Program-made: the position numbers and the translations under genes
NCBI GenBank assembly: GCA_031285625.1
Contig: JAITVV010000075.1
Coordinates: forward strand, 1-54,565
Reading direction: 5' to 3'
Origin: Prevotella sp.
Lineage (GTDB): Bacteria; Bacteroidota; Bacteroidia; Bacteroidales; Dysgonomonadaceae
Length of the DNA: 54,565 nt
Part shown: piece after piece, positions 1 through 54,565 of the stretch
How positions within the stretch are numbered: position 1 is the stretch's first letter
How the letters are laid out: every line of letters starts with the position of its first letter
The notes under the pieces: model-generated
The model's database searches: none
What the model saw: only the letters and a program-made list of their open reading frames with translations
Told to the model about the DNA's origin: nothing

Positions 1-56
1 GTACACGTAAGGGTAGAAAGAAAACTGTTGCTAACAAGAAAAAAGCTACAAAATAA
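1..56 (+). CDS. rpsM: 30S ribosomal protein S13, C-terminal end (partial)
   Basis: Only the last 17 codons and the TAA are in the window. The basic tail TRKGRKKTVANKKKATK is the normal S13 C-terminus, which contacts tRNA and the 30S head. It lies 10 bp before rpsK, the usual order in the alpha operon. The 5' part is cut by the window edge. Confidence 0.9.
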   Translation, partial: TRKGRKKTVANKKKATK

Positions 57-66
57 TTAATTTGAT

Positions 67-456
67 ATGGCAAAAAAAACAGTCGCAGCGAAAAAAAGAA
101 ATGTTAAGGTGGATGCAATTGGTCAAGCCCATGTGCATTCTTCTTTCAACAATATTATTATCTCGCTTACAAACAGCGATGGCCAGGTTATCAGTTGGTC
201 ATCAGCAGGGAAGATGGGTTTCAGAAGTTCTAAAAAGAACACCCCTTATGCAGCTCAAATGGCAGCTTCAGATTGCGCTAAAGTTGCGTTTGACTTAGGA
301 TTGAGAAAAGTAAAAGTATTTGTAAAAGGACCCGGAAATGGACGTGAGTCTGCTATCCGTACCATCCATGCAGCAGGTATTGAAGTAACAGAAATCGTTG
401 ACGTTACTCCACTTCCTCACAATGGATGTCGTCCTCCAAAACACAGAAGAGTTTAA
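67..456 (+). CDS. rpsK: 30S ribosomal protein S11
   Basis: This 129-aa protein has the S11 hallmarks: [14 protein letters not shown] near residues 22-35, the [14 protein letters not shown] stretch, and a C-terminal [11 protein letters not shown]11 forms part of the 30S platform near the mRNA exit and the Shine-Dalgarno helix. The length is typical. It sits between rpsM and rpsD in the conserved alpha operon. The ATG at 67 was chosen because the basic N-terminus [11 protein letters not shown] matches the family; an overlapping frame starting at 62 is a shadow. Confidence 0.97.
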
Positions 457-480
457 TCAAGTTTAAAAATTTGGATCTTC

Positions 481-530
481 AATTGTGATTTGATTACAAT
501 GACCCTCTCTGTAATCGCGGCTGCACAATT
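481..530 (+). ncRNA. Structured 5' leader of rpsD, candidate S4 autoregulatory element
   Basis: The 106-bp gap between rpsK and rpsD is unusually long for this operon and contains two nested stems. The outer 7-bp helix pairs AATTGTG (481-487) with CACAATT (524-530). The inner 7-bp helix pairs GATTACA (492-498) with TGTAATC (510-516) around the loop ATGACCCTCTC. A ribosomal leader before rpsD has been proposed for Bacteroidia, and S4 autoregulates the alpha operon in other bacteria. Binding of S4 here is inferred from position and fold only. Confidence 0.5.
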
Positions 531-562
531 TTAGCTTCATTAATTATTAATTAGTAAAGAAA

Positions 563-1171
563 ATGGCAAGATATACTGGACCAAAATCAAAAATCGCCCG
601 TAAATTCGGAGAGCCAATATTCGGACCTGACAAAGTTCTGTCAAAAAAGAACTATCCTCCGGGACAACATGGTAACGGTAGGAAGAAAAAATCGTCTGAG
701 TACGGTATTCAGCTACGTGAAAAACAAAAAGCCAAATATACTTATGGAGTTCTTGAAAAACAATTCCGTAACATGTTTGACAAAGCTTTGAGCTCACGTG
801 GTATCACAGGGGAAGTATTACTTCAAATGCTAGAATCAAGATTAGACAATGTTGTTTTCCGTTTAGGTATTGCTCCTACAAGAGCAGCAGCACGTCAGCT
901 TGTTTCTCACCGTCATATTGTAGTTGACGGGTCTGTAGTAAATATTCCTTCATATTCACTAAAACCAGGACAATTAGTAGGTGTTCGCGAAAAATCAAAA
1001 TCGCTTGAAGTGGTTAGCGAAGCTCTATCTGGTTTTAATCATAGCAAATACCCTTGGATCGAGTGGGATCAGGCTACAATGACAGGAAAATTCTTACATC
1101 TTCCTGAAAGAACAGACATCCCAGAAAACATTAAAGAACAGTTGATCGTAGAGTTGTATTCTAAAAATTAA
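563..1171 (+). CDS. rpsD: 30S ribosomal protein S4
   Basis: This 202-aa primary 16S rRNA-binding protein begins [21 protein letters not shown], followed by the [17 protein letters not shown] motif. The central S4 RNA-binding domain, including [31 protein letters not shown], lies near residues 92-125. It has no zinc-binding cysteines, so it is the C- form. Length and place before rpoA are typical. Translation may be controlled by its own product through the leader at 481-530. Confidence 0.97.
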
Positions 1172-1179
1172 TTAAATTC

Positions 1180-2172
1180 ATGGCTATATTAGCATTTCAA
1201 AAACCGGATAAAGTATTGATGTTAGAAGCGGATGATTTCTTCGGGAAATTCGAATTTCGTCCGTTAGAACCCGGGTATGGTATCACCGTGGGTAATGCTT
1301 TGCGCCGTATTTTGCTTTCTTCTCTTGAAGGTTTTGCTATCACTTCTATAAAAATCGACGGTGTCGAACATGAATTTGCCACTGTACCAGGTGTTATAGA
1401 AGATGTAACAAACATTATCCTGAACTTGAAACAAGTTCGGTTTAAGCAAATCGTAGAAGAGATTGAAAACGAAAAGGTAAGCATTACTATTTCAGGTACC
1501 GAAGTATTCAAAGCTGGAGATATCGGAAAGCATCTGTCAGGATTTGAAGTATTGAACCCTGATCTTGAAATTTGTCATTTAGACAAAAGTGCTAACTTCC
1601 AAATCGAGTTGAATATTAACAAAGGCCGGGGATATGTACCTGCTGATGAAAATCGTAGTCTGTCCGACGATGTTAATGTTATAGCTATTGATTCTATTTA
1701 TACTCCTATCCGTAATGTAAAATACTCGATAGAAAACTATCGTGTAGAACAAAAAACGGATTATGAGAAACTCGTTATAGAAATAGCGACCGATGGATCT
1801 ATTCATCCGAAAGATGCTTTGAAAGAAGCAGCTAAGATTCTTATACACCACTTTATGTTGTTCTCTGATGAGAAAATTCTTCTTGAACAAAATGAAGTTG
1901 ATGGAAATGAAGAATTTGATGAAGAAATCCTGCACATGCGTCAGTTGCTGAAAACCAAGTTGGCAGATATGAACCTTTCGGTTCGTGCGCTTAACTGTTT
2001 AAAATCGGCAGAAGTGGAAACACTTGGGGAATTGGTTCAATTCAACAAGAACGACCTGCTTAAATTCAGAAACTTTGGTAAAAAATCACTTACCGAGCTT
2101 GATGAATTACTGGATAGCCTGAGCCTGTCTTTCGGGATGGATATTTCTAAATATAAATTAGATAAAGATTAG
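1180..2172 (+). CDS. rpoA: DNA-directed RNA polymerase subunit alpha
   Basis: This 330-aa alpha subunit initiates core polymerase assembly. The N-terminal dimerization domain shows [23 protein letters not shown] (residues 33-55). A linker leads to the C-terminal domain, where [22 protein letters not shown] and the [14 protein letters not shown] segment form the DNA- and activator-binding surface. It starts 8 bp after rpsD and ends 8 bp before rplQ, so the genes are co-transcribed. Confidence 0.98.
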
Positions 2173-2180
2173 TAAGCGAC

Positions 2181-2786
2181 ATGAGACATAATAAAAAATT
2201 TAATCATTTAGGGCGTACAAGCTCACACAGAAAAGCTATGCTCTCTAATATGTGTGCATCTTTGCTGCTTAGTCCTAACAAACGTATTTTTACAACTGTA
2301 GCGAAAGCTAAAGCGTTGAAAAAAGTTGTAGAACCTATCATCACTAAGTCAAAAGAAGACACAACTCATTCAAGACGTTTGGTTTTCCAAGACTTGCAAA
2401 ATAAAACTGCAGTTACTGAGTTGTTTCAGAATATATCTCAAAAAGTGGCAGACCGTCCGGGTGGATACACTCGTATTATCAAGACAGGTGCTCGTTTAGG
2501 AGATAATGCAGCAATGTGCTTTATTGAGTTGGTAGACTATAACGAAAACATGCTTAAAGAGAAGAAAGCAGCTTCGAAAGGTAGAACTCGTAGGTCTAAG
2601 AAAAATGCTGATGCTGCAGAGGTAGCTCCTAAAGCAAAGGAAACAGCGAAAAAAGCAAAAGCTGAAAAGGTAGAAGAAGTGGAGGCTCTTGAAGCAGCTC
2701 CGGAATCTTTGCCTGTAGTCGATGCAGCTCCAGAGGCAACTCCGGAAGCTCCTGCTGTAGAAGAACCGAAAAAAGAGGAAGAATAA
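2181..2786 (+). CDS. rplQ: 50S ribosomal protein L17 with long acidic/alanine-rich tail
   Basis: Residues 1-125 are a normal L17 ([21 protein letters not shown] at the start, later [28 protein letters not shown]). The protein continues to 201 aa with a low-complexity tail: first Lys/Ala rich (about 130-155), then Glu/Ala/Pro rich to EEPKKEEE. Many bacterial L17 proteins are near 120 aa; extended tails occur in Bacteroidota. It is the last gene of the alpha operon and is followed by a strong terminator. Confidence 0.96.
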
Positions 2787-2810
2787 ATATTTCCTTATAA
2801 TATGAAATAA

Positions 2811-2840
2811 AAAAAGTATCCGGAGCCGGATACTTTTTTT
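2811..2840 (+). terminator. Rho-independent terminator of the alpha operon
   Basis: A 13-bp perfect stem pairs AAAAAGTATCCGG (2811-2823) with CCGGATACTTTTT (2826-2838) across a 2-nt AG spacer and runs into eight T. It lies 24 bp after the rplQ stop codon. The flanking A and T runs could let it act on either strand. Confidence 0.9.
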
Positions 2841-2842
2841 TG

Positions 2843-3111
2843 CTTATAAAGCACTAATGTTGCAAGTAGTAATCGGAAATAAAGACTAGTTGTGTCAATC
2901 AATCTTTATCTATTGTAATTTTGTAGTTTCTCTGTACTAAGATTGGAAGTCCCTTTGTTATAAGTATTACTTATTCCGATATTACTAAGATGCACTTTTA
3001 ATATAAATGTTGCATAGTAATATAGAAAAAAATGAAAAATATATTATAAAAAATCAATGATTATGTATAATATGTTGATGTACAATTTGTTATATTATTG
3101 TTAAAATATTC
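2843..3111. other. Gene-free intergenic stretch between rplQ and pbpC
   Basis: The genes on either side converge here. The stretch is AT-rich and I see no ORF, tRNA or convincing hairpin after the rplQ terminator. No clear T-tailed terminator for pbpC is visible. Confidence 0.6.
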
Positions 3112-5505
3112 CTATTTAATAGAAAATTTTATAGATAGGCTTGCGCCTGTTTCATCCACTACAGTTAATGTGTGCTCTCCTTTGTCCGGAGCATATTCTT
3201 TTTTATGGAAAATTTCCGTTTCTCCAATATATTGACCATCCAAATGCCAGAAAACACGACTTTGCGAAGATCTGTGGGCTAACTCAAAAATAATTTGTCC
3301 GGGAGTGCCGTCCAATTGTTTAGGAAGACTGATAACAGCATTTGGAAAAGGATAAATAAATTCCATTGGCCTGATGTCTGTATCCTTTCTGCATTCGGGC
3401 GAATAAGGAGGTAATGAGCGATAGGCAGGATGTTGTTCCTTATAATACCATTCCCAGGATGGAGGCAAAACAAACCAGGAAGTATGCGTAATACCCCTGC
3501 TTCCGGCACAATCTTCATAAACCTGATAACGCATATCTTCTGATAGGTGCACTAATTTGTGGTAAGTGCATACAGAAGCATCCAGTCCTTTTTTACATAC
3601 CCATGCTGTATCCGTTCCTGTCTCAGGGCAATTCATACTCTTCAGGCAACCGCTCTCATGACATATCTCTGCTTGTATGAGATCTCTGTCAGGGCGTTCA
3701 AACCAGCGTCCTTGTGGTAATGAATTGAAAATGTCAAACATTACCATGCCGGCAGTTCTAGCTCCGGTAAGGCCTGGGCGTCCTTCACCGTCCGAGTTGC
3801 CTACCCATACTCCTACTACATATTTTGAACTGACTCCTACTGCCCAGCCATCACGAAACCCGAAACTTGTACCTGTTTTCCATGCAATTTTCTGGATAGA
3901 TGGGATTGACCGCCAGTCTATTTCTTCAGGACGATTTACATTCGTTAAGGCATCGAAAGTAAGCCAGATAGCTCCGGCGGAGAATAGGGGATTGCGTATT
4001 CTATCTCCCTTTTCATTGTTATCGTTTTTGAGTATATATGATGGTTGTTGTAAATCGTAATATCTGCCGTCTTCGTTGAACATATTGAGCCGCTGCGCCA
4101 TCTGTAAGTACATAGAACTTATATCCCATAACTTACCTTCAGCACCTCCCAGAATGAGTGATAAACCATAATTATCTGCAGAACGGTCAAGAGTGGTCAT
4201 CCCAGCTTTTTTCAAGAGATTATAGAACTTAGGGACACTATAATTCCTTAATGATACTACAAATGGTACATTCAGGGACCGTGCCAGGGCTTCCGATGCA
4301 TGTACCGCACCATCATATTGCAGGCTGAAGTTTTTGGGTGCAAACCCTTTAAGATTAATAGGTACATCAGGGAGTAGTTGCTCTGGTAATAGCTCACCCT
4401 CCTGTAGCATAGCACAATATAGAAATGGTTTGAGGATACTACCTGTACTACGGGGTGATTGTATCACATCAACTTGATTTGCAGAAATATCTTTCTCGAA
4501 ATCAACATTCCCACAATAAGCTAATACTTCATTCTTATCTACATCAAGAATCAGGGCTGCAATATTTTTGACTCCGTTTTGGGCAAATTCGGCATTCCAA
4601 CGGCTGAGTATAGATTCGGTACGTTCTTGCTGATATTTATCTATAGTAGAAGTAATGTGTTTGCCCCCATTTTCTTTATATATTTTTGTTACCAGATGCG
4701 GTGCAATTTGGGGTAGGGGATGTGGCTGAAAAGGTAATGGTTCGCCCATAGCAAGTTCATAATCCACTTTCTCGATAATATTGCGTTCATGGAGTTGTTG
4801 GAGCAGTTTGTTTCTCTTATTCAATAGCTTGTCTCTGTTGCGTCCAAAATGCATCAGGCTGGGCGAATTTGGGAGCACAGCCAGGGTGGCAGCTTCAGCC
4901 CATGATAATGTCGCTGCTTGATGTCCGAAGTAACGCCACGACGCAGCCTCTATACCAACAACATTTCCTCCCATAGGAGCATGCGATGCGTAAAGGCTTA
5001 ATATCTCATCTTTTGAATAAGAGAATTCTAACCGGGTAGCAAGAATCATTTCTATAAATTTCTCACCGAATGTGCGGCTTTCTTTACGTGATAACCGGAT
5101 AGTTTGCATGGTGATAGTGCTGGCACCACTGACAATTCTGCCGGTGCTTATATTTTGCTTGATAGCGCGGGCTAAGGCCAGAGGGTTTACGCCCCAATGA
5201 GAGTAATAGTGCCTGTCTTCAAACTCTATCAGGCAGGTTTTATATTTATCAGGCACAGAGTCTGATGTAGGAAATCGCCATTGCTGATCGTCAGCTATAC
5301 GGGCTCCGAGTAGTTCTTCATGCCTGTCGGAAACAACAGTGCTATATGATACATGAAATAGGGGAGAGGGCAAACATAAGATATACCAAACAAGCAGAAT
5401 AATACAAACGGGTATCCCTATTTTGTATTTCATCTTACTCTTCTTATATCTGTTGAAGAGGTTAATAATTGCCTGCCTGATGATATTTATGTAATGTTTG
5501 ATCAT
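3112..5505 (-). CDS. pbpC: Penicillin-binding protein 1C (bifunctional peptidoglycan synthase)
   Basis: This 797-aa class A PBP has a short cytoplasmic end and one membrane anchor (about residues 29-46). A GT51 glycosyltransferase domain follows, with EDRHYYSHWG carrying catalytic Glu96. The transpeptidase domain shows STGSILK (nucleophile Ser356, Lys359) and KTGTSFGFRDGW. A C-terminal PBP1C-type domain begins after IFELAHRSSQSRVFWHLDG. The product polymerizes glycan strands and may cross-link them in the periplasm. PBP1C genes often neighbour an alpha-2-macroglobulin gene; none is present here. The start overlaps the upstream GNAT gene by 4 bp (ATGA), which supports this ATG and translational coupling. 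Confidence 0.93.
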   Translation of the reverse strand: MIKHYINIIRQAIINLFNRYKKSKMKYKIGIPVCIILLVWYILCLPSPLFHVSYSTVVSDRHEELLGARIADDQQWRFPTSDSVPDKYKTCLIEFEDRHYYSHWGVNPLALARAIKQNISTGRIVSGASTITMQTIRLSRKESRTFGEKFIEMILATRLEFSYSKDEILSLYASHAPMGGNVVGIEAASWRYFGHQAATLSWAEAATLAVLPNSPSLMHFGRNRDKLLNKRNKLLQQLHERNIIEKVDYELAMGEPLPFQPHPLPQIAPHLVTKIYKENGGKHITSTIDKYQQERTESILSRWNAEFAQNGVKNIAALILDVDKNEVLAYCGNVDFEKDISANQVDVIQSPRSTGSILKPFLYCAMLQEGELLPEQLLPDVPINLKGFAPKNFSLQYDGAVHASEALARSLNVPFVVSLRNYSVPKFYNLLKKAGMTTLDRSADNYGLSLILGGAEGKLWDISSMYLQMAQRLNMFNEDGRYYDLQQPSYILKNDNNEKGDRIRNPLFSAGAIWLTFDALTNVNRPEEIDWRSIPSIQKIAWKTGTSFGFRDGWAVGVSSKYVVGVWVGNSDGEGRPGLTGARTAGMVMFDIFNSLPQGRWFERPDRDLIQAEICHESGCLKSMNCPETGTDTAWVCKKGLDASVCTYHKLVHLSEDMRYQVYEDCAGSRGITHTSWFVLPPSWEWYYKEQHPAYRSLPPYSPECRKDTDIRPMEFIYPFPNAVISLPKQLDGTPGQIIFELAHRSSQSRVFWHLDGQYIGETEIFHKKEYAPDKGEHTLTVVDETGASLSIKFSIK

Positions 5506-6029
5506 TTTCCTTTCATCGAATACTTATATTCAATACTCTCTTCTCCCTTGCAAATTACCCTATTCTCAAAATCAGGGTTCTTTTTCATCCCTAATGATTC
5601 CATTAGCTTTATTGACGCTGAATTATTAGAATCAGTAATACCTATTATTTGGTTTACATCCCGGTTCTTAAAACAATAATTTATCAGAATGCATAATGCT
5701 TCCTTTGCCAGCCCTTGGTTTTGGTATTCAGGAGAAATATTACATCCTATTTCGGCTGTTCCATCGCTAATCTTAAATGCACAATCTCCGATAAGATTAC
5801 CCTCTTTCTCAATGGCAAGTCCAATCCATTCGTCCTGTTTATCTAATTGTGGATGCTTACATTTACTTACAAAATCAACGGTTTGTTCTTTAGTAAAAGG
5901 TTTCCAGTATTGATATCTGGCTATCTCAGGCAAAGATCTGTATGAGTAGATGGCTTCAATATCCGCATCCTGCATTTCTCTTATAATAATCCTTTCCGAC
6001 AAAATGTGAAAATCTTCCATATATTTCAT
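5502..6029 (-). CDS. GNAT-family N-acetyltransferase (RimJ/RimL-like)
   Basis: This 175-aa protein begins LSERIIIREMQDADIEAIYSY, typical of the RimJ/RimL branch. The acetyl-CoA loop region reads ISPEYQNQGLAKEALCILINYCF (about residues 97-120), and VNQIIGITDSNNSASIKLMESLGM follows. It transfers an acetyl group from acetyl-CoA to an amine, perhaps a protein N-terminus; the substrate cannot be read from sequence. Its stop overlaps the pbpC start, so the two form an operon. Confidence 0.85.
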   Translation of the reverse strand: MKYMEDFHILSERIIIREMQDADIEAIYSYRSLPEIARYQYWKPFTKEQTVDFVSKCKHPQLDKQDEWIGLAIEKEGNLIGDCAFKISDGTAEIGCNISPEYQNQGLAKEALCILINYCFKNRDVNQIIGITDSNNSASIKLMESLGMKKNPDFENRVICKGEESIEYKYSMKGK

Positions 6030-6077
6030 TATAAGTCGTAAATGTACAAAAGAAAAGAAAAAGACGAAATGTTTTCT

Positions 6078-6085
6078 TATTTTTG
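6078..6085 (+). promoter_or_regulatory. Putative -7 promoter element, TATTTTTG
   Basis: This matches the Bacteroidota -7 consensus TAnnTTTG and sits 32 bp before the ATG at 6118. No good -33 TTTG box is visible at the expected distance. Confidence 0.45.
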
Positions 6086-6117
6086 TACGTTTTCTAAATA
6101 CTTACTGTTACTTAAGG

Positions 6118-7152
6118 ATGGAAAAGGAATCTCATGGATTTAGCATATGGAAGATACTGTTGCCAACTTTCATTGGTATAGGTGTCATTGTATTTATGCT
6201 TACCAGAGAGCTCGATGCGGATGATCTCAAACAAATAGAAATAACAGGGCAGACTGTTTTCTGGATTTTCATTGCTTTTTGTTTTATGCTTGGAAGGGAT
6301 ATTGGTTTTACTATCCGTTACCGTTATCTGACGGAGAAGCAATTGTCTTGGAAGCAATGTATAAAAGTAACTCTGTTAGCCGAATTTGGAACAGCTATTA
6401 CTCCCTCTGTTGTTGGGGGGTCTACAATGGCAGTTGTTTTTCTGACAAAAGAAAAAATACCTGTCGGGCGCAGTACAGCAATGGTATTTGTTACACTGTT
6501 GCTCGATGAGATGTTCTTTGTCGTAACTTTCCCTATTCTCCTTTTTTTTATACCCTTCAATACACTATTTTCCGATCATACTGCTTTGGGATCGGGAGTA
6601 CTTGTCTTATTTATTGTTGCGTATATTATAAAAATGCTCTTATGTACCCTGTTGGTTGTTGGCCTTTTCTTCAGACCTCAAGCTATCCGTTGGCTGATTA
6701 TTAAATTATTCAGGTTGCCATTTCTGCGGCGTTGGCACAAAAGTGCGGTAAAGGCTGGTGATGACCTTGTTGTGAGCTCTAAAGAAATCCGGGGAAAGGG
6801 AATAACGTTCTGGTGGCCGCTGATTACTGCTACCATTCTTTCTTGGTGTTCACGTTATCTGGTAGTAAATGCTTTGTTTATGGCTTTCTTTGAGGTGCAT
6901 AACAACTTGCTTATATTTGCCCGCCAGTTTATAATGTGGATTGTGATGGTAGTTAGCCCAACTCCGGGAGGTAGCGGATTCAGTGAGTTTATATTTAAGC
7001 AATACCTGAGTGAGTTTATTCCTTTGGCTGGTGTAGTGCCTTTGATTATATTGTTATGGAGATTACTCACTTACTATAATTATCTGTTTGTTGGTGCACT
7101 GATTGTTCCTCGATGGGTGAAAAGATCATTTGGGAAGAAGGAGCAGGAATAG
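6118..7152 (+). CDS. Lysylphosphatidylglycerol synthase TM-region / flippase-like membrane protein (UPF0104, YbhN-like)
   Basis: This 344-aa protein has about eight hydrophobic segments. Family features include FGTAITPSVVGGSTMAVVFLTKE (near 91-113) and the later VVSPTPGGSGFSEFIFKQYL. The family corresponds to the membrane half of MprF, which moves aminoacylated lipids; stand-alone members are inner-membrane proteins of uncertain substrate. There is no C-terminal LPG-synthase catalytic domain, so lipid aminoacylation is not predicted. It stands alone, divergent from the GNAT-pbpC operon. Confidence 0.82.
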   Translation: MEKESHGFSIWKILLPTFIGIGVIVFMLTRELDADDLKQIEITGQTVFWIFIAFCFMLGRDIGFTIRYRYLTEKQLSWKQCIKVTLLAEFGTAITPSVVGGSTMAVVFLTKEKIPVGRSTAMVFVTLLLDEMFFVVTFPILLFFIPFNTLFSDHTALGSGVLVLFIVAYIIKMLLCTLLVVGLFFRPQAIRWLIIKLFRLPFLRRWHKSAVKAGDDLVVSSKEIRGKGITFWWPLITATILSWCSRYLVVNALFMAFFEVHNNLLIFARQFIMWIVMVVSPTPGGSGFSEFIFKQYLSEFIPLAGVVPLIILLWRLLTYYNYLFVGALIVPRWVKRSFGKKEQE

Positions 7153-7235
7153 GAGCCCTATTTCAGCATAGAATAATTATCTATACTTATAGCTGTAACT
7201 AACAATAATAGTAACAATACAAATTGTTTAAAGAA

Positions 7236-7258
7236 CTGTTACTTTTGTCACCTTTTAT
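7236..7258 (+). promoter_or_regulatory. Putative promoter region, 23-bp element shared with the cca gene
   Basis: It contains TACTTTTG (7240-7247), a match to the TAnnTTTG -7 box, with a TTGTTT tract upstream at 7224-7229. The same 23 bases occur exactly on the opposite strand at 34610-34632, upstream of cca. The nearest downstream ATG is at 7279. Confidence 0.55.
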
Positions 7259-7278
7259 ATATAAATGATTGAATATAA

Positions 7279-7482
7279 ATGGAATTGTATGTAAACAATG
7301 ACGACCATTCTGTAACCTCAAAGAATGAATTGGAAAGTATTCTGAAGCTATATGAATCTGTTACCTATAGAGAATTCTCTATAAGCAATGGCAAAACATC
7401 GTTGTTGGTGGTAATGAATGAAAAACATTCATTGTGCATTTATTTTAAAGATATGGATGGTGGCGAAAACATGCATAAATAA
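7279..7482 (+). CDS. Small uncharacterized protein, 67 aa
   Basis: I do not recognise this family. The product is acidic and soluble, with no signal peptide or membrane segment; short strand-like stretches (SLLVVMN, SLCIYF) suggest a compact alpha/beta fold. Support for a real gene comes from the promoter-like element 32 bp before its ATG and the 2-bp gap to the glycerate kinase start, which makes it the first gene of that operon. It could still be a leader ORF. Confidence 0.55.
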   Translation: MELYVNNDDHSVTSKNELESILKLYESVTYREFSISNGKTSLLVVMNEKHSLCIYFKDMDGGENMHK

Positions 7483-7484
7483 TT

Positions 7485-8630
7485 ATGGAGAAACATATTT
7501 TTGTAATAGCGCCCGATTCATTCAAAGGCTCTATGACGGCCAAACAGGTGTGTGATGCGGTCGAAAAAGGTATAAAAAACGTTTTTCCGGAGGCAAAATG
7601 TATAAAAGTGCCAATGGCAGATGGAGGTGAAGGCACTGTTCAGTCTTTAGTAGATGCTACAGAAGGTAAAGTATATGAAGCGAGAGTAACAGGGCCTTTG
7701 GGTACTCCTGTAATGGCTCAATATGGCATATTAGGTGGCGCGGAAACAGCAGTAATTGAGATGGCCTCGGCCAGTGGTATCCAGCTGGTTAATGAGGATA
7801 CGCGCAATCCGCTTATAACAACAACTTTTGGTGCCGGAGAGTTGGTGAAAGCCTGCCTCGATAGAGGGGTTACCCGGCTTATGATGGGAATAGGCGGCAG
7901 TGCTACCAATGATGGAGGGGCAGGTTTCGCTCAGGCTCTCGGGGTTCGGTTTCTCGATAAGAAAGGAGAGGAACTACCCTTTGGAGGCCTGGCCTTAAAA
8001 GATTTGGAGAGAATAGATATCTCAAATCTGGATAAAAGACTCCAATATACAACATTAAAAGTAGTTTGCGATGTATCAAACCCGTTATGTGGTGAAAATG
8101 GTGCTTCCTTTATCTTTGGTCCGCAAAAGGGAGCTACACCCGAAATGGTAGAATCCCTGGATAATGCTTTATTACATTATGCCGGAATCGTTAAGGCTCA
8201 GTTCGGTAAAGATGTAAAAGATATTCAGGGAGCTGGTGCTGCAGGTGGATTGGGAGCGGGATTACTAGCCTTTACAAATGCTAGCCTTGAAAGAGGGGTG
8301 GAAATAATAATTGACTATACCCGATTGCGGGATATCATAAAAGATGCAGATTTTGTTTTTACCGGTGAAGGAAAGATCGATATACAGACGCAATATGGAA
8401 AAACTCCTTATGGAGTAGCACAAATAGCAAAGGAAGAGAATAAGAAAGTAATAGCTATAGCCGGATATATAGAAAAAGGTATGTGTGAATTATATACCCG
8501 TGAATTTGACTTTATGCTGAGTATTGTTGATAAAACAATATCTGAGGAAGAGTCTATGAAGAACGGAGAGTTGAATATAGAAAAAAGAGTAACACAATTT
8601 ATTATTGATAATAAGTCGATATTTTGCTAA
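7485..8630 (+). CDS. garK: Glycerate kinase (GarK/GlxK type)
   Basis: This 381-aa protein phosphorylates D-glycerate with ATP. Family motifs are IAPDSFKGSMTAKQVCDAVEKGI at the start, VPMADGGEGTVQSLVDAT, GIGGSATNDGGAGFAQALGV (about 126-145) and FTGEGKIDIQTQYGKTP near 291-307. The length is typical of the class. It acts in the cytoplasm in glycerate/glyoxylate use, feeding glycolysis as 2- or 3-phosphoglycerate depending on subtype. It is translated just after the 67-aa ORF. Confidence 0.93.
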   Translation: MEKHIFVIAPDSFKGSMTAKQVCDAVEKGIKNVFPEAKCIKVPMADGGEGTVQSLVDATEGKVYEARVTGPLGTPVMAQYGILGGAETAVIEMASASGIQLVNEDTRNPLITTTFGAGELVKACLDRGVTRLMMGIGGSATNDGGAGFAQALGVRFLDKKGEELPFGGLALKDLERIDISNLDKRLQYTTLKVVCDVSNPLCGENGASFIFGPQKGATPEMVESLDNALLHYAGIVKAQFGKDVKDIQGAGAAGGLGAGLLAFTNASLERGVEIIIDYTRLRDIIKDADFVFTGEGKIDIQTQYGKTPYGVAQIAKEENKKVIAIAGYIEKGMCELYTREFDFMLSIVDKTISEEESMKNGELNIEKRVTQFIIDNKSIFC

Positions 8631-8658
8631 TTTTGTTCCACTTAAAATTAAACTGTAT

Positions 8659-9477
8659 ATGAAAAAGTTAAGTGTCTTATTTTTGTTGATCGTACTCACT
8701 TTAGCCTCTACACAGGCTCAGGTTGTTGATACAATTGAGGTTTTCAGCACTAAAATGAATCGTAGTATTAAAAATGTAGTAGTGCTTCCTGCCGGTTATG
8801 ATAAATCGGGAGATGTAAAGTATCCGGTACTATATCTGCTACATGGACATGGAGGACGTTACAACTCATGGATTGATCTGAAGAAAACACTTCCCCAGGA
8901 TATTACGAGACTAGGAATGATAGTGGTTTGTCCTGATGGACAGAATAGCTGGTATTGGGATAGCCCTGTAGATCCGTCTTTTCAGTTTGAGACTTATGTA
9001 AGCAAAGAACTGGTGGAATACATTGACCAAAACTATAATACAATAACTTCTCCTAAAGGTAGGGCAGTAACAGGTCTTAGTATGGGTGGTCATGGTGGCC
9101 TGTGGTTAGGTATAAATCATCCTGATGTTTTTGGCGCATGTGGCTCTATGAGCGGAGGTGTGGATATACGTCCTTTCCCAAACAATTGGAATATGAAGCA
9201 ACGGATCGGTACTTATAAAGAAAACCCTGAAGTCTGGGATAACCATACTGTGATCACACAATTGCACAAAATAGAACCGGGTACACTGGCTATTACCTTC
9301 GACTGTGGAAAAGATGACTTCTTCTTCAGGGTAAATGAAGAACTACATAAAGAAATGATGGACCGTAATATCTTACATGACTATACTGTACGGCCTGGAG
9401 CACATACTGGTGAATACTGGAGTAATTCTCTGGATTATCAGATGTTGTTTTTTTATAAGTTTTTCAATCAGAAATAA
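8659..9477 (+). CDS. Secreted esterase, alpha/beta-hydrolase (esterase D / feruloyl-esterase-like fold)
   Basis: The chosen ATG gives a 272-aa precursor with the signal peptide MKKLSVLFLLIVLTLASTQA; an upstream in-frame start at 8605 would overlap glycerate kinase and spoil the signal. The esterase domain shows YLLHGHGGRYNSW, the nucleophile elbow GLSMGGHGG (Ser141), and a C-terminal GAHTGEYW with the likely catalytic His. The family hydrolyses esters of sugars, acyl groups or trehalose; the substrate is unknown. It is probably periplasmic. Confidence 0.85.
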   Translation: MKKLSVLFLLIVLTLASTQAQVVDTIEVFSTKMNRSIKNVVVLPAGYDKSGDVKYPVLYLLHGHGGRYNSWIDLKKTLPQDITRLGMIVVCPDGQNSWYWDSPVDPSFQFETYVSKELVEYIDQNYNTITSPKGRAVTGLSMGGHGGLWLGINHPDVFGACGSMSGGVDIRPFPNNWNMKQRIGTYKENPEVWDNHTVITQLHKIEPGTLAITFDCGKDDFFFRVNEELHKEMMDRNILHDYTVRPGAHTGEYWSNSLDYQMLFFYKFFNQK

Positions 9478-9503
9478 CTATCTTTAGGTTCTCAAACTAT
9501 CAA

Positions 9504-10160
9504 ATGGAACGGAAAGAAATTATAATAGCTGACAAACAGGATATAACCCGTATCGGTATAGAGGCATTGGTAAGAGAGGCAAAAAATGTATCTGCGATTT
9601 CCTATGCTGATACCAAAGCCGAATTGGTTAAACAGTTAACCCAGTACCCTGAAGCTGTTATAGTTCTGGATTATACATTATCTGACTTTGCCGGAGTTGA
9701 TGAACTGCTGAATGTTGGGTATCGGTTCCCTCAAGCCAGGTGGCTGTTGTTTTCTGATGAATTAAGCTATGATTTTATTCGTCGGTTAACCACCAGCAGC
9801 GAAGTGTATAGCATTGTCCTTAAGTCCTGTGACTTAGATGAAATCAATATGGGACTTGTACACGCATTCCGTGGTGAGCGGTTTATTTGTGGCAGGGTTA
9901 CTAATCAGTTATTACAGGCACAGAAACCTGCTTCCGATACATTAGATCATATATTGACTACCACCGAAAGAGAAATACTTAAGGAGATTGCTATTGGTAA
10001 GACTACGAAAGAGATAGCCGCTAATCGTAATCTTAGTTTTCATACCATTATAACTCATCGGAAGAATATTTTTCGCAAGCTGGATGTAAATAATGTGCAT
10101 GAAGCCACAAAGTATGCTATGCGAGCCGGGTTGGTAGATATGGCAGAATATTATATCTAG
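9504..10160 (+). CDS. LuxR/NarL-type response regulator
   Basis: This 218-aa protein has an N-terminal receiver domain with a likely phospho-acceptor Asp56 (VIVLDYTLSDF) and Lys107. The usual acidic pair near residue 10 is reduced to a single Asp (IIIADKQD), so phosphorylation may be weak or absent. The C-terminal LuxR helix-turn-helix reads TTTEREILKEIAIGKTTKEIA then SFHTIITHRKNIFRKLDV. No histidine kinase is adjacent, so it is an orphan regulator; its targets are not evident. Confidence 0.88.
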   Translation: MERKEIIIADKQDITRIGIEALVREAKNVSAISYADTKAELVKQLTQYPEAVIVLDYTLSDFAGVDELLNVGYRFPQARWLLFSDELSYDFIRRLTTSSEVYSIVLKSCDLDEINMGLVHAFRGERFICGRVTNQLLQAQKPASDTLDHILTTTEREILKEIAIGKTTKEIAANRNLSFHTIITHRKNIFRKLDVNNVHEATKYAMRAGLVDMAEYYI

Positions 10161-10225
10161 AACCTGGAATCTGGAGGTAAAAGAAAACTTTCCCTTCCAT
10201 ATATCCAACTAAGAACTATTATCCT

Positions 10226-10233
10226 TATTTTTG
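10226..10233 (+). promoter_or_regulatory. Putative -7 promoter element, TATTTTTG
   Basis: This is a TAnnTTTG match 22 bp before the subtilase ATG. It is identical to the element at 6078-6085. Confidence 0.45.
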
Positions 10234-10255
10234 TACAAAACATTTATATAAGGAC

Positions 10256-11668
10256 ATGAAAAAAATCACATTGCTATTTGGTTTGCTCATTGCTGCTTCT
10301 GGTATTTTTTCGCAAGAGTATAACTATAAATTCCGCTTAACATTAAAGGATAAAGGTAAGACTTCCTATTCAGTAGATAAACCGGAGAAATTCTTAACAT
10401 CAAAGGCTTTAGAAAGAAGACAAAGACAAAATATAAAAATAGATGAAACTGATTTGCCTATTTCTCAGGAGTATATAAATGCAATTGAGGCTATCGGTGG
10501 TAAAGTTGTAGCTAAAAGCAAATGGATGAGTACAGTAGCTGTACATTGTTCTGATAGCATGATGGTAGACAAATTCAAAGAATTACCTTTCGTGTCCGAC
10601 GCCTTGTTTGTATGGAGAGGAAAACCAAAAGGAGAAGCAAAAACAGATAGTATCCGAAAATACCCTGCTGTAGAGACTGTTGTATTCGGAGACTATTATG
10701 CACGCGGCAATAGCAATATAAAATTGAATAACGGCCAATATCTTCACGATGCAGGATATAAGGGAAAAGGTATGACAATTGCCGTGATAGATGCAGGCTT
10801 CAACCATCTGCCTGAAATTGGTATGCTGGATAATCTTGACATAAAAGGATATAAAGGCTTTGTATATGAAAATGAGGACCTGTTTAATAATGCGAATCAA
10901 CATGGTTTGAATGTTCTGTCTTGCATTGGTACAAATAAACCGATGCAATTTGTAGGAACGGCACCCGAAGCAAGTTTCTGGTTACTGGGATCGGAAGATG
11001 CACGCAGTGAATTTCCCATTGAAGAAGATTATTGGGCTACAGCTATCGAATATGCCGATAGTTTAGGTGTCGATGTGGTTAATACCTCATTGGGTTATAA
11101 TAATTTCGATTTTCCGGCAACAAGTTATACACATAAAGATATTGACGGAAAGACTGCCTTAATCTCACGGGCTGCCGGACTTGCCGGCCAGAAAGGAATG
11201 CTTGTGGTAATCAGTGCAGGTAATTCGGGAGACTCGGAATGGGAAAAGATAACCCCTCCGTCCGATGCATTTAATATATTGACTGTGGGAGCTATCCAAC
11301 GCGACTCTACGATAATTTCATTCAGTTCCCGTGGTATGACAGAAGATTTGCGCGTTAAGCCGGATGTAATGACTTTAGGGGCAAACTCTGTTGTTGTAGG
11401 AGATAACGGATTGGTGACATACAAAAGTGGGACATCATTCTCATCGCCTATAATGTGCGGTATGGCTGCTTGCCTGTGGCAGGCATTTCCAACCCTGACC
11501 AATAAGGAGATTATTGATGTGATCCGTGAGTCATCTAACAACTATGAGCATCCTAACAAAGACTATGGCTATGGAATCCCTGATATGAAAAAGGCGATGG
11601 ATATAGCACAGGTGCTAGCTGATAAAAAAGCCATTTCAACGAAAGATTCAAAGAAAAAGAAAAAATGA
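10256..11668 (+). CDS. S8 family serine protease (subtilase), exported
   Basis: This 470-aa precursor starts with the signal MKKITLLFGLLIAASGIFSQ. A prodomain-like segment covers about residues 25-125. The subtilase domain has catalytic Asp179 (AVIDAGF), His216 (NQHGLNV), oxyanion Asn323 (SAGNSG) and Ser394 (SGTSFSSP). The Lys-rich end KDSKKKKK is unusual. No type IX sorting domain is visible, so a periplasmic or lipid-independent secreted role is inferred. The stop overlaps xseA by 4 bp, although the functions seem unrelated. Confidence 0.93.
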   Translation: MKKITLLFGLLIAASGIFSQEYNYKFRLTLKDKGKTSYSVDKPEKFLTSKALERRQRQNIKIDETDLPISQEYINAIEAIGGKVVAKSKWMSTVAVHCSDSMMVDKFKELPFVSDALFVWRGKPKGEAKTDSIRKYPAVETVVFGDYYARGNSNIKLNNGQYLHDAGYKGKGMTIAVIDAGFNHLPEIGMLDNLDIKGYKGFVYENEDLFNNANQHGLNVLSCIGTNKPMQFVGTAPEASFWLLGSEDARSEFPIEEDYWATAIEYADSLGVDVVNTSLGYNNFDFPATSYTHKDIDGKTALISRAAGLAGQKGMLVVISAGNSGDSEWEKITPPSDAFNILTVGAIQRDSTIISFSSRGMTEDLRVKPDVMTLGANSVVVGDNGLVTYKSGTSFSSPIMCGMAACLWQAFPTLTNKEIIDVIRESSNNYEHPNKDYGYGIPDMKKAMDIAQVLADKKAISTKDSKKKKK

Positions 11669-13032
11669 ACAACCAGGCGATCTCCCTTTATGAATTGAAT
11701 AATCTGATAAGAGGGGTTCTGGAAGATACTTTGCCCGAAACATTCTGGATACGGGCAGAAACAAGCGATGTCCACGTAAATCAGAATGGCCATTGTTATC
11801 TCGAATTTATAGAGAAAGACAATAAAGGTAGGACTCTGATAGCAAAGGCGCGCGGTATGATTTGGTCTAATACTTTTTTTATGCTAAAAGCATATTTTGA
11901 AAAGGCTACAAATCAAACATTTGGCTCAGGAATAAAAGTTCTGGTACAGGTTAGTGTTGAGTTTCATGAACTATACGGTTTTAGTCTGACTGTACATGAT
12001 ATCGATCCAAGCTATACACTTGGTGATCAAGCGCTAAACCGGGCTGCAATACTTAAGCAGCTGGAAGAAGAGGGAGTCCTCAATATGAATAAAGAGTTGG
12101 AGTTACCTGTTCCTGTAAGCAGGATTGCGATAATTTCTTCTCCAACAGCTGCCGGATATGAGGATTTTCTGGAACAGCTGAATAACAATGCTTATGGCTT
12201 CGTATTTTATACAAAACTCTTCCCGGCTATTATGCAGGGAGACAGGACTGAAGATTCAATTATATCAGCTCTTGAACGTATATACGAGTATCTCGACTGT
12301 TTTGATGTTGTTGTTATTATACGGGGTGGGGGAGCTACTTCTGATCTGAGCAGTTTCGATTCTTACCTGTTAGCTGCCAGTTGTGCCCAATTCCCATTAC
12401 CAATTATAACCGGAATAGGTCATGAAAGGGATGATACGGTTTTGGATATTGTAGCTCATACACGGGCTAAAACACCCACTGCTGTTGCTGAATTTTTGAT
12501 TAGTAATATGGCTGAGATAGCTCTCGAATTGGATGATACAACACAAAGTATAGTATCTTTAGTGACTCAGAGGTTACAGGAAGAAGCAGTGAGACTGAGT
12601 GTCTTTGAAACGAAAAACTCATTTATACTTAAAAACTGGTATAAAGAACAGAATACAATACTATCTTCGGCAAAGAATGTCCTGAGCAGAAACTTGTTGA
12701 GAACAGATAAAGAAAATAAGAGCAAACTTGCAGTTTTGGAAAGCGTTTTGATAAAAGAATCACAACAAATTATAAAGGATAGCCAGAACCACTTTTCCTC
12801 AATAGAAAATTCTTTAAAGCGAATAACACAACAATCGTTTAAGAACGAAACGATTCGACTTAATGCTTTTGAGAAGCATCTGGCATTAGCCTCTCCCGAA
12901 AATATATTAAAGAAAGGCTATACATTGACTATGAAAGATGGGAAAGTAATAAAGCAAAGTAAGGCTTTGAAGAAAGGTGATGAAGTAGCAATTGTCTTTT
13001 CTGACGGAGAAATCAAATCTATAGTAGAATAA
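11665..13032 (+). CDS. xseA: Exodeoxyribonuclease VII large subunit
   Basis: This 455-aa protein has an N-terminal OB-fold (about 5-105, including FWIRAETSDVHVNQNGHCYLEF). The catalytic domain follows, with RIAIISSPTAAGYEDF, IIRGGGATSDLSSFD and GIGHERDDTVLDIVAHTRAKTPTAVAE. A coiled-coil region (about 290-400) binds the small subunit. The enzyme degrades single-stranded DNA to oligonucleotides. It starts inside the subtilase stop (ATGA). The partner xseB lies one gene downstream. Confidence 0.95.
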   Translation: MNNQAISLYELNNLIRGVLEDTLPETFWIRAETSDVHVNQNGHCYLEFIEKDNKGRTLIAKARGMIWSNTFFMLKAYFEKATNQTFGSGIKVLVQVSVEFHELYGFSLTVHDIDPSYTLGDQALNRAAILKQLEEEGVLNMNKELELPVPVSRIAIISSPTAAGYEDFLEQLNNNAYGFVFYTKLFPAIMQGDRTEDSIISALERIYEYLDCFDVVVIIRGGGATSDLSSFDSYLLAASCAQFPLPIITGIGHERDDTVLDIVAHTRAKTPTAVAEFLISNMAEIALELDDTTQSIVSLVTQRLQEEAVRLSVFETKNSFILKNWYKEQNTILSSAKNVLSRNLLRTDKENKSKLAVLESVLIKESQQIIKDSQNHFSSIENSLKRITQQSFKNETIRLNAFEKHLALASPENILKKGYTLTMKDGKVIKQSKALKKGDEVAIVFSDGEIKSIVE

Positions 13033-13033
13033 C

Positions 13034-14071
13034 ATGAATAAGAAACCATTACCTTATATATTTCCGTTCGACTTTGAAAATGGTGTTGTGCAAATCGCGC
13101 GTCAGTCGGGAATAGGGTTTGCAGACAAAAATGGCAAGATGATTGTTCCCTGCATATACAATACGGCTTATCCTTTTATGGAAGATCTTGCCTATGTAAA
13201 AAAAGGGAAACGTAAAGGGTATATTAATAAACTGGGAGAAGAAGTATTATCTATACCGTATGAGGAAGGAGATTTCTTTTCGGAAGGGCTCGCCTCTGTT
13301 ATGCAAAATGGTAAATGGGGATTCATTGATAAATCCGGTGAATTGGCTATTCCCTGTGTGTATGATGATGTAAATTGGTTTAAAGAAGATCTTTGTGGTG
13401 TTTTTATTGACGATAAAGGAGGATTCATTGATAAGTCCGGTAAATTGGTTATCCCTTGCATATATGACGATGTAATCGTTTTTAGCGAAGGGTTAGCCAT
13501 GGTTTTTAAAGATAATAAATGGGGACTTGTAGATAAAGAAGGAAATATTATAATACCTATCGAATATGAGTCAGTTGGAGACTGTAAGGGAGGATTGGTT
13601 TGCGTAGAGAAAGGGGGACAATGGGGCGTTTTGAATAAAGAAGGGGAAATTGTGGTTCCCTTTACTTATGAGGGTATGTCAAATGAATATTCTGAAGGTA
13701 TGGCCATTGTAATAAAAGATAATAAACGAGGCTGTATAAATACTAATGGTGAAATAGTTATCCCATTTCAGTACGATTCTATGTATAGCTTTTCGGAGGG
13801 GCTTGCAGCTGTATTGCTGAATGGACGATGGGGCTATATTGATAAAGATAATAAACTGGTTATTCCTAATGAATACAAAGAAGCCAGAAGTTTCTACGAT
13901 GGATTAGCTTTTGTGAAAGGTGAGGGAAGACGGGCATATTATATTGACAAAAACAATGAAGTGAATATCTTCCTGAGAAAAGAATATACTGTAGTTGAAA
14001 AAGTGAAATTGATTGTATTGTCAGCAGCGGTTATTGGTATTATAGCGTTACTAATAAGTAAATTATTCTGA
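13034..14071 (+). CDS. WG-repeat protein with C-terminal membrane anchor
   Basis: This 345-aa protein consists of tandem WG/KWGFIDKxGxxxIPxxYD repeats of about 24-45 residues: WGFIDKSGELAIPCVYDDV, GGFIDKSGKLVIPCIYDDV, WGLVDKEGNIIIPIEYESV, WGVLNKEGEIVVPFTYEGM, RGCINTNGEIVIPFQYDSM and WGYIDKDNKLVIPNEYKEA, plus weaker ones. One C-terminal hydrophobic helix (about 321-343) should anchor it in a membrane, with no signal peptide. The repeats are thought to bind proteins or ligands. It lies 1 bp after xseA and 2 bp before xseB, so it is embedded in the exonuclease VII operon. Confidence 0.85.
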   Translation: MNKKPLPYIFPFDFENGVVQIARQSGIGFADKNGKMIVPCIYNTAYPFMEDLAYVKKGKRKGYINKLGEEVLSIPYEEGDFFSEGLASVMQNGKWGFIDKSGELAIPCVYDDVNWFKEDLCGVFIDDKGGFIDKSGKLVIPCIYDDVIVFSEGLAMVFKDNKWGLVDKEGNIIIPIEYESVGDCKGGLVCVEKGGQWGVLNKEGEIVVPFTYEGMSNEYSEGMAIVIKDNKRGCINTNGEIVIPFQYDSMYSFSEGLAAVLLNGRWGYIDKDNKLVIPNEYKEARSFYDGLAFVKGEGRRAYYIDKNNEVNIFLRKEYTVVEKVKLIVLSAAVIGIIALLISKLF

Positions 14072-14073
14072 TT

Positions 14074-14271
14074 ATGGCAAAGAAAGAACAAACATATGGT
14101 GAGGCGATGCAGGAATTACAAGATATTATGTATCGCATAGAAAATGAAGAATTGGATGTAGACATATTGCTTGACGAGGTAAAAAAAGCTGCTACTCTCA
14201 TTAAGTTCTGTAAAGATAAGCTACAAAAAACCAATGTAGAAATACAAAAGATACTGGATAAGATAGAATGA
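14074..14271 (+). CDS. xseB: Exodeoxyribonuclease VII small subunit
   Basis: This 65-aa helical protein contains TYGEAMQELQDIMYRIENEELDVDILLDEVKKA and AATLIKFCKDKL, the XseB signature of two antiparallel helices. Several copies bind the coiled coil of XseA. Length is typical. It is separated from xseA by the WG-repeat gene and overlaps ispD by 4 bp. Confidence 0.92.
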   Translation: MAKKEQTYGEAMQELQDIMYRIENEELDVDILLDEVKKAATLIKFCKDKLQKTNVEIQKILDKIE

Positions 14272-14933
14272 TAAATAATGTAATCATAGTTGCCGGAGGT
14301 AAGGGATTGCGCATGGGCAGCGATCTGCCAAAACAATTTATACCTATTGGGGGAAAGCCTGTTTTGATGCATACTATCGAGGCATTTTATAATTTTGATC
14401 AGGATATAAATATTATTCTGGTTCTCCCTTTATCGCATCAAAACTATTGGCAGGAACTTTGTGAAAAATATAATTTTAAAATAAATCACACGATTGCGAA
14501 TGGCGGACAAACCCGCTTCCATTCAGTAAAGAATGGGTTGAGTATAGTAAAAGAAGGTATTGTAGGAGTACAGGATGGTGTACGTCCTTTTGCCTCAAAG
14601 GAAATGATACAGAGATGTTTTGACGCTACAGAAAAATACCAGGCTGTAATACCTGTAATAGACTCCACTGACAGTCTTCGTGAAATGGTAGACGATGAAA
14701 AGAGTAAGATTGTAGACAGGTCTAAAATTAGATTGGTACAGACCCCTCAGGTTTTTCATTTTGAGACATTAAAGGAAGCTTATCAAACTGATTTTAAGGA
14801 GACTTTTACCGATGATGCTTCTGTTGTTGAGTCAATGGGTATAGGTATTCACTTGGTAAAGGGTGAGGTGACAAATATAAAAATAACCACTCCTCTGGAT
14901 TTAAAGATTGGAGAAGTGATTTGTTTAAAATAG
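14268..14933 (+). CDS. ispD: 2-C-methyl-D-erythritol 4-phosphate cytidylyltransferase
   Basis: This 221-aa protein catalyses CTP + MEP to CDP-ME, the third step of the MEP isoprenoid pathway. The CTP-binding loop IVAGGKGLRMGSDLPKQFIPIGGKP is at residues 8-32. VQDGVRPFAS, DSTDSLRE, QTPQVFHFETLKEAY and FTDDASVVESMGIGIHLVKGE follow. Its ATG overlaps the xseB stop (ATGA). Confidence 0.95.
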   Translation: MINNVIIVAGGKGLRMGSDLPKQFIPIGGKPVLMHTIEAFYNFDQDINIILVLPLSHQNYWQELCEKYNFKINHTIANGGQTRFHSVKNGLSIVKEGIVGVQDGVRPFASKEMIQRCFDATEKYQAVIPVIDSTDSLREMVDDEKSKIVDRSKIRLVQTPQVFHFETLKEAYQTDFKETFTDDASVVESMGIGIHLVKGEVTNIKITTPLDLKIGEVICLK

Positions 14934-15085
14934 TTGTATGATTTGAGTACAGTAAGCTATGAATGTTGAGTTGTTTGAAGATATCATATTCTTTATACAA
15001 AAAGATGTGAAAAAATATCGGGAATAATTTTATTCTGACTACTTTAGCAGTATCAATTGTATAATATAATAAATTAATAATCCAG

Positions 15086-15280
15086 ATGAACACACTTTTA
15101 TTTTTAGGCAATCTTGGAACCGGAGAAATTATCATCATCGCTATAGTTGTTCTATTACTATTTGGAGGCAAAAAAATACCAGAACTGATGAAAGGAATAG
15201 GTAAGGGTATTAAGAACTTCAAGGATGGCGTGAATGGCCTTGAAGATGATATAAACGGCACGTCTACAGACAACAAATAA
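15086..15280 (+). CDS. tatA: Sec-independent protein translocase TatA/E
   Basis: This 64-aa protein has a single N-terminal membrane helix (about 12-26, [20 protein letters not shown]), the FGxxxxPE hinge, and an amphipathic helix [15 protein letters not shown]. TatA multimers form the twin-arginine translocation pore. The usual partner tatC is not next to it. A hairpin terminator follows, so it is probably transcribed alone or from the ispD operon. Confidence 0.92.
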
Positions 15281-15318
15281 TAATATTAAGGGATACAATA
15301 CATTCTAGATATTAGAGG

Positions 15319-15345
15319 AGACCCGGATTAAATAAGTCCGGGTTT
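15319..15345 (+). terminator. Rho-independent terminator after tatA
   Basis: A 9-bp stem pairs AGACCCGGA (15319-15327) with TCCGGGTTT (15337-15345), with one G.T pair and a 9-nt loop. It continues into a T-rich tract. It separates tatA from the HAD gene. Confidence 0.8.
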
Positions 15346-15390
15346 CTTTATTTTATAAACAAAATAATTCTATTCTCTGTTTTAACTGAT

Positions 15391-15813
15391 ATGGATATAT
15401 GTATAGATTTTGACGGAACATGTGTTACACATGAATTCCCTGCAATAGGAAAAGATATAGGTGCAGTGCCTGTTCTTAAAGAACTAGTTGAGACGGGGCA
15501 TCATCTAATCCTTTTTACGATGCGTAGCGACCGTAAGAAGAAAAAGAAAGTAAATGGGGAAGAGATTATAGTTGAAGAAAAGGTGCTTAGTGAAGCTGTT
15601 AAATGGTTCGAAGATAATAATATACCGTTGTATGGTGTTCAAAAAAATCCAACCCAGCGTTTCTGGACATCTTCGCCCAAAGCATACGGACACTTATATA
15701 TAGATGATGCTAACCTGGGCTGTCCTGTAATCTATAATGAAAAAATTTGTGACAGGCCTTATGCCGACTGGCAAAAAATAAGAGAGATACTTGTGGAACG
15801 GGAAATATTATAG
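15391..15813 (+). CDS. Small HAD-superfamily hydrolase, BT0820-like
   Basis: This 140-aa capless HAD protein has motif I DICIDFDGTCVTHEFP (Asp6 and Asp8), motif II LILFTMRSD, and a late acidic motif LYIDDANLGCP. A basic insert (RKKKKKVNGEE) lies at about 49-59. HAD enzymes use the first Asp as nucleophile on phosphate esters. The substrate is not known to me. It lies 3 bp before the hydroxyacid dehydrogenase. Confidence 0.8.
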   Translation: MDICIDFDGTCVTHEFPAIGKDIGAVPVLKELVETGHHLILFTMRSDRKKKKKVNGEEIIVEEKVLSEAVKWFEDNNIPLYGVQKNPTQRFWTSSPKAYGHLYIDDANLGCPVIYNEKICDRPYADWQKIREILVEREIL

Positions 15814-15816
15814 CTT

Positions 15817-16767
15817 ATGAAAAAAATATTAATGGGGCATAATTTCAAGCGTGAAGGTTTTGTGAATCTTAGTGATAAATTTGAGATTATTTATCCCGAA
15901 ACAAAAATGTTCTCCAGAGAAGAAGTTTTGGAACGTATTTCTGATATTGATGTATTTGTTCCTAACTTTTCTTTTCAGACAGATGCAGAGATTATAGACA
16001 CCGGAAAGAAGTTGAAGTTGATTGCAAATTTTGGTGTCGGATATAACAATATAGATGTGGAATATGCTGCATCAAAAGGCATAGCTGTTACCAATACACC
16101 CAAAGCAGTATTAGAGCCGACTGCTGAACTTTGTTTTGCTCTGATAATAGCTACAGCCCGTAAGGTTGCTTACTATAATCATAAACTTCATAGTGGAGTA
16201 AGACTTGATTGGGGAATATATGGAGATCTGGGTATGCCTCTGTATGGGCAGACATTAGGTATATATGGTATGGGACGTATAGGACAGGCAGTTGCCCGAA
16301 GAGCAATAGCTTCCGGTATGAAAATTATATATCATAACAGGCATCAACTGCCTAAAGAAATTGAAGAGAAGTATAATGCAGTTTATGTCGATTTTGAAAC
16401 GTTGCTTAAAGAATCGGATATTATCTCACTGAATGCTCCTGCTACAGCAGAAACTTATCATTTGATGGGGGAGGAGCAGTTTTTGAAAATGAAGAAAACG
16501 GCTATTCTGATCAATGCTGCACGAGGACAGTTAGTAGATGATAAAGCCTTGGCCAAAGCATTGCGTGAAGGCGAAATATATGCAGCAGGATTGGACGTTT
16601 TTGAGAAAGAACCTAAAATACTGCCTGAACTACTTGAACTCGATAATGCAATACTTTCTCCACATGCCGGGACAAGTACCTATGCTGCCCGTTTTGACAT
16701 GACATTGGAAGTGACTAAAAATATAATTAACTTCTATGAAGGAGGACAAATAGATAAGGTGAATTAA
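15817..16767 (+). CDS. D-isomer-specific 2-hydroxyacid dehydrogenase
   Basis: This 316-aa NAD(P)-dependent enzyme interconverts 2-oxoacids and D-2-hydroxyacids. The Rossmann motif is TLGIYGMGRIGQAVARRA. The catalytic set is Arg in INAARGQLVDD, Glu in LDVFEKEP, and His in LSPHAGTSTYAAR. It may be a glyoxylate/hydroxypyruvate reductase, which would fit glycerate kinase 8 kb upstream, but the substrate cannot be fixed from sequence. The gene converges end to end with the LMW phosphatase. Confidence 0.88.
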   Translation: MKKILMGHNFKREGFVNLSDKFEIIYPETKMFSREEVLERISDIDVFVPNFSFQTDAEIIDTGKKLKLIANFGVGYNNIDVEYAASKGIAVTNTPKAVLEPTAELCFALIIATARKVAYYNHKLHSGVRLDWGIYGDLGMPLYGQTLGIYGMGRIGQAVARRAIASGMKIIYHNRHQLPKEIEEKYNAVYVDFETLLKESDIISLNAPATAETYHLMGEEQFLKMKKTAILINAARGQLVDDKALAKALREGEIYAAGLDVFEKEPKILPELLELDNAILSPHAGTSTYAARFDMTLEVTKNIINFYEGGQIDKVN

Positions 16768-17247
16768 TTACAATTCACCTTTCTTTATCTTATCTAATAA
16801 ACCTGCACATGCATCTTCCAACAAATTGAGCACTAGTTCAAAACCTTCTGCTCCCGAATAATATGGATCGGGTATATGGTCGTGACTATATTGTTGAGAG
16901 AAATCCACCATCCGGTATACTTTCTTTTGAAACTCCACATCCGGTGAGAGGCGCAGGATATTGCGATAGTTGTTATCATCCATAGCCAGAATAATATCGA
17001 AGCGGTCATAGTCTTCTTCTATAAACATTCGTGAATAGGAATCAAAGTCATATCCTCTTCGGGCGCCATGTTGGCGCATACGGGGATCGGGCAGCTCTCC
17101 GTTATGGTATCCCGCTGTGCCGGCAGAATCAACAGTAATCTGATTACTCAGTCCCTGATCTTTTGCCATTTTCTTAAAAATACCCTCTGCCGCAGGAGAA
17201 CGACATATATTACCCAGACAAACAAAGAGCACTCTGTATTTTTTCAT
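16768..17247 (-). CDS. Low-molecular-weight protein-tyrosine phosphatase
   Basis: This 159-aa protein carries the P-loop VCLGNICRSPAAEG near the N-terminus (nucleophile Cys10, Arg16) and the general-acid loop DHIPDPYYSG near residues 125-134. Members dephosphorylate tyrosine-phosphorylated proteins, or phosphoarginine in some branches. No capsule or tyrosine-kinase gene is adjacent, so the target is open. The stop lies directly next to the dehydrogenase stop. Confidence 0.92.
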   Translation of the reverse strand: MKKYRVLFVCLGNICRSPAAEGIFKKMAKDQGLSNQITVDSAGTAGYHNGELPDPRMRQHGARRGYDFDSYSRMFIEEDYDRFDIILAMDDNNYRNILRLSPDVEFQKKVYRMVDFSQQYSHDHIPDPYYSGAEGFELVLNLLEDACAGLLDKIKKGEL

Positions 17248-17502
17248 AATTCCTCGTATTTATTTAATATGCCCAAAGATAGAACTTTTGTTTTGTATTT
17301 TATCTTCTTTAGATATACCGGGGTCTATATTCAAAAATAGACTATATGGAGAAATCTGATAAATGATGATAAAAAATTCTTAACTTTATCGGCGTGCCTT
17401 GTTTCTTACGCCAATATGTGAATAACTTTTTTGTGTAGGAAACAATTTCGATATGAGTATGTTATTGAATTATGTAGAAACAAATCTTATAACACATACA
17501 TA

Positions 17503-19545
17503 ATGATAAACAATAGAGAACTAAGCTGGTTAACGTTCAATGAAAGAGTATTACAGGAAGCACAGGATAAAAGTGTGCCTCTGATGCAACGGTTGCGTTT
17601 TCTCGGTATTTTCTCTAATAATCAGGATGAATTTATAAAGGTTCGTATTGCCAATATTGTTCGCTTAAGCCAGATAAAAGGGAAGAAAATCCCCCTTTTT
17701 ACCGGAAATTATACAGCTAAGGAATTGCTCCCTCTGATTAACTCTCAGGTATCGGAAGGTCAGAAAAAATTTGTACAAACATACACTGATGTTCTGTCAG
17801 AAATGGAAAGCCATGGTATTTTTGTTATTAATGAGAAGCAACTGAATAAAAAGCAGAAACAATTTTGCCATGAGTATTTTACATCAATAGTGAGCCCGCT
17901 ACTGGTTCCGCTTATTATCCGTAAATCCACTCAGATGCCTTTCTTGAGGGATAACAATATATATCATGCTGTAAAGATGTCTTCGGGAAGTAATAATGCA
18001 GATTCCCGATATGCAATTATACAAATCCCTGTTACTAGCTCATGTCCCCGCTTTGTGGTGCTGCCGTCTGCAAACAACAGAAATGAAATAATCTTTCTGG
18101 ACGATATTATACGCTTTTGTCTGGATGAGATATTTTTTATGTTCAATTATAAAAAAATATCTGCTTATACATTCAAACTGATGCGTGATGCACAGCTTAC
18201 CATTGATGACGATATATCGAAAAGTCTTGTTGAAAAAATGGAGACAGGTTTACAAAACCGTTTACATGGGCAACCGGTACGATTGATTTATGACCGTGAA
18301 ATGCCTGAAGACTTATTAAGTATGATCGCTTCAAAACTCCGGCTGAAAGGTCGTGGTGAACTTGATGCAGGGGGAAGGTATCATCTTATGCGCGATCTGA
18401 TGAAATTCCCGAAAATACGCCCCGATTTGGAGAGTTCCAGTCCTGAGCCATTACAACATCCAGACATAAAGCCCTTTTCCAGCATACTGAAGGTTATTGG
18501 CAGGAAAGATATATTACTCAATTATCCTTATCATACATTTAATCACTTTATTGATTTTCTTCGCGAAGCTGCTATCGATCCCAAAGTTGAGAGTATTTAT
18601 ATCACACTGTATCGTACAGCAGAACGATCAAAGGTTATTAATGCTCTGATCAATGCAGCAAAGAATGGTAAGACAGTTGTTGTATTGATGGAATTATTAG
18701 CACGATTTGATGAGGAACAAAATGTTGAATATTCCGAAATACTACAAAAGGAAGGGGTAAAAGTGATACATGGGGTTGCCGGATTGAAAGTGCATAGTAA
18801 ACTTGTGTTAATACAGCGTAAGAACAAAGATTATGTATATATTGGTACAGGGAACTTCAATGAAACCACTGCCCAGATATATGGAGACTTCGGTCTGTTT
18901 ACTTCCAATCCACAAATTGCTGCTGATGCAGTAACAGTGTTTGATTTTCTGATAAATACTCATAAGCATTTTTTGTGCAAGCAACTGATGGTTTCCCCTT
19001 ACTATATGAGAAACCAGTTTGTAACTTTAATCAAGAAAGAAATTAAGAATGCACAGAGTGGTAAAAGGGCGTATATATTTGCAAAACTCAATAGCCTTAC
19101 AGATGAAGAGATGATAAGGCTACTTTATAAAGCCAGCCAGGCAGGAGTGGAGATCCGGCTTATAGTACGCGGCTCATGCTGTCTACAGCCACAGGTAAAA
19201 AAGCTAAGTGACAACATACGCGTCATAAGTATAGTTGACCGGTATTTGGAGCATGCCCGGATGGCTATTTTTTATAACGGAGGCGACGAAAAAGTTTATA
19301 TCATGAGTGCTGACTGGATGACTCGTAATTTGGACCGTAGGGTTGAAGTCGGCGTACCTGTTTTGGATAAAAAAATAAAGGAAACTTTAAAAGATTTTTT
19401 TGATATACAGTGGGCAGATAATGAGAAGGCCAGAGATCTGACTGTTTTTGGCCGCAATGAGTATGTACCAAAAGGAGAAAACCTGCCTTGTCGTTCTCAA
19501 ACAGCTTTATATGATTTTTACAAAGGAATGATTGATACAAAATGA
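17503..19545 (+). CDS. ppk1: Polyphosphate kinase 1
   Basis: This 680-aa enzyme polymerizes the ATP gamma-phosphate into polyphosphate. Family features are MINNRELSWLTFNERVLQEA at the start, the middle and head domains, then VESIYITLYRTAERSKVINALINAAK. The autophosphorylation His is in GVKVIHGVAGLKVHSKLVLI, and YVYIGTGNFNETTAQIYGDFGL follows. The ATG at 17503 matches the family start; an in-frame extension to 17431 looks like leader. Its stop overlaps the ppx gene by 4 bp. Confidence 0.95.
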   Translation: MINNRELSWLTFNERVLQEAQDKSVPLMQRLRFLGIFSNNQDEFIKVRIANIVRLSQIKGKKIPLFTGNYTAKELLPLINSQVSEGQKKFVQTYTDVLSEMESHGIFVINEKQLNKKQKQFCHEYFTSIVSPLLVPLIIRKSTQMPFLRDNNIYHAVKMSSGSNNADSRYAIIQIPVTSSCPRFVVLPSANNRNEIIFLDDIIRFCLDEIFFMFNYKKISAYTFKLMRDAQLTIDDDISKSLVEKMETGLQNRLHGQPVRLIYDREMPEDLLSMIASKLRLKGRGELDAGGRYHLMRDLMKFPKIRPDLESSSPEPLQHPDIKPFSSILKVIGRKDILLNYPYHTFNHFIDFLREAAIDPKVESIYITLYRTAERSKVINALINAAKNGKTVVVLMELLARFDEEQNVEYSEILQKEGVKVIHGVAGLKVHSKLVLIQRKNKDYVYIGTGNFNETTAQIYGDFGLFTSNPQIAADAVTVFDFLINTHKHFLCKQLMVSPYYMRNQFVTLIKKEIKNAQSGKRAYIFAKLNSLTDEEMIRLLYKASQAGVEIRLIVRGSCCLQPQVKKLSDNIRVISIVDRYLEHARMAIFYNGGDEKVYIMSADWMTRNLDRRVEVGVPVLDKKIKETLKDFFDIQWADNEKARDLTVFGRNEYVPKGENLPCRSQTALYDFYKGMIDTK

Positions 19546-20438
19546 ATACAGATATTTTTGCGGCAATAGATATTGGCTCTAATGCTATTCGTTTGCTTAT
19601 AAACAACATAGAAGAGAGTGACAATGTCCCTGACTTTAAAAAAGTGGCGTATTTGCGCGTTCCTATCCGTTTGGGAGATGATGTGTTTACTAAAGGGAGG
19701 ATAAGTGAGGATAAAAAGTACAGATTGATTCATGCTATGCAAGGTTTTTCACATATAATGAAAGCTTATTGTGTAATGGATTTCCGGGCTTGTGCTACAA
19801 GTGCAATGCGTGATGCCGAGAACGGCAAGGACATTGTGAAAGCGATACGCAATGGTAGTGGAATCAATATTGATATAATAACAGGCCGTGAAGAAGCTGA
19901 AATGATCTATGAAGCCGGCGAGCTGGACAGGCTGATGGATAAAAAGCTTAACTATCTGTATGTTGATGTTGGAGGTGGTAGTACAGAGATTGTAGTATAT
20001 AGTAATCAACAAAAGATTACATCCAACTCATTCCAGTTAGGTACTGTACGTATGCTTGTAGATGCAGTTCAGGAGAAAGAGGAAAAGCGGTTTAAAGCAT
20101 GGCTTAAGGAAATATATGAAGCCCATGGGGCCCTGAATATAATTGCATCGGGAGGTAATATAAACAAAATACATAAGGTGCTTGAAAAGCGTGAACGGGA
20201 ACCGCTTAATTATAGCGAACTGAAAGCTTTTTATGATACTCTCAAAGAGATGAGCTATGAAGAACGGGTACAAAAATTTAAACTGAACACTTATCGAGCG
20301 GATGTTATTGTGCCGGCATTAAAGATATTTTTGACAATTAGTAAGATTTGTAAGGTGAACCAAATCTATGTTCCCAAAATTGGTCTTGCCGATGGTATTA
20401 TTCATCATTTGTATTATGAAAGGAAGATTAAACTTTAA
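19542..20438 (+). CDS. ppx: Exopolyphosphatase / GppA-type phosphatase
   Basis: This 298-aa member of the actin-like Ppx/GppA family begins AAIDIGSNAIRLLINNIEE (phosphate-1 loop). It has DFRACATSAMRDAENGKD and the second loop YLYVDVGGGSTEIVVYSNQQ, and ends GLADGIIHHLYYER. It lacks the C-terminal HD-like domain of the ~500-aa E. coli enzyme. Overlap with ppk1 (ATGA) places synthesis and breakdown of polyphosphate in one operon. A paralog lies at 34694-35608. Confidence 0.9.
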   Translation: MNTDIFAAIDIGSNAIRLLINNIEESDNVPDFKKVAYLRVPIRLGDDVFTKGRISEDKKYRLIHAMQGFSHIMKAYCVMDFRACATSAMRDAENGKDIVKAIRNGSGINIDIITGREEAEMIYEAGELDRLMDKKLNYLYVDVGGGSTEIVVYSNQQKITSNSFQLGTVRMLVDAVQEKEEKRFKAWLKEIYEAHGALNIIASGGNINKIHKVLEKREREPLNYSELKAFYDTLKEMSYEERVQKFKLNTYRADVIVPALKIFLTISKICKVNQIYVPKIGLADGIIHHLYYERKIKL

Positions 20439-20818
20439 ATGTCTAATACAAATGATGTTATTTCTATAAATTTTCCATAGCTTGTTAAAGACCTGTCTTT
20501 ATATATGATTTGTCCAGACATTATAGCTCCGTTTCTGTCAAAATATTCCTTGTCTTCTATTATAAAATCTGCTCGGGGAATTATTAATAAAGAAGCTAGG
20601 GCATCATAAGGTAATAGTACCTCCTTAGACCAATCTTTATTTGTAGATAGGATTACATAATCTTTAGAGTCTTTGTAAGCTATAAATACAGGGTGTATAT
20701 TTTCCGATAAGAAAGTGAGCTTGTAAGTAATATGGAAGAGTTTTTCTTCTTTTCTTGTGCAAGCAGAGAAAGTGAAGGTTATTATCAGTATAATTAAGGT
20801 TTTGCATACTGCTTTCAT
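20435..20818 (-). CDS. Small lipoprotein of unknown function
   Basis: This 127-aa protein has a lipoprotein signal: MKAVCKTLIILIITFTFSAC, with the lipobox Cys at about residue 20, followed by TRKEEKLF. The mature part is rich in beta-prone segments (KLFHITYKLTFLSENIHPVFIAY). I do not recognise a family. Its stop overlaps the ppx stop from the other strand by 4 bp. It follows the small HTH gene by 13 bp and may be co-transcribed with it. Confidence 0.7.
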   Translation of the reverse strand: MKAVCKTLIILIITFTFSACTRKEEKLFHITYKLTFLSENIHPVFIAYKDSKDYVILSTNKDWSKEVLLPYDALASLLIIPRADFIIEDKEYFDRNGAIMSGQIIYKDRSLTSYGKFIEITSFVLDI

Positions 20819-20831
20819 CTATTTTTTCTTA

Positions 20832-21017
20832 TTATGGATTTCCCCATTTTTTTATTGCAACGAATTTAATTCTTTCATAAGTAGAACCTTTTCCAGCCTT
20901 TAAAGCATTCGTAACAGTATTGATATGGATACCTAAAGTATTTGCTACTTCTTTTTTCCATCCGTGTGGTAAAAAGTCTGGTAGGCTTGTTTTTTTTACG
21001 ATTACCGTTTTCGCCAT
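20832..21017 (-). CDS. Small helix-turn-helix-like protein, 61 aa
   Basis: The ATG at 21017 (MAKTVIVKK) is preferred to the in-frame TTG at 21026. The segment GWKKEVANTLGIHINTVTNALKAGKGSTYERIKFVAIKKWG resembles a helix-turn-helix with a recognition helix HINTVTNALK. It is divergent from an S24 repressor gene, across a palindrome, in the position where phages keep a Cro-like gene. DNA binding is inferred from this pattern; I do not know a named family. Confidence 0.6.
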   Translation of the reverse strand: MAKTVIVKKTSLPDFLPHGWKKEVANTLGIHINTVTNALKAGKGSTYERIKFVAIKKWGNP

Positions 21018-21042
21018 AGATTTCAATTTAAAAAATTTATAT

Positions 21043-21118
21043 CTTTACACCGTTGTGAATATTTACAATTACAAATATACTCAATTGAGTATAAATTAAC
21101 AAATAAAAAGGTGTAAAG
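21043..21118. promoter_or_regulatory. Divergent-gene control region with 18-bp palindrome and mirrored 9-bp motifs
   Basis: A perfect 18-bp palindrome TATACTCAATTGAGTATA lies at 21076-21093. It is flanked by an inverted pair: CTTTACACC (21043-21051) and GGTGTAAAG (21110-21118). Each 9-mer sits where a -7-like box would point toward the opposite side, so transcripts to the S24 gene and to the small HTH gene would overlap. A possible extra half-site TAAGTATA lies at 21127-21134. Operator function is inferred. Confidence 0.6.
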
Positions 21119-21138
21119 TTCACATTTAAGTATAAAAT

Positions 21139-21837
21139 ATGACTATTAATCAACGTATCCAGAAAATAATAGATGAGCTTTTCTCTGGAAATAAGAGGGC
21201 TTTCTCTTTTGCAGTGGGAATTTCTCCTACTGTTACCGAAAATATTGTCGGTAAGAGGCAGAGTAATCCTTCTTTTGATGTAACAAGTAAGATTGCATAC
21301 TCAATTGATAATATTAATAGCGAATGGTTGTTGACAGGTATTGGAGAAATGCTTAAATCTCGCATCTTTCAAAATGGAGATTCCTTACTTGTTTCGGAAG
21401 GGCAGTTTCCCTACGGAAATATGTTGGATATGGCAAAACCTCATATTGAATCTGAATCTGATAGCTTTAGTAAAATAATTGAATCTCAGGAGTGTAAAAG
21501 AATTATTATTCCTTTTATTGAAAATTACGATTTCTCTTTGCGTCAATATGGAGACAGTATGGTTAATCCGGGCAATCCACTTAAGAGCATTAATGATCAG
21601 GATATAGTTGTTTGCAGATTGTGGAGAAATACCTCATACATTCGTTGGGGTGAGGTATATGCTTTGGCTACATCTCAGGGGAATACTATCAAGAAAATTA
21701 TACCTTCAGAAAAGAACGGATACGTAAGATGTGTTTCTCTCAATGAAAGAGCAGGATACGCCTCCTATGATTTGCCTACAAAAGAGATATCCGATTGGGC
21801 TATAGTTGTTGGTGTCACATATGTGAGGATTTGGTAA
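21139..21837 (+). CDS. XRE/S24 LexA-like repressor
   Basis: This 232-aa protein joins an N-terminal HTH (about 5-65, NQRIQKIIDELFSGNKRAFSFAVGISPTVTENIVGKRQ) to an S24 peptidase domain. The likely nucleophile Ser is in YGDSMVNPGNP and the Lys base is in GNTIKKIIPSEKNG. Such proteins self-cleave when RecA filaments form, or act as phage-type repressors. It is divergent from the small HTH gene across a palindrome. No other phage genes follow, so it may be domesticated. Confidence 0.85.
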   Translation: MTINQRIQKIIDELFSGNKRAFSFAVGISPTVTENIVGKRQSNPSFDVTSKIAYSIDNINSEWLLTGIGEMLKSRIFQNGDSLLVSEGQFPYGNMLDMAKPHIESESDSFSKIIESQECKRIIIPFIENYDFSLRQYGDSMVNPGNPLKSINDQDIVVCRLWRNTSYIRWGEVYALATSQGNTIKKIIPSEKNGYVRCVSLNERAGYASYDLPTKEISDWAIVVGVTYVRIW

Positions 21838-21838
21838 A

Positions 21839-22507
21839 TCAAAGGATAATGTAGATTGCAGCCATATGGCAGATGCTCCCAGCCAGTACAAATAAATGAA
21901 ATACGGTATGCATATACTTTTTCTTTGTCCACGAATAGAATAAAGCTCCTACAACATAGGCTACACCCCCCACAATCAGCCAATACAACGATTCGAGACG
22001 TCCTGTTTGGGATAAGATATCGGCTAAAGGCTTAAATGCAACTAAAATAGCGCCCCCCATAAGGACAAAACAGATGGTCTCCAGGTTGCTGTGATCCTTT
22101 AGTCTCACAAAACTAACTATCAGTCCGGCAATTGCAGCTATACAGATAAAGGCAAACAGACTCCATCCCCAAGCGCCTTCATTGCGGAGTACAATTAAAG
22201 TAAAAGGAATATAGGTTCCTGCAATGTGCAGATAAATAGCACTATGGTCACATTTACGAAGAAGGCTTTTTCGTCTTTCATGTGTACAACCATGATAGCA
22301 AGTAGATGTTACGTAAGAAGCTAACATTCCGAACAGATACGCTAATACGCTACCTATGGCCCAGCCATCGCCGCTACCAATGGCTTTAGATAATAGAATA
22401 TAACCGCCGACTATACCCAGAATAATTCCTGCTCCATGTGAGATTGTATTTGCCAGTTCTTCTTCTTTAGTATAGTATTTGGATGCCATTCTATATTTTT
22501 TCAACAA
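21839..22507 (-). CDS. Hemolysin III / TrhA family membrane protein
   Basis: This 222-aa protein has seven hydrophobic helices. Family features include EELANTISHGAGIILGIVGG at the start, SYVTSTCYHGCTHERRKSLLRKCDHSAIYLHIAGTYIPF (about 64-102), and the final LFVLAGSICHMAAIYIIL. The conserved Ser/His/Asp set is that of the PAQR-like CREST superfamily. The true activity is unsettled; a role in membrane lipid balance has been proposed for TrhA. Confidence 0.88.
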   Translation of the reverse strand: MLKKYRMASKYYTKEEELANTISHGAGIILGIVGGYILLSKAIGSGDGWAIGSVLAYLFGMLASYVTSTCYHGCTHERRKSLLRKCDHSAIYLHIAGTYIPFTLIVLRNEGAWGWSLFAFICIAAIAGLIVSFVRLKDHSNLETICFVLMGGAILVAFKPLADILSQTGRLESLYWLIVGGVAYVVGALFYSWTKKKYMHTVFHLFVLAGSICHMAAIYIIL

Positions 22508-22528
22508 AAATACAACTGTTTTTCTTAT

Positions 22529-22954
22529 TCAGAAAAGTTTTTCTTTATCAATAGGAACACGATTTTTTACTAATTGTCTGTCCTTATTATAGAAATTATA
22601 CCTTTCGAAGGTACAATCTGTGAGACTGACTGATTTTTCCCCGGAAGTTACAAATGTTTTCCCATCCTTAATAATTCCAATATCTAGTTTGAGTAAACCT
22701 GCACCATATAGTATTTGTTGTCTCCAGCCCTCAATGTCTTTGTTATACGATAGCCCGAAATAAGTTGTTCCGTTGGGTATAATTATTATAAAATTCTCAG
22801 ATATGACCCCGCCTTCCTGAGGTATTATCGGTTTGTGTTGTGTGGTAATTTTATGGAATAATTCTTCCTCAAATTTTTTATCAGGTGGAACTTCAATATA
22901 AATTACTTCTCTCCATTCATATTCTTCTTTACCCGGAATCTTTATCTCTGCCAT
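22529..22954 (-). CDS. Uncharacterized protein, 141 aa
   Basis: I do not recognise a family. The protein is soluble, with no signal peptide or membrane helix, and has mixed alpha/beta segments (VIYIEVPPDKKFEEELFHKITTQ, FIIIIPNGTTYFGLSYN). It lies 21 bp upstream of the hemolysin III gene on the same strand, so an operon is likely. Confidence 0.55.
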   Translation of the reverse strand: MAEIKIPGKEEYEWREVIYIEVPPDKKFEEELFHKITTQHKPIIPQEGGVISENFIIIIPNGTTYFGLSYNKDIEGWRQQILYGAGLLKLDIGIIKDGKTFVTSGEKSVSLTDCTFERYNFYNKDRQLVKNRVPIDKEKLF

Positions 22955-23058
22955 CTCATTTTTTTAGCAAGGTAAATAATTATTTTCAAATCACTACATC
23001 TAGTGATTGATAGATATTCGGGAAAACTGTTCCTTTGTGTTATTAATAAATAAAATCT

Positions 23059-25362
23059 ATGAAAATATATAGCCTAATAAGAAAAATATTCGTCATCGTA
23101 TCATTGTTATTCTGTTTTGCTTATGCATCTGCCAAAGGAGGATCCCCTAAAGATACATTATACACCGAGCTCAAAAACGATATTGTAATTTTATCGAGCA
23201 CTAAAGAAACGAACAGCCTGAGATCATTACCTGCTGCTGTTTCGGTTTTCTCTCCAAAAAACCTGGATGCTTTACAGGTACATTCTCTAAAAGACCTCAG
23301 TGCTATTGTTCCCAATTATTTTGCGGCTGACTATGGGTCGAAGATGACCTCTCCTCTATATATCCGGGGCGTTGGTGCACGATCGGGTGATCAGACAGTA
23401 AGTATGTATATTGATAATATCCCTTACTTTAATACAACATCATTTGACACCGAGCTATTCGACATACAGCGTATTGAAGTTCTCAGAGGTACACAGGGTA
23501 CATTATATGGACGTAATGCAATGGGAGGAATCATAAACATTTATACTTTCTCTCCTCTTACATATGAAGGTACAACTATCAAAGCCGGAGGTGGCAGCTA
23601 TGGATATTTTTCTGCAAATGCATCTCACTATCACCGTTTAAATAACAAAATGGGAATCTCTATCGGAGCATATTATCATCGTGGCAATGGTTACTTTAAG
23701 AACCTATATACAGGAAATAAAGTGGATGATATGAAAAATGCAGGAGGAAGGGCTAAATTCGTATGGGATATTACATCACGTTTATCTGCAAATTATAGTG
23801 TAAGTTTCGATTATGTTGATCAGGGTGCATTCCCATATGCTAATATAGAGACAGGTGATATTGATTACGATTCAGAAGGGTATTATAAAAGAAAGCTGTT
23901 GACTAATGGTCTGGCTTTACGGTATGCCGGAAACGGATATGAAATAAACTCAACAACAGGTTATCAATACCTGAATGACGAAATGAATATGGATCAGGAC
24001 TATACACGGCAATCACTGTTCCAAATCAATCAGGGACAGAAGCAAAACTCTCTGAGTCAGGAAATTACTATAAAGTCAAATAATGCTGCTAATTATCAAT
24101 GGTCGATCGGAGGATATGGTTTTTATGATTACTTGCATAACACTCCACCTGTGTATATGATGAAAGATGGTATAAAAAGATTTTTACAGGATCCTTTAAC
24201 AAGCATGGGTGCACCTATCACATTCACTGATGAACAAATAGATCTTAATGGACAATACAAACGTCCTACATATGGTGTAGCAATTTTTCATCAATCAACC
24301 TTTAATAATATTTTTCATACTGAGGGATTATCAGTTACGCTGGGGCTGCGGTTAGACTATGAAAAAACGAAACTGGACTATAATGCCAGTACAACAGCAA
24401 ATTTTGAAGTTCAGGGCCGGCCGGGAACGGCACCGATCCCTTTTAGTGCAGATACTGCTATTGTGGGAAGCTCGTCTAACGATTTTCTGGAATTGTTACC
24501 TAAAGCTCTGGTTAAATACCAGATTAGCCCGAATTCATATATGTACATATCTGCATCGCGCGGTTATAAGACCGGAGGGCATAATATACAGATATTTGCA
24601 GATCTCCTACAAGAGGCTCTCGAAGCTAAAATGATGGGTATGATGCCTGGAATGGGGAGTCAGCCTTCTGGTAAGATGGAGTCAATAAGAGACCGGATAT
24701 CATATAAACCGGAATATAGCTGGAATTATGAGCTGGGTGGGCAACTGGACATCATTGGCAATACTCTATCTACAAACTTCGCGTTCTACTATATTGATGT
24801 TCGTGATGTGCAGATTACCCAATTTATTAAAAGCGGTGGAGGACGCATGGTGAGCAATGCCGGAAAGGCTGTAAGCAAAGGCATTGAAGTGGGATTGAAA
24901 GCCCGTCCGTGTAATGGGTTTTATCTCTATGCAAATTATGGTTTTGCGGATGCCAGATTTAAAGACTATGAAATAGAACAAACTGATCGTAAAGGAAATA
25001 CTTCTGTAGTAAGCTATACAAATAATCATATTCCATTTGCCCCTACTTCTACATTCAGTGTAGGAGGCAGTATATCTTGTAATTTTAGGAATAATCCTAT
25101 TGTCGATCGTTTGACACTTAATTCTAATTTTGCCGGAATAGGTAAGATATATTGGGCAGAAGATAATATGATGTCCCAGAGCTTTTATGGAACATTGAAT
25201 GCTCATTTAAGCCTTGATAAAAGTATTTTTACTGTAGAAGTATGGGGTAAAAATATTCTTGACCGCGATTACAATACATTTCTTTTCGAATCATTGGGGG
25301 ATCATTTTGGACAAAAAGGAAAGCCTGCACGTTGGGGAGCCTCATTGAAGATTAAATTGTAA
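23059..25362 (+). CDS. TonB-dependent outer-membrane receptor
   Basis: This 767-aa precursor has a signal peptide ending near AYASA. The plug domain follows: LPAAVSVFSPKNLDALQVHSLKDLSAIVPN, then PLYIRGVGARSGDQTVSMYID and RIEVLRGTQGTLYGRNAMGGIINIYT. A 22-stranded barrel ends in ARWGASLKIKL. There is no N-terminal carboxypeptidase-like domain and no SusD neighbour, so it is not a glycan-utilization pair. A Met-rich stretch (MMGMMPGMG, near residue 530) lies in a barrel loop and may bind a metal; the substrate is unknown. Confidence 0.92.
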   Translation: MKIYSLIRKIFVIVSLLFCFAYASAKGGSPKDTLYTELKNDIVILSSTKETNSLRSLPAAVSVFSPKNLDALQVHSLKDLSAIVPNYFAADYGSKMTSPLYIRGVGARSGDQTVSMYIDNIPYFNTTSFDTELFDIQRIEVLRGTQGTLYGRNAMGGIINIYTFSPLTYEGTTIKAGGGSYGYFSANASHYHRLNNKMGISIGAYYHRGNGYFKNLYTGNKVDDMKNAGGRAKFVWDITSRLSANYSVSFDYVDQGAFPYANIETGDIDYDSEGYYKRKLLTNGLALRYAGNGYEINSTTGYQYLNDEMNMDQDYTRQSLFQINQGQKQNSLSQEITIKSNNAANYQWSIGGYGFYDYLHNTPPVYMMKDGIKRFLQDPLTSMGAPITFTDEQIDLNGQYKRPTYGVAIFHQSTFNNIFHTEGLSVTLGLRLDYEKTKLDYNASTTANFEVQGRPGTAPIPFSADTAIVGSSSNDFLELLPKALVKYQISPNSYMYISASRGYKTGGHNIQIFADLLQEALEAKMMGMMPGMGSQPSGKMESIRDRISYKPEYSWNYELGGQLDIIGNTLSTNFAFYYIDVRDVQITQFIKSGGGRMVSNAGKAVSKGIEVGLKARPCNGFYLYANYGFADARFKDYEIEQTDRKGNTSVVSYTNNHIPFAPTSTFSVGGSISCNFRNNPIVDRLTLNSNFAGIGKIYWAEDNMMSQSFYGTLNAHLSLDKSIFTVEVWGKNILDRDYNTFLFESLGDHFGQKGKPARWGASLKIKL

Positions 25363-25366
25363 AATC

Positions 25367-26554
25367 TTATTTCCGAAAAGGATTCTTACACCATGTACCT
25401 CGCCGCCATAATGTTTCGAGCGGCCCCTGTTTATGGATAGATAACCAGTAACTACTAAAAAGCCATTGGATTGTAAATATGCCTATTGCTATAAGTATAG
25501 AGATGGTTGCTCCTGCATATTGTGCCAACCCAAAACCATATCCGAGATAGAGTATGCTTCCTATAATAGATTGTCCGATATAATTGGTCAGACTCATTCT
25601 CCCATATGGAATAATAAAACGCTGGAATTTGTACCCATCTTTCTGGAACCAGAACAATACAAATGCCGAAACGAGCAATGCCATGAAATTGAAATTGAAA
25701 AAAGATGGCAAAATTATATGTAAAGGCGTTTTAACAGCTTGTATATCGGTCATGTCAGGAATAAATACACTAAGCAAATAAAGGGGAATGAATGCTATAG
25801 CTGATATCAATAAAATTCTCTTCCATGCCCTGATTGAATTTTCACTTTTGATAAAATAATTGCATCTTCCGAGCAGCATACCAAACATAAATAGTGCAGG
25901 AATCTGGAACAGCCGTCCGTTCTCTACTTGCCACAGGTTGCTGTAAAGCTGACCGTCTGTAATATTAGAATATAAAATTTCAAAGAATGTTCCGTCTTTC
26001 ATTACAGGCAGCGCTAGCTGGAAGTATTTATAAAAATACATGCCATAAGTTTCTACATCAGGATAGATAAAGCCGCATATTACCCGTATCCATTCTACTG
26101 GCTGTAACAAGCAAATAGTAGCAATAATAAATACTGTCCGATTACTTAAGTCACATACCAAAATCAAAACAAATCCCATAAGGGCATATAGAAATAGAAT
26201 ATCCCCATTATAGAAGAGTGCATGAAGTTGAGAGAACAGAATCAATAGTACCATACGCCATGCAAAGCGCCCTTTGAAACTTTCACCTCTGGCTTGTCTC
26301 TTACTTAACTGAATGTAAAAGCTAAAGCCGAATAGTAATGAGAAGGTCGCATATGCTTTACCGGCGAGTAAAAACATAATGACATTTGAAATTATGGTAT
26401 CAGCGCCTTTAAGCCATTCCGGAGCATATGGTACAGGTGCAATCAGATTATAATGCTCAATATTATGGATCAATACAATTGCCAGGAGGGCAAACCCGCG
26501 AAGGGCATCTACAACTTGAAGACGTGGGCTTTCTTTCAGTAACTTAGTACTCAT
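25367..26554 (-). CDS. DUF418 family membrane protein
   Basis: From the chosen ATG (MSTKLLKESPRLQVVDALRGFALLAIVLIHNI) this is a 395-aa protein with about ten hydrophobic helices. The DUF418 C-terminal block includes GRMSLTNYIGQSIIGSILYLGYG, followed by the final IFTIQWLFSSYWLSIHKQGPLETLWRRGTW. The R-G-x-A-L-L start of the fold resembles acyltransferase-3 proteins. A 45-residue hydrophobic extension to 26689 is less likely because the family begins near the chosen Met. Function is unknown; some members may modify envelope lipids. Confidence 0.85.
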   Translation of the reverse strand: MSTKLLKESPRLQVVDALRGFALLAIVLIHNIEHYNLIAPVPYAPEWLKGADTIISNVIMFLLAGKAYATFSLLFGFSFYIQLSKRQARGESFKGRFAWRMVLLILFSQLHALFYNGDILFLYALMGFVLILVCDLSNRTVFIIATICLLQPVEWIRVICGFIYPDVETYGMYFYKYFQLALPVMKDGTFFEILYSNITDGQLYSNLWQVENGRLFQIPALFMFGMLLGRCNYFIKSENSIRAWKRILLISAIAFIPLYLLSVFIPDMTDIQAVKTPLHIILPSFFNFNFMALLVSAFVLFWFQKDGYKFQRFIIPYGRMSLTNYIGQSIIGSILYLGYGFGLAQYAGATISILIAIGIFTIQWLFSSYWLSIHKQGPLETLWRRGTWCKNPFRK

Positions 26555-26691
26555 CTCAAATAAATTTCCCCAAAGATATATTAAAATTAAGAGTATGAAA
26601 GTAGAAAATACCAGTATTATATAATCTAAAAAATGAATTAAAGCACAATTCAAATAAAATACGTAATTTTGAACTCTCATGTTGATCAATT

Positions 26692-27879
26692 ATGAATTAT
26701 AGAAAAATAAAACTAAGACCTAAAAAAGAAGAGTCGCTAAAACGCTTCCATCCATGGATATTTTCCGGGGCAGTACAACAAAAAGACGATGACCTTACAG
26801 AAGGAGAGGTTGTTAATGTATATACAGCTAACGATGAGTTTATTGCTGTCGGACATTATCAGATAGGAAGCATAGAGGTAAGGGTCTTGTCGTTTGAGGA
26901 AGAAGAGATTAATCCGGATTTTTGGAAAAAGCGATTGGCTTCAGCCTTTGAACTGAGAAAATCGATAGGTCTTGTGTCCACTAATAATAATTCATATCGT
27001 CTGGTACATGGAGAAGGGGATCATCTTCCCGGATTGATTATTGATATGTATGCCGAAACGGCTGTTATTCAGTCGCATTCTGTTGGTATGCACGAATCAA
27101 GAATGATGATTTGTGAAGCCCTGAGAAATGTAATAGGAGATAGTCTGAAAAATGTATATTATAAGTCTGAAACAACGTTGCCCTACAAAGCAAATCTTGG
27201 TGCGGAGAATGAATACCTCTATGGAGGTAAAGATGTAAACGAAGTAGCTATAGAAAACGATCTGAAATTTTATCCGGATTGGGTAAAAGGGCAAAAAACA
27301 GGATTCTTCGTAGATCAACGTGACAACAGGGCTTTACTTGAGAGATATTCGAAAGACCGTTCTGTTCTGAATATGTTCTGTTATACAGGTGGATTTTCAT
27401 TCTACGCTTTGCGTGGAAATGCTAAGTTAGTACATTCCGTAGATAGCTCTTCCAAAGCTATAGCATTGACAAACCGGAATGTAGAATTAAACTTTCCTGA
27501 AGATAAGCGACATGAAGCTTTTGCTGAAGATGCATTCAAATTTTTAGGCAATATAAATAAAGGGGATTATGATCTGATTGTTCTTGACCCTCCGGCCTTT
27601 GCTAAGCACAGAGGGGCAATAAGAAATGCACTCCAAGGTTATAAACGGCTTAATGCAGTTGCATTCGATAAAATCGCTGCTGGAGGAATTATTTTCACTT
27701 TTTCTTGTTCGCAGGTAATCTCTAAAGAAGCTTTCCGCCTTGCAGTATTTAGTGCTGCTGCTATATCAGGCAGAAAGGTTAGGATATTACATCAGCTTAG
27801 TCAGCCGGCAGACCATCCGATCAATATTTATCACCCTGAAGGAGAATACCTGAAAGGATTGGTGTTATATGTAGAGTAA
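26692..27879 (+). CDS. rlmI: Class I SAM-dependent rRNA methyltransferase, RlmI-like
   Basis: This 395-aa protein has an N-terminal PUA domain (KLRPKKEESLKRFHPWIFSGAV) and a central RlmI/RlmK insert. The SAM-binding Rossmann fold includes VLNMFCYTGGFSFYALRGNAKLVHSVDSS and LIVLDPPAFAKHRG (about 302-315). RlmI methylates a cytosine C5 in 23S rRNA; the DPPAF motif and FTFSCSQ agree with this group. It is transcribed away from the DUF418 gene. Confidence 0.88.
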   Translation: MNYRKIKLRPKKEESLKRFHPWIFSGAVQQKDDDLTEGEVVNVYTANDEFIAVGHYQIGSIEVRVLSFEEEEINPDFWKKRLASAFELRKSIGLVSTNNNSYRLVHGEGDHLPGLIIDMYAETAVIQSHSVGMHESRMMICEALRNVIGDSLKNVYYKSETTLPYKANLGAENEYLYGGKDVNEVAIENDLKFYPDWVKGQKTGFFVDQRDNRALLERYSKDRSVLNMFCYTGGFSFYALRGNAKLVHSVDSSSKAIALTNRNVELNFPEDKRHEAFAEDAFKFLGNINKGDYDLIVLDPPAFAKHRGAIRNALQGYKRLNAVAFDKIAAGGIIFTFSCSQVISKEAFRLAVFSAAAISGRKVRILHQLSQPADHPINIYHPEGEYLKGLVLYVE

Positions 27880-27923
27880 ATCTATATATAATCCCAAGGA
27901 AACACAACTACTATTCTATTCTT

Positions 27924-28642
27924 ATGGCTTCGATATGGAATCCGTGGCACGGCTGTCACAAAATAAGTGAGGGATGCCGATATTGTTATATGTATCGGGG
28001 CGATGCAAGGCGAGGTGTAGATAGTTCTATTGTAACCCAAACAAAAAACTTTGATATCCCGATAAGAAAAAAAAGAGCGGTGAATATAAAATTCCGTCAG
28101 GAACAGATGTATATACTTGTTTTACTTCCGATTTCTTCAATAAAGATGCTGACCAATGGCGTCCCGAAGCATGGAATATGATAAGAGAAAGAAGTGACTT
28201 GAATTTTCTGATGATAACAAAAAGGATAGATCGTTTTGAAATAGGTTTACCTTCCGATTGGAGAGAAGGGTATGATAATGTTACAATTTGCTGCACTGTT
28301 GAAAATCAGGACCGTGCAGATTACAGATTACCAATCTATAAAGAGGCTCCGATAAAGCACAAAATAATAATATGCGAACCATTATTAGAAAGGATAGACC
28401 TGAAACCTCATATTGGCAAGTGGGTAGAACATGTGACGGTGGGTGGAGAATCAGGGACAAATGTCCGTATATGCAATTATGACTGGATAAAAGAAATCCA
28501 TCAGCTTTGTATGGAAAATAATATCTCTTTCTGGTTTAAACAAACAGGAGCGAGATTTGTCAAAGATGGCAGATTATACAATATCCCCAGAAGAATGCAA
28601 CATGCCCAAGCCAGAAAAGCGGGATTGAATTATAAGAAATAA
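27924..28642 (+). pseudogene. DUF5131 (phage Gp37/Gp68-like) gene split by a frameshift
   Basis: The 5' part (27924-28181) encodes WNPWHGCHKISEGCRYCYMYRGDARRG, with the C-x6-C-x2-C motif of this family. After RKK the frame is lost. Shifting by -1 in the run of eight A (28067-28074) continues without a stop as KSGEYKIPSGTDVYTCFTSD, then DQWRPEAWNMIRERSDLNFL, through the ORF at 28178-28642. The joined protein would be about 239 aa, near the family size. The tract contains A AAA AAA in the zero frame, so slippage is possible, but a lost A is simpler. Function of the family is unknown. Confidence 0.85.
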
Positions 28643-28674
28643 GTATTACTTTTATTACTTCAAAAAATGAGATA

Positions 28675-29742
28675 ATGAATACGGATATCGATGCACTATA
28701 CTATAATGCAGTAGACCTGTTGAAGGAGATGATCAGCACTCCTTCCTTTAGTAGGGAAGAACATAATGTGGCTGAAATAATAGCTGCATGTATGAAGAAA
28801 ATGGATTTTGAACCAAATAGAAAAGGAAATAACTTATGGATTCAATCACCGGATTTTGATTCTTCGAAACCAACAATTCTTCTTAACTCGCATATGGATA
28901 CCGTACGTCCAGTATCTGGCTGGACAAAAGACCCGTTCTTCCCCGAAATCGAAGACGATACCCTATATGGCTTAGGCAGTAACGATGCCGGGGCCAGCCT
29001 TGTTTCATTATTGCATACATTTTTCGTATTAACAAGTAAGGAGCAGGATTATAACCTGATCTTTCTGGCTTCTTGCGAAGAAGAAGTTTCGGGAAAAGAC
29101 GGAGCTGAGGCTACTGTACCACTCCTGCCAAAGATAGAGTTTGGTATTGTAGGTGAGCCTACCCAGATGAACCCTGCCATTGCAGAAAAAGGGCTTCTTG
29201 TCCTTGATTGCACATCTTACGGAAAGTCCGGACATGCTGCCCGGAATGAGGGAGATAATGCCATCTATAAAGCCCTGAAAGATATAGATTGGTTCAGGAT
29301 ATACCAGTTTCCGGAAATAAGTGATCTCTTAGGCCCGGTAAAGATGACTGTGAGTATGATAAATGCAGGTACACAACATAATGTAGTTCCTGATAAATGC
29401 GACTTTGTAGTAGATGTCCGCAGCAACGAACTTTATAGTAACGAAGAACTGTTCAAGATAATAGATAAACATACTGATTGCGAGGTCAGACCACGTTCTT
29501 TTCGCTTGAATTCTTCCCGTATAGCATTAGAGAATCCTTTTGTACAACGGGCGGTTATGATAGGTAAAGAACCATATGGTTCCCCTACTTTGTCCGATCA
29601 GACATTTATGCCTTTTCCTACATTAAAAATGGGGCCAGGCGATTCTGCTCGTTCACATACCGCAGATGAATATATCCTGCTGAGTGAAATCAGAGAAGCA
29701 ATAGAGCTTTATGTAAAACTGTTGGATGGTTTACGCCTCTGA
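28675..29742 (+). CDS. M20 family metallopeptidase, ArgE-like deacetylase
   Basis: This 355-aa di-zinc hydrolase shows ILLNSHMDTVRPVSGWTKDPF (His and Asp ligands), YGLGSNDAGASLVSLLH (bridging Asp), SCEEEVSGKDGAE (catalytic and metal Glu) and a final GPGDSARSHTADEYI with the last His. The dimerization domain has TSYGKSGHAARNEGDNAI. Bacteroidota use an N-acetyl/N-succinyl-ornithine deacetylase of this kind for arginine synthesis, but no arg genes are adjacent, so ArgE is inferred. It overlaps the kup stop by 12 bp in converging orientation. Confidence 0.85.
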   Translation: MNTDIDALYYNAVDLLKEMISTPSFSREEHNVAEIIAACMKKMDFEPNRKGNNLWIQSPDFDSSKPTILLNSHMDTVRPVSGWTKDPFFPEIEDDTLYGLGSNDAGASLVSLLHTFFVLTSKEQDYNLIFLASCEEEVSGKDGAEATVPLLPKIEFGIVGEPTQMNPAIAEKGLLVLDCTSYGKSGHAARNEGDNAIYKALKDIDWFRIYQFPEISDLLGPVKMTVSMINAGTQHNVVPDKCDFVVDVRSNELYSNEELFKIIDKHTDCEVRPRSFRLNSSRIALENPFVQRAVMIGKEPYGSPTLSDQTFMPFPTLKMGPGDSARSHTADEYILLSEIREAIELYVKLLDGLRL

Positions 29743-31704
29743 TTCCTCTGCCGATTGCTTCAGTAATTCTTTTAACTGATCCTCGGTATGATCCAGTTGC
29801 CTCAAAGGCACTGTTTCCACTACAGCCAATGAAGGATCGATATCATACATCTGAGTATCTGATGTTGTCAATTTCTTTACCAGATTATAGCATGCAAAGA
29901 TAATCTGTCGTGAAGGGTTCATATGTACATTACGGAAAATCCGGTCAACAACCATAAACTTAAAGTCGCCGCGCTTATCTATTGCATCCTGCATAGACGG
30001 GTAACGGGTAGAAAGGTCAACAAGGCCATGACGTTCCAGTTCGTTCGCTATCAGGTTCACATATTTATCTGTATGGATACCCAGCTTAAATCCGGCGCGT
30101 ATGTTGATACGGAATATCTTTTTAGTCGCATATACAGTTGTCTCATAACTAAACTCATAAGGTTCATCTGTCCTTTTTATACGTACAAACCAATAGGTGT
30201 CGGCACGTTTAGGAGTCCGTTTAAAAAGAGAATAAGCTATCTTGCTTTCCAGAAAATTCTTGTTATTAGCTTTTACAATATACACAAGATGCGTGGCAGC
30301 TTTCGGGATACTGGTATCTTCACTGATCTTGACTATCTGGTTGATATATTGTTCGTCTACCTGATCATAAACAGTATAATGCCGTTTAATCCTTCTTCCA
30401 TTATACCAGGAATACATAAACAAGACAAGCACTCCCGCTATGAGAATAGGAACAAAGCCACCGTGTGCAAATTTCTGCATATTGGCTATGAAGAAGCTAA
30501 ATTCAATAACAACAAAAAACAATGTAAGAGGAATGCTAAACCATAATGGCCTGTTGTTCTTCATAAAATACAGGAAGAGCAGCACACTGGTCATGAGCAT
30601 ACTCAATGTTATAGCCAATCCATAGGCAGCTTCCAGTTTCATGGAAGATTGCATGGTAAGAATAATAATAATACAAAGTACCATCATCATGTGGTTGATG
30701 GACGGAATATATAATTGCCCCTTTATATTGGTTGGGTATTGTATCTTTACATTTGGCCAGATGTTCAGGGAGATAGCCTCGCTAATAACAGTAAACGAGC
30801 CACTGATCAGCGCCTGACTGGCAATAATAGCCGCCAACGTAGCCATTATAACACCTACAAGGCTAAACCATTCGGGCATCATGGCAAAGAATGGGTTAGT
30901 ATCATGAGTCACATGATGGCTGTTGATAATCCATGCAGCCTGACCTAAATAATTAATGATGAGTGCTGACTTTACATATATCCATGACACGCGTATGTTC
31001 TTCAATCCGCAATGTCCAAGATCGGAATATAATGCTTCTGCACCTGTGGTACAGAGGAATATGGCACCGAGCATAAACATTGTCTGTGGAACCTCTATAA
31101 GGAAGTTAATAGCATACATTGGGTTGAATGCCCTGAATACACTGAAATCTGTAATAACCTGACTGATACCCATTACAGCCATCATAGTAAACCAGATAAT
31201 CATCAGCGGCCCGAAGTATTTCCCTAAAGAGCCCGTACCAAAGGGCTGTACCAGAAATAAGATAAGTACAATGGCTATAGTAACCGGTATCACCGGGATA
31301 TGCGGCGCTATTGTATTTAATCCCTCCACTGCAGACATCACAGTCATTGCAGGAGTGATAATGCCATCGGCAAGTAATGTAGCAGCACCTATACCTGCAA
31401 GGATATATGCCCAACGGTATTTTTGACGGATAAGTGCATATAAAGATAGAATTCCACCTTCACCTTTATTATCGGCCCGAAGGGTAATAATCACATATTT
31501 TAATGTGGTTTGTATGGTTAATGTCCATATAACACACGAGACCGCTCCTAATATATATTCTGGTCGGCTTAATTGTCCGGCGGGCAAGGCATTTAATATT
31601 GCCCTCATCACATACAGAGGAGATGTACCTATATCACCAAATACGATTCCAATGGCTAGTACAACTCCCAGGGCACTAAATGGGACTTTGTGATTCTCTT
31701 TCAT
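29731..31704 (-). CDS. kup: KUP-family potassium uptake transporter
   Basis: This 657-aa protein begins LGVVLAIGIVFGDIGTSPLYVM, the KUP signature, followed by GEGGILSLYALIRQKYRWAYILAGIGAATLLADGIITPAMTVMSAVEGL. About twelve membrane helices lead to a C-terminal cytosolic domain (from about residue 440). It imports K+ with protons. It stands 13 bp after cvpA on the same strand and may be co-transcribed. Confidence 0.94.
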   Translation of the reverse strand: MKENHKVPFSALGVVLAIGIVFGDIGTSPLYVMRAILNALPAGQLSRPEYILGAVSCVIWTLTIQTTLKYVIITLRADNKGEGGILSLYALIRQKYRWAYILAGIGAATLLADGIITPAMTVMSAVEGLNTIAPHIPVIPVTIAIVLILFLVQPFGTGSLGKYFGPLMIIWFTMMAVMGISQVITDFSVFRAFNPMYAINFLIEVPQTMFMLGAIFLCTTGAEALYSDLGHCGLKNIRVSWIYVKSALIINYLGQAAWIINSHHVTHDTNPFFAMMPEWFSLVGVIMATLAAIIASQALISGSFTVISEAISLNIWPNVKIQYPTNIKGQLYIPSINHMMMVLCIIIILTMQSSMKLEAAYGLAITLSMLMTSVLLFLYFMKNNRPLWFSIPLTLFFVVIEFSFFIANMQKFAHGGFVPILIAGVLVLFMYSWYNGRRIKRHYTVYDQVDEQYINQIVKISEDTSIPKAATHLVYIVKANNKNFLESKIAYSLFKRTPKRADTYWFVRIKRTDEPYEFSYETTVYATKKIFRINIRAGFKLGIHTDKYVNLIANELERHGLVDLSTRYPSMQDAIDKRGDFKFMVVDRIFRNVHMNPSRQIIFACYNLVKKLTTSDTQMYDIDPSLAVVETVPLRQLDHTEDQLKELLKQSAEESEA

Positions 31705-31717
31705 TTAATTCTATATT

Positions 31718-32257
31718 TTAAACCATCACTTTATCATTAAGATGTTCAACTGCTTCCTCTTTGATGTCTTTTATCCAGTCAAATTTGAGGTAAGGAATTA
31801 CAGTTTGTGCAATATCAGTTATAATAGGGTAGGTTAGGGCCTCTTTCCGGATATCCTCTTTTATTATTTGTTTATCCTGATCGAATTCGACAACCAGATT
31901 GATCAATATACTGAAAACAATGAGCCATTTAGCACAACAGAACAATGCTCCTGCGAACCTGTTCAAGGTATTCATCTTTATGGCATCGACAAAAGACTCC
32001 AGTAGCTTTCCGGCAAAAAGTAATGCGACAATTATAATAACAAATGCTATAATATAAGATAAAGGCCCGATAATATGGGGAGAGGCATTCGTAAGTGAGA
32101 TCAATTTTGGGGCTAATATTGCAGATAGCTGTCCGGCAAAGATAGCTCCTAACATCAAACCAGCCAGAGATGCTATTTGCATAACCAGTCCTGAGAAAAA
32201 GCCTTTTACAAGCGTGATTAAAACCAATATAACTACAACCAGATCAAACCAATTCAT
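31718..32257 (-). CDS. cvpA: CvpA family membrane protein
   Basis: From the ATG at 32257 (MNWFDLVVVILVLITLVKGFFSGLVMQIASLAGLMLG) this is a 179-aa protein with four hydrophobic helices. The domain is that of the colicin V production protein, an inner-membrane factor linked to envelope stability. An in-frame extension to 32284 adds only MFFYSKLYC and is unlikely. It precedes kup. Confidence 0.85.
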   Translation of the reverse strand: MNWFDLVVVILVLITLVKGFFSGLVMQIASLAGLMLGAIFAGQLSAILAPKLISLTNASPHIIGPLSYIIAFVIIIVALLFAGKLLESFVDAIKMNTLNRFAGALFCCAKWLIVFSILINLVVEFDQDKQIIKEDIRKEALTYPIITDIAQTVIPYLKFDWIKDIKEEAVEHLNDKVMV

Positions 32258-32286
32258 ACAATACAATTTGCTATAAAAAAACAAAA

Positions 32287-32310
32287 GTAAGAATTAATAA
32301 TAATTCTTAC
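32287..32310 (-). terminator. Rho-independent terminator after rpmH
   Basis: A perfect 10-bp stem pairs 32287-32296 with 32301-32310 around a 4-nt loop. On the minus strand it is followed by a short T run. It lies 35 bp past the rpmH stop and before cvpA. Confidence 0.7.
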
Positions 32311-32344
32311 CTGTATGCTTTAGCAAAATATCTTTTATAGACTC

Positions 32345-32497
32345 TTATTTGCTGTATTCGTCAGAGACAGTTAGTTTAGCTCTACCCTTAGCTCTACGGG
32401 AAGCAAGTACTCTGCGTCCGTTTGCTGTAGCCATTCTTGAGCGAAAACCATGTTTGTTTTTTCTCTTTCTGTTTGATGGTTGAAAAGTTCTTTTCAT
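32345..32497 (-). CDS. rpmH: 50S ribosomal protein L34
   Basis: This 50-aa protein starts [39 protein letters not shown], unmistakably L34. The ATG at 32497 is fixed by the family; upstream in-frame residues are leader. In many bacteria rpmH is beside rnpA and dnaA; here it stands between folA and cvpA, as in other Bacteroidales. Confidence 0.97.
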
Positions 32498-32581
32498 CGC
32501 TGTATATATTATTCTGTTATTATTTCTTTCCTGAGTTTCGGGTTGCAAAAATAGGATGTTTATTTAATATAAGCAAGGATA

Positions 32582-33079
32582 TTAACGTTTTATTTTTTCG
32601 AAAGTTATAAAACTATATGCATATTTATGCTTCTCATCAGGCTGAAAATCTTCTTTAGATATTTTTTTCCACAAAGATGCATCGATGGCAGGAAAAAATG
32701 TATCAGCCTCAAACTGATGATGGATGCGGGTGAGGTATAATTTATCAGCAAAAATAATAGCTTCATTATAGATAGTACCCCCTCCTATAAAAAATATCTC
32801 CTGTTCATCCTTACATAAGTCAATTGCCTCCTGTATAGAAGATACCATCTCACAACGATCAAACTGCAATTCTCTATTTCGGGTGATAACGATATTCCGC
32901 CTATTAGGTAACGCCCCTTTAGGTAAAGATTCGAATGTTTTACGCCCCATGATAACCGGATGCCCTTGTGTAACTGCCTTAAAGTGTTTCAAGTCATTGG
33001 GCAAATGGCAAAGCAGATTGTTATCTTTACCTATTGCATTATTTTCGTCTACTGCTACTATAATCGATTTGATTGTCAT
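32582..33079 (-). CDS. folA: Dihydrofolate reductase
   Basis: This 165-aa protein reduces dihydrofolate with NADPH. It shows [32 protein letters not shown] (substrate site), [27 protein letters not shown], and [13 protein letters not shown]. Length is typical. Its start overlaps the cca stop by 4 bp, so the two are co-transcribed. Confidence 0.96.
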
Positions 33080-34521
33080 AAATTATTTTTTTTCGGTTCC
33101 AATCCTATTTTCCTCGCCTTTTCCACCAGATATTTATAGGCAGCATCATATTCGTTTGGTATCACTCCGTCCATAATAGCATCTTTTATCGAAGATTTTA
33201 GTCTGCCTACTTCTTTTCCCGGAGGAAGGCCAAAAATCTCCATTATTTCTTCTCCTTTGATCGGAGGCTGGAAGTTACGGACATGGTCTTTCTCTTCTAT
33301 ATCTTTGAGTTTCTGATGTACAATTTCAAAGTTTCGCAGGTAGCGGTGTACTTTTTCCGGATTCTTCGATGTGATATCTGCCTGACACAAAGTCATCAGA
33401 TCGTCGATATCATCCCCGGCTTCGAATAATAAACGGCGGACAGCTGAATCGGAGATCTCTTCATCTACCAGTACTTGTGGCCGCATGTGTAATGTTACCA
33501 TTTTTTGCACATACTTCATCTTTTCATTTAGCGGAAGTTTCAGCCTGCGAAAAATACCCGGAATCATCTTTTCTCCAATGAAATTATGATTATGAAAAGT
33601 CCATCCTAATTTATTATCCCATCGTTTGGTTGCAGGTTTTGCAATATCATGTAAGATAGCAGCCCAACGCAGCCATAGGTCATTTGTTTTCTTAGATATA
33701 TTGTCCAGAACAATGAGCGTATGATAGAAATTATCCTTATGTCCTACGCCCTCTTTTGTTTCAGCGCCTTTCAAGGCTACTAATTCAGGAAATATAATCT
33801 GAAGTAAGCCTGTCTGATCCAGCTGAATAAATCCTATAGATGGTTTTGGAGATAATATAATTTTATTTAGCTCATCTATGATGCGTTCTTTTGAAATAAT
33901 CTCGATACGCTCTTTATTTCGTGTAATTGCATCAAAAGTTTCAGGTTCGATATCAAAACCCAATTGTGATGAAAAGCGTATTGCCCTTAACATCCGCAAA
34001 GGGTCGTCACTAAATGTAATATCAGGATCCAGAGGGGTCCGGATGATCAGATTCTCCATATCCTTAAGCCCTCCAAAAGGGTCGAGTAACTCCCCAAATC
34101 TATCTTTGTTGAGGCATATAGCCAATGCATTGATTGTAAAGTCCCGGCGGTTCTGGTCGTCCTCAAGTGTGCCATCTTCCACAATCGGTTTGCGGGAATT
34201 CCGCTCATAAGATTCTTTACGAGCACCTACAAACTCTATTTCAGTATCTTTATATTTTATTTGTGCGGTACCGAAATTTTTAAAAACCGAGAGCTTAGTC
34301 TTTTTTCCCAGCGCTTTCTTTACTGCTTCAGCAAGTTCTATTCCTTTTCCGACAGTGACAATATCAATATCTTTAGATGGGCGATACAAGAATATATCAC
34401 GTACATATCCACCAATAGCATAACATTCTAGATGCATCTCGTCTGCTACGCGTGAAACAGTTTCAAAGACTTCTCCTGAAAATTTTTCTTTTATTATATC
34501 GTTAAAGTTGTTATCCAACAT
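33076..34521 (-). CDS. cca: CCA tRNA nucleotidyltransferase (poly(A) polymerase family, HD domain)
   Basis: This 481-aa protein has the nucleotidyltransferase core [26 protein letters not shown] (GGxVRD and DxD), then [10 protein letters not shown] and [17 protein letters not shown]. An HD domain reads [17 protein letters not shown] (about 287-303), followed by HNHNFIGE. It adds or repairs the 3' CCA end of tRNA. The 23-bp promoter-like element at 34610-34632 lies upstream. Confidence 0.93.
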
Positions 34522-34609
34522 TTTATTATAATGTGCATTAGGATTGCAAAGATAATAATTATTTCAGGGTATTTTGTTTGCTGTTTGTGACTCTGTAATT
34601 ACATAATGA

Positions 34610-34661
34610 ATAAAAGGTGACAAAAGTAACAGCTTTTTCACCGTTTACATTTGTCACTTTG
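34610..34661 (-). promoter_or_regulatory. Putative promoter/regulatory region of cca-folA
   Basis: Read on the minus strand, 34632-34610 holds TACTTTTG in a 23-base block identical to 7236-7258. An imperfect inverted copy of its core (TTTACATTTGTCACTTT, 34644-34660) lies beside it, giving a potential stem-loop. The leader to the cca ATG would be about 90 nt. Confidence 0.5.
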
Positions 34662-34693
34662 GGCTAATTCATTTCCTTATAATAGATAATTCT

Positions 34694-35608
34694 TTATTTA
34701 CTTATCGAAAGTTCGGGAGCAGCCTCCTGATAGAAGTGGGTAAGGTAAAGGTCTTTTATAATTCCATCGGCTACACCAATAATAGGGGTCTCGATTACTA
34801 AAGCGCGTGCCAGTTTCATCACCCTTAGATAGATTTCTATGGCAGGTAAAATTACCTCTGCCCTGTTTCGATTTATTTTCAGATTAACAAGCCTCTCTTC
34901 ATAGCTCATCTTTTTCAATTTAGCGGAGAAACTTACCAATTCTTCTCTTCTAATGCGCCCACATCGGCGAAGCAGCGAATCCAGTTTGTTTATATTTCCT
35001 CCTGAACCTATAAGTGACACTTTAACAAAATCTTTACTGTACTCCGTAATCCAGTTTTTCATTCTTTCCCATTCACCCTTTTCTTCGTCAGGAGACAAGG
35101 TACGCAAAGTTCCCAGTTTAAATGCTTCAGTAGCTATTTCTTTATTTTTATGGAATATGATCAGTTCAGTATTGCCTCCCCCTACATCTGTATAGATATA
35201 AGCACGGTTTTCTTCCAGTAGCTCATCTATATTATTAGCTAAGATAAAACGTGCTTCTTCTTTACAATCGATCACGTCTATATCTATTCCCGATTTTGCT
35301 GTAACATACTTCAATACATCCTCTGAATTGAGAGCCTCCCTTATAGCCGATGTGGCACATACACGCCATAGTTCAACATCATTTACCTGAATGAGGCCAC
35401 GAAAAGATTGCATTAAAATGGCAAGCTTTTCTTTTTTTTGTTCACTGATATAACCTGTAGAAAAAGTATCTTCCCCTAATTTTAAAGGAATGCGAACTAA
35501 TGAGTCTTTTTTGAAAACCGCACGTCCGTTATAATCAAGCACATCTGTAATTAACAGGCGTACAGAATTTGATCCAATATCGATTGCTCCTAAACGTCTT
35601 ACATTCAT
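34694..35608 (-). CDS. Second Ppx/GppA-family phosphatase
   Basis: From the ATG at 35608 (MNVRRLGAIDIGSNSVRLLI) this is a 304-aa protein. It shows WRVCATSAIREALNSEDVLKYV, YIYTDVGGGNTELIIFHKNK and GVADGIIKDLYL, the same layout as the gene at 19542. It could be an exopolyphosphatase or a pppGpp phosphohydrolase; sequence alone cannot choose. It stands alone, without ppk. Confidence 0.88.
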   Translation of the reverse strand: MNVRRLGAIDIGSNSVRLLITDVLDYNGRAVFKKDSLVRIPLKLGEDTFSTGYISEQKKEKLAILMQSFRGLIQVNDVELWRVCATSAIREALNSEDVLKYVTAKSGIDIDVIDCKEEARFILANNIDELLEENRAYIYTDVGGGNTELIIFHKNKEIATEAFKLGTLRTLSPDEEKGEWERMKNWITEYSKDFVKVSLIGSGGNINKLDSLLRRCGRIRREELVSFSAKLKKMSYEERLVNLKINRNRAEVILPAIEIYLRVMKLARALVIETPIIGVADGIIKDLYLTHFYQEAAPELSISK

Positions 35609-35849
35609 ATTTATTTTTTGTACCAAAAATATATGAAGAAGATTACAATCTAATTACTAAATAACTGAGAATAGGTTAAGTTTTTACAACAAAAAACATA
35701 TCCTTCGCTGTTTAACAATTTATAATTACAAGAAACCGACTTCTCATTTATTCCGATTATCTTTGTCGGCAATTAAGGTCTCAGACCTGTTTACTAAATA
35801 TTTACAATCAGTCATTGAACAAAATCAGAGCTTTACAGATTATATATAC

Positions 35850-37574
35850 ATGAAAAAATATTGGCATATACTAAAAAGATACAAGATAAGCTTGCTTATA
35901 AGCCCTTTCCTTGTCCTTATCACTGTGTTGTGCGAAACAATACAGCCCTGGTTTATGGCAAAGATCGTTGATGATGGTGTAATGCATCAGGACTTATCCG
36001 TAATCACCGAAATTGGCGCCTATATGGTGGGGGTATCTATTCTGGGATTAATAATCAGTATTATTAATGTGTATGTATCTTCGCGAGCGGCAATCGGATT
36101 TGGGACTGATCTTAGAAGCACTTTGTTTGAGAAAATACAACAGTTGTCATTTACCGAGATTGATAAGTTTAATTCAGCTTCACTTATTACCAGATTAACA
36201 AATGATATTACACGTATGCAGCAGGTAATACTTATGGGTATGCGGTTGATGTTGCGGTCTCCATTGATGCTGGTAATGGCTGTCTTTTTTGTCATTAAGA
36301 TTAATACCGATCTCGCTCTGATTATGATTGGGGCCATACCAGTATTAGGTATCAGTGTTTTTCTCATTTTACGAAAAGGGTTTCCTCTCTTTATGAAAGT
36401 ACAACAAAAACTGGATCAGTTGAATGCTGTTGTAAGAGAAAATCTTATTAACATACGTGTCGTAAAATCTTTTGTAAGGGAAGATTTTGAAACAAAGAAG
36501 TTTGAAAAGAGTAGTGAAGAATTACGGGATATGGTTATTAATGCATCCAATGTGGTAGTTTCTATATTCCCGGTTATGCAGCTCATTATGAATGTTTCGG
36601 TTATCGTCATTCTTTGGGTAGGTGGAGGAAAAGTAATGACAGGCGAGTTAAAGGTAGGTGAACTTATCTCTTTTGTCAATTACCTGATGCAAATACTCAT
36701 GGCGCTGATGTTGTTGTCAATGGTTATTATGAATGTGGCCAGAGCTTCAGCTTCATCAGAACGCATCCTGGAAGTCTTGAATACAGAACCGTCCTTAGAG
36801 AATACAACCGAAGGTATCGCTAACACGCATAAAATAAACAAAGGTGAAGTCATTTTCCGCAAAGTTTTCTTCCGCTATAGTGGCGGCGAAAATGATGTGC
36901 TGAAAGACATTAACTTTCATATACATCAGGGTGAGACAATAGCAGTAGTAGGTGCTACAGGCGCAGCAAAAACATCTATGCTTCAGTTGATACCCCGTCT
37001 TTATGATACTACAGCGGGTGAAGTTCTTATTGATGGTGTAAATGTAAAGGATTATAATCTGGATGAACTTCATGCCGAAATAAGAATGGTTTTGCAAAAG
37101 AACGAATTATTTACAGGTACAATTATTGAAAATCTGCGGTGGGGTAAGCCGGACGCTACCATCGAGGAAGTTGAGGAAGCTACAAAGGCTGCACAGGCCC
37201 ATGATTTCATTATGTCATTTACGGATGGATATAATACACTCCGTCTTCAAGAACTATGACCCTGTCTGCCGATTGCATAGTATTGATACGCTGGGTAATA
37301 ATAAAGACCGTAGTATCATGTAAAAGCTGACTCAGATTGTGCCGAATCTTTTGCTCCGTATCCGAATCTACCGCACTGGTACTGTCGTCAAGAATTAATA
37401 TTTTAGGCTTGCGTAGTAATGCCCGTGCAATACAGATACGTTGTTTTTGTCCCCCGGAAACATTGATGCCCCCGCGACCCAGCAGAGATCGATGCAATTG
37501 GAAAACCGGATGAACTGATAGAAAAGTCGAAAGTTTATCAGGAAATTTATAACTCACAGCAAATAGCTTTTTAA
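35850..37574 (+). pseudogene. ABC exporter half-transporter, ATPase domain broken by an internal inversion
   Basis: The ATG at 35850 (MKKYWHILKRYKISLLISPF) opens a type IV ABC exporter with six membrane helices, then an ATPase domain with Walker A GATGAAKTS and Q-loop MVLQKNELFTGT. The frame runs into a TGA at 37257-37259 soon after FTDGYNT, giving 469 aa without signature, Walker B or H-loop. Those parts (VSGGQKQR, ILILDDSTSAVD, TQRINTMQSADRV) lie reversed in 37239-37485. Turning that segment round gives an unbroken 574-aa protein ending VYQEIYNSQQIAF at the TAA 37572-37574. The Asp in place of the catalytic Glu after Walker B marks it as the degenerate subunit of a TM287/288-like pair. Confidence 0.92.
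37239..37485 (-). other. 247-bp inverted segment inside the ABC transporter gene
   Basis: Reverse-complemented, this segment encodes 82 codons from LLGRGGINVSGGQKQR to ADRVIVLEDG plus one base, exactly filling the gap between GYNT and EIDAIGKPDEL on the plus strand. The junctions share only the dinucleotide CT/AG (37239-37240 and 37484-37485); no longer inverted repeats are visible. It may be a recombination scar, a switch, or an assembly error. Confidence 0.9.
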
Positions 37575-37577
37575 GAT

Positions 37578-39350
37578 ATGGCACACGGAGATCAATATAA
37601 ACATAGCGGAAAAGCGGTGGAAGGCAAAAAAACCTTCATGAGACTGATGTCATATCTATCGAAAGATAAAAAACTATTATTGATCATTGGTTTTCTCATT
37701 ATTATCAGTATTGTGGCCAACTTACTGGGCTCATATATGATACGTCCGATCATCAATGATTATATTATACCCGGTAACTTCAACGGACTTGTAAATATTC
37801 TGCTTGTTTTGGCCGGTATATATCTGATAGGGGTAGCCGCTGTATATATTCAATACAGGCTGCTGAATAAAATCGGGCAACGCGCTGTAACCCGTATGCG
37901 TACTGATCTGTTCCGGAAGATGGAAAAACTCCCTATCAAATATTTTGACACGCATCAGCATGGAGACCTGATGAGCCGTTATACAAATGATATAGATCAG
38001 GTAAGTAACACCCTTACAGACAGCCTATCTGATATGTTGTCAAGTGCGCTTATGCTGATAGGTATTTTCGTTCTTATGATATATATAAGTCCTATACTTA
38101 CGTTGGTGACGCTTATTACCATACCTCTTATGTTCCTTAGTGCAAAGACAATTGTAAAACGAAGCAAGAAATACTTCAAAGAGCAACAGAATACACTGGG
38201 AGAAACAAACGGATATATTGAAGAAATGATCAGCGGGCAAAAGGTTATCAAAGTATTCGGTCATGAAAAGAAAGTCGAATCAGACTTTGATATACTAAAT
38301 CAGAGCCTGAAAGATAAATCCGAGAAAGCACAGTTCTATTCGGGTATGATGATGCCTGTCATGCAAAATCTGAATACACTGAATTATGTCATTATTACTA
38401 TTGTAGGAGGTCTATTAGCTATTTTCCGTGGATTTGATGTTGGGGGATTGGCAGCCTTTCTTCAATATTCACAACAATTCGGACGACCAATCAACGAACT
38501 GGCCAGTCTCTATAATAGTATCCAGGCAGCTATAGCAGGTGCGGAACGTATTTTCCAAGTTATTGACGAAGCTCCGGAACAGGAAGATGGACCAGAGGCT
38601 ATAGCCGTAAAAGATGTGAAAGGCGATCTGGAAATGAAAGATGTTTATTTCGGATATAAACCCGAGAAACTTATTCTTAAAGGGGTTTCGCTACATGCGA
38701 CACCTGGTACTAAGATTGCACTGGTAGGAGAAACAGGTGCCGGAAAAACGACAATACTAAACATGCTTCCGCGTTTTTTTGATATCAAATCGGGTGAAAT
38801 AAACATAGATGGAGTATCTATACAAAATATAAAACGTGATAACCTGCGACAATCAATGGCTATCGTATTACAAGATACTCATCTGTTTACCGGAACCGTA
38901 TGTGAAAATATCCGATTCGGAAGACTTGATGCTACTGACGAAGAGGTAATAGAAGCTGCTAAACTAACCGCTGCGCATTCCTTCATAAAACGTCTGCCAA
39001 AAGGATATCATACTCAACTGGAGAATGACGGGGCAAATCTCAGCCAGGGACAACGCCAATTATTAAACATAGCCCGGGCGGCAGTAGCCGATCCTTCTAT
39101 TTTGCTTTTGGATGAAGCTACCAGCAATATCGATACCCGTAGTGAGCTATTGATTCAAAGAGGGTTGGATAAGTTGATGGAAGGACGTACAAGCCTTATT
39201 ATAGCACACAGGTTATCTACTGTTCGTAATGCTGATAGGATTCTGGTACTCGACCATGGCCAGATTATAGAACAAGGCACTCACAAAGAACTTCTTGCCC
39301 TCAAAGGAAAATACTATTCGTTATACGAAGAGCAATTTGAGGAGTTTTAA
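37578..39350 (+). CDS. ABC exporter half-transporter, catalytic subunit
   Basis: This 590-aa protein has six membrane helices (about 35-325) and an intact ATPase domain: Walker A GETGAGKTT, Q-loop IVLQDTHLFTGT, signature LSQGQRQ, Walker B ILLLDEATSNID with catalytic Glu, and the H-loop IAHRLSTV. It starts 3 bp after the stop of the preceding ABC gene. The two would form a heterodimer exporting drugs, lipids or peptides; the substrate is unknown. With the partner disrupted, the pump should be inactive unless this subunit pairs with itself. Confidence 0.92.
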   Translation: MAHGDQYKHSGKAVEGKKTFMRLMSYLSKDKKLLLIIGFLIIISIVANLLGSYMIRPIINDYIIPGNFNGLVNILLVLAGIYLIGVAAVYIQYRLLNKIGQRAVTRMRTDLFRKMEKLPIKYFDTHQHGDLMSRYTNDIDQVSNTLTDSLSDMLSSALMLIGIFVLMIYISPILTLVTLITIPLMFLSAKTIVKRSKKYFKEQQNTLGETNGYIEEMISGQKVIKVFGHEKKVESDFDILNQSLKDKSEKAQFYSGMMMPVMQNLNTLNYVIITIVGGLLAIFRGFDVGGLAAFLQYSQQFGRPINELASLYNSIQAAIAGAERIFQVIDEAPEQEDGPEAIAVKDVKGDLEMKDVYFGYKPEKLILKGVSLHATPGTKIALVGETGAGKTTILNMLPRFFDIKSGEINIDGVSIQNIKRDNLRQSMAIVLQDTHLFTGTVCENIRFGRLDATDEEVIEAAKLTAAHSFIKRLPKGYHTQLENDGANLSQGQRQLLNIARAAVADPSILLLDEATSNIDTRSELLIQRGLDKLMEGRTSLIIAHRLSTVRNADRILVLDHGQIIEQGTHKELLALKGKYYSLYEEQFEEF

Positions 39351-39420
39351 GTTTTAATCCTTGTAATTTCTCCAGATAATAGATTGGCAGAAAAGAAGTT
39401 TTTTTATCATATTATCATAA

Positions 39421-39452
39421 AAAATAGCTGCAATTATTATTGCAGCTATTTT
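39421..39452. terminator. Bidirectional terminator between the ABC gene and ppdK
   Basis: A perfect 14-bp stem pairs 39421-39434 (AAAATAGCTGCAAT) with 39439-39452 (ATTGCAGCTATTTT) around TATT. A and T runs on both sides suit the two converging genes. Confidence 0.85.
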
Positions 39453-39470
39453 CATTATCTAATACAAAAA

Positions 39471-42206
39471 TTAGTCTTTAAATCTGATTGCTGATTGAGC
39501 AGCAGCCAGACGTGCGATTGGCACACGGTATGGAGAACAACTCACATAGTTGAGACCAACACAGTGGCAGAATTCAATAGAAGAAGGTTCACCTCCATGC
39601 TCACCGCAAATACCGACTTTCATATTCGGACGAGTCTGACGGCCTTTCGTTACTGCCGATTTAATCAGTTCGCCAACACCTTCACGGTCTATCGACTGGA
39701 ATGGGTCTACTTTCAGGATGCCTTTTTCCAGATAGATAGGAAGGAATTTACCAACATCGTCACGCGAGAACCCGAATGTCATTTGCGTTAAGTCATTTGT
39801 TCCTAAAGAGAAGAACTCCGCAGATTCGGCCAGCTTGTCAGCGGTAATAGTTGCGCGTGGTGTTTCTACCATAGTACCCACTTCGTAATGTATGCTATCA
39901 CCTGTTTCTGCAAATACTTTTTCTGCTGTAGCACGGATGATATTTTCCTGATATTTCATTTCTGTCAATGATGTAGTCAATGGAACCATGATTTCAGGAT
40001 GAGTTTCGATACCTTTCTTCTTCAGAGCCAGGGCAGCCTGTAAGATCGCGCGTGTCTGCATTTCGGTAATCTCAGGATAAGTGTTTGCAAGGCGGCAACC
40101 ACGGTGCCCCAACATCGGATTCACTTCATGCAGAGCAGATATCTTTTGTTTAACCTTACTTTCTGAAATTTGCATAGCATCCACCATTTCTTCTATACCC
40201 TTAATATCATGAGGCAGGAATTCGTGCAAAGGCGGGTCTAACAGACGAACAGTAACAGGCAGGCCTTTCATGGCAATAAATATACCTTCAAAGTCTTTTT
40301 GCTGCAAAGGAAGAAGTTTTTTCAATGCTTCTTTGCGTTCCTCTGTTGTATCAGCCAGAATCATTTCGCGCATAGCGATAATTTTATCCCCTTCAAAGAA
40401 CATGTGTTCTGTACGGCAGAGTCCTATTCCGATAGCCCCAAAGTTGCGGGCAACATCAGCATCATGCGGAGTATCAGCATTCGCTCTTACTTTCAGGCGG
40501 GTATATTTATCTGTTAGCTTCATCATTTCGGCAAAGTCAGCACTAAGTTCTGCATCTTTAGTACCTACTTTTCCGTCATATACTTCCCCGGTAGTACCAT
40601 TTATAGAAATCCAGTCTCCTTCGCGGTATTCACGATCGCCTACCATTAGTGAACGTCTCTTATAGTTGATGCGCAAGTCTGATACACCCGATACGCAGCA
40701 CTTACCCATACCACGGGCAACTACGGCAGCATGCGATGTCATACCTCCACGCGCAGTAAGAATACCTTCGGCTACTGCCATACCTTTGAGGTCTTCGGCA
40801 GAAGTTTCAATTCTGACAAGGATAACTTTCTTATTTTTATGGTGGCTTGTCTGCCATTCAGCATCATCGGCGAAGAATACGATTTGTCCGGATGCAGCTC
40901 CCGGAGATGCAGGAAGCCCTTTAGCTATAACGGTAGCTTCTTTCAGCGCTTTCGGTTCGAATATAGGGTGCAACAGCTCATCTATCTTTTCAGGTTCCAC
41001 ACGTAGCAAAGCTTCTTCTTCGGATATTAATCCTTCTTTTAACATATCCATTGCAATCTTTACGGCTGCAGCACCTGTGCGTTTTCCGCTACGTGTCTGT
41101 AGCAACCATAGTTTGCTGTCCTGTATAGTGAACTCGAGGTCTTGCATATCTTTGTAGTGAAGCTCGAGTTTCTTCTGTATTTCATTCAGGCTCTTGAATG
41201 TTTCAGGCATCACTTCTTCCAGAGACATACCTCTTTGTTTTCTTTCTTCTTCGGTAACACCCTGTTGCCTTGCCCAGTCATATGAGCCTTGCAGTGTGAT
41301 TTGTTGTGGCGTACGTGTTCCGGCAACTACATCTTCTCCCTGCGCATTGATAAGGAATTCGCCATTGAATACAGGCTCTCCTGTTGCTGCATTACGCGTA
41401 AAGGCAACTCCCGAACCGGAATTATCATTCATATTACCAAATACCATTGCCTGTACATTTACGGCTGTTCCCCATTCGGCAGGAATATTATTCAGTTTGC
41501 GGTAGAAGATAGCACGATCATTCATCCAGCTTTCAAATACAGCCATAATGGCGTTCCAAAGCTGAGTCCAGGGGTCGGTTGGGAAATCCTGCCCTGTTTT
41601 TTCTTTTATTATTTTCTTGAAACGTACAACAAGTTCCTGCAGATCTTCTGTTGTAAATTCAGCGTCTTGTTTTATCCCTTTTTTTTCTTTCAGTTCATCT
41701 ATGATTTCTTCAAATAGATCTTCATCGTCTTTTTCAACAGGCTTCAATCCCATTACAACGTCTCCGTACATCTGGATAAAACGGCGGTATGAATCCCATG
41801 CAAACCGGGGAGTCCCGCTCTTGCGTGCAATGGCTTCTACAGCTTTTTCGTTCAATCCCAGGTTAAGGATAGTATCCATCATACCTGGCATGGAAGCTCT
41901 TGCTCCCGAACGAACTGAAACTAAAAGTGGATTTTCTTCGTCTCCGAATTTTGGGCCGCCCACTACGCGTTCTATATGTTGTATTGCATCTTTTACTTCG
42001 TTTGCCAGAAGTTTAATAACATTTTCTTTTCCTTCTGTGTAAAACAAGTTACAAACTTCTGTAGTAATCGTAAATCCAGGGGGCACCGGTATGCCCATTA
42101 GGCTCATTTCAGCTAAGTTAGCTCCTTTTCCTCCTAATAATTCCTTCATTTTCGCGTTTCCCTCGGTAACTGTACCGCCAAAGACATAAACTGACTTTTC
42201 ACTCAT
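39471..42206 (-). CDS. ppdK: Pyruvate, phosphate dikinase
   Basis: This 911-aa enzyme interconverts pyruvate + ATP + Pi and PEP + AMP + PPi. The N-terminal ATP-grasp domain begins KELLGGKGANLAEMSLMGIPVPPGFTITTE. The swivelling domain holds the phospho-His in GGMTSHAAVVARGMGKCCVSG. The PEP/pyruvate barrel has GLCRTEHMFF, MLGHRGCRL and the end GICGEHGGEPSSIEFCH. Length is typical. In anaerobic Bacteroidota it works in PEP/pyruvate balance. It appears monocistronic, behind a 412-bp gap. Confidence 0.97.
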   Translation of the reverse strand: MSEKSVYVFGGTVTEGNAKMKELLGGKGANLAEMSLMGIPVPPGFTITTEVCNLFYTEGKENVIKLLANEVKDAIQHIERVVGGPKFGDEENPLLVSVRSGARASMPGMMDTILNLGLNEKAVEAIARKSGTPRFAWDSYRRFIQMYGDVVMGLKPVEKDDEDLFEEIIDELKEKKGIKQDAEFTTEDLQELVVRFKKIIKEKTGQDFPTDPWTQLWNAIMAVFESWMNDRAIFYRKLNNIPAEWGTAVNVQAMVFGNMNDNSGSGVAFTRNAATGEPVFNGEFLINAQGEDVVAGTRTPQQITLQGSYDWARQQGVTEEERKQRGMSLEEVMPETFKSLNEIQKKLELHYKDMQDLEFTIQDSKLWLLQTRSGKRTGAAAVKIAMDMLKEGLISEEEALLRVEPEKIDELLHPIFEPKALKEATVIAKGLPASPGAASGQIVFFADDAEWQTSHHKNKKVILVRIETSAEDLKGMAVAEGILTARGGMTSHAAVVARGMGKCCVSGVSDLRINYKRRSLMVGDREYREGDWISINGTTGEVYDGKVGTKDAELSADFAEMMKLTDKYTRLKVRANADTPHDADVARNFGAIGIGLCRTEHMFFEGDKIIAMREMILADTTEERKEALKKLLPLQQKDFEGIFIAMKGLPVTVRLLDPPLHEFLPHDIKGIEEMVDAMQISESKVKQKISALHEVNPMLGHRGCRLANTYPEITEMQTRAILQAALALKKKGIETHPEIMVPLTTSLTEMKYQENIIRATAEKVFAETGDSIHYEVGTMVETPRATITADKLAESAEFFSLGTNDLTQMTFGFSRDDVGKFLPIYLEKGILKVDPFQSIDREGVGELIKSAVTKGRQTRPNMKVGICGEHGGEPSSIEFCHCVGLNYVSCSPYRVPIARLAAAQSAIRFKD

Positions 42207-42434
42207 ACTGTCAAGATTTTTAAAAGGTTAGATAATATTATTAACGTGTTTTTTATGATATCAGTAACTTTTTCTTTTCTTAGACATCCTTTTTCTGGTT
42301 TTTTGAGCATCTTTTTCCCTCTTTTTCATGGTTTAGCCTGCTAAAGCTTGTGGGTAAGAATTAAAGAATCTATCTCAAAATAATCCGAAGGAGAATGTTA
42401 GTAATTTTTAAATAGTTACTTCGTATTGTGTAAA

Positions 42435-42469
42435 AAATCGATTGACTATCTGGTATAGTCAATCGATTT
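42435..42469 (-). terminator. T-tailed hairpin upstream of ppdK
   Basis: A perfect 14-bp stem pairs 42435-42448 with 42456-42469 around a 7-nt loop. Read on the minus strand it ends in six T, the form of an intrinsic terminator. It is the second hairpin after the permease gene and could stop read-through, end a short transcript, or attenuate ppdK. Confidence 0.65.
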
Positions 42470-42537
42470 CAATATTAGGAAAAAATAATCGGAAAACAAA
42501 GTATTTTAGTGTAAATTAATATGGTTATAAAACATAA

Positions 42538-42566
42538 TAAACCCGATACAACTTGTATCGGGTTTA
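42538..42566 (-). terminator. Terminator after the purine permease gene
   Basis: A perfect 13-bp stem pairs 42538-42550 with 42554-42566 around a 3-nt loop (ACT on the plus strand). It lies 53 bp past the permease stop codon. The T tail on the minus strand is imperfect. Confidence 0.7.
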
Positions 42567-42618
42567 TATGAAATTGCTAGTATTTATTCGTAAAATAAGT
42601 TGATTTAACAAATGCCGG

Positions 42619-43941
42619 CTAACCGATTACATGCATTGCATCCAATACAATTTTCAATAAGAACAGAACAGCTATAACATACACTGTGACAGATACATCT
42701 TTGAATTTCCCGGCACACACCTTAATAAACGCAAAGCTCAGCATACCAAATACTATACCTTCGGCGATGCTGTATGTGAAAGGCATAAATACGATAGTAA
42801 GGAATGCGGGTAGCCCCTCACTCATATCATTGAAATTGATTTTTGCAACTGATGATATCATAAATAGCCCGACGATAATCAGTGCAGGTGATGTAGCAGC
42901 TGCCGGAACCATCAGGAACAGTGGTGCAAAAAATAATGCCAGAATAAAGAAGAAAGCGGTGCTTACGGAAGTCAGGCCTGTACGTCCGCCGGATGCTACA
43001 CCCGATGCACTTTCTACATATGCGGTGATGGTACTTGTTCCCAGAATAGAGCCTACGGTGGTCCCCAGGGCATCGGAGAACAAGGCTCTCTTCATTTGAG
43101 GAAAATTTCCATCTTCGTCTGCAAGTCCGGCTTTAGATACAACGCCAATGAGTGTACCTACCGTATCGAACAGGTTTACAAATAGAAGAGTGAATACTGC
43201 CACGACCATATTGAATGACAGGATATGATCCCATTCGAATTGCGCAAATATGGGAGCAATAGATGGCGGTGTAGTGATTATACTACCATCAGGGAATTTG
43301 ACATCTCCCAATATAATGCCAAAAACAGTGGCTACAACTATACCAATCAGTATGGAGCCGTTAACGTTTCTGACAAACAAAACAGCAGTAATCAGAAGTC
43401 CCAGGAATGCAATCCATATACTATGTTGTGAAAAGTCGCCCAGTGCAACCAGGGTAGCCGGACTTGAGACCACTATACCTGCATTTTTTAATCCTATCAG
43501 TGTAATGAATAGGCCTATTCCGACCGGTATCGCGTCTTTCAGTACTTTTGGTATACTTTTTACTATCAGTTCACGTACATTGAAGAATGTGAGCAGAATA
43601 AATATGATTCCCTCGATGAATACGGCTGTCAGGGCAAATTGCCACGAGTATCCCATTACGCCACATATTGTAAATGCAAAGAATGCGTTTAATCCCATGC
43701 CCGGTGCCTGAGCTATAGGTATTTTTGCGTATAACGCCATCATCAGGGTAGCAAAAATAGTGGCGAGGGCTGTAGATGTGAATAGAGCATCTTTATCCAT
43801 TCCTGTGGTCGACAATATGCTTGGATTGACTATCAGGATGTATGACATGGTGAGGAAAGTAATAAGGCCGGCAATGAACTCCTTGCGTATGGTCGTATTA
43901 TTTTCTGCGAGTTTGAATGTTTTCTCTAATAGATTTTTCAT
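42619..43941 (-). CDS. NCS2 family purine permease (AzgA/PbuG-like)
   Basis: This 440-aa membrane protein with about twelve helices shows the AzgA branch features IRKEFIAGLITFLTMSYILIVNPSIL, IAQAPGMGLNAFFAFTI, VFIEGIIFILLTFFNVRELIV, VNLFDTVGTLIGV and TITAYVESASGVASGGRTGLTSV. This branch imports adenine, guanine or hypoxanthine with protons. It lies 12 bp after the DUF5020 gene on the same strand, so both are probably one operon. Confidence 0.9.
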   Translation of the reverse strand: MKNLLEKTFKLAENNTTIRKEFIAGLITFLTMSYILIVNPSILSTTGMDKDALFTSTALATIFATLMMALYAKIPIAQAPGMGLNAFFAFTICGVMGYSWQFALTAVFIEGIIFILLTFFNVRELIVKSIPKVLKDAIPVGIGLFITLIGLKNAGIVVSSPATLVALGDFSQHSIWIAFLGLLITAVLFVRNVNGSILIGIVVATVFGIILGDVKFPDGSIITTPPSIAPIFAQFEWDHILSFNMVVAVFTLLFVNLFDTVGTLIGVVSKAGLADEDGNFPQMKRALFSDALGTTVGSILGTSTITAYVESASGVASGGRTGLTSVSTAFFFILALFFAPLFLMVPAAATSPALIIVGLFMISSVAKINFNDMSEGLPAFLTIVFMPFTYSIAEGIVFGMLSFAFIKVCAGKFKDVSVTVYVIAVLFLLKIVLDAMHVIG

Positions 43942-43953
43942 TATTCTTATGTC

Positions 43954-44667
43954 TTAGAAGTTCCACTTGGCTGCAATAGTTGGATTCATATAAACCTTAT
44001 TTGTTCCTGTAATAAAGTTGTTACTTATTTCAATCTCCGTTCCTAATGCCAGATTTGAAGAAACATTATACCAGAATTGAGGTTCTGTAAGGAGGATTAT
44101 TTTTTTTCCGTCACGGTCTACTCCATGAACAGTATTTTTATCCTGCGTCCATAAGTCAAAGAAGCCATTTACGCGAACCTTATTATTAAACAAATCAACG
44201 CCCCAGGTAAATGTCCATTGCACATCATTACTTACTCTTTGGAATGCATTATATTTATAAACTAAATATGTGCTCAGCGTTAGTCCTTTTATATTTGTAG
44301 CATAAGATGCTCCGGCCATATAAGCATTTGCAATAGAAAATCCGAAATTTTCGGCTTTACCGACGCCACCATTAAACTCAACGTGAGCCATAATGGGACT
44401 CTTTCCTAATTTCAGGTCACGGGCAATCTCTAGATACATAGTTCCGATATTTCCCCGGCTCTGGTTAAAGTCTAAATCAACAAACATGAACGTAGAACCC
44501 CATTTATCCGGTTTGAACATTTCGAATGTTGCCGTGAAATAATTCTTCTCCGAAACTTTGTCTCCATGCAGGCCATGACGAGGGTCGAAATGTAACTGCA
44601 GATTCTGTGCATACACTGAAAAAGAAGACACTAGTAAGATTAAAAGAAAGAGTGTTTTTTTTAGCAT
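43954..44667 (-). CDS. DUF5020 outer-membrane protein, Tsx-like nucleoside channel candidate
   Basis: This 237-aa precursor has a signal peptide (MLKKTLFLLILLVSSFSVYAQ). The mature part is dominated by alternating beta-strand patterns with aromatic ends (FTATFEMFKPDKWGSTFMFVDLDFNQS, final YMNPTIAAKWNF), as in a 12-stranded barrel. The start with a DPRHG segment resembles Tsx-type channels. Linkage to the purine permease supports passage of nucleosides or bases across the outer membrane; this is inferred. Confidence 0.8.
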   Translation of the reverse strand: MLKKTLFLLILLVSSFSVYAQNLQLHFDPRHGLHGDKVSEKNYFTATFEMFKPDKWGSTFMFVDLDFNQSRGNIGTMYLEIARDLKLGKSPIMAHVEFNGGVGKAENFGFSIANAYMAGASYATNIKGLTLSTYLVYKYNAFQRVSNDVQWTFTWGVDLFNNKVRVNGFFDLWTQDKNTVHGVDRDGKKIILLTEPQFWYNVSSNLALGTEIEISNNFITGTNKVYMNPTIAAKWNF

Positions 44668-44835
44668 TGTTGTATTATTTATGAATTAAGATGCAAAAAT
44701 AAATAAAAAATAGTTTTAAAAACATAACTATACTTATTTAACAGAAGAAATTTATTAACAACAATTTAAGGGCTTCTGGGTATTGGCTTTTATAACTTTG
44801 TTGAATGAATTATTTCTAAAAAATTATATATTTGT

Positions 44836-44865
44836 TTTGAAATATAAAAAAATGTCATACCTTTG
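44836..44865 (+). promoter_or_regulatory. Promoter of tRNA-Pro
   Basis: A -33 TTTG (44836-44839) and a -7 TACCTTTG (44858-44865), 18 bp apart, match the Bacteroidota promoter consensus. Transcription would start near 44872, about 12 nt before the mature tRNA. Confidence 0.75.
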
Positions 44866-44883
44866 CACCGCTATAAGCAAAAA

Positions 44884-44958
44884 CGGGATGTAGCGCAGTC
44901 CGGTTAGCGCACCTGCTTTGGGAGCAGGGGGTCCCAGGTTCGAATCCTGGTATCCCGA
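44884..44958 (+). tRNA. tRNA-Pro (anticodon TGG)
   Basis: The cloverleaf is complete: acceptor stem CGGGATG with TATCCCG (one G.T), D arm GCGC...GCGC, anticodon stem CCTGC/GCAGG with loop TTTGGGA (anticodon TGG), T arm CCAGG-TTCGAAT-CCTGG, discriminator A. CCA is not encoded. A hairpin terminator follows. The accessory block begins at its 3' side, which suggests its 3' end served as an integration site. Confidence 0.96.
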
Positions 44959-44966
44959 CGATTGAA

Positions 44967-45000
44967 AAAGAGACACTTACAGAGATGTAAGTGTCTCTTT
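44967..45000 (+). terminator. Terminator after tRNA-Pro
   Basis: A perfect 14-bp stem pairs 44967-44980 with 44987-45000 around AGAGAT and is followed by ATTTTT. Confidence 0.85.
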
Positions 45001-45012
45001 ATTTTTATGGGC

Positions 45013-45029
45013 GTGACGAATCCGTGACG
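45013..45029 (+). repeat. Paired GTGACG direct repeats, 11 bp apart
   Basis: GTGACG occurs at 45013-45018 and 45024-45029, one helical turn apart, 55 bp after the tRNA-Pro gene. Short direct repeats in this position resemble integrase arm-type sites at an attachment junction. The role is inferred. Confidence 0.4.
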
Positions 45030-45120
45030 TTTCAGAATGTTAAATAATACAAACACCCTACAATCTACACCTCTATTTTACCTAATTTTCAGCTTTAGAT
45101 TTAATTGATTTTGGTTGAAT

Positions 45121-46098
45121 ATGACAGCAGAAGAAAAGGCTTATTTACTAAAATGGAATATCGAGATTGAGAATGCTCCATTTGAAGATGCTCATTTTAT
45201 TGAAATAATGAAGAAATATAAGGGCTTAAAAGATGATGATATAGATATTCTATTTCGATACGGATATAATATTATTTCGGGAGTGTTTAAAAATTGTATT
45301 TCCTTGTCAAAGGATGGTATTTACCATAAATGCAAAGAGTATTATAGCTTGTTGAGATATTTAGACGAAAATCCCAAGACAAATATTAAATTCACCCCTT
45401 TCAATTCCAGCCGAGAAGAAAAGCTATTTCCATATAATACTATGATTAACGAAACTTTATACGATGGGATAAAGTTAATATTGGAAAATGAGATAATCCG
45501 ATTTTTTATGATTGGATTTAGTGAGAGTTACGTTAAAAAATTGTATTCCAAAGAAAAATACTCTTCAATCCCAGATATTCAGTACTTAAAAGAGAAATAT
45601 CCAAAGCAAGATGATTTTGTTATAAAATTTAGAGAAGACATAGAATATTTGTCTTCCGATTTAGAATTTGTTAAGTCCATGCTCCAAGTCTTAGAGTTGG
45701 ATATTGACGATTTAGAAAGAGAACCAAAAATGTCTAATAGATTTGCAGACACATATAATGTGATATATACTTTGATTGACCCACAAAAAGCATCAAGAAT
45801 TTGTCATTTACAGATTCAAGAAATTGCATTATTCTTGATGATAGATGAATTTCTTAGTTCCGATGTTCAATCCATACAAGAAATAACATTACAAGATTGG
45901 CAATGTAAAGTTATTTTTGAAGTGTTGTCTTTTTTCAAATTGTATAGCTTTTCCAAGAATAATATTGCTAAATCTGTGAGAAGACGATTCAACCATTTCA
46001 AAGAACTTAAAAATATGGAAAAAGAACAAGCTATTATTGAGGAAAAGATCATTACAGTTGATAGCTATATAATTAAGAAAAGATTTTCAAAAAAATGA
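45121..46098 (+). CDS. Uncharacterized protein of the mobile element, 325 aa
   Basis: The ATG at 45121 (MTAEEKAYLLKWN) is preferred to the TTG at 45115. The protein is almost wholly alpha-helical, rich in Lys, Glu and Ile, with no signal or membrane segment. The C-terminal part (SFSKNNIAKSVRRRFNHFKELKNMEKEQAIIEEKIITVD) looks like a coiled coil. I do not recognise a family. It occupies the place next to the tRNA where an integrase would be expected, but shows no Tyr- or Ser-recombinase motif. Confidence 0.65.
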   Translation: MTAEEKAYLLKWNIEIENAPFEDAHFIEIMKKYKGLKDDDIDILFRYGYNIISGVFKNCISLSKDGIYHKCKEYYSLLRYLDENPKTNIKFTPFNSSREEKLFPYNTMINETLYDGIKLILENEIIRFFMIGFSESYVKKLYSKEKYSSIPDIQYLKEKYPKQDDFVIKFREDIEYLSSDLEFVKSMLQVLELDIDDLEREPKMSNRFADTYNVIYTLIDPQKASRICHLQIQEIALFLMIDEFLSSDVQSIQEITLQDWQCKVIFEVLSFFKLYSFSKNNIAKSVRRRFNHFKELKNMEKEQAIIEEKIITVDSYIIKKRFSKK

Positions 46099-46205
46099 AT
46101 TGAAACTTTGTACATAAATTTATATTAAAAAGGTTTCATTATCACCGTGTATTTTTACTTGCATCTGGTTGTATGTTTGCGAAAAGAATTCAAAAATATG
46201 CAATT

Positions 46206-46547
46206 ATGAATACAAGATTTGAAGAATTAAGAAACAAGCCTTTAGCTTTGCTTACAGTTGAAGAATTCCTTGAATTACAACAAGGACAGAAACAGGAATC
46301 TCCCCGACAAACCTATATATCGGATATTATAGGAATTGAAGAAGCCGTTATTCTTACAGGCTATAAAAAATCTACCCTATATAGGAAAACATCAACCAAT
46401 GCTATTCCTTTTCATAAGCGAAGCAACAAAGTTGTATTTAAACGTTCCGAACTTGAAGCATGGATGCTTGAGAATCGACAAGAAACAATTGACGAAAGGG
46501 TGAAAAGATTAGACCAACAATTCTTATCCAAAAAACAAAAAGCATAG
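46206..46547 (+). CDS. Helix-turn-helix protein, excisionase-like
   Basis: From the ATG at 46206 (MNTRFEELRNKPLALLTVEEFLELQ) this is a 113-aa protein. The middle holds a MerR/excisionase-type winged helix: YISDIIGIEEAVILTGYKKSTLYRKTSTNAIPFHKRSNKVVFKRSELEAWM. Such genes precede the primase-helicase in Bacteroidota mobilizable elements and bind the element's DNA. A hairpin terminator overlaps the stop codon. Confidence 0.82.
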   Translation: MNTRFEELRNKPLALLTVEEFLELQQGQKQESPRQTYISDIIGIEEAVILTGYKKSTLYRKTSTNAIPFHKRSNKVVFKRSELEAWMLENRQETIDERVKRLDQQFLSKKQKA

Positions 46548-46568
46548 GGTTAGCCGACCTTATGCTTT
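46539..46568 (+). terminator. Terminator overlapping the excisionase-like gene stop
   Basis: An 11-bp stem pairs 46539-46549 (AAAGCATAGGG) with 46558-46568 (CCTTATGCTTT), with one G.T pair and loop TTAGCCGA. The T tail is weak. Confidence 0.6.
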
Positions 46569-46640
46569 AATTAATTACTCATTGTTTAATAATTATTTTC
46601 GCTTTTTTCAGAGAAAGCGAAGATACAAAATAATCTGTAT

Positions 46641-47858
46641 ATGATTGAGAATCCATATATAAGAGTTGCCACATCTTACTTAAAAAAAGTAGAAAAACCT
46701 CTGATGTCAAAAGATACAGTAGAGATTCTTATTCCATGGAATAAGGATACTATTATATCAGACCACGGCAAAGACTATTTATCTAAAATACCCTGTTTTG
46801 ATGGGTTTTGCTGTATTCCGTCACATATAAATTATCAACAACAAATAGGGACATTCTATAATCAGTATTATGAGCTTAAATATAAACCAAAAGCAGGCGA
46901 TTGTAGTCTGACATTAGAATTTATCAGACATATATTTCAGTCTCAATACGAAATAGGCTTAGATTATTTAAAAATACTATATGAGCATCCGCATCAGATA
47001 TTGCCTATTTTGTGTTTAGTCAGTTCAGAGAGAGGTACAGGAAAAACAACATTTTTAAATTTCTTGAAAATGATTTTCGATAAAAATATGACGCTCAATA
47101 CAAATGATGATTTCCGTTCGCAATTCAATTCTGATTGGGCAAACAAGTTAATTATTGCAATTGATGAAGTCTTATTGGATAAACGGGAGGATTCAGAACG
47201 AATCAAAAACTTGTCAACTGCCCGACAATTTAAAGCAGAAGCCAAAGGAAAAGACCGCCAAGAAATTGAGTTTTTCGGAAAGTTTATATTGTGTTCCAAT
47301 AATGAGACCAGTTTCATTTATCTTGATAAAGAAGAAATTCGATATTGGGTAATACAAGTGCCACCTTTTTGTGAGTCACTTAAAAATAAATTAGATACTC
47401 TGATGGATATTCTTAAATCTGAAATACCTATGTTCCTGTATTTTTTGATAAATAGAGAATACTCAACACAAAAACAGTCAAGAATGTGGTTCACGCCTAA
47501 GCAAATAGAAACAAAGGCTTTATTTCGCCTTAAACAATCAAATACAAGTTTTGTGGAACGGGAAATTGCCGATATCCTATTTTATATTTTGGAACGAAGA
47601 GAATTGGATAAAGTACAATTTCAGATACAGGATATAGTTATATCAATGGAAAATCGGAGAGTCAGAAAAAGTATATCATATTCAGACATTCAATCTGTCG
47701 TCAAAACAAATTGGGGGCTAATCTCGAAAAATTCATCATACACAAAGTATATAATATGTTATGATGGAGAAATAATATCTTCGGTTCAGAAAGGGCGATT
47801 CTATACAATAACTAAACTCTTTCTTATTGAAAATTTTGTTGACTTGTTGAACTTATAG
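46641..47858 (+). CDS. DUF5906/VapE-like primase-helicase ATPase
   Basis: This 405-aa protein carries a superfamily 3-type ATPase core: Walker A SSERGTGKTTFLNFLKMIF (about 131-149), Walker B LIIAIDEVLLD, and a sensor-like FILCSNNETSFIYLDKEEIRYWVIQVP. This is typical of replication helicases of P4-like phages and Bacteroidota mobilizable elements. No separate primase domain is present. Clustered repeats just downstream may be its origin. Confidence 0.8.
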   Translation: MIENPYIRVATSYLKKVEKPLMSKDTVEILIPWNKDTIISDHGKDYLSKIPCFDGFCCIPSHINYQQQIGTFYNQYYELKYKPKAGDCSLTLEFIRHIFQSQYEIGLDYLKILYEHPHQILPILCLVSSERGTGKTTFLNFLKMIFDKNMTLNTNDDFRSQFNSDWANKLIIAIDEVLLDKREDSERIKNLSTARQFKAEAKGKDRQEIEFFGKFILCSNNETSFIYLDKEEIRYWVIQVPPFCESLKNKLDTLMDILKSEIPMFLYFLINREYSTQKQSRMWFTPKQIETKALFRLKQSNTSFVEREIADILFYILERRELDKVQFQIQDIVISMENRRVRKSISYSDIQSVVKTNWGLISKNSSYTKYIICYDGEIISSVQKGRFYTITKLFLIENFVDLLNL

Positions 47859-47887
47859 TTTATTGAATTGATATACAGCAGTATAAT

Positions 47888-48004
47888 GGTCAACAAAAAG
47901 TCGACATCTCTTCAACAGAAGTAACAATTATCCATTGTTGACATTAATGTTGACTGTAAATCATTGAATATCAATCCCTGTCAACAAATCAACAGATTCA
48001 ACAA
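47888..48004. repeat. Cluster of eight TCAACA/TGTTGA iteron-like repeats, candidate origin
   Basis: Copies related to GTCAACA lie at 47889, 47900 (GTCGACA) and 47911, exactly 11 bp apart. Inverted copies (TGTTGAC) lie at 47936 and 47948. Direct copies follow at 47980, 47988 and 47997. The helical spacing and location right after the helicase gene fit a replication origin or Rep-binding array. This has not been matched to a known origin. Confidence 0.55.
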
Positions 48005-48232
48005 TAAATTTATCCGTTAGCAGAAGAGAAGACAGTTTTATCACCTTTTTTCTTTTGTTTCTCTCTCATATATTTTGTAGAGTTGATTAGCAAGAGGGGA
48101 ACGTCACAAAGTAACATTCCGAAGACTAAGCATAGCTTAATCAGTTAATTACAATATAACATAAAACCCGATAAAGTAACATTTAAAACAAAAGGGAAGA
48201 AAAATGACTGTTTCACAGAAGATTATAAAATT
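48005..48232. other. Gene-free stretch before the mobilization genes, possible oriT
   Basis: No ORF is seen. A small imperfect hairpin GACTAAGC-ATA-GCTTAATC (48124-48131 with 48135-48142) lies about 90 bp before the first mobilization gene, where an origin of transfer would be expected. The nick site cannot be recognised. Confidence 0.35.
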
Positions 48233-48700
48233 ATGGAACATAAAATAATACGAATCTCGCCTACATTACATGCAGAATTTAAGAATCTCGTAAAAAAGCA
48301 CTCTGACTTAAACCTATCACTTGCAACAGAGATATTGATAAAAGATGCACTTAAACGAGGTGAAATAAAAGAATCGAATCAGACAGCATATAAGGCAATA
48401 AAAGAATTAGACCAGACTTTTCGTAAATGGATGCGACAACAAGAGAAAACTCATTTGAGTAAAATATCAGAAGAATTACTTGCTTTAGCCCATGAGTTGC
48501 GAGATACTACAACTAAACAGGATTTGAAGCTACAAAGTGAGAAAATAGCTAATGCTTTTGAAAAATCCTATGAGTATATATCAAAAATTATAATTGAAGA
48601 CTATTCAAAGACAAAATCAGAACTAATAGAATTAAAGTCTGCGATTGACGAGTTATCCAAAATTATAGATAAAAAGCTGACAAAGAAATTACTTAGCTGA
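48233..48700 (+). CDS. BfmA/BtgA-type mobilization accessory protein
   Basis: This 155-aa protein has an N-terminal ribbon-helix-helix-like part (KIIRISPTLHAEFKNLVKKHSDLNLSLATEILIKDALKRG) and a long helical C-terminus. BfmA/BtgA proteins of Bacteroides elements bind oriT DNA and load the relaxase. Its TGA overlaps the relaxase ATG by one base, so the two are coupled. Confidence 0.8.
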   Translation: MEHKIIRISPTLHAEFKNLVKKHSDLNLSLATEILIKDALKRGEIKESNQTAYKAIKELDQTFRKWMRQQEKTHLSKISEELLALAHELRDTTTKQDLKLQSEKIANAFEKSYEYISKIIIEDYSKTKSELIELKSAIDELSKIIDKKLTKKLLS

Positions 48701-49455
48701 TGTATACTAAAATCATAAATCCTAAAGTTCATGGGAAATCAGCTTATAATAATACTGGCTCATGTGTTGCTTTGGTTAATTATCTGAATAAAGAGAATAA
48801 AGCATTACAACTTATTGATAATGAATTATTCTTCGACCAATATCGGAATAATGCAACATCAAATGAAGTACTGCAAACCATAGACAACAGTCATAAAGGA
48901 TTAAGAAAAGACACCCTAAAATTTCATAGCCTTGTTATTGCTCCAACGGCTCAAGAGCTATATCATATCAGACAAAGTACGGAGTATATGAAAGATTATA
49001 CACGGGCTGTTATGGAACAATATGCACAAAGTTTCAATTTGCCGAATGGAAAACGATTATCAAGTGATGATTTAGTTTGGTTTGCTAAGTTAGAGTATAT
49101 GAGAAATGGCGAACTATCCGCTAATAGTATGCATATTCATATTATCGTTTCAGCACGGGATAAAAGCCAAAGTATTACCCTCAATCCTAATATCAATAAC
49201 CGAAATCGCTTTAATCGAGTACAGTTCTATTTGAAAAGTGAGAAAATATTTGATAATATGTTCGGATTCAAGCGGAAAGAATCTCTGTTGTACAATCATC
49301 AAGTAAAAAGATATGGTTCTCTCTCGGAAAGATTATCTTTATATAAAGATAACCAAAAGTCAAAAGAAGCTATTCATAACTTAGTAGGTATATTTGAAAA
49401 TCTTGATTATGGAAATGAACAGGATAATACGAGAAAGAGGAGGAGAACAAGATAG
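48700..49455 (+). CDS. DUF5712-type relaxase (mobilization protein)
   Basis: This 251-aa protein shows GSCVALVNYLNKEN near the N-terminus, then FHSLVIAPTAQEL, a candidate catalytic Tyr region (YMKDYTRAVMEQYAQ), and MHIHIIVSARD with an HxH metal site (about 146-156). FNRVQFYLKSEKIFDNMFG follows. It would nick oriT during conjugal mobilization by a helper. The Arg-rich end TRKRRRTR is short of a C-terminal domain, as in other small Bacteroidota relaxases. Confidence 0.8.
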   Translation: MYTKIINPKVHGKSAYNNTGSCVALVNYLNKENKALQLIDNELFFDQYRNNATSNEVLQTIDNSHKGLRKDTLKFHSLVIAPTAQELYHIRQSTEYMKDYTRAVMEQYAQSFNLPNGKRLSSDDLVWFAKLEYMRNGELSANSMHIHIIVSARDKSQSITLNPNINNRNRFNRVQFYLKSEKIFDNMFGFKRKESLLYNHQVKRYGSLSERLSLYKDNQKSKEAIHNLVGIFENLDYGNEQDNTRKRRRTR

Positions 49456-49499
49456 CTTAAAAGATAAATCATTCTTTATTTACACTTTAAAAATGTAAA

Positions 49500-49581
49500 T
49501 GGATTACAAATATTAGACATGAAATAGTGTAATTTCGATTTTTATCTTTAAATTTACAATTGGATTACAAATATTAGACAT
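49500..49581 (+). repeat. 21-bp perfect direct repeat upstream of the AAA ATPase gene
   Basis: The same 21 bases, beginning TGGATTACAAATATTAGA, stand at 49500-49520 and 49561-49581, starting 61 bp apart. The second copy ends 3 bp before the ATPase ATG. They may be operator sites, a duplicated promoter segment, or the scar of cassette insertion. Confidence 0.75.
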
Positions 49582-49584
49582 AAA

Positions 49585-50823
49585 ATGATTATCAACTTTA
49601 GTGTACAGAATTTTGGTTCAATTAAAGATAAACAGACTTTATCTTTTGAGGCTGACAGGTCAGAGCATTTAGAGGATTATTATATAATTCCGATTAATGG
49701 CTTGAGATTATTGAAATTGGGATTAATATATGGAGCTAATGCTTCGGGGAAAACTACAATATTGAAAGCTCTCGACTTTTTGAGTAATATCGTGCTAAAC
49801 CCTAAAGAGAAGAAAACTGATATTTTTGACTTTAATCCATTCTTATTTGATTCTGAAACGCCTAAGCAAAACACGATTTTATCTATTGAGTTCATACAGA
49901 ATTCAGTACGATATTATTATGAGATTGAGTTGAATAAAAAAGCTATTGTAAATGAGACACTTGATTTCTATAATTCACATAAAGCCAATGTTTTTAAAAG
50001 AACAACCAATTTAGAAACTCAATTTTCTGAAATAGCCTTTGGTAGCAAGATTAAAACAGATAAGGTTTTTGAGAAAACTTTAGAATCAAATACTTTATGG
50101 AATAATACTGTATTAGGAGGATTCCTTAAAACCAATATTGAGTTGAAAGAGTTAAAGGATGCAACGGATTGGTTCGCTAATCATTTAAACTCATTAATCC
50201 ATCCTAAAACACAGCTGGATACATTTGTTATAACTCAACTCAATAACTCGACTATTAAAAAAGATGATGTTATTCAAATCTTGCAAAAAGCGGATTTAAA
50301 CATATCCGATATACATATAAAAGAGGGTAATAAAAGGATTCTACTTGATTCTATGAAATCATTTCAAACTTATAACTTAGAGTTTGAGCATACATTAAAT
50401 AATGAAAAATATAATTTGCCTTTTGAATTTGAATCACAGGGAACTCAACGATATTATGGGTTTGCGGGGATATTGAGTCAAGCAATTAGAGAATCTTTTG
50501 TTTTTCTCATAGATGAACTTGAATCTTCTTTACATCCCGATTTATTTACTCATTTTCTATTATCATTCTTGGTAAATTCAAAAAACTCCCAAATTATTGC
50601 GACGACACATAATCGGGAAATATTGAATAATAAAGATATCTTCCGAAATGATGCTGTTTGGATTACTGATAAATCCGAAAATTGCGCTACTGAACTTTAT
50701 TCTCTATCTGACTTTGATACTTCGGTAATCAGAGATACTAGTAATATTTACAATGCGTACAAGATAGGTAAACTTGGCGGTATTCCTAATTTGGGAGACT
50801 ATTATATTGATATTGAAGAATGA
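49585..50823 (+). CDS. AAA family ATPase, RloA/AbiLi-like
   Basis: This 412-aa SMC/OLD-type ATPase has N-terminal MIINFSVQNFGSIKDKQTLSFEA, Walker A YGANASGKTTILKAL (49-63), a divergent middle, the signature-like FESQGTQRYYGFAGIL, Walker B FVFLIDELESSLHPDLF (about 304-320), and a switch His in IIATTHNREIL. With an adjacent RloB gene it matches the two-gene AbiL/RloAB anti-phage arrangement. The ATPase probably senses infection and controls the partner. It overlaps rloB by 4 bp. Confidence 0.85.
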   Translation: MIINFSVQNFGSIKDKQTLSFEADRSEHLEDYYIIPINGLRLLKLGLIYGANASGKTTILKALDFLSNIVLNPKEKKTDIFDFNPFLFDSETPKQNTILSIEFIQNSVRYYYEIELNKKAIVNETLDFYNSHKANVFKRTTNLETQFSEIAFGSKIKTDKVFEKTLESNTLWNNTVLGGFLKTNIELKELKDATDWFANHLNSLIHPKTQLDTFVITQLNNSTIKKDDVIQILQKADLNISDIHIKEGNKRILLDSMKSFQTYNLEFEHTLNNEKYNLPFEFESQGTQRYYGFAGILSQAIRESFVFLIDELESSLHPDLFTHFLLSFLVNSKNSQIIATTHNREILNNKDIFRNDAVWITDKSENCATELYSLSDFDTSVIRDTSNIYNAYKIGKLGGIPNLGDYYIDIEE

Positions 50824-51467
50824 GACAGAATAGAAGAATCCCCATACAAGTAAAACCTAAATACGCAGTTGTTGTAGACGGTGAGACAGAATTTTGGTAT
50901 ATACAAATGCTGAAACGGAACGAAAGGCTTATCAGTGTTGATTTAAAACCCGAAATTCCTCAAAGAAAAAAAATATCAGAGCAATATTCAAAAGTCGTTG
51001 ACCTATCAAAAGACTATGATAAAGTCTATTGGATTATTGATTTTGATGTTATTAATAAAGAAACCCGTGAGGCAAAGAGAGGAACAAAAACCGCATTACA
51101 AGAGCTAAAAGAGTACTGGGATAATATTGAGAAAAACCATAAAAATATTGTTGTTGTCATTGTAAATAATCCTTGTTTTGAATATTGGTTATTATTACAT
51201 TTTGAAGCAACATCTAAGTTTTATAACTCTCATGATGAATTAATTAAACAATTAAAGAAACATCTTTCGGATTATGAGAAGTCGCAAACTTATTATACAA
51301 AACAAAATAGAGATATTTATTTGCGTCTTACCTCAAAATTAGCTGATGCAATTTCTAATGCAAAAAGATTAACCGAATTCGATTTTGAGAATCCCAGTCG
51401 AGGTTTAAGCCAAATGCACTTGCTTTTTGAAGATATAGGAATAAGTCCAACAAAAGACGGAAAATAA
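50820..51467 (+). CDS. RloB-like protein (AbiLii-like effector candidate)
   Basis: This 215-aa protein starts with a TOPRIM-like pattern: YAVVVDGETEFWYIQMLKR (Glu after the first strand), later VYWIIDFDVINKE (DxD) and NPCFEYWLLLHFE. C-terminal SRGLSQMHLLFEDI completes the RloB family pattern. RloB proteins are thought to be nucleases controlled by the paired ATPase, as in other ATPase-TOPRIM defence pairs. It overlaps the ATPase gene (ATGA) and touches the phosphatase gene. Confidence 0.82.
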   Translation: MRQNRRIPIQVKPKYAVVVDGETEFWYIQMLKRNERLISVDLKPEIPQRKKISEQYSKVVDLSKDYDKVYWIIDFDVINKETREAKRGTKTALQELKEYWDNIEKNHKNIVVVIVNNPCFEYWLLLHFEATSKFYNSHDELIKQLKKHLSDYEKSQTYYTKQNRDIYLRLTSKLADAISNAKRLTEFDFENPSRGLSQMHLLFEDIGISPTKDGK

Positions 51468-52091
51468 ATGCACTCACTCTATTTCTTACGCCATGCCGAA
51501 ACAGACTATAACGCCAATAATCAATTTATTGGTGGTCGTTCCAATCATTTAGAATTATCAATCAAAGGAAAAATACAAGCCAAAGAAATAGGCATATTAT
51601 TGAATCAATCCGATACTCAATTTGATAAAGTATTCTGTTCCATTGCTAACCGCACACGGCAGACACTTGATATTATTTTATCTCAAACCAATATAACAAA
51701 TAATTCTATTACCTATTCAGAAGAAATACAGGAACTCTCTCAAGGAGATTGGGAGGGCAGACTTCGTTCTGAAATCTATACTCCCGAACGATTAGCCGAA
51801 ATAAATTCTAATCAATGGATTTTCAAAGCCCCGAATGGTGAATCTCAAAGAGAGGTAGAAGAGCGGATGATGTCTTTTATAGAGAATAATATAGTCAGTC
51901 AATATTCAGAAGGTAATTTTCTGATTGTCGGGCATGGAATGGCATTCAAATGCTTATTGAGAGGCATTCTCGGTATATCCTCTCAAATGGCATATAAACT
52001 TCTGATTGACAATGTTTCTTTGACAAAATTACGCTACGATTCAAATAATGGTTGGTATCTTGATTATCTGAACAAGACTACTTCTATTTGA
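51468..52091 (+). CDS. Histidine phosphatase family protein
   Basis: This 207-aa member of the phosphoglycerate-mutase-like superfamily has the RHG motif YFLRHAETDYN (His9 as phospho-acceptor), FIGGRSNHLELSIKGKIQAKEIG, VFCSIANRTRQTLDII, and the second His in LIVGHGMAFKCLLRG. Its ATG directly follows the rloB stop with no gap, so the three genes form one operon. It may dephosphorylate a nucleotide, sugar or protein. Its pairing with RloAB is unusual in my knowledge. Confidence 0.85.
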   Translation: MHSLYFLRHAETDYNANNQFIGGRSNHLELSIKGKIQAKEIGILLNQSDTQFDKVFCSIANRTRQTLDIILSQTNITNNSITYSEEIQELSQGDWEGRLRSEIYTPERLAEINSNQWIFKAPNGESQREVEERMMSFIENNIVSQYSEGNFLIVGHGMAFKCLLRGILGISSQMAYKLLIDNVSLTKLRYDSNNGWYLDYLNKTTSI

Positions 52092-52242
52092 AAGAGTGTG
52101 TTTTCAAAGCATCCATAGATTCATGATAAACTAATTTGAAAGTTGTTTGATTTTTCCATGTTACAAAAATCTCTTGAGTTTTAGATAAACTGATATATTT
52201 TTTCAAATTATTGCGAAGTTCGGTTGCAGTTATTGTTATCAT
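52084..52242 (-). CDS. Phd/YefM-type antitoxin, 52 aa, orphan
   Basis: The minus-strand frame reads MITITATELRNNLKKYISLS then KTQEIFVTWKNQTTFKLV, the normal start of a Phd/YefM antitoxin (ITATELRxNLKKY). The C-terminal toxin-binding tail is short (52 aa against 75-90). No RelE/YoeB or Fic toxin gene lies next to it. It overlaps the end of the phosphatase gene by 8 bp on the opposite strand. Confidence 0.7.
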   Translation of the reverse strand: MITITATELRNNLKKYISLSKTQEIFVTWKNQTTFKLVYHESMDALKTHSFK

Positions 52243-52292
52243 ATTGAGGAATTAATAGTTAAATGATTAAGTAGTTTAATAATAAAATAGTT

Positions 52293-52832
52293 TTATTGCT
52301 TTATCATTTTATTACATTTCTTACCATCGGCAGATAGTATAAATATAGCATTTATTTCTTGACGGGTCTGCAAACGAGGATTCAGAAATGAAAAACGACT
52401 TCCAGCTTTCTTAGCTAAAATATCGGATGGATTATGAGAATTATAACGATACAGATAATCGGGCTTCCATTCTTGAGCAACTTTAAAATCATTCTCGGCT
52501 TTTGCTAATTTCTCGGAATAATCAGAAATAAGTGCTTTTGCAACAACATGATTCTTCTTTCCCTTTTGTTTTTCTATGGCATTTTTCCAATGGGTAATAC
52601 TTTTTTCTGCTGATTCTATCTACTTCTCTGACTCATATTGAGTTTGTAAAATACTGATGCTATCGGAAACAGTTATATCAGAAGTATCAAAACTTAGAAA
52701 TTCTATTTTTAAATCCGTTCTGACACTGTTTTGAGTTTGTAGGTAATCTATGATAGCTTTTTTAGAATCGGATTGAGCGGAACAGGAAGAAATAACCAAA
52801 GGGAAGAAAAATATTATAAATAGCTTTCTCAT
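52293..52832 (-). pseudogene. Lipoprotein gene interrupted by an in-frame amber codon
   Basis: The ATG at 52832 opens MRKLFIIFFFPLVISSCSAQ, a lipoprotein signal with Cys17. A TAG at 52622-52620 (codon 71) stops the frame after LQTQYESEK. Without it the same frame runs on through ESAEKSITHWKNAIEKQKGK and DYLYRYNSHNPSDILAKKAG to a TAA at 52295-52293, for 179 codons. A C-to-T change of a Gln codon would explain it. The family is not known to me; the downstream half resembles no enzyme I recognise. Confidence 0.75.
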
Positions 52833-53062
52833 GATTTACAGGATTTAGTGAGGAAAAGATTAAAGGCTTCATTTGTTGCTTGTGGTTCTGTTTTGCCGTT
52901 CTCTATGGCTTTATCATAGATAGCGCATGCAGACCAAAGCAATTTCCAGACAAGAGGTAATGCTTCTATATCGTCAATGTTCTTATGTCGTTCCTTTACA
53001 ACACAAAAAGCACAGGGCATAAATAGCTCTTCGATAAGTTTGATTGATTCTGTTTTAATCAT
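52829..53062 (-). CDS. Uncharacterized small protein, 77 aa
   Basis: The protein is helical and soluble, with three Cys (CAFC and a C-terminal KSCKS) and many Leu/Glu residues. I do not recognise a family. It overlaps the following lipoprotein gene by 4 bp (ATGA), which supports both starts and an operon. Confidence 0.6.
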   Translation of the reverse strand: MIKTESIKLIEELFMPCAFCVVKERHKNIDDIEALPLVWKLLWSACAIYDKAIENGKTEPQATNEAFNLFLTKSCKS

Positions 53063-53283
53063 AAGCTGTTTATTTTGTAGTTAATACTTACTGATTGTTT
53101 ATTCACTATTTCACAATAGCTATTCACTTAACCACAAAAAGAAGACTCTAAGTTTGCAGAAGCAAGATAAGAGATCGGAAATTTATCTTAAAAATGCCAA
53201 GCGAGGCGAATAAATACCTCTGTATCTTATCACAATAGAATATCGGTCTTATTACCTTTGTCGTATAAAGGGAAAGACAGATA
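53063..53283. other. Intergenic stretch containing the IS110 left end
   Basis: No gene is seen. The left boundary of the IS110 element probably lies here; GACTCTAA at 53144-53151 is complementary to TTAGAGTC (53400-53407) in the candidate bridge RNA, which hints at an end near 53.14 kb. Confidence 0.4.
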
Positions 53284-53401
53284 GGTGGAGAGAGGAAACC
53301 TGTAAGAAGCAAGCACTTGAGGCTACCCCACGTAACGGCCTCTCTCCACCAAGCTGCAAAACTCCGATAGAATATTAAGGCCGCGAGCCTATTTAGAGTT
53401 T
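53284..53401 (+). ncRNA. Candidate IS110 bridge RNA
   Basis: Two stem-loop domains lie in the non-coding left end just before the transposase. The first has a perfect 12-bp stem (GGTGGAGAGAGG 53284-53295 with CCTCTCTCCACC 53339-53350) enclosing 43 nt. The second pairs AAACTC (53359-53364) with GAGTTT (53396-53401) and has an inner AGGC/GCCT stem, leaving asymmetric loops. IS110-family elements are known to carry such a guide RNA here. The exact ends and guides are not proven. Confidence 0.6.
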
Positions 53402-53449
53402 AGAGTCAAAAACAGCGTTTATCCGTCTTAAAACAAACACAACAAAGTT

Positions 53450-54526
53450 ATGAAAAAGTTATTCATTGGCATCGATTTTTCAAAGGAGAAGCTCGATGTG
53501 ACGATTATCCTTGCATGCGGAATGAAGGAGATTGGTTCCAGGGAATATGGAAGTTTTCCTAATGACACCAAAGGCTATCGCAAGCTCATGGGGTGGGTTA
53601 AGACCAACGCATGGGATACAAACCCTGAAGAATGGCTGTTCTGCGGAGAAGACACCGGTTCATGCAGTATCGGCCTAAGCAAATGGCTTTATGGCAGAGG
53701 CTGCGACACCTGGATTGAGAACGCCTATGCCATTAAACACAGTAGTGGAATCCAACGTGTCAAGAACGACAAGGCAGACTCAGCTGCTATTGCTGAATAT
53801 GCCTGGCGGTATCAGGACAAGGCTATAACCTTTGAACCATTAAGCGATTCCTTGTTTCAACTACGAGAGGTTTTCCTGTATCGTCATAAACTGGTTCAGC
53901 AGAGAGTAGCCATGGAGGTACGAAAGATGGACAAATCCAACACCGGAAAGTGCAAAGCCCTATCGTTTATAAATCGTAAGAGCAAGCATCTTATCACAGA
54001 GATAAACAAATCCATCAAGGAATGTGACAAGATGATTGATGCGATAATAGATGCAGACGAAGAACTAAAGGAGAATTATGCCATTATAACCTCAATCAAA
54101 GGCGTAGCACGGCAGAATGCAACTTGTATGATAATATACACCAATAACTTTAAGAAATTTAACGGTAATCCTCGAAAAATTGCCTGTTATTATGGTGTCG
54201 CTCCCTTTGGTAAACAATCCGGTACAAGCATTAACACACCGGCTCGTACAAGCCACTTTGCAAACAAACTTATCAAGTCTTTATTGGGGCAGGCTGCCCA
54301 TATCGCAAAGATATTTAATCCTGAAATTAAGGAATACTATCAACGGCTGATAAGTAAGGGAAAGAAACCGCAAGTAGCTCTAAACAATGTCAAGAATAAG
54401 CTAATCCGAATAATTGTGGCTCTGGTTAGGAAAAAAGTACCGTATGATCCATACACGTACAAGTTTTATGCATCCCGCATACAAGAGAGGACAACTGAGA
54501 ATAATAAACAGTTAATTTATTGTTAA
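53450..54526 (+). CDS. IS110 family transposase (DEDD recombinase)
   Basis: This 358-aa protein has an N-terminal RuvC-like domain with Asp9 (FIGIDFSKEKLDV), Glu67 (FCGEDTG) and an acidic pair in VKNDKADSAAIAEYAW (Asp107, Asp110). The C-terminal Transposase_20 domain has ITSIKGVARQNATCMI, then RKIACYYGVAPFGKQSGTSI with the conserved Ser. IS110 enzymes act with a bridge RNA that pairs with donor and target DNA. The ORF is intact and preceded by the candidate RNA. Confidence 0.93.
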   Translation: MKKLFIGIDFSKEKLDVTIILACGMKEIGSREYGSFPNDTKGYRKLMGWVKTNAWDTNPEEWLFCGEDTGSCSIGLSKWLYGRGCDTWIENAYAIKHSSGIQRVKNDKADSAAIAEYAWRYQDKAITFEPLSDSLFQLREVFLYRHKLVQQRVAMEVRKMDKSNTGKCKALSFINRKSKHLITEINKSIKECDKMIDAIIDADEELKENYAIITSIKGVARQNATCMIIYTNNFKKFNGNPRKIACYYGVAPFGKQSGTSINTPARTSHFANKLIKSLLGQAAHIAKIFNPEIKEYYQRLISKGKKPQVALNNVKNKLIRIIVALVRKKVPYDPYTYKFYASRIQERTTENNKQLIYC

Positions 54527-54565
54527 ATCAAATAAAACATTAGGATATTAGCATAGAATACGTGG

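What the first reader, a model, noticed from the sequence alone, without database searches (positions are those of the whole stretch)
37239..37485. 247-bp inversion disables one half of a heterodimeric ABC exporter, and re-inversion restores it exactly
The plus strand loses the ATPase frame after FTDGYNT, while the missing signature and Walker B block lies on the minus strand. Reversing 37239-37485 gives one 574-aa frame, with 82 codons plus one base fitting both junctions, and a TAA 3 bp before the partner gene. The junctions share only CT/AG. A clean, frame-exact inversion could be a reversible on/off switch, a one-time mutation, or an assembly error. The 2-bp overlap would suit a serine-recombinase-like crossover, but no recombinase is nearby.
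Basis: partly seen in the sequence, partly recalled or inferred. Interest (0 to 1): 0.8.

Follow-up and report, generated by a model that had tools for sequence, protein, structure and literature searches.

The report
Small inversion breaking an ABC exporter
In this one Dysgonomonas-like genome a 247-base piece of an ABC-exporter gene is turned round and the gene is broken; nothing found points to a reversible switch, so it is most likely a recent, ordinary one-off mutation, or else an artefact of the DNA library.

Summary
Window 37239-37485 is inverted relative to the relatives examined: of 84 distinct loci, 82 are collinear, none is inverted and two end at a contig end. The block carries the ABC signature, Walker B and H-loop of the first subunit of a TM287/TM288-like heterodimeric exporter. 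The inversion is balanced to the base.

A switch is not supported. The junctions share 2 bp, about what chance gives, without inverted repeats above background. "Frame-exact" is trivial: any balanced inversion is undone by flipping it back.

The pieces show no decay, so the inversion is younger than about 0.01 neutral substitutions per site, or never existed in cells. The assembly looks like a de Bruijn graph with k near 119, so a repeat-driven assembler error is unlikely; chimeric template or a minority strain cannot be excluded. A codon-usage scan of 52.5% of the assembly found no second case.

Its inferred core is also CT, but its inferred donor site does not resemble either breakpoint.

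Verdict: a recent loss-of-function micro-inversion, or a library artefact. Raw reads would decide.

The parts
35850..37238 (+). Uninverted first part of the degenerate-site subunit: transmembrane domain and Walker A half of the ATPase (463 aa). In the present orientation the frame adds 6 residues and stops at 37257-37259.
   Evidence: Pfam ABC_membrane and ABC_tran positions 1-96/137; all 463 residues align to each of 18 full-length relatives and 398 to L008; nearest PDB chain 3qf4_A
37239..37485 (-). Inverted 247-bp block coding on minus for residues 464-545: ABC signature, Walker B with Asp in place of the catalytic Glu, D-loop, H-loop with Gln
   Evidence: adjacent and on the opposite strand in 24 relatives' genomes; on the gene's strand in 98 of 100 loci; motif names recalled
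37239..37240 (.). Left breakpoint; the 2 bp shared between the junctions
37484..37485 (.). Right breakpoint; the matching 2 bp
37488..37574 (+). Uninverted tail of the same subunit (residues 547-574) and its stop, 3 bp before the partner gene
   Evidence: 100% identical over 28 aa to L003; 0 private changes at 11 invariant sites; the gap to the next ATG is 3 bp in 11 of 19 relatives
37578..39350 (+). Intact partner subunit (590 aa) with canonical Walker B Glu; nearest solved relative TM288
53146..54565 (+). IS110-family element (left non-coding end plus DEDD transposase 53450-54526), the only recombinase found on this contig by the Pfam families searched; compared with the breakpoints and not linked to them

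Best explanation
A recent, one-off, balanced 247-bp micro-inversion inside the first gene of a two-gene TM287/TM288-type heterodimeric ABC exporter. It takes the signature motif, Walker B, D-loop and H-loop out of frame, so subunit A would end after 469 aa. Because the signature of A should complete the catalytic ATP site formed with the Walker motifs of subunit B (established ABC-dimer knowledge, recalled), the exporter should be dead even though B is intact. B may also be translated less, since its close upstream stop is gone. Shown: orientation, balance, lack of repeats, lack of decay, absence in the relatives examined. Inferred: that it existed in cells, that it arose by microhomology template switching or rejoining of breaks, and the loss of function.
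For: The three pieces match consecutive residues of intact relatives. The inversion is derived: 82 of 84 distinct loci collinear, 0 inverted, 2 cut by contig ends (the same test calls the window's own loci inverted), and 24 of 24 relatives' genomes that have both the main part and the adjacent block. Junction identity is 2 bp; register-fixed inverted-repeat scores are at background (fraction of random pairs as good 0.14-0.39) and free-register scores within 30 bp are below the random mean (0.87-0.97). No decay: private changes at sites invariant in 18 relatives are 2 of 210, 0 of 56 and 0 of 11; per-relative counts in the first piece are 0-11, and the relative-rate counts against L003 are balanced (14-24 against 18-27). 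It is isolated: no second case held up in 2,544,414 bases, with 69 of 80 simulated 247-bp inversions recovered. Eight pairs among 70 contig ends share exactly 119 bp and there are 0 ambiguous bases, so both junctions were probably carried by reads.
Against: No raw reads were seen, and absence of decay fits an artefact equally well. In Salmonella the experimentally confirmed spontaneous inversions had longer junction repeats (deduced cut-off 12 bp or more; PMC3411829, passages), so a 2-bp balanced inversion is not the usual spontaneous type. No Ku was found for end joining.
Confidence: 0.62

Rival explanations
1. Artefact: the inversion is absent from most cells and was made by a chimeric library or amplified template, a minority strain, or a post-assembly join, and entered the consensus.
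For: Seen in this genome only. All three pieces look fully constrained. MDA chimeras are mostly inverted sequences, over 70% of junctions primed at 2-21 complementary bases (PMC1855051, abstract).
Against: MDA chimeras of that kind are inversions with intervening deletions; here two junctions without loss are needed. k near 119 and 0 ambiguous bases speak against graph or gap-fill errors. No second such event held up in 52.5% of the assembly.
Confidence: 0.27
2. Reversible on/off switch by a site-specific recombinase acting on very short sites.
For: Clean balanced inversion inside a gene with 2 bp shared at the crossover; 5 resolvase-type matches and 30 integrase-type matches (26 over the cut-off, some of them parts of one gene) elsewhere in the genome.
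Against: No inverted repeats, whereas invertons are described as flanked by 10-40 nt repeats (PMC11892184, passages). No resolvase- or integrase-type match on this contig. No flipped relative in 82 informative loci.
Confidence: 0.07
3. One-time inversion catalysed by an IS110-family bridge-RNA recombinase using CT-core sites, possibly the element at 53146-54565.
For: IS110 element 16 kb away with three left flanks in the assembly, each joining it at CT. IS621 has a CT core, can be made to invert DNA, and genomic inversions between observed insertion sites were seen in rare cases (PMC11208160, passages). The shared bases here are CT/AG. One target half fits the left breakpoint at 5 of 8 positions (5% of CT sites do as well).
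Against: Inferred donor site (two variants, its right end is uncertain by a base) versus the breakpoints: 1-2 of 11 matches, reached by 80-96% of all CT sites in the window. The 5-of-8 fit is the best of ten half-site comparisons, the other nine being reached by 14-100% of CT sites.
Confidence: 0.04

Closest known systems
TM287/TM288 heterodimeric ABC exporter (PDB 3qf4)
   Same: Best solved match for both subunits by sequence; Asp at the Walker B position of A and a deviating signature LSQGQ in B (sequence read; a non-canonical Walker B Asp and a deviating signature at the degenerate site are described in PMC5216877, passages)
   Different: Subunit A is interrupted by the inversion; substrate unknown
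Intragenic invertons (Chanin et al. 2024; recalled, seen only as a citation in PMC11868660)
   Same: DNA inversion inside a coding sequence
   Different: No inverted repeats, no second orientation seen, no recombinase site
IS110/IS621 bridge-RNA recombination and Piv-type inversion
   Same: 2-bp CT core; an IS110-family element in the same window
   Different: Donor and target similarity at the breakpoints not above background overall
MDA chimeras (PMC1855051, abstract only)
   Same: Inverted local sequence with very short junction identity
   Different: Here two junctions and no loss of bases

Membership tests
Invertible switch (inverton) | Inverted repeats (10-40 nt) at both ends | tested here: not met
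   2-bp identity; similarity at background or below
Invertible switch (inverton) | Both orientations found within a strain or among relatives | tested here: not met
   Among relatives: 0 of 84 distinct loci inverted, 2 uninformative. Within the strain: not testable, no reads
Invertible switch (inverton) | Recombinase gene nearby | tested here: inconclusive
   No PF00239 or PF00589 match on the contig; an IS110-family DEDD enzyme 16 kb away
Heterodimeric ABC exporter (TM287/288 type) | Two adjacent half-transporters, each with membrane and ATPase domains | tested here: met
   A is split by the inversion
Heterodimeric ABC exporter (TM287/288 type) | One degenerate and one canonical ATP site | tested here: met
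   By sequence motifs only, read: Asp in the Walker B of A, Glu in B; VSGGQ in A, LSQGQ in B
IS110-mediated inversion | Breakpoints match donor and target guides | tested here: not met
   Inferred donor of the window element not matched; target halves not above background overall, best 5 of 8. The other five PF01548 matches not tested; guides not mapped
Repeat-driven assembler inversion | Inverted repeat at least as long as the assembly k-mer around the block | tested here: not met
   Eight pairs among 70 contig ends share 119 bp; the breakpoints share 2 bp

The most novel reading that the evidence does not exclude
A bridge-RNA-guided IS110-family recombinase (the window's own element or another one in the genome) inverted a host coding segment between two non-element CT-core sites: a natural footprint of programmable inversion in a host gene.
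Probability: 0.04. Interest if true: 0.75.

Novelty: new member of a known kind. Interest (0 to 1): 0.22.

Why it matters
Mostly as a caution. A clean, frame-restoring inversion is not evidence of a switch, because every balanced inversion restores the frame when flipped. If real, it is a very young loss-of-function event in a conserved exporter pair and shows that a balanced inversion with almost no homology occurred in a Bacteroidales genome. If an artefact, it is a kind of consensus error that breaks genes silently in draft genomes. The CT core coincidence with an IS110 element is worth a read-level check.

Tried and rejected
Serine-recombinase half-sites: register-fixed comparison of the two breakpoints over 12-40 positions gave 4/12 to 12/40 matches, reached by 14-39% of random pairs; free-register repeats within 30 bp scored below the random mean. 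The repeat search listed only short imperfect arms (the 25 longest of 34 inverted pairs shown), none of them in register with both breakpoints.

Paralogue-driven recombination: in the own genome the matches covering most of piece 1 are its own partner (31% identical) and others at 21-26%; short ATPase-domain matches reach 37%. The DNA of the locus occurs once. Homologous inversion or gene conversion is therefore unlikely.

Relaxed selection: no excess of private changes. A slip of mine read piece 3 in the wrong frame (11 of 11 false private changes, and false counts in its relative-rate row); one search corrected it to 0 of 11. The dN/dS attempt gave nothing usable because synonymous sites are saturated.

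Genome-wide scan: 28 raw candidates, the window locus among them. Stops and starts around 25 of the 28 were looked at; the other three (L139, L203:8145, L219) and four of the larger ones again, and the genes around L133. Apart from the window locus they read as gaps between one gene's stop and the next gene's start or as complete opposite-strand genes. This rests on stops, starts and gap lengths, not on homology; the Pfam check of some of them failed and was not repeated. The scan covered 52.5% of the assembly and is blind to inversions in non-coding DNA and weak for very short ones; recall on simulated inversions was 66, 69, 70 and 64 of 80 for 150, 247, 500 and 1000 bp.

Collections: the named-genome search kept the best 80 of 284 relatives and may leave out records of the window's own genome; viral contigs gave one 41% relative only. 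Paper searches for invertons, micro-inversions, MDA chimeras, bridge RNA, Piv and TM287/288 were seen as listings; no title listed concerns this locus, and the gene was not searched by name. Chanin et al. is not held.

Full report
What is there. The window is a whole contig of a 4.84-Mb, 96-contig draft genome whose nearest named relatives for this locus are Dysgonomonas (best 80 of 284 kept). A two-gene operon lies at 35850-39350. The second gene is intact (590 aa). The first is broken: its plus-strand frame is open to 37238, adds six residues and stops. The missing part of its ATPase domain is on the minus strand of 37239-37485 (Pfam ABC_tran profile positions 95-137), and its tail is again on plus, ending 3 bp before the second gene.

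Comparison with relatives. Searched as three separate pieces, the gene matches residues 1-463, 464-545 and 547-574 of intact 574-aa relatives. A blastn search of 101 genomes (own included) gave matches in 33 relatives; 24 of them, 16 of the same genus, have both the main part and the adjacent block, and in all 24 the block is on the strand opposite to the window's; the other nine have only short weak matches (counted from the table). Of 100 fetched loci, 98 have the block on the strand of the gene, none is inverted, and two end at a contig end. Sixteen of the 100 repeat another locus, so the distinct figure is 82 of 84, and the same test finds the window's own loci inverted. The inversion is therefore derived and so far private to this genome.

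Chance. Codon-usage decoding without any homology gave the strand switch at 37239 and 37473. With a larger training set it still called the locus, but put the right edge at 37586 with a modest score of 7.5. Together with 98.8% identity of the 82 minus-strand residues to the nearest relative, chance is excluded.

Junctions. The two breakpoints share 2 bp. For random breakpoints I expect at least 2 bp in about 17% of cases (own calculation, p = 0.26 per base). Similarity of the flanks in inverted register is at background, and in free register below it. The 'exact' restoration of the frame follows from the balance of the inversion and adds nothing for a switch.

Age. At sites invariant in 18 relatives the window has 2 of 210, 0 of 56 and 0 of 11 private changes. 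If both are blamed on loss of constraint, the upper 95% Poisson bound (6.3 changes over 277 codons times about 2.25 non-synonymous sites) is about 0.01 substitutions per site (own calculation). So the inversion is very young or never existed in cells.

Assembly. Among 70 contig ends at hand, eight pairs share exactly 119 bp and one pair (the IS110 right end) 115 bp, and there is no ambiguous base in 2,544,414 bases. I infer a de Bruijn assembly with k near 119, perhaps from a metagenome. Such an assembler needs k-mers across both junctions, and a wrong turn would need an inverted repeat of about that length, which is absent. What remains is chimeric template, a minority strain, or a true mutation. 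MDA chimeras are mostly inverted sequences with intervening deletions (PMC1855051, abstract), not balanced inversions. Against a natural origin, confirmed spontaneous inversions in Salmonella had longer junction repeats (PMC3411829, passages).

Is it one of many? A six-frame codon-usage model applied to 134 stretches (52.5% of the assembly) gave 28 raw candidates; none but the window locus held up on inspection of stops, starts and gap lengths, which is not a homology test. Recall on simulated 247-bp inversions was 69 of 80.

Enzymes. Five resolvase-type and 30 integrase-type matches (26 over the cut-off) lie elsewhere, and there is no Ku match. The window does hold an IS110-family DEDD transposase, one of six PF01548 matches in the genome, four over the cut-off. 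Its left end starts at CT at three flanks, and IS621 of this family has a CT core and can invert DNA (PMC11208160, passages). That matches the CT/AG shared here. But the inferred donor site of this element matches the breakpoints at only 1-2 of 11 positions, as 80-96% of CT sites do. Of ten half-site comparisons with known targets the best is 5 of 8 at the left breakpoint (5% of CT sites), the rest 14-100%. I keep this as the boldest reading, at 4%.

Function. Both subunits are nearest to TM287/TM288 among solved structures when the pieces are searched (the 82-residue block alone ranks ABCB-type proteins first). Subunit A has Asp where the catalytic Glu should be and VSGGQ as signature; B has Glu and LSQGQ (read). 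In TM287/288 the degenerate site is hydrolysis-incompetent and its signature deviates from LSGGQ (PMC5216877, passages). The inverted block thus carries the signature that should serve the one active site, and the exporter should be dead (inference). No close full-length paralogue exists to replace A.

Verdict. A recent one-off micro-inversion (0.62), an artefact (0.27), a switch (0.07), an IS110-mediated event (0.04). Raw reads decide.

Noticed in passing
27924-28642: A second broken gene: a frame with a weak match to radical SAM mobile pair protein A (TIGR04471, E 1.5e-5, 24.6 bits against a cut-off of 355, second fragment only) is split over two plus frames that overlap at 28055-28181, next to a run of eight A at 28067-28074; a real frameshift or a homopolymer error.
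   Followed up: partly
53146-54565: IS110-family element at the contig end; three different left flanks (C20, C49, C27) and two right flanks (C40, C6) in the assembly show a multi-copy element joined at CT on the left.
   Followed up: partly
44884-51467: A tRNA gene is followed by a helix-turn-helix gene, a VapE/DUF5906 gene, a DUF5712 gene (recalled as mobilisation-related) and an AAA_21 plus RloB pair: looks like an integrated mobilisable island with defence-type cargo.
   Followed up: no
L266 and L267 (C40 start, C6 end): The DNA just right of two IS110 copies is alike in pattern but diverged; resolvase-type genes lie on both contigs, about 0.6-2.2 kb from the copy on C6 and about 15 kb from that on C40 (flanks).
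   Followed up: no
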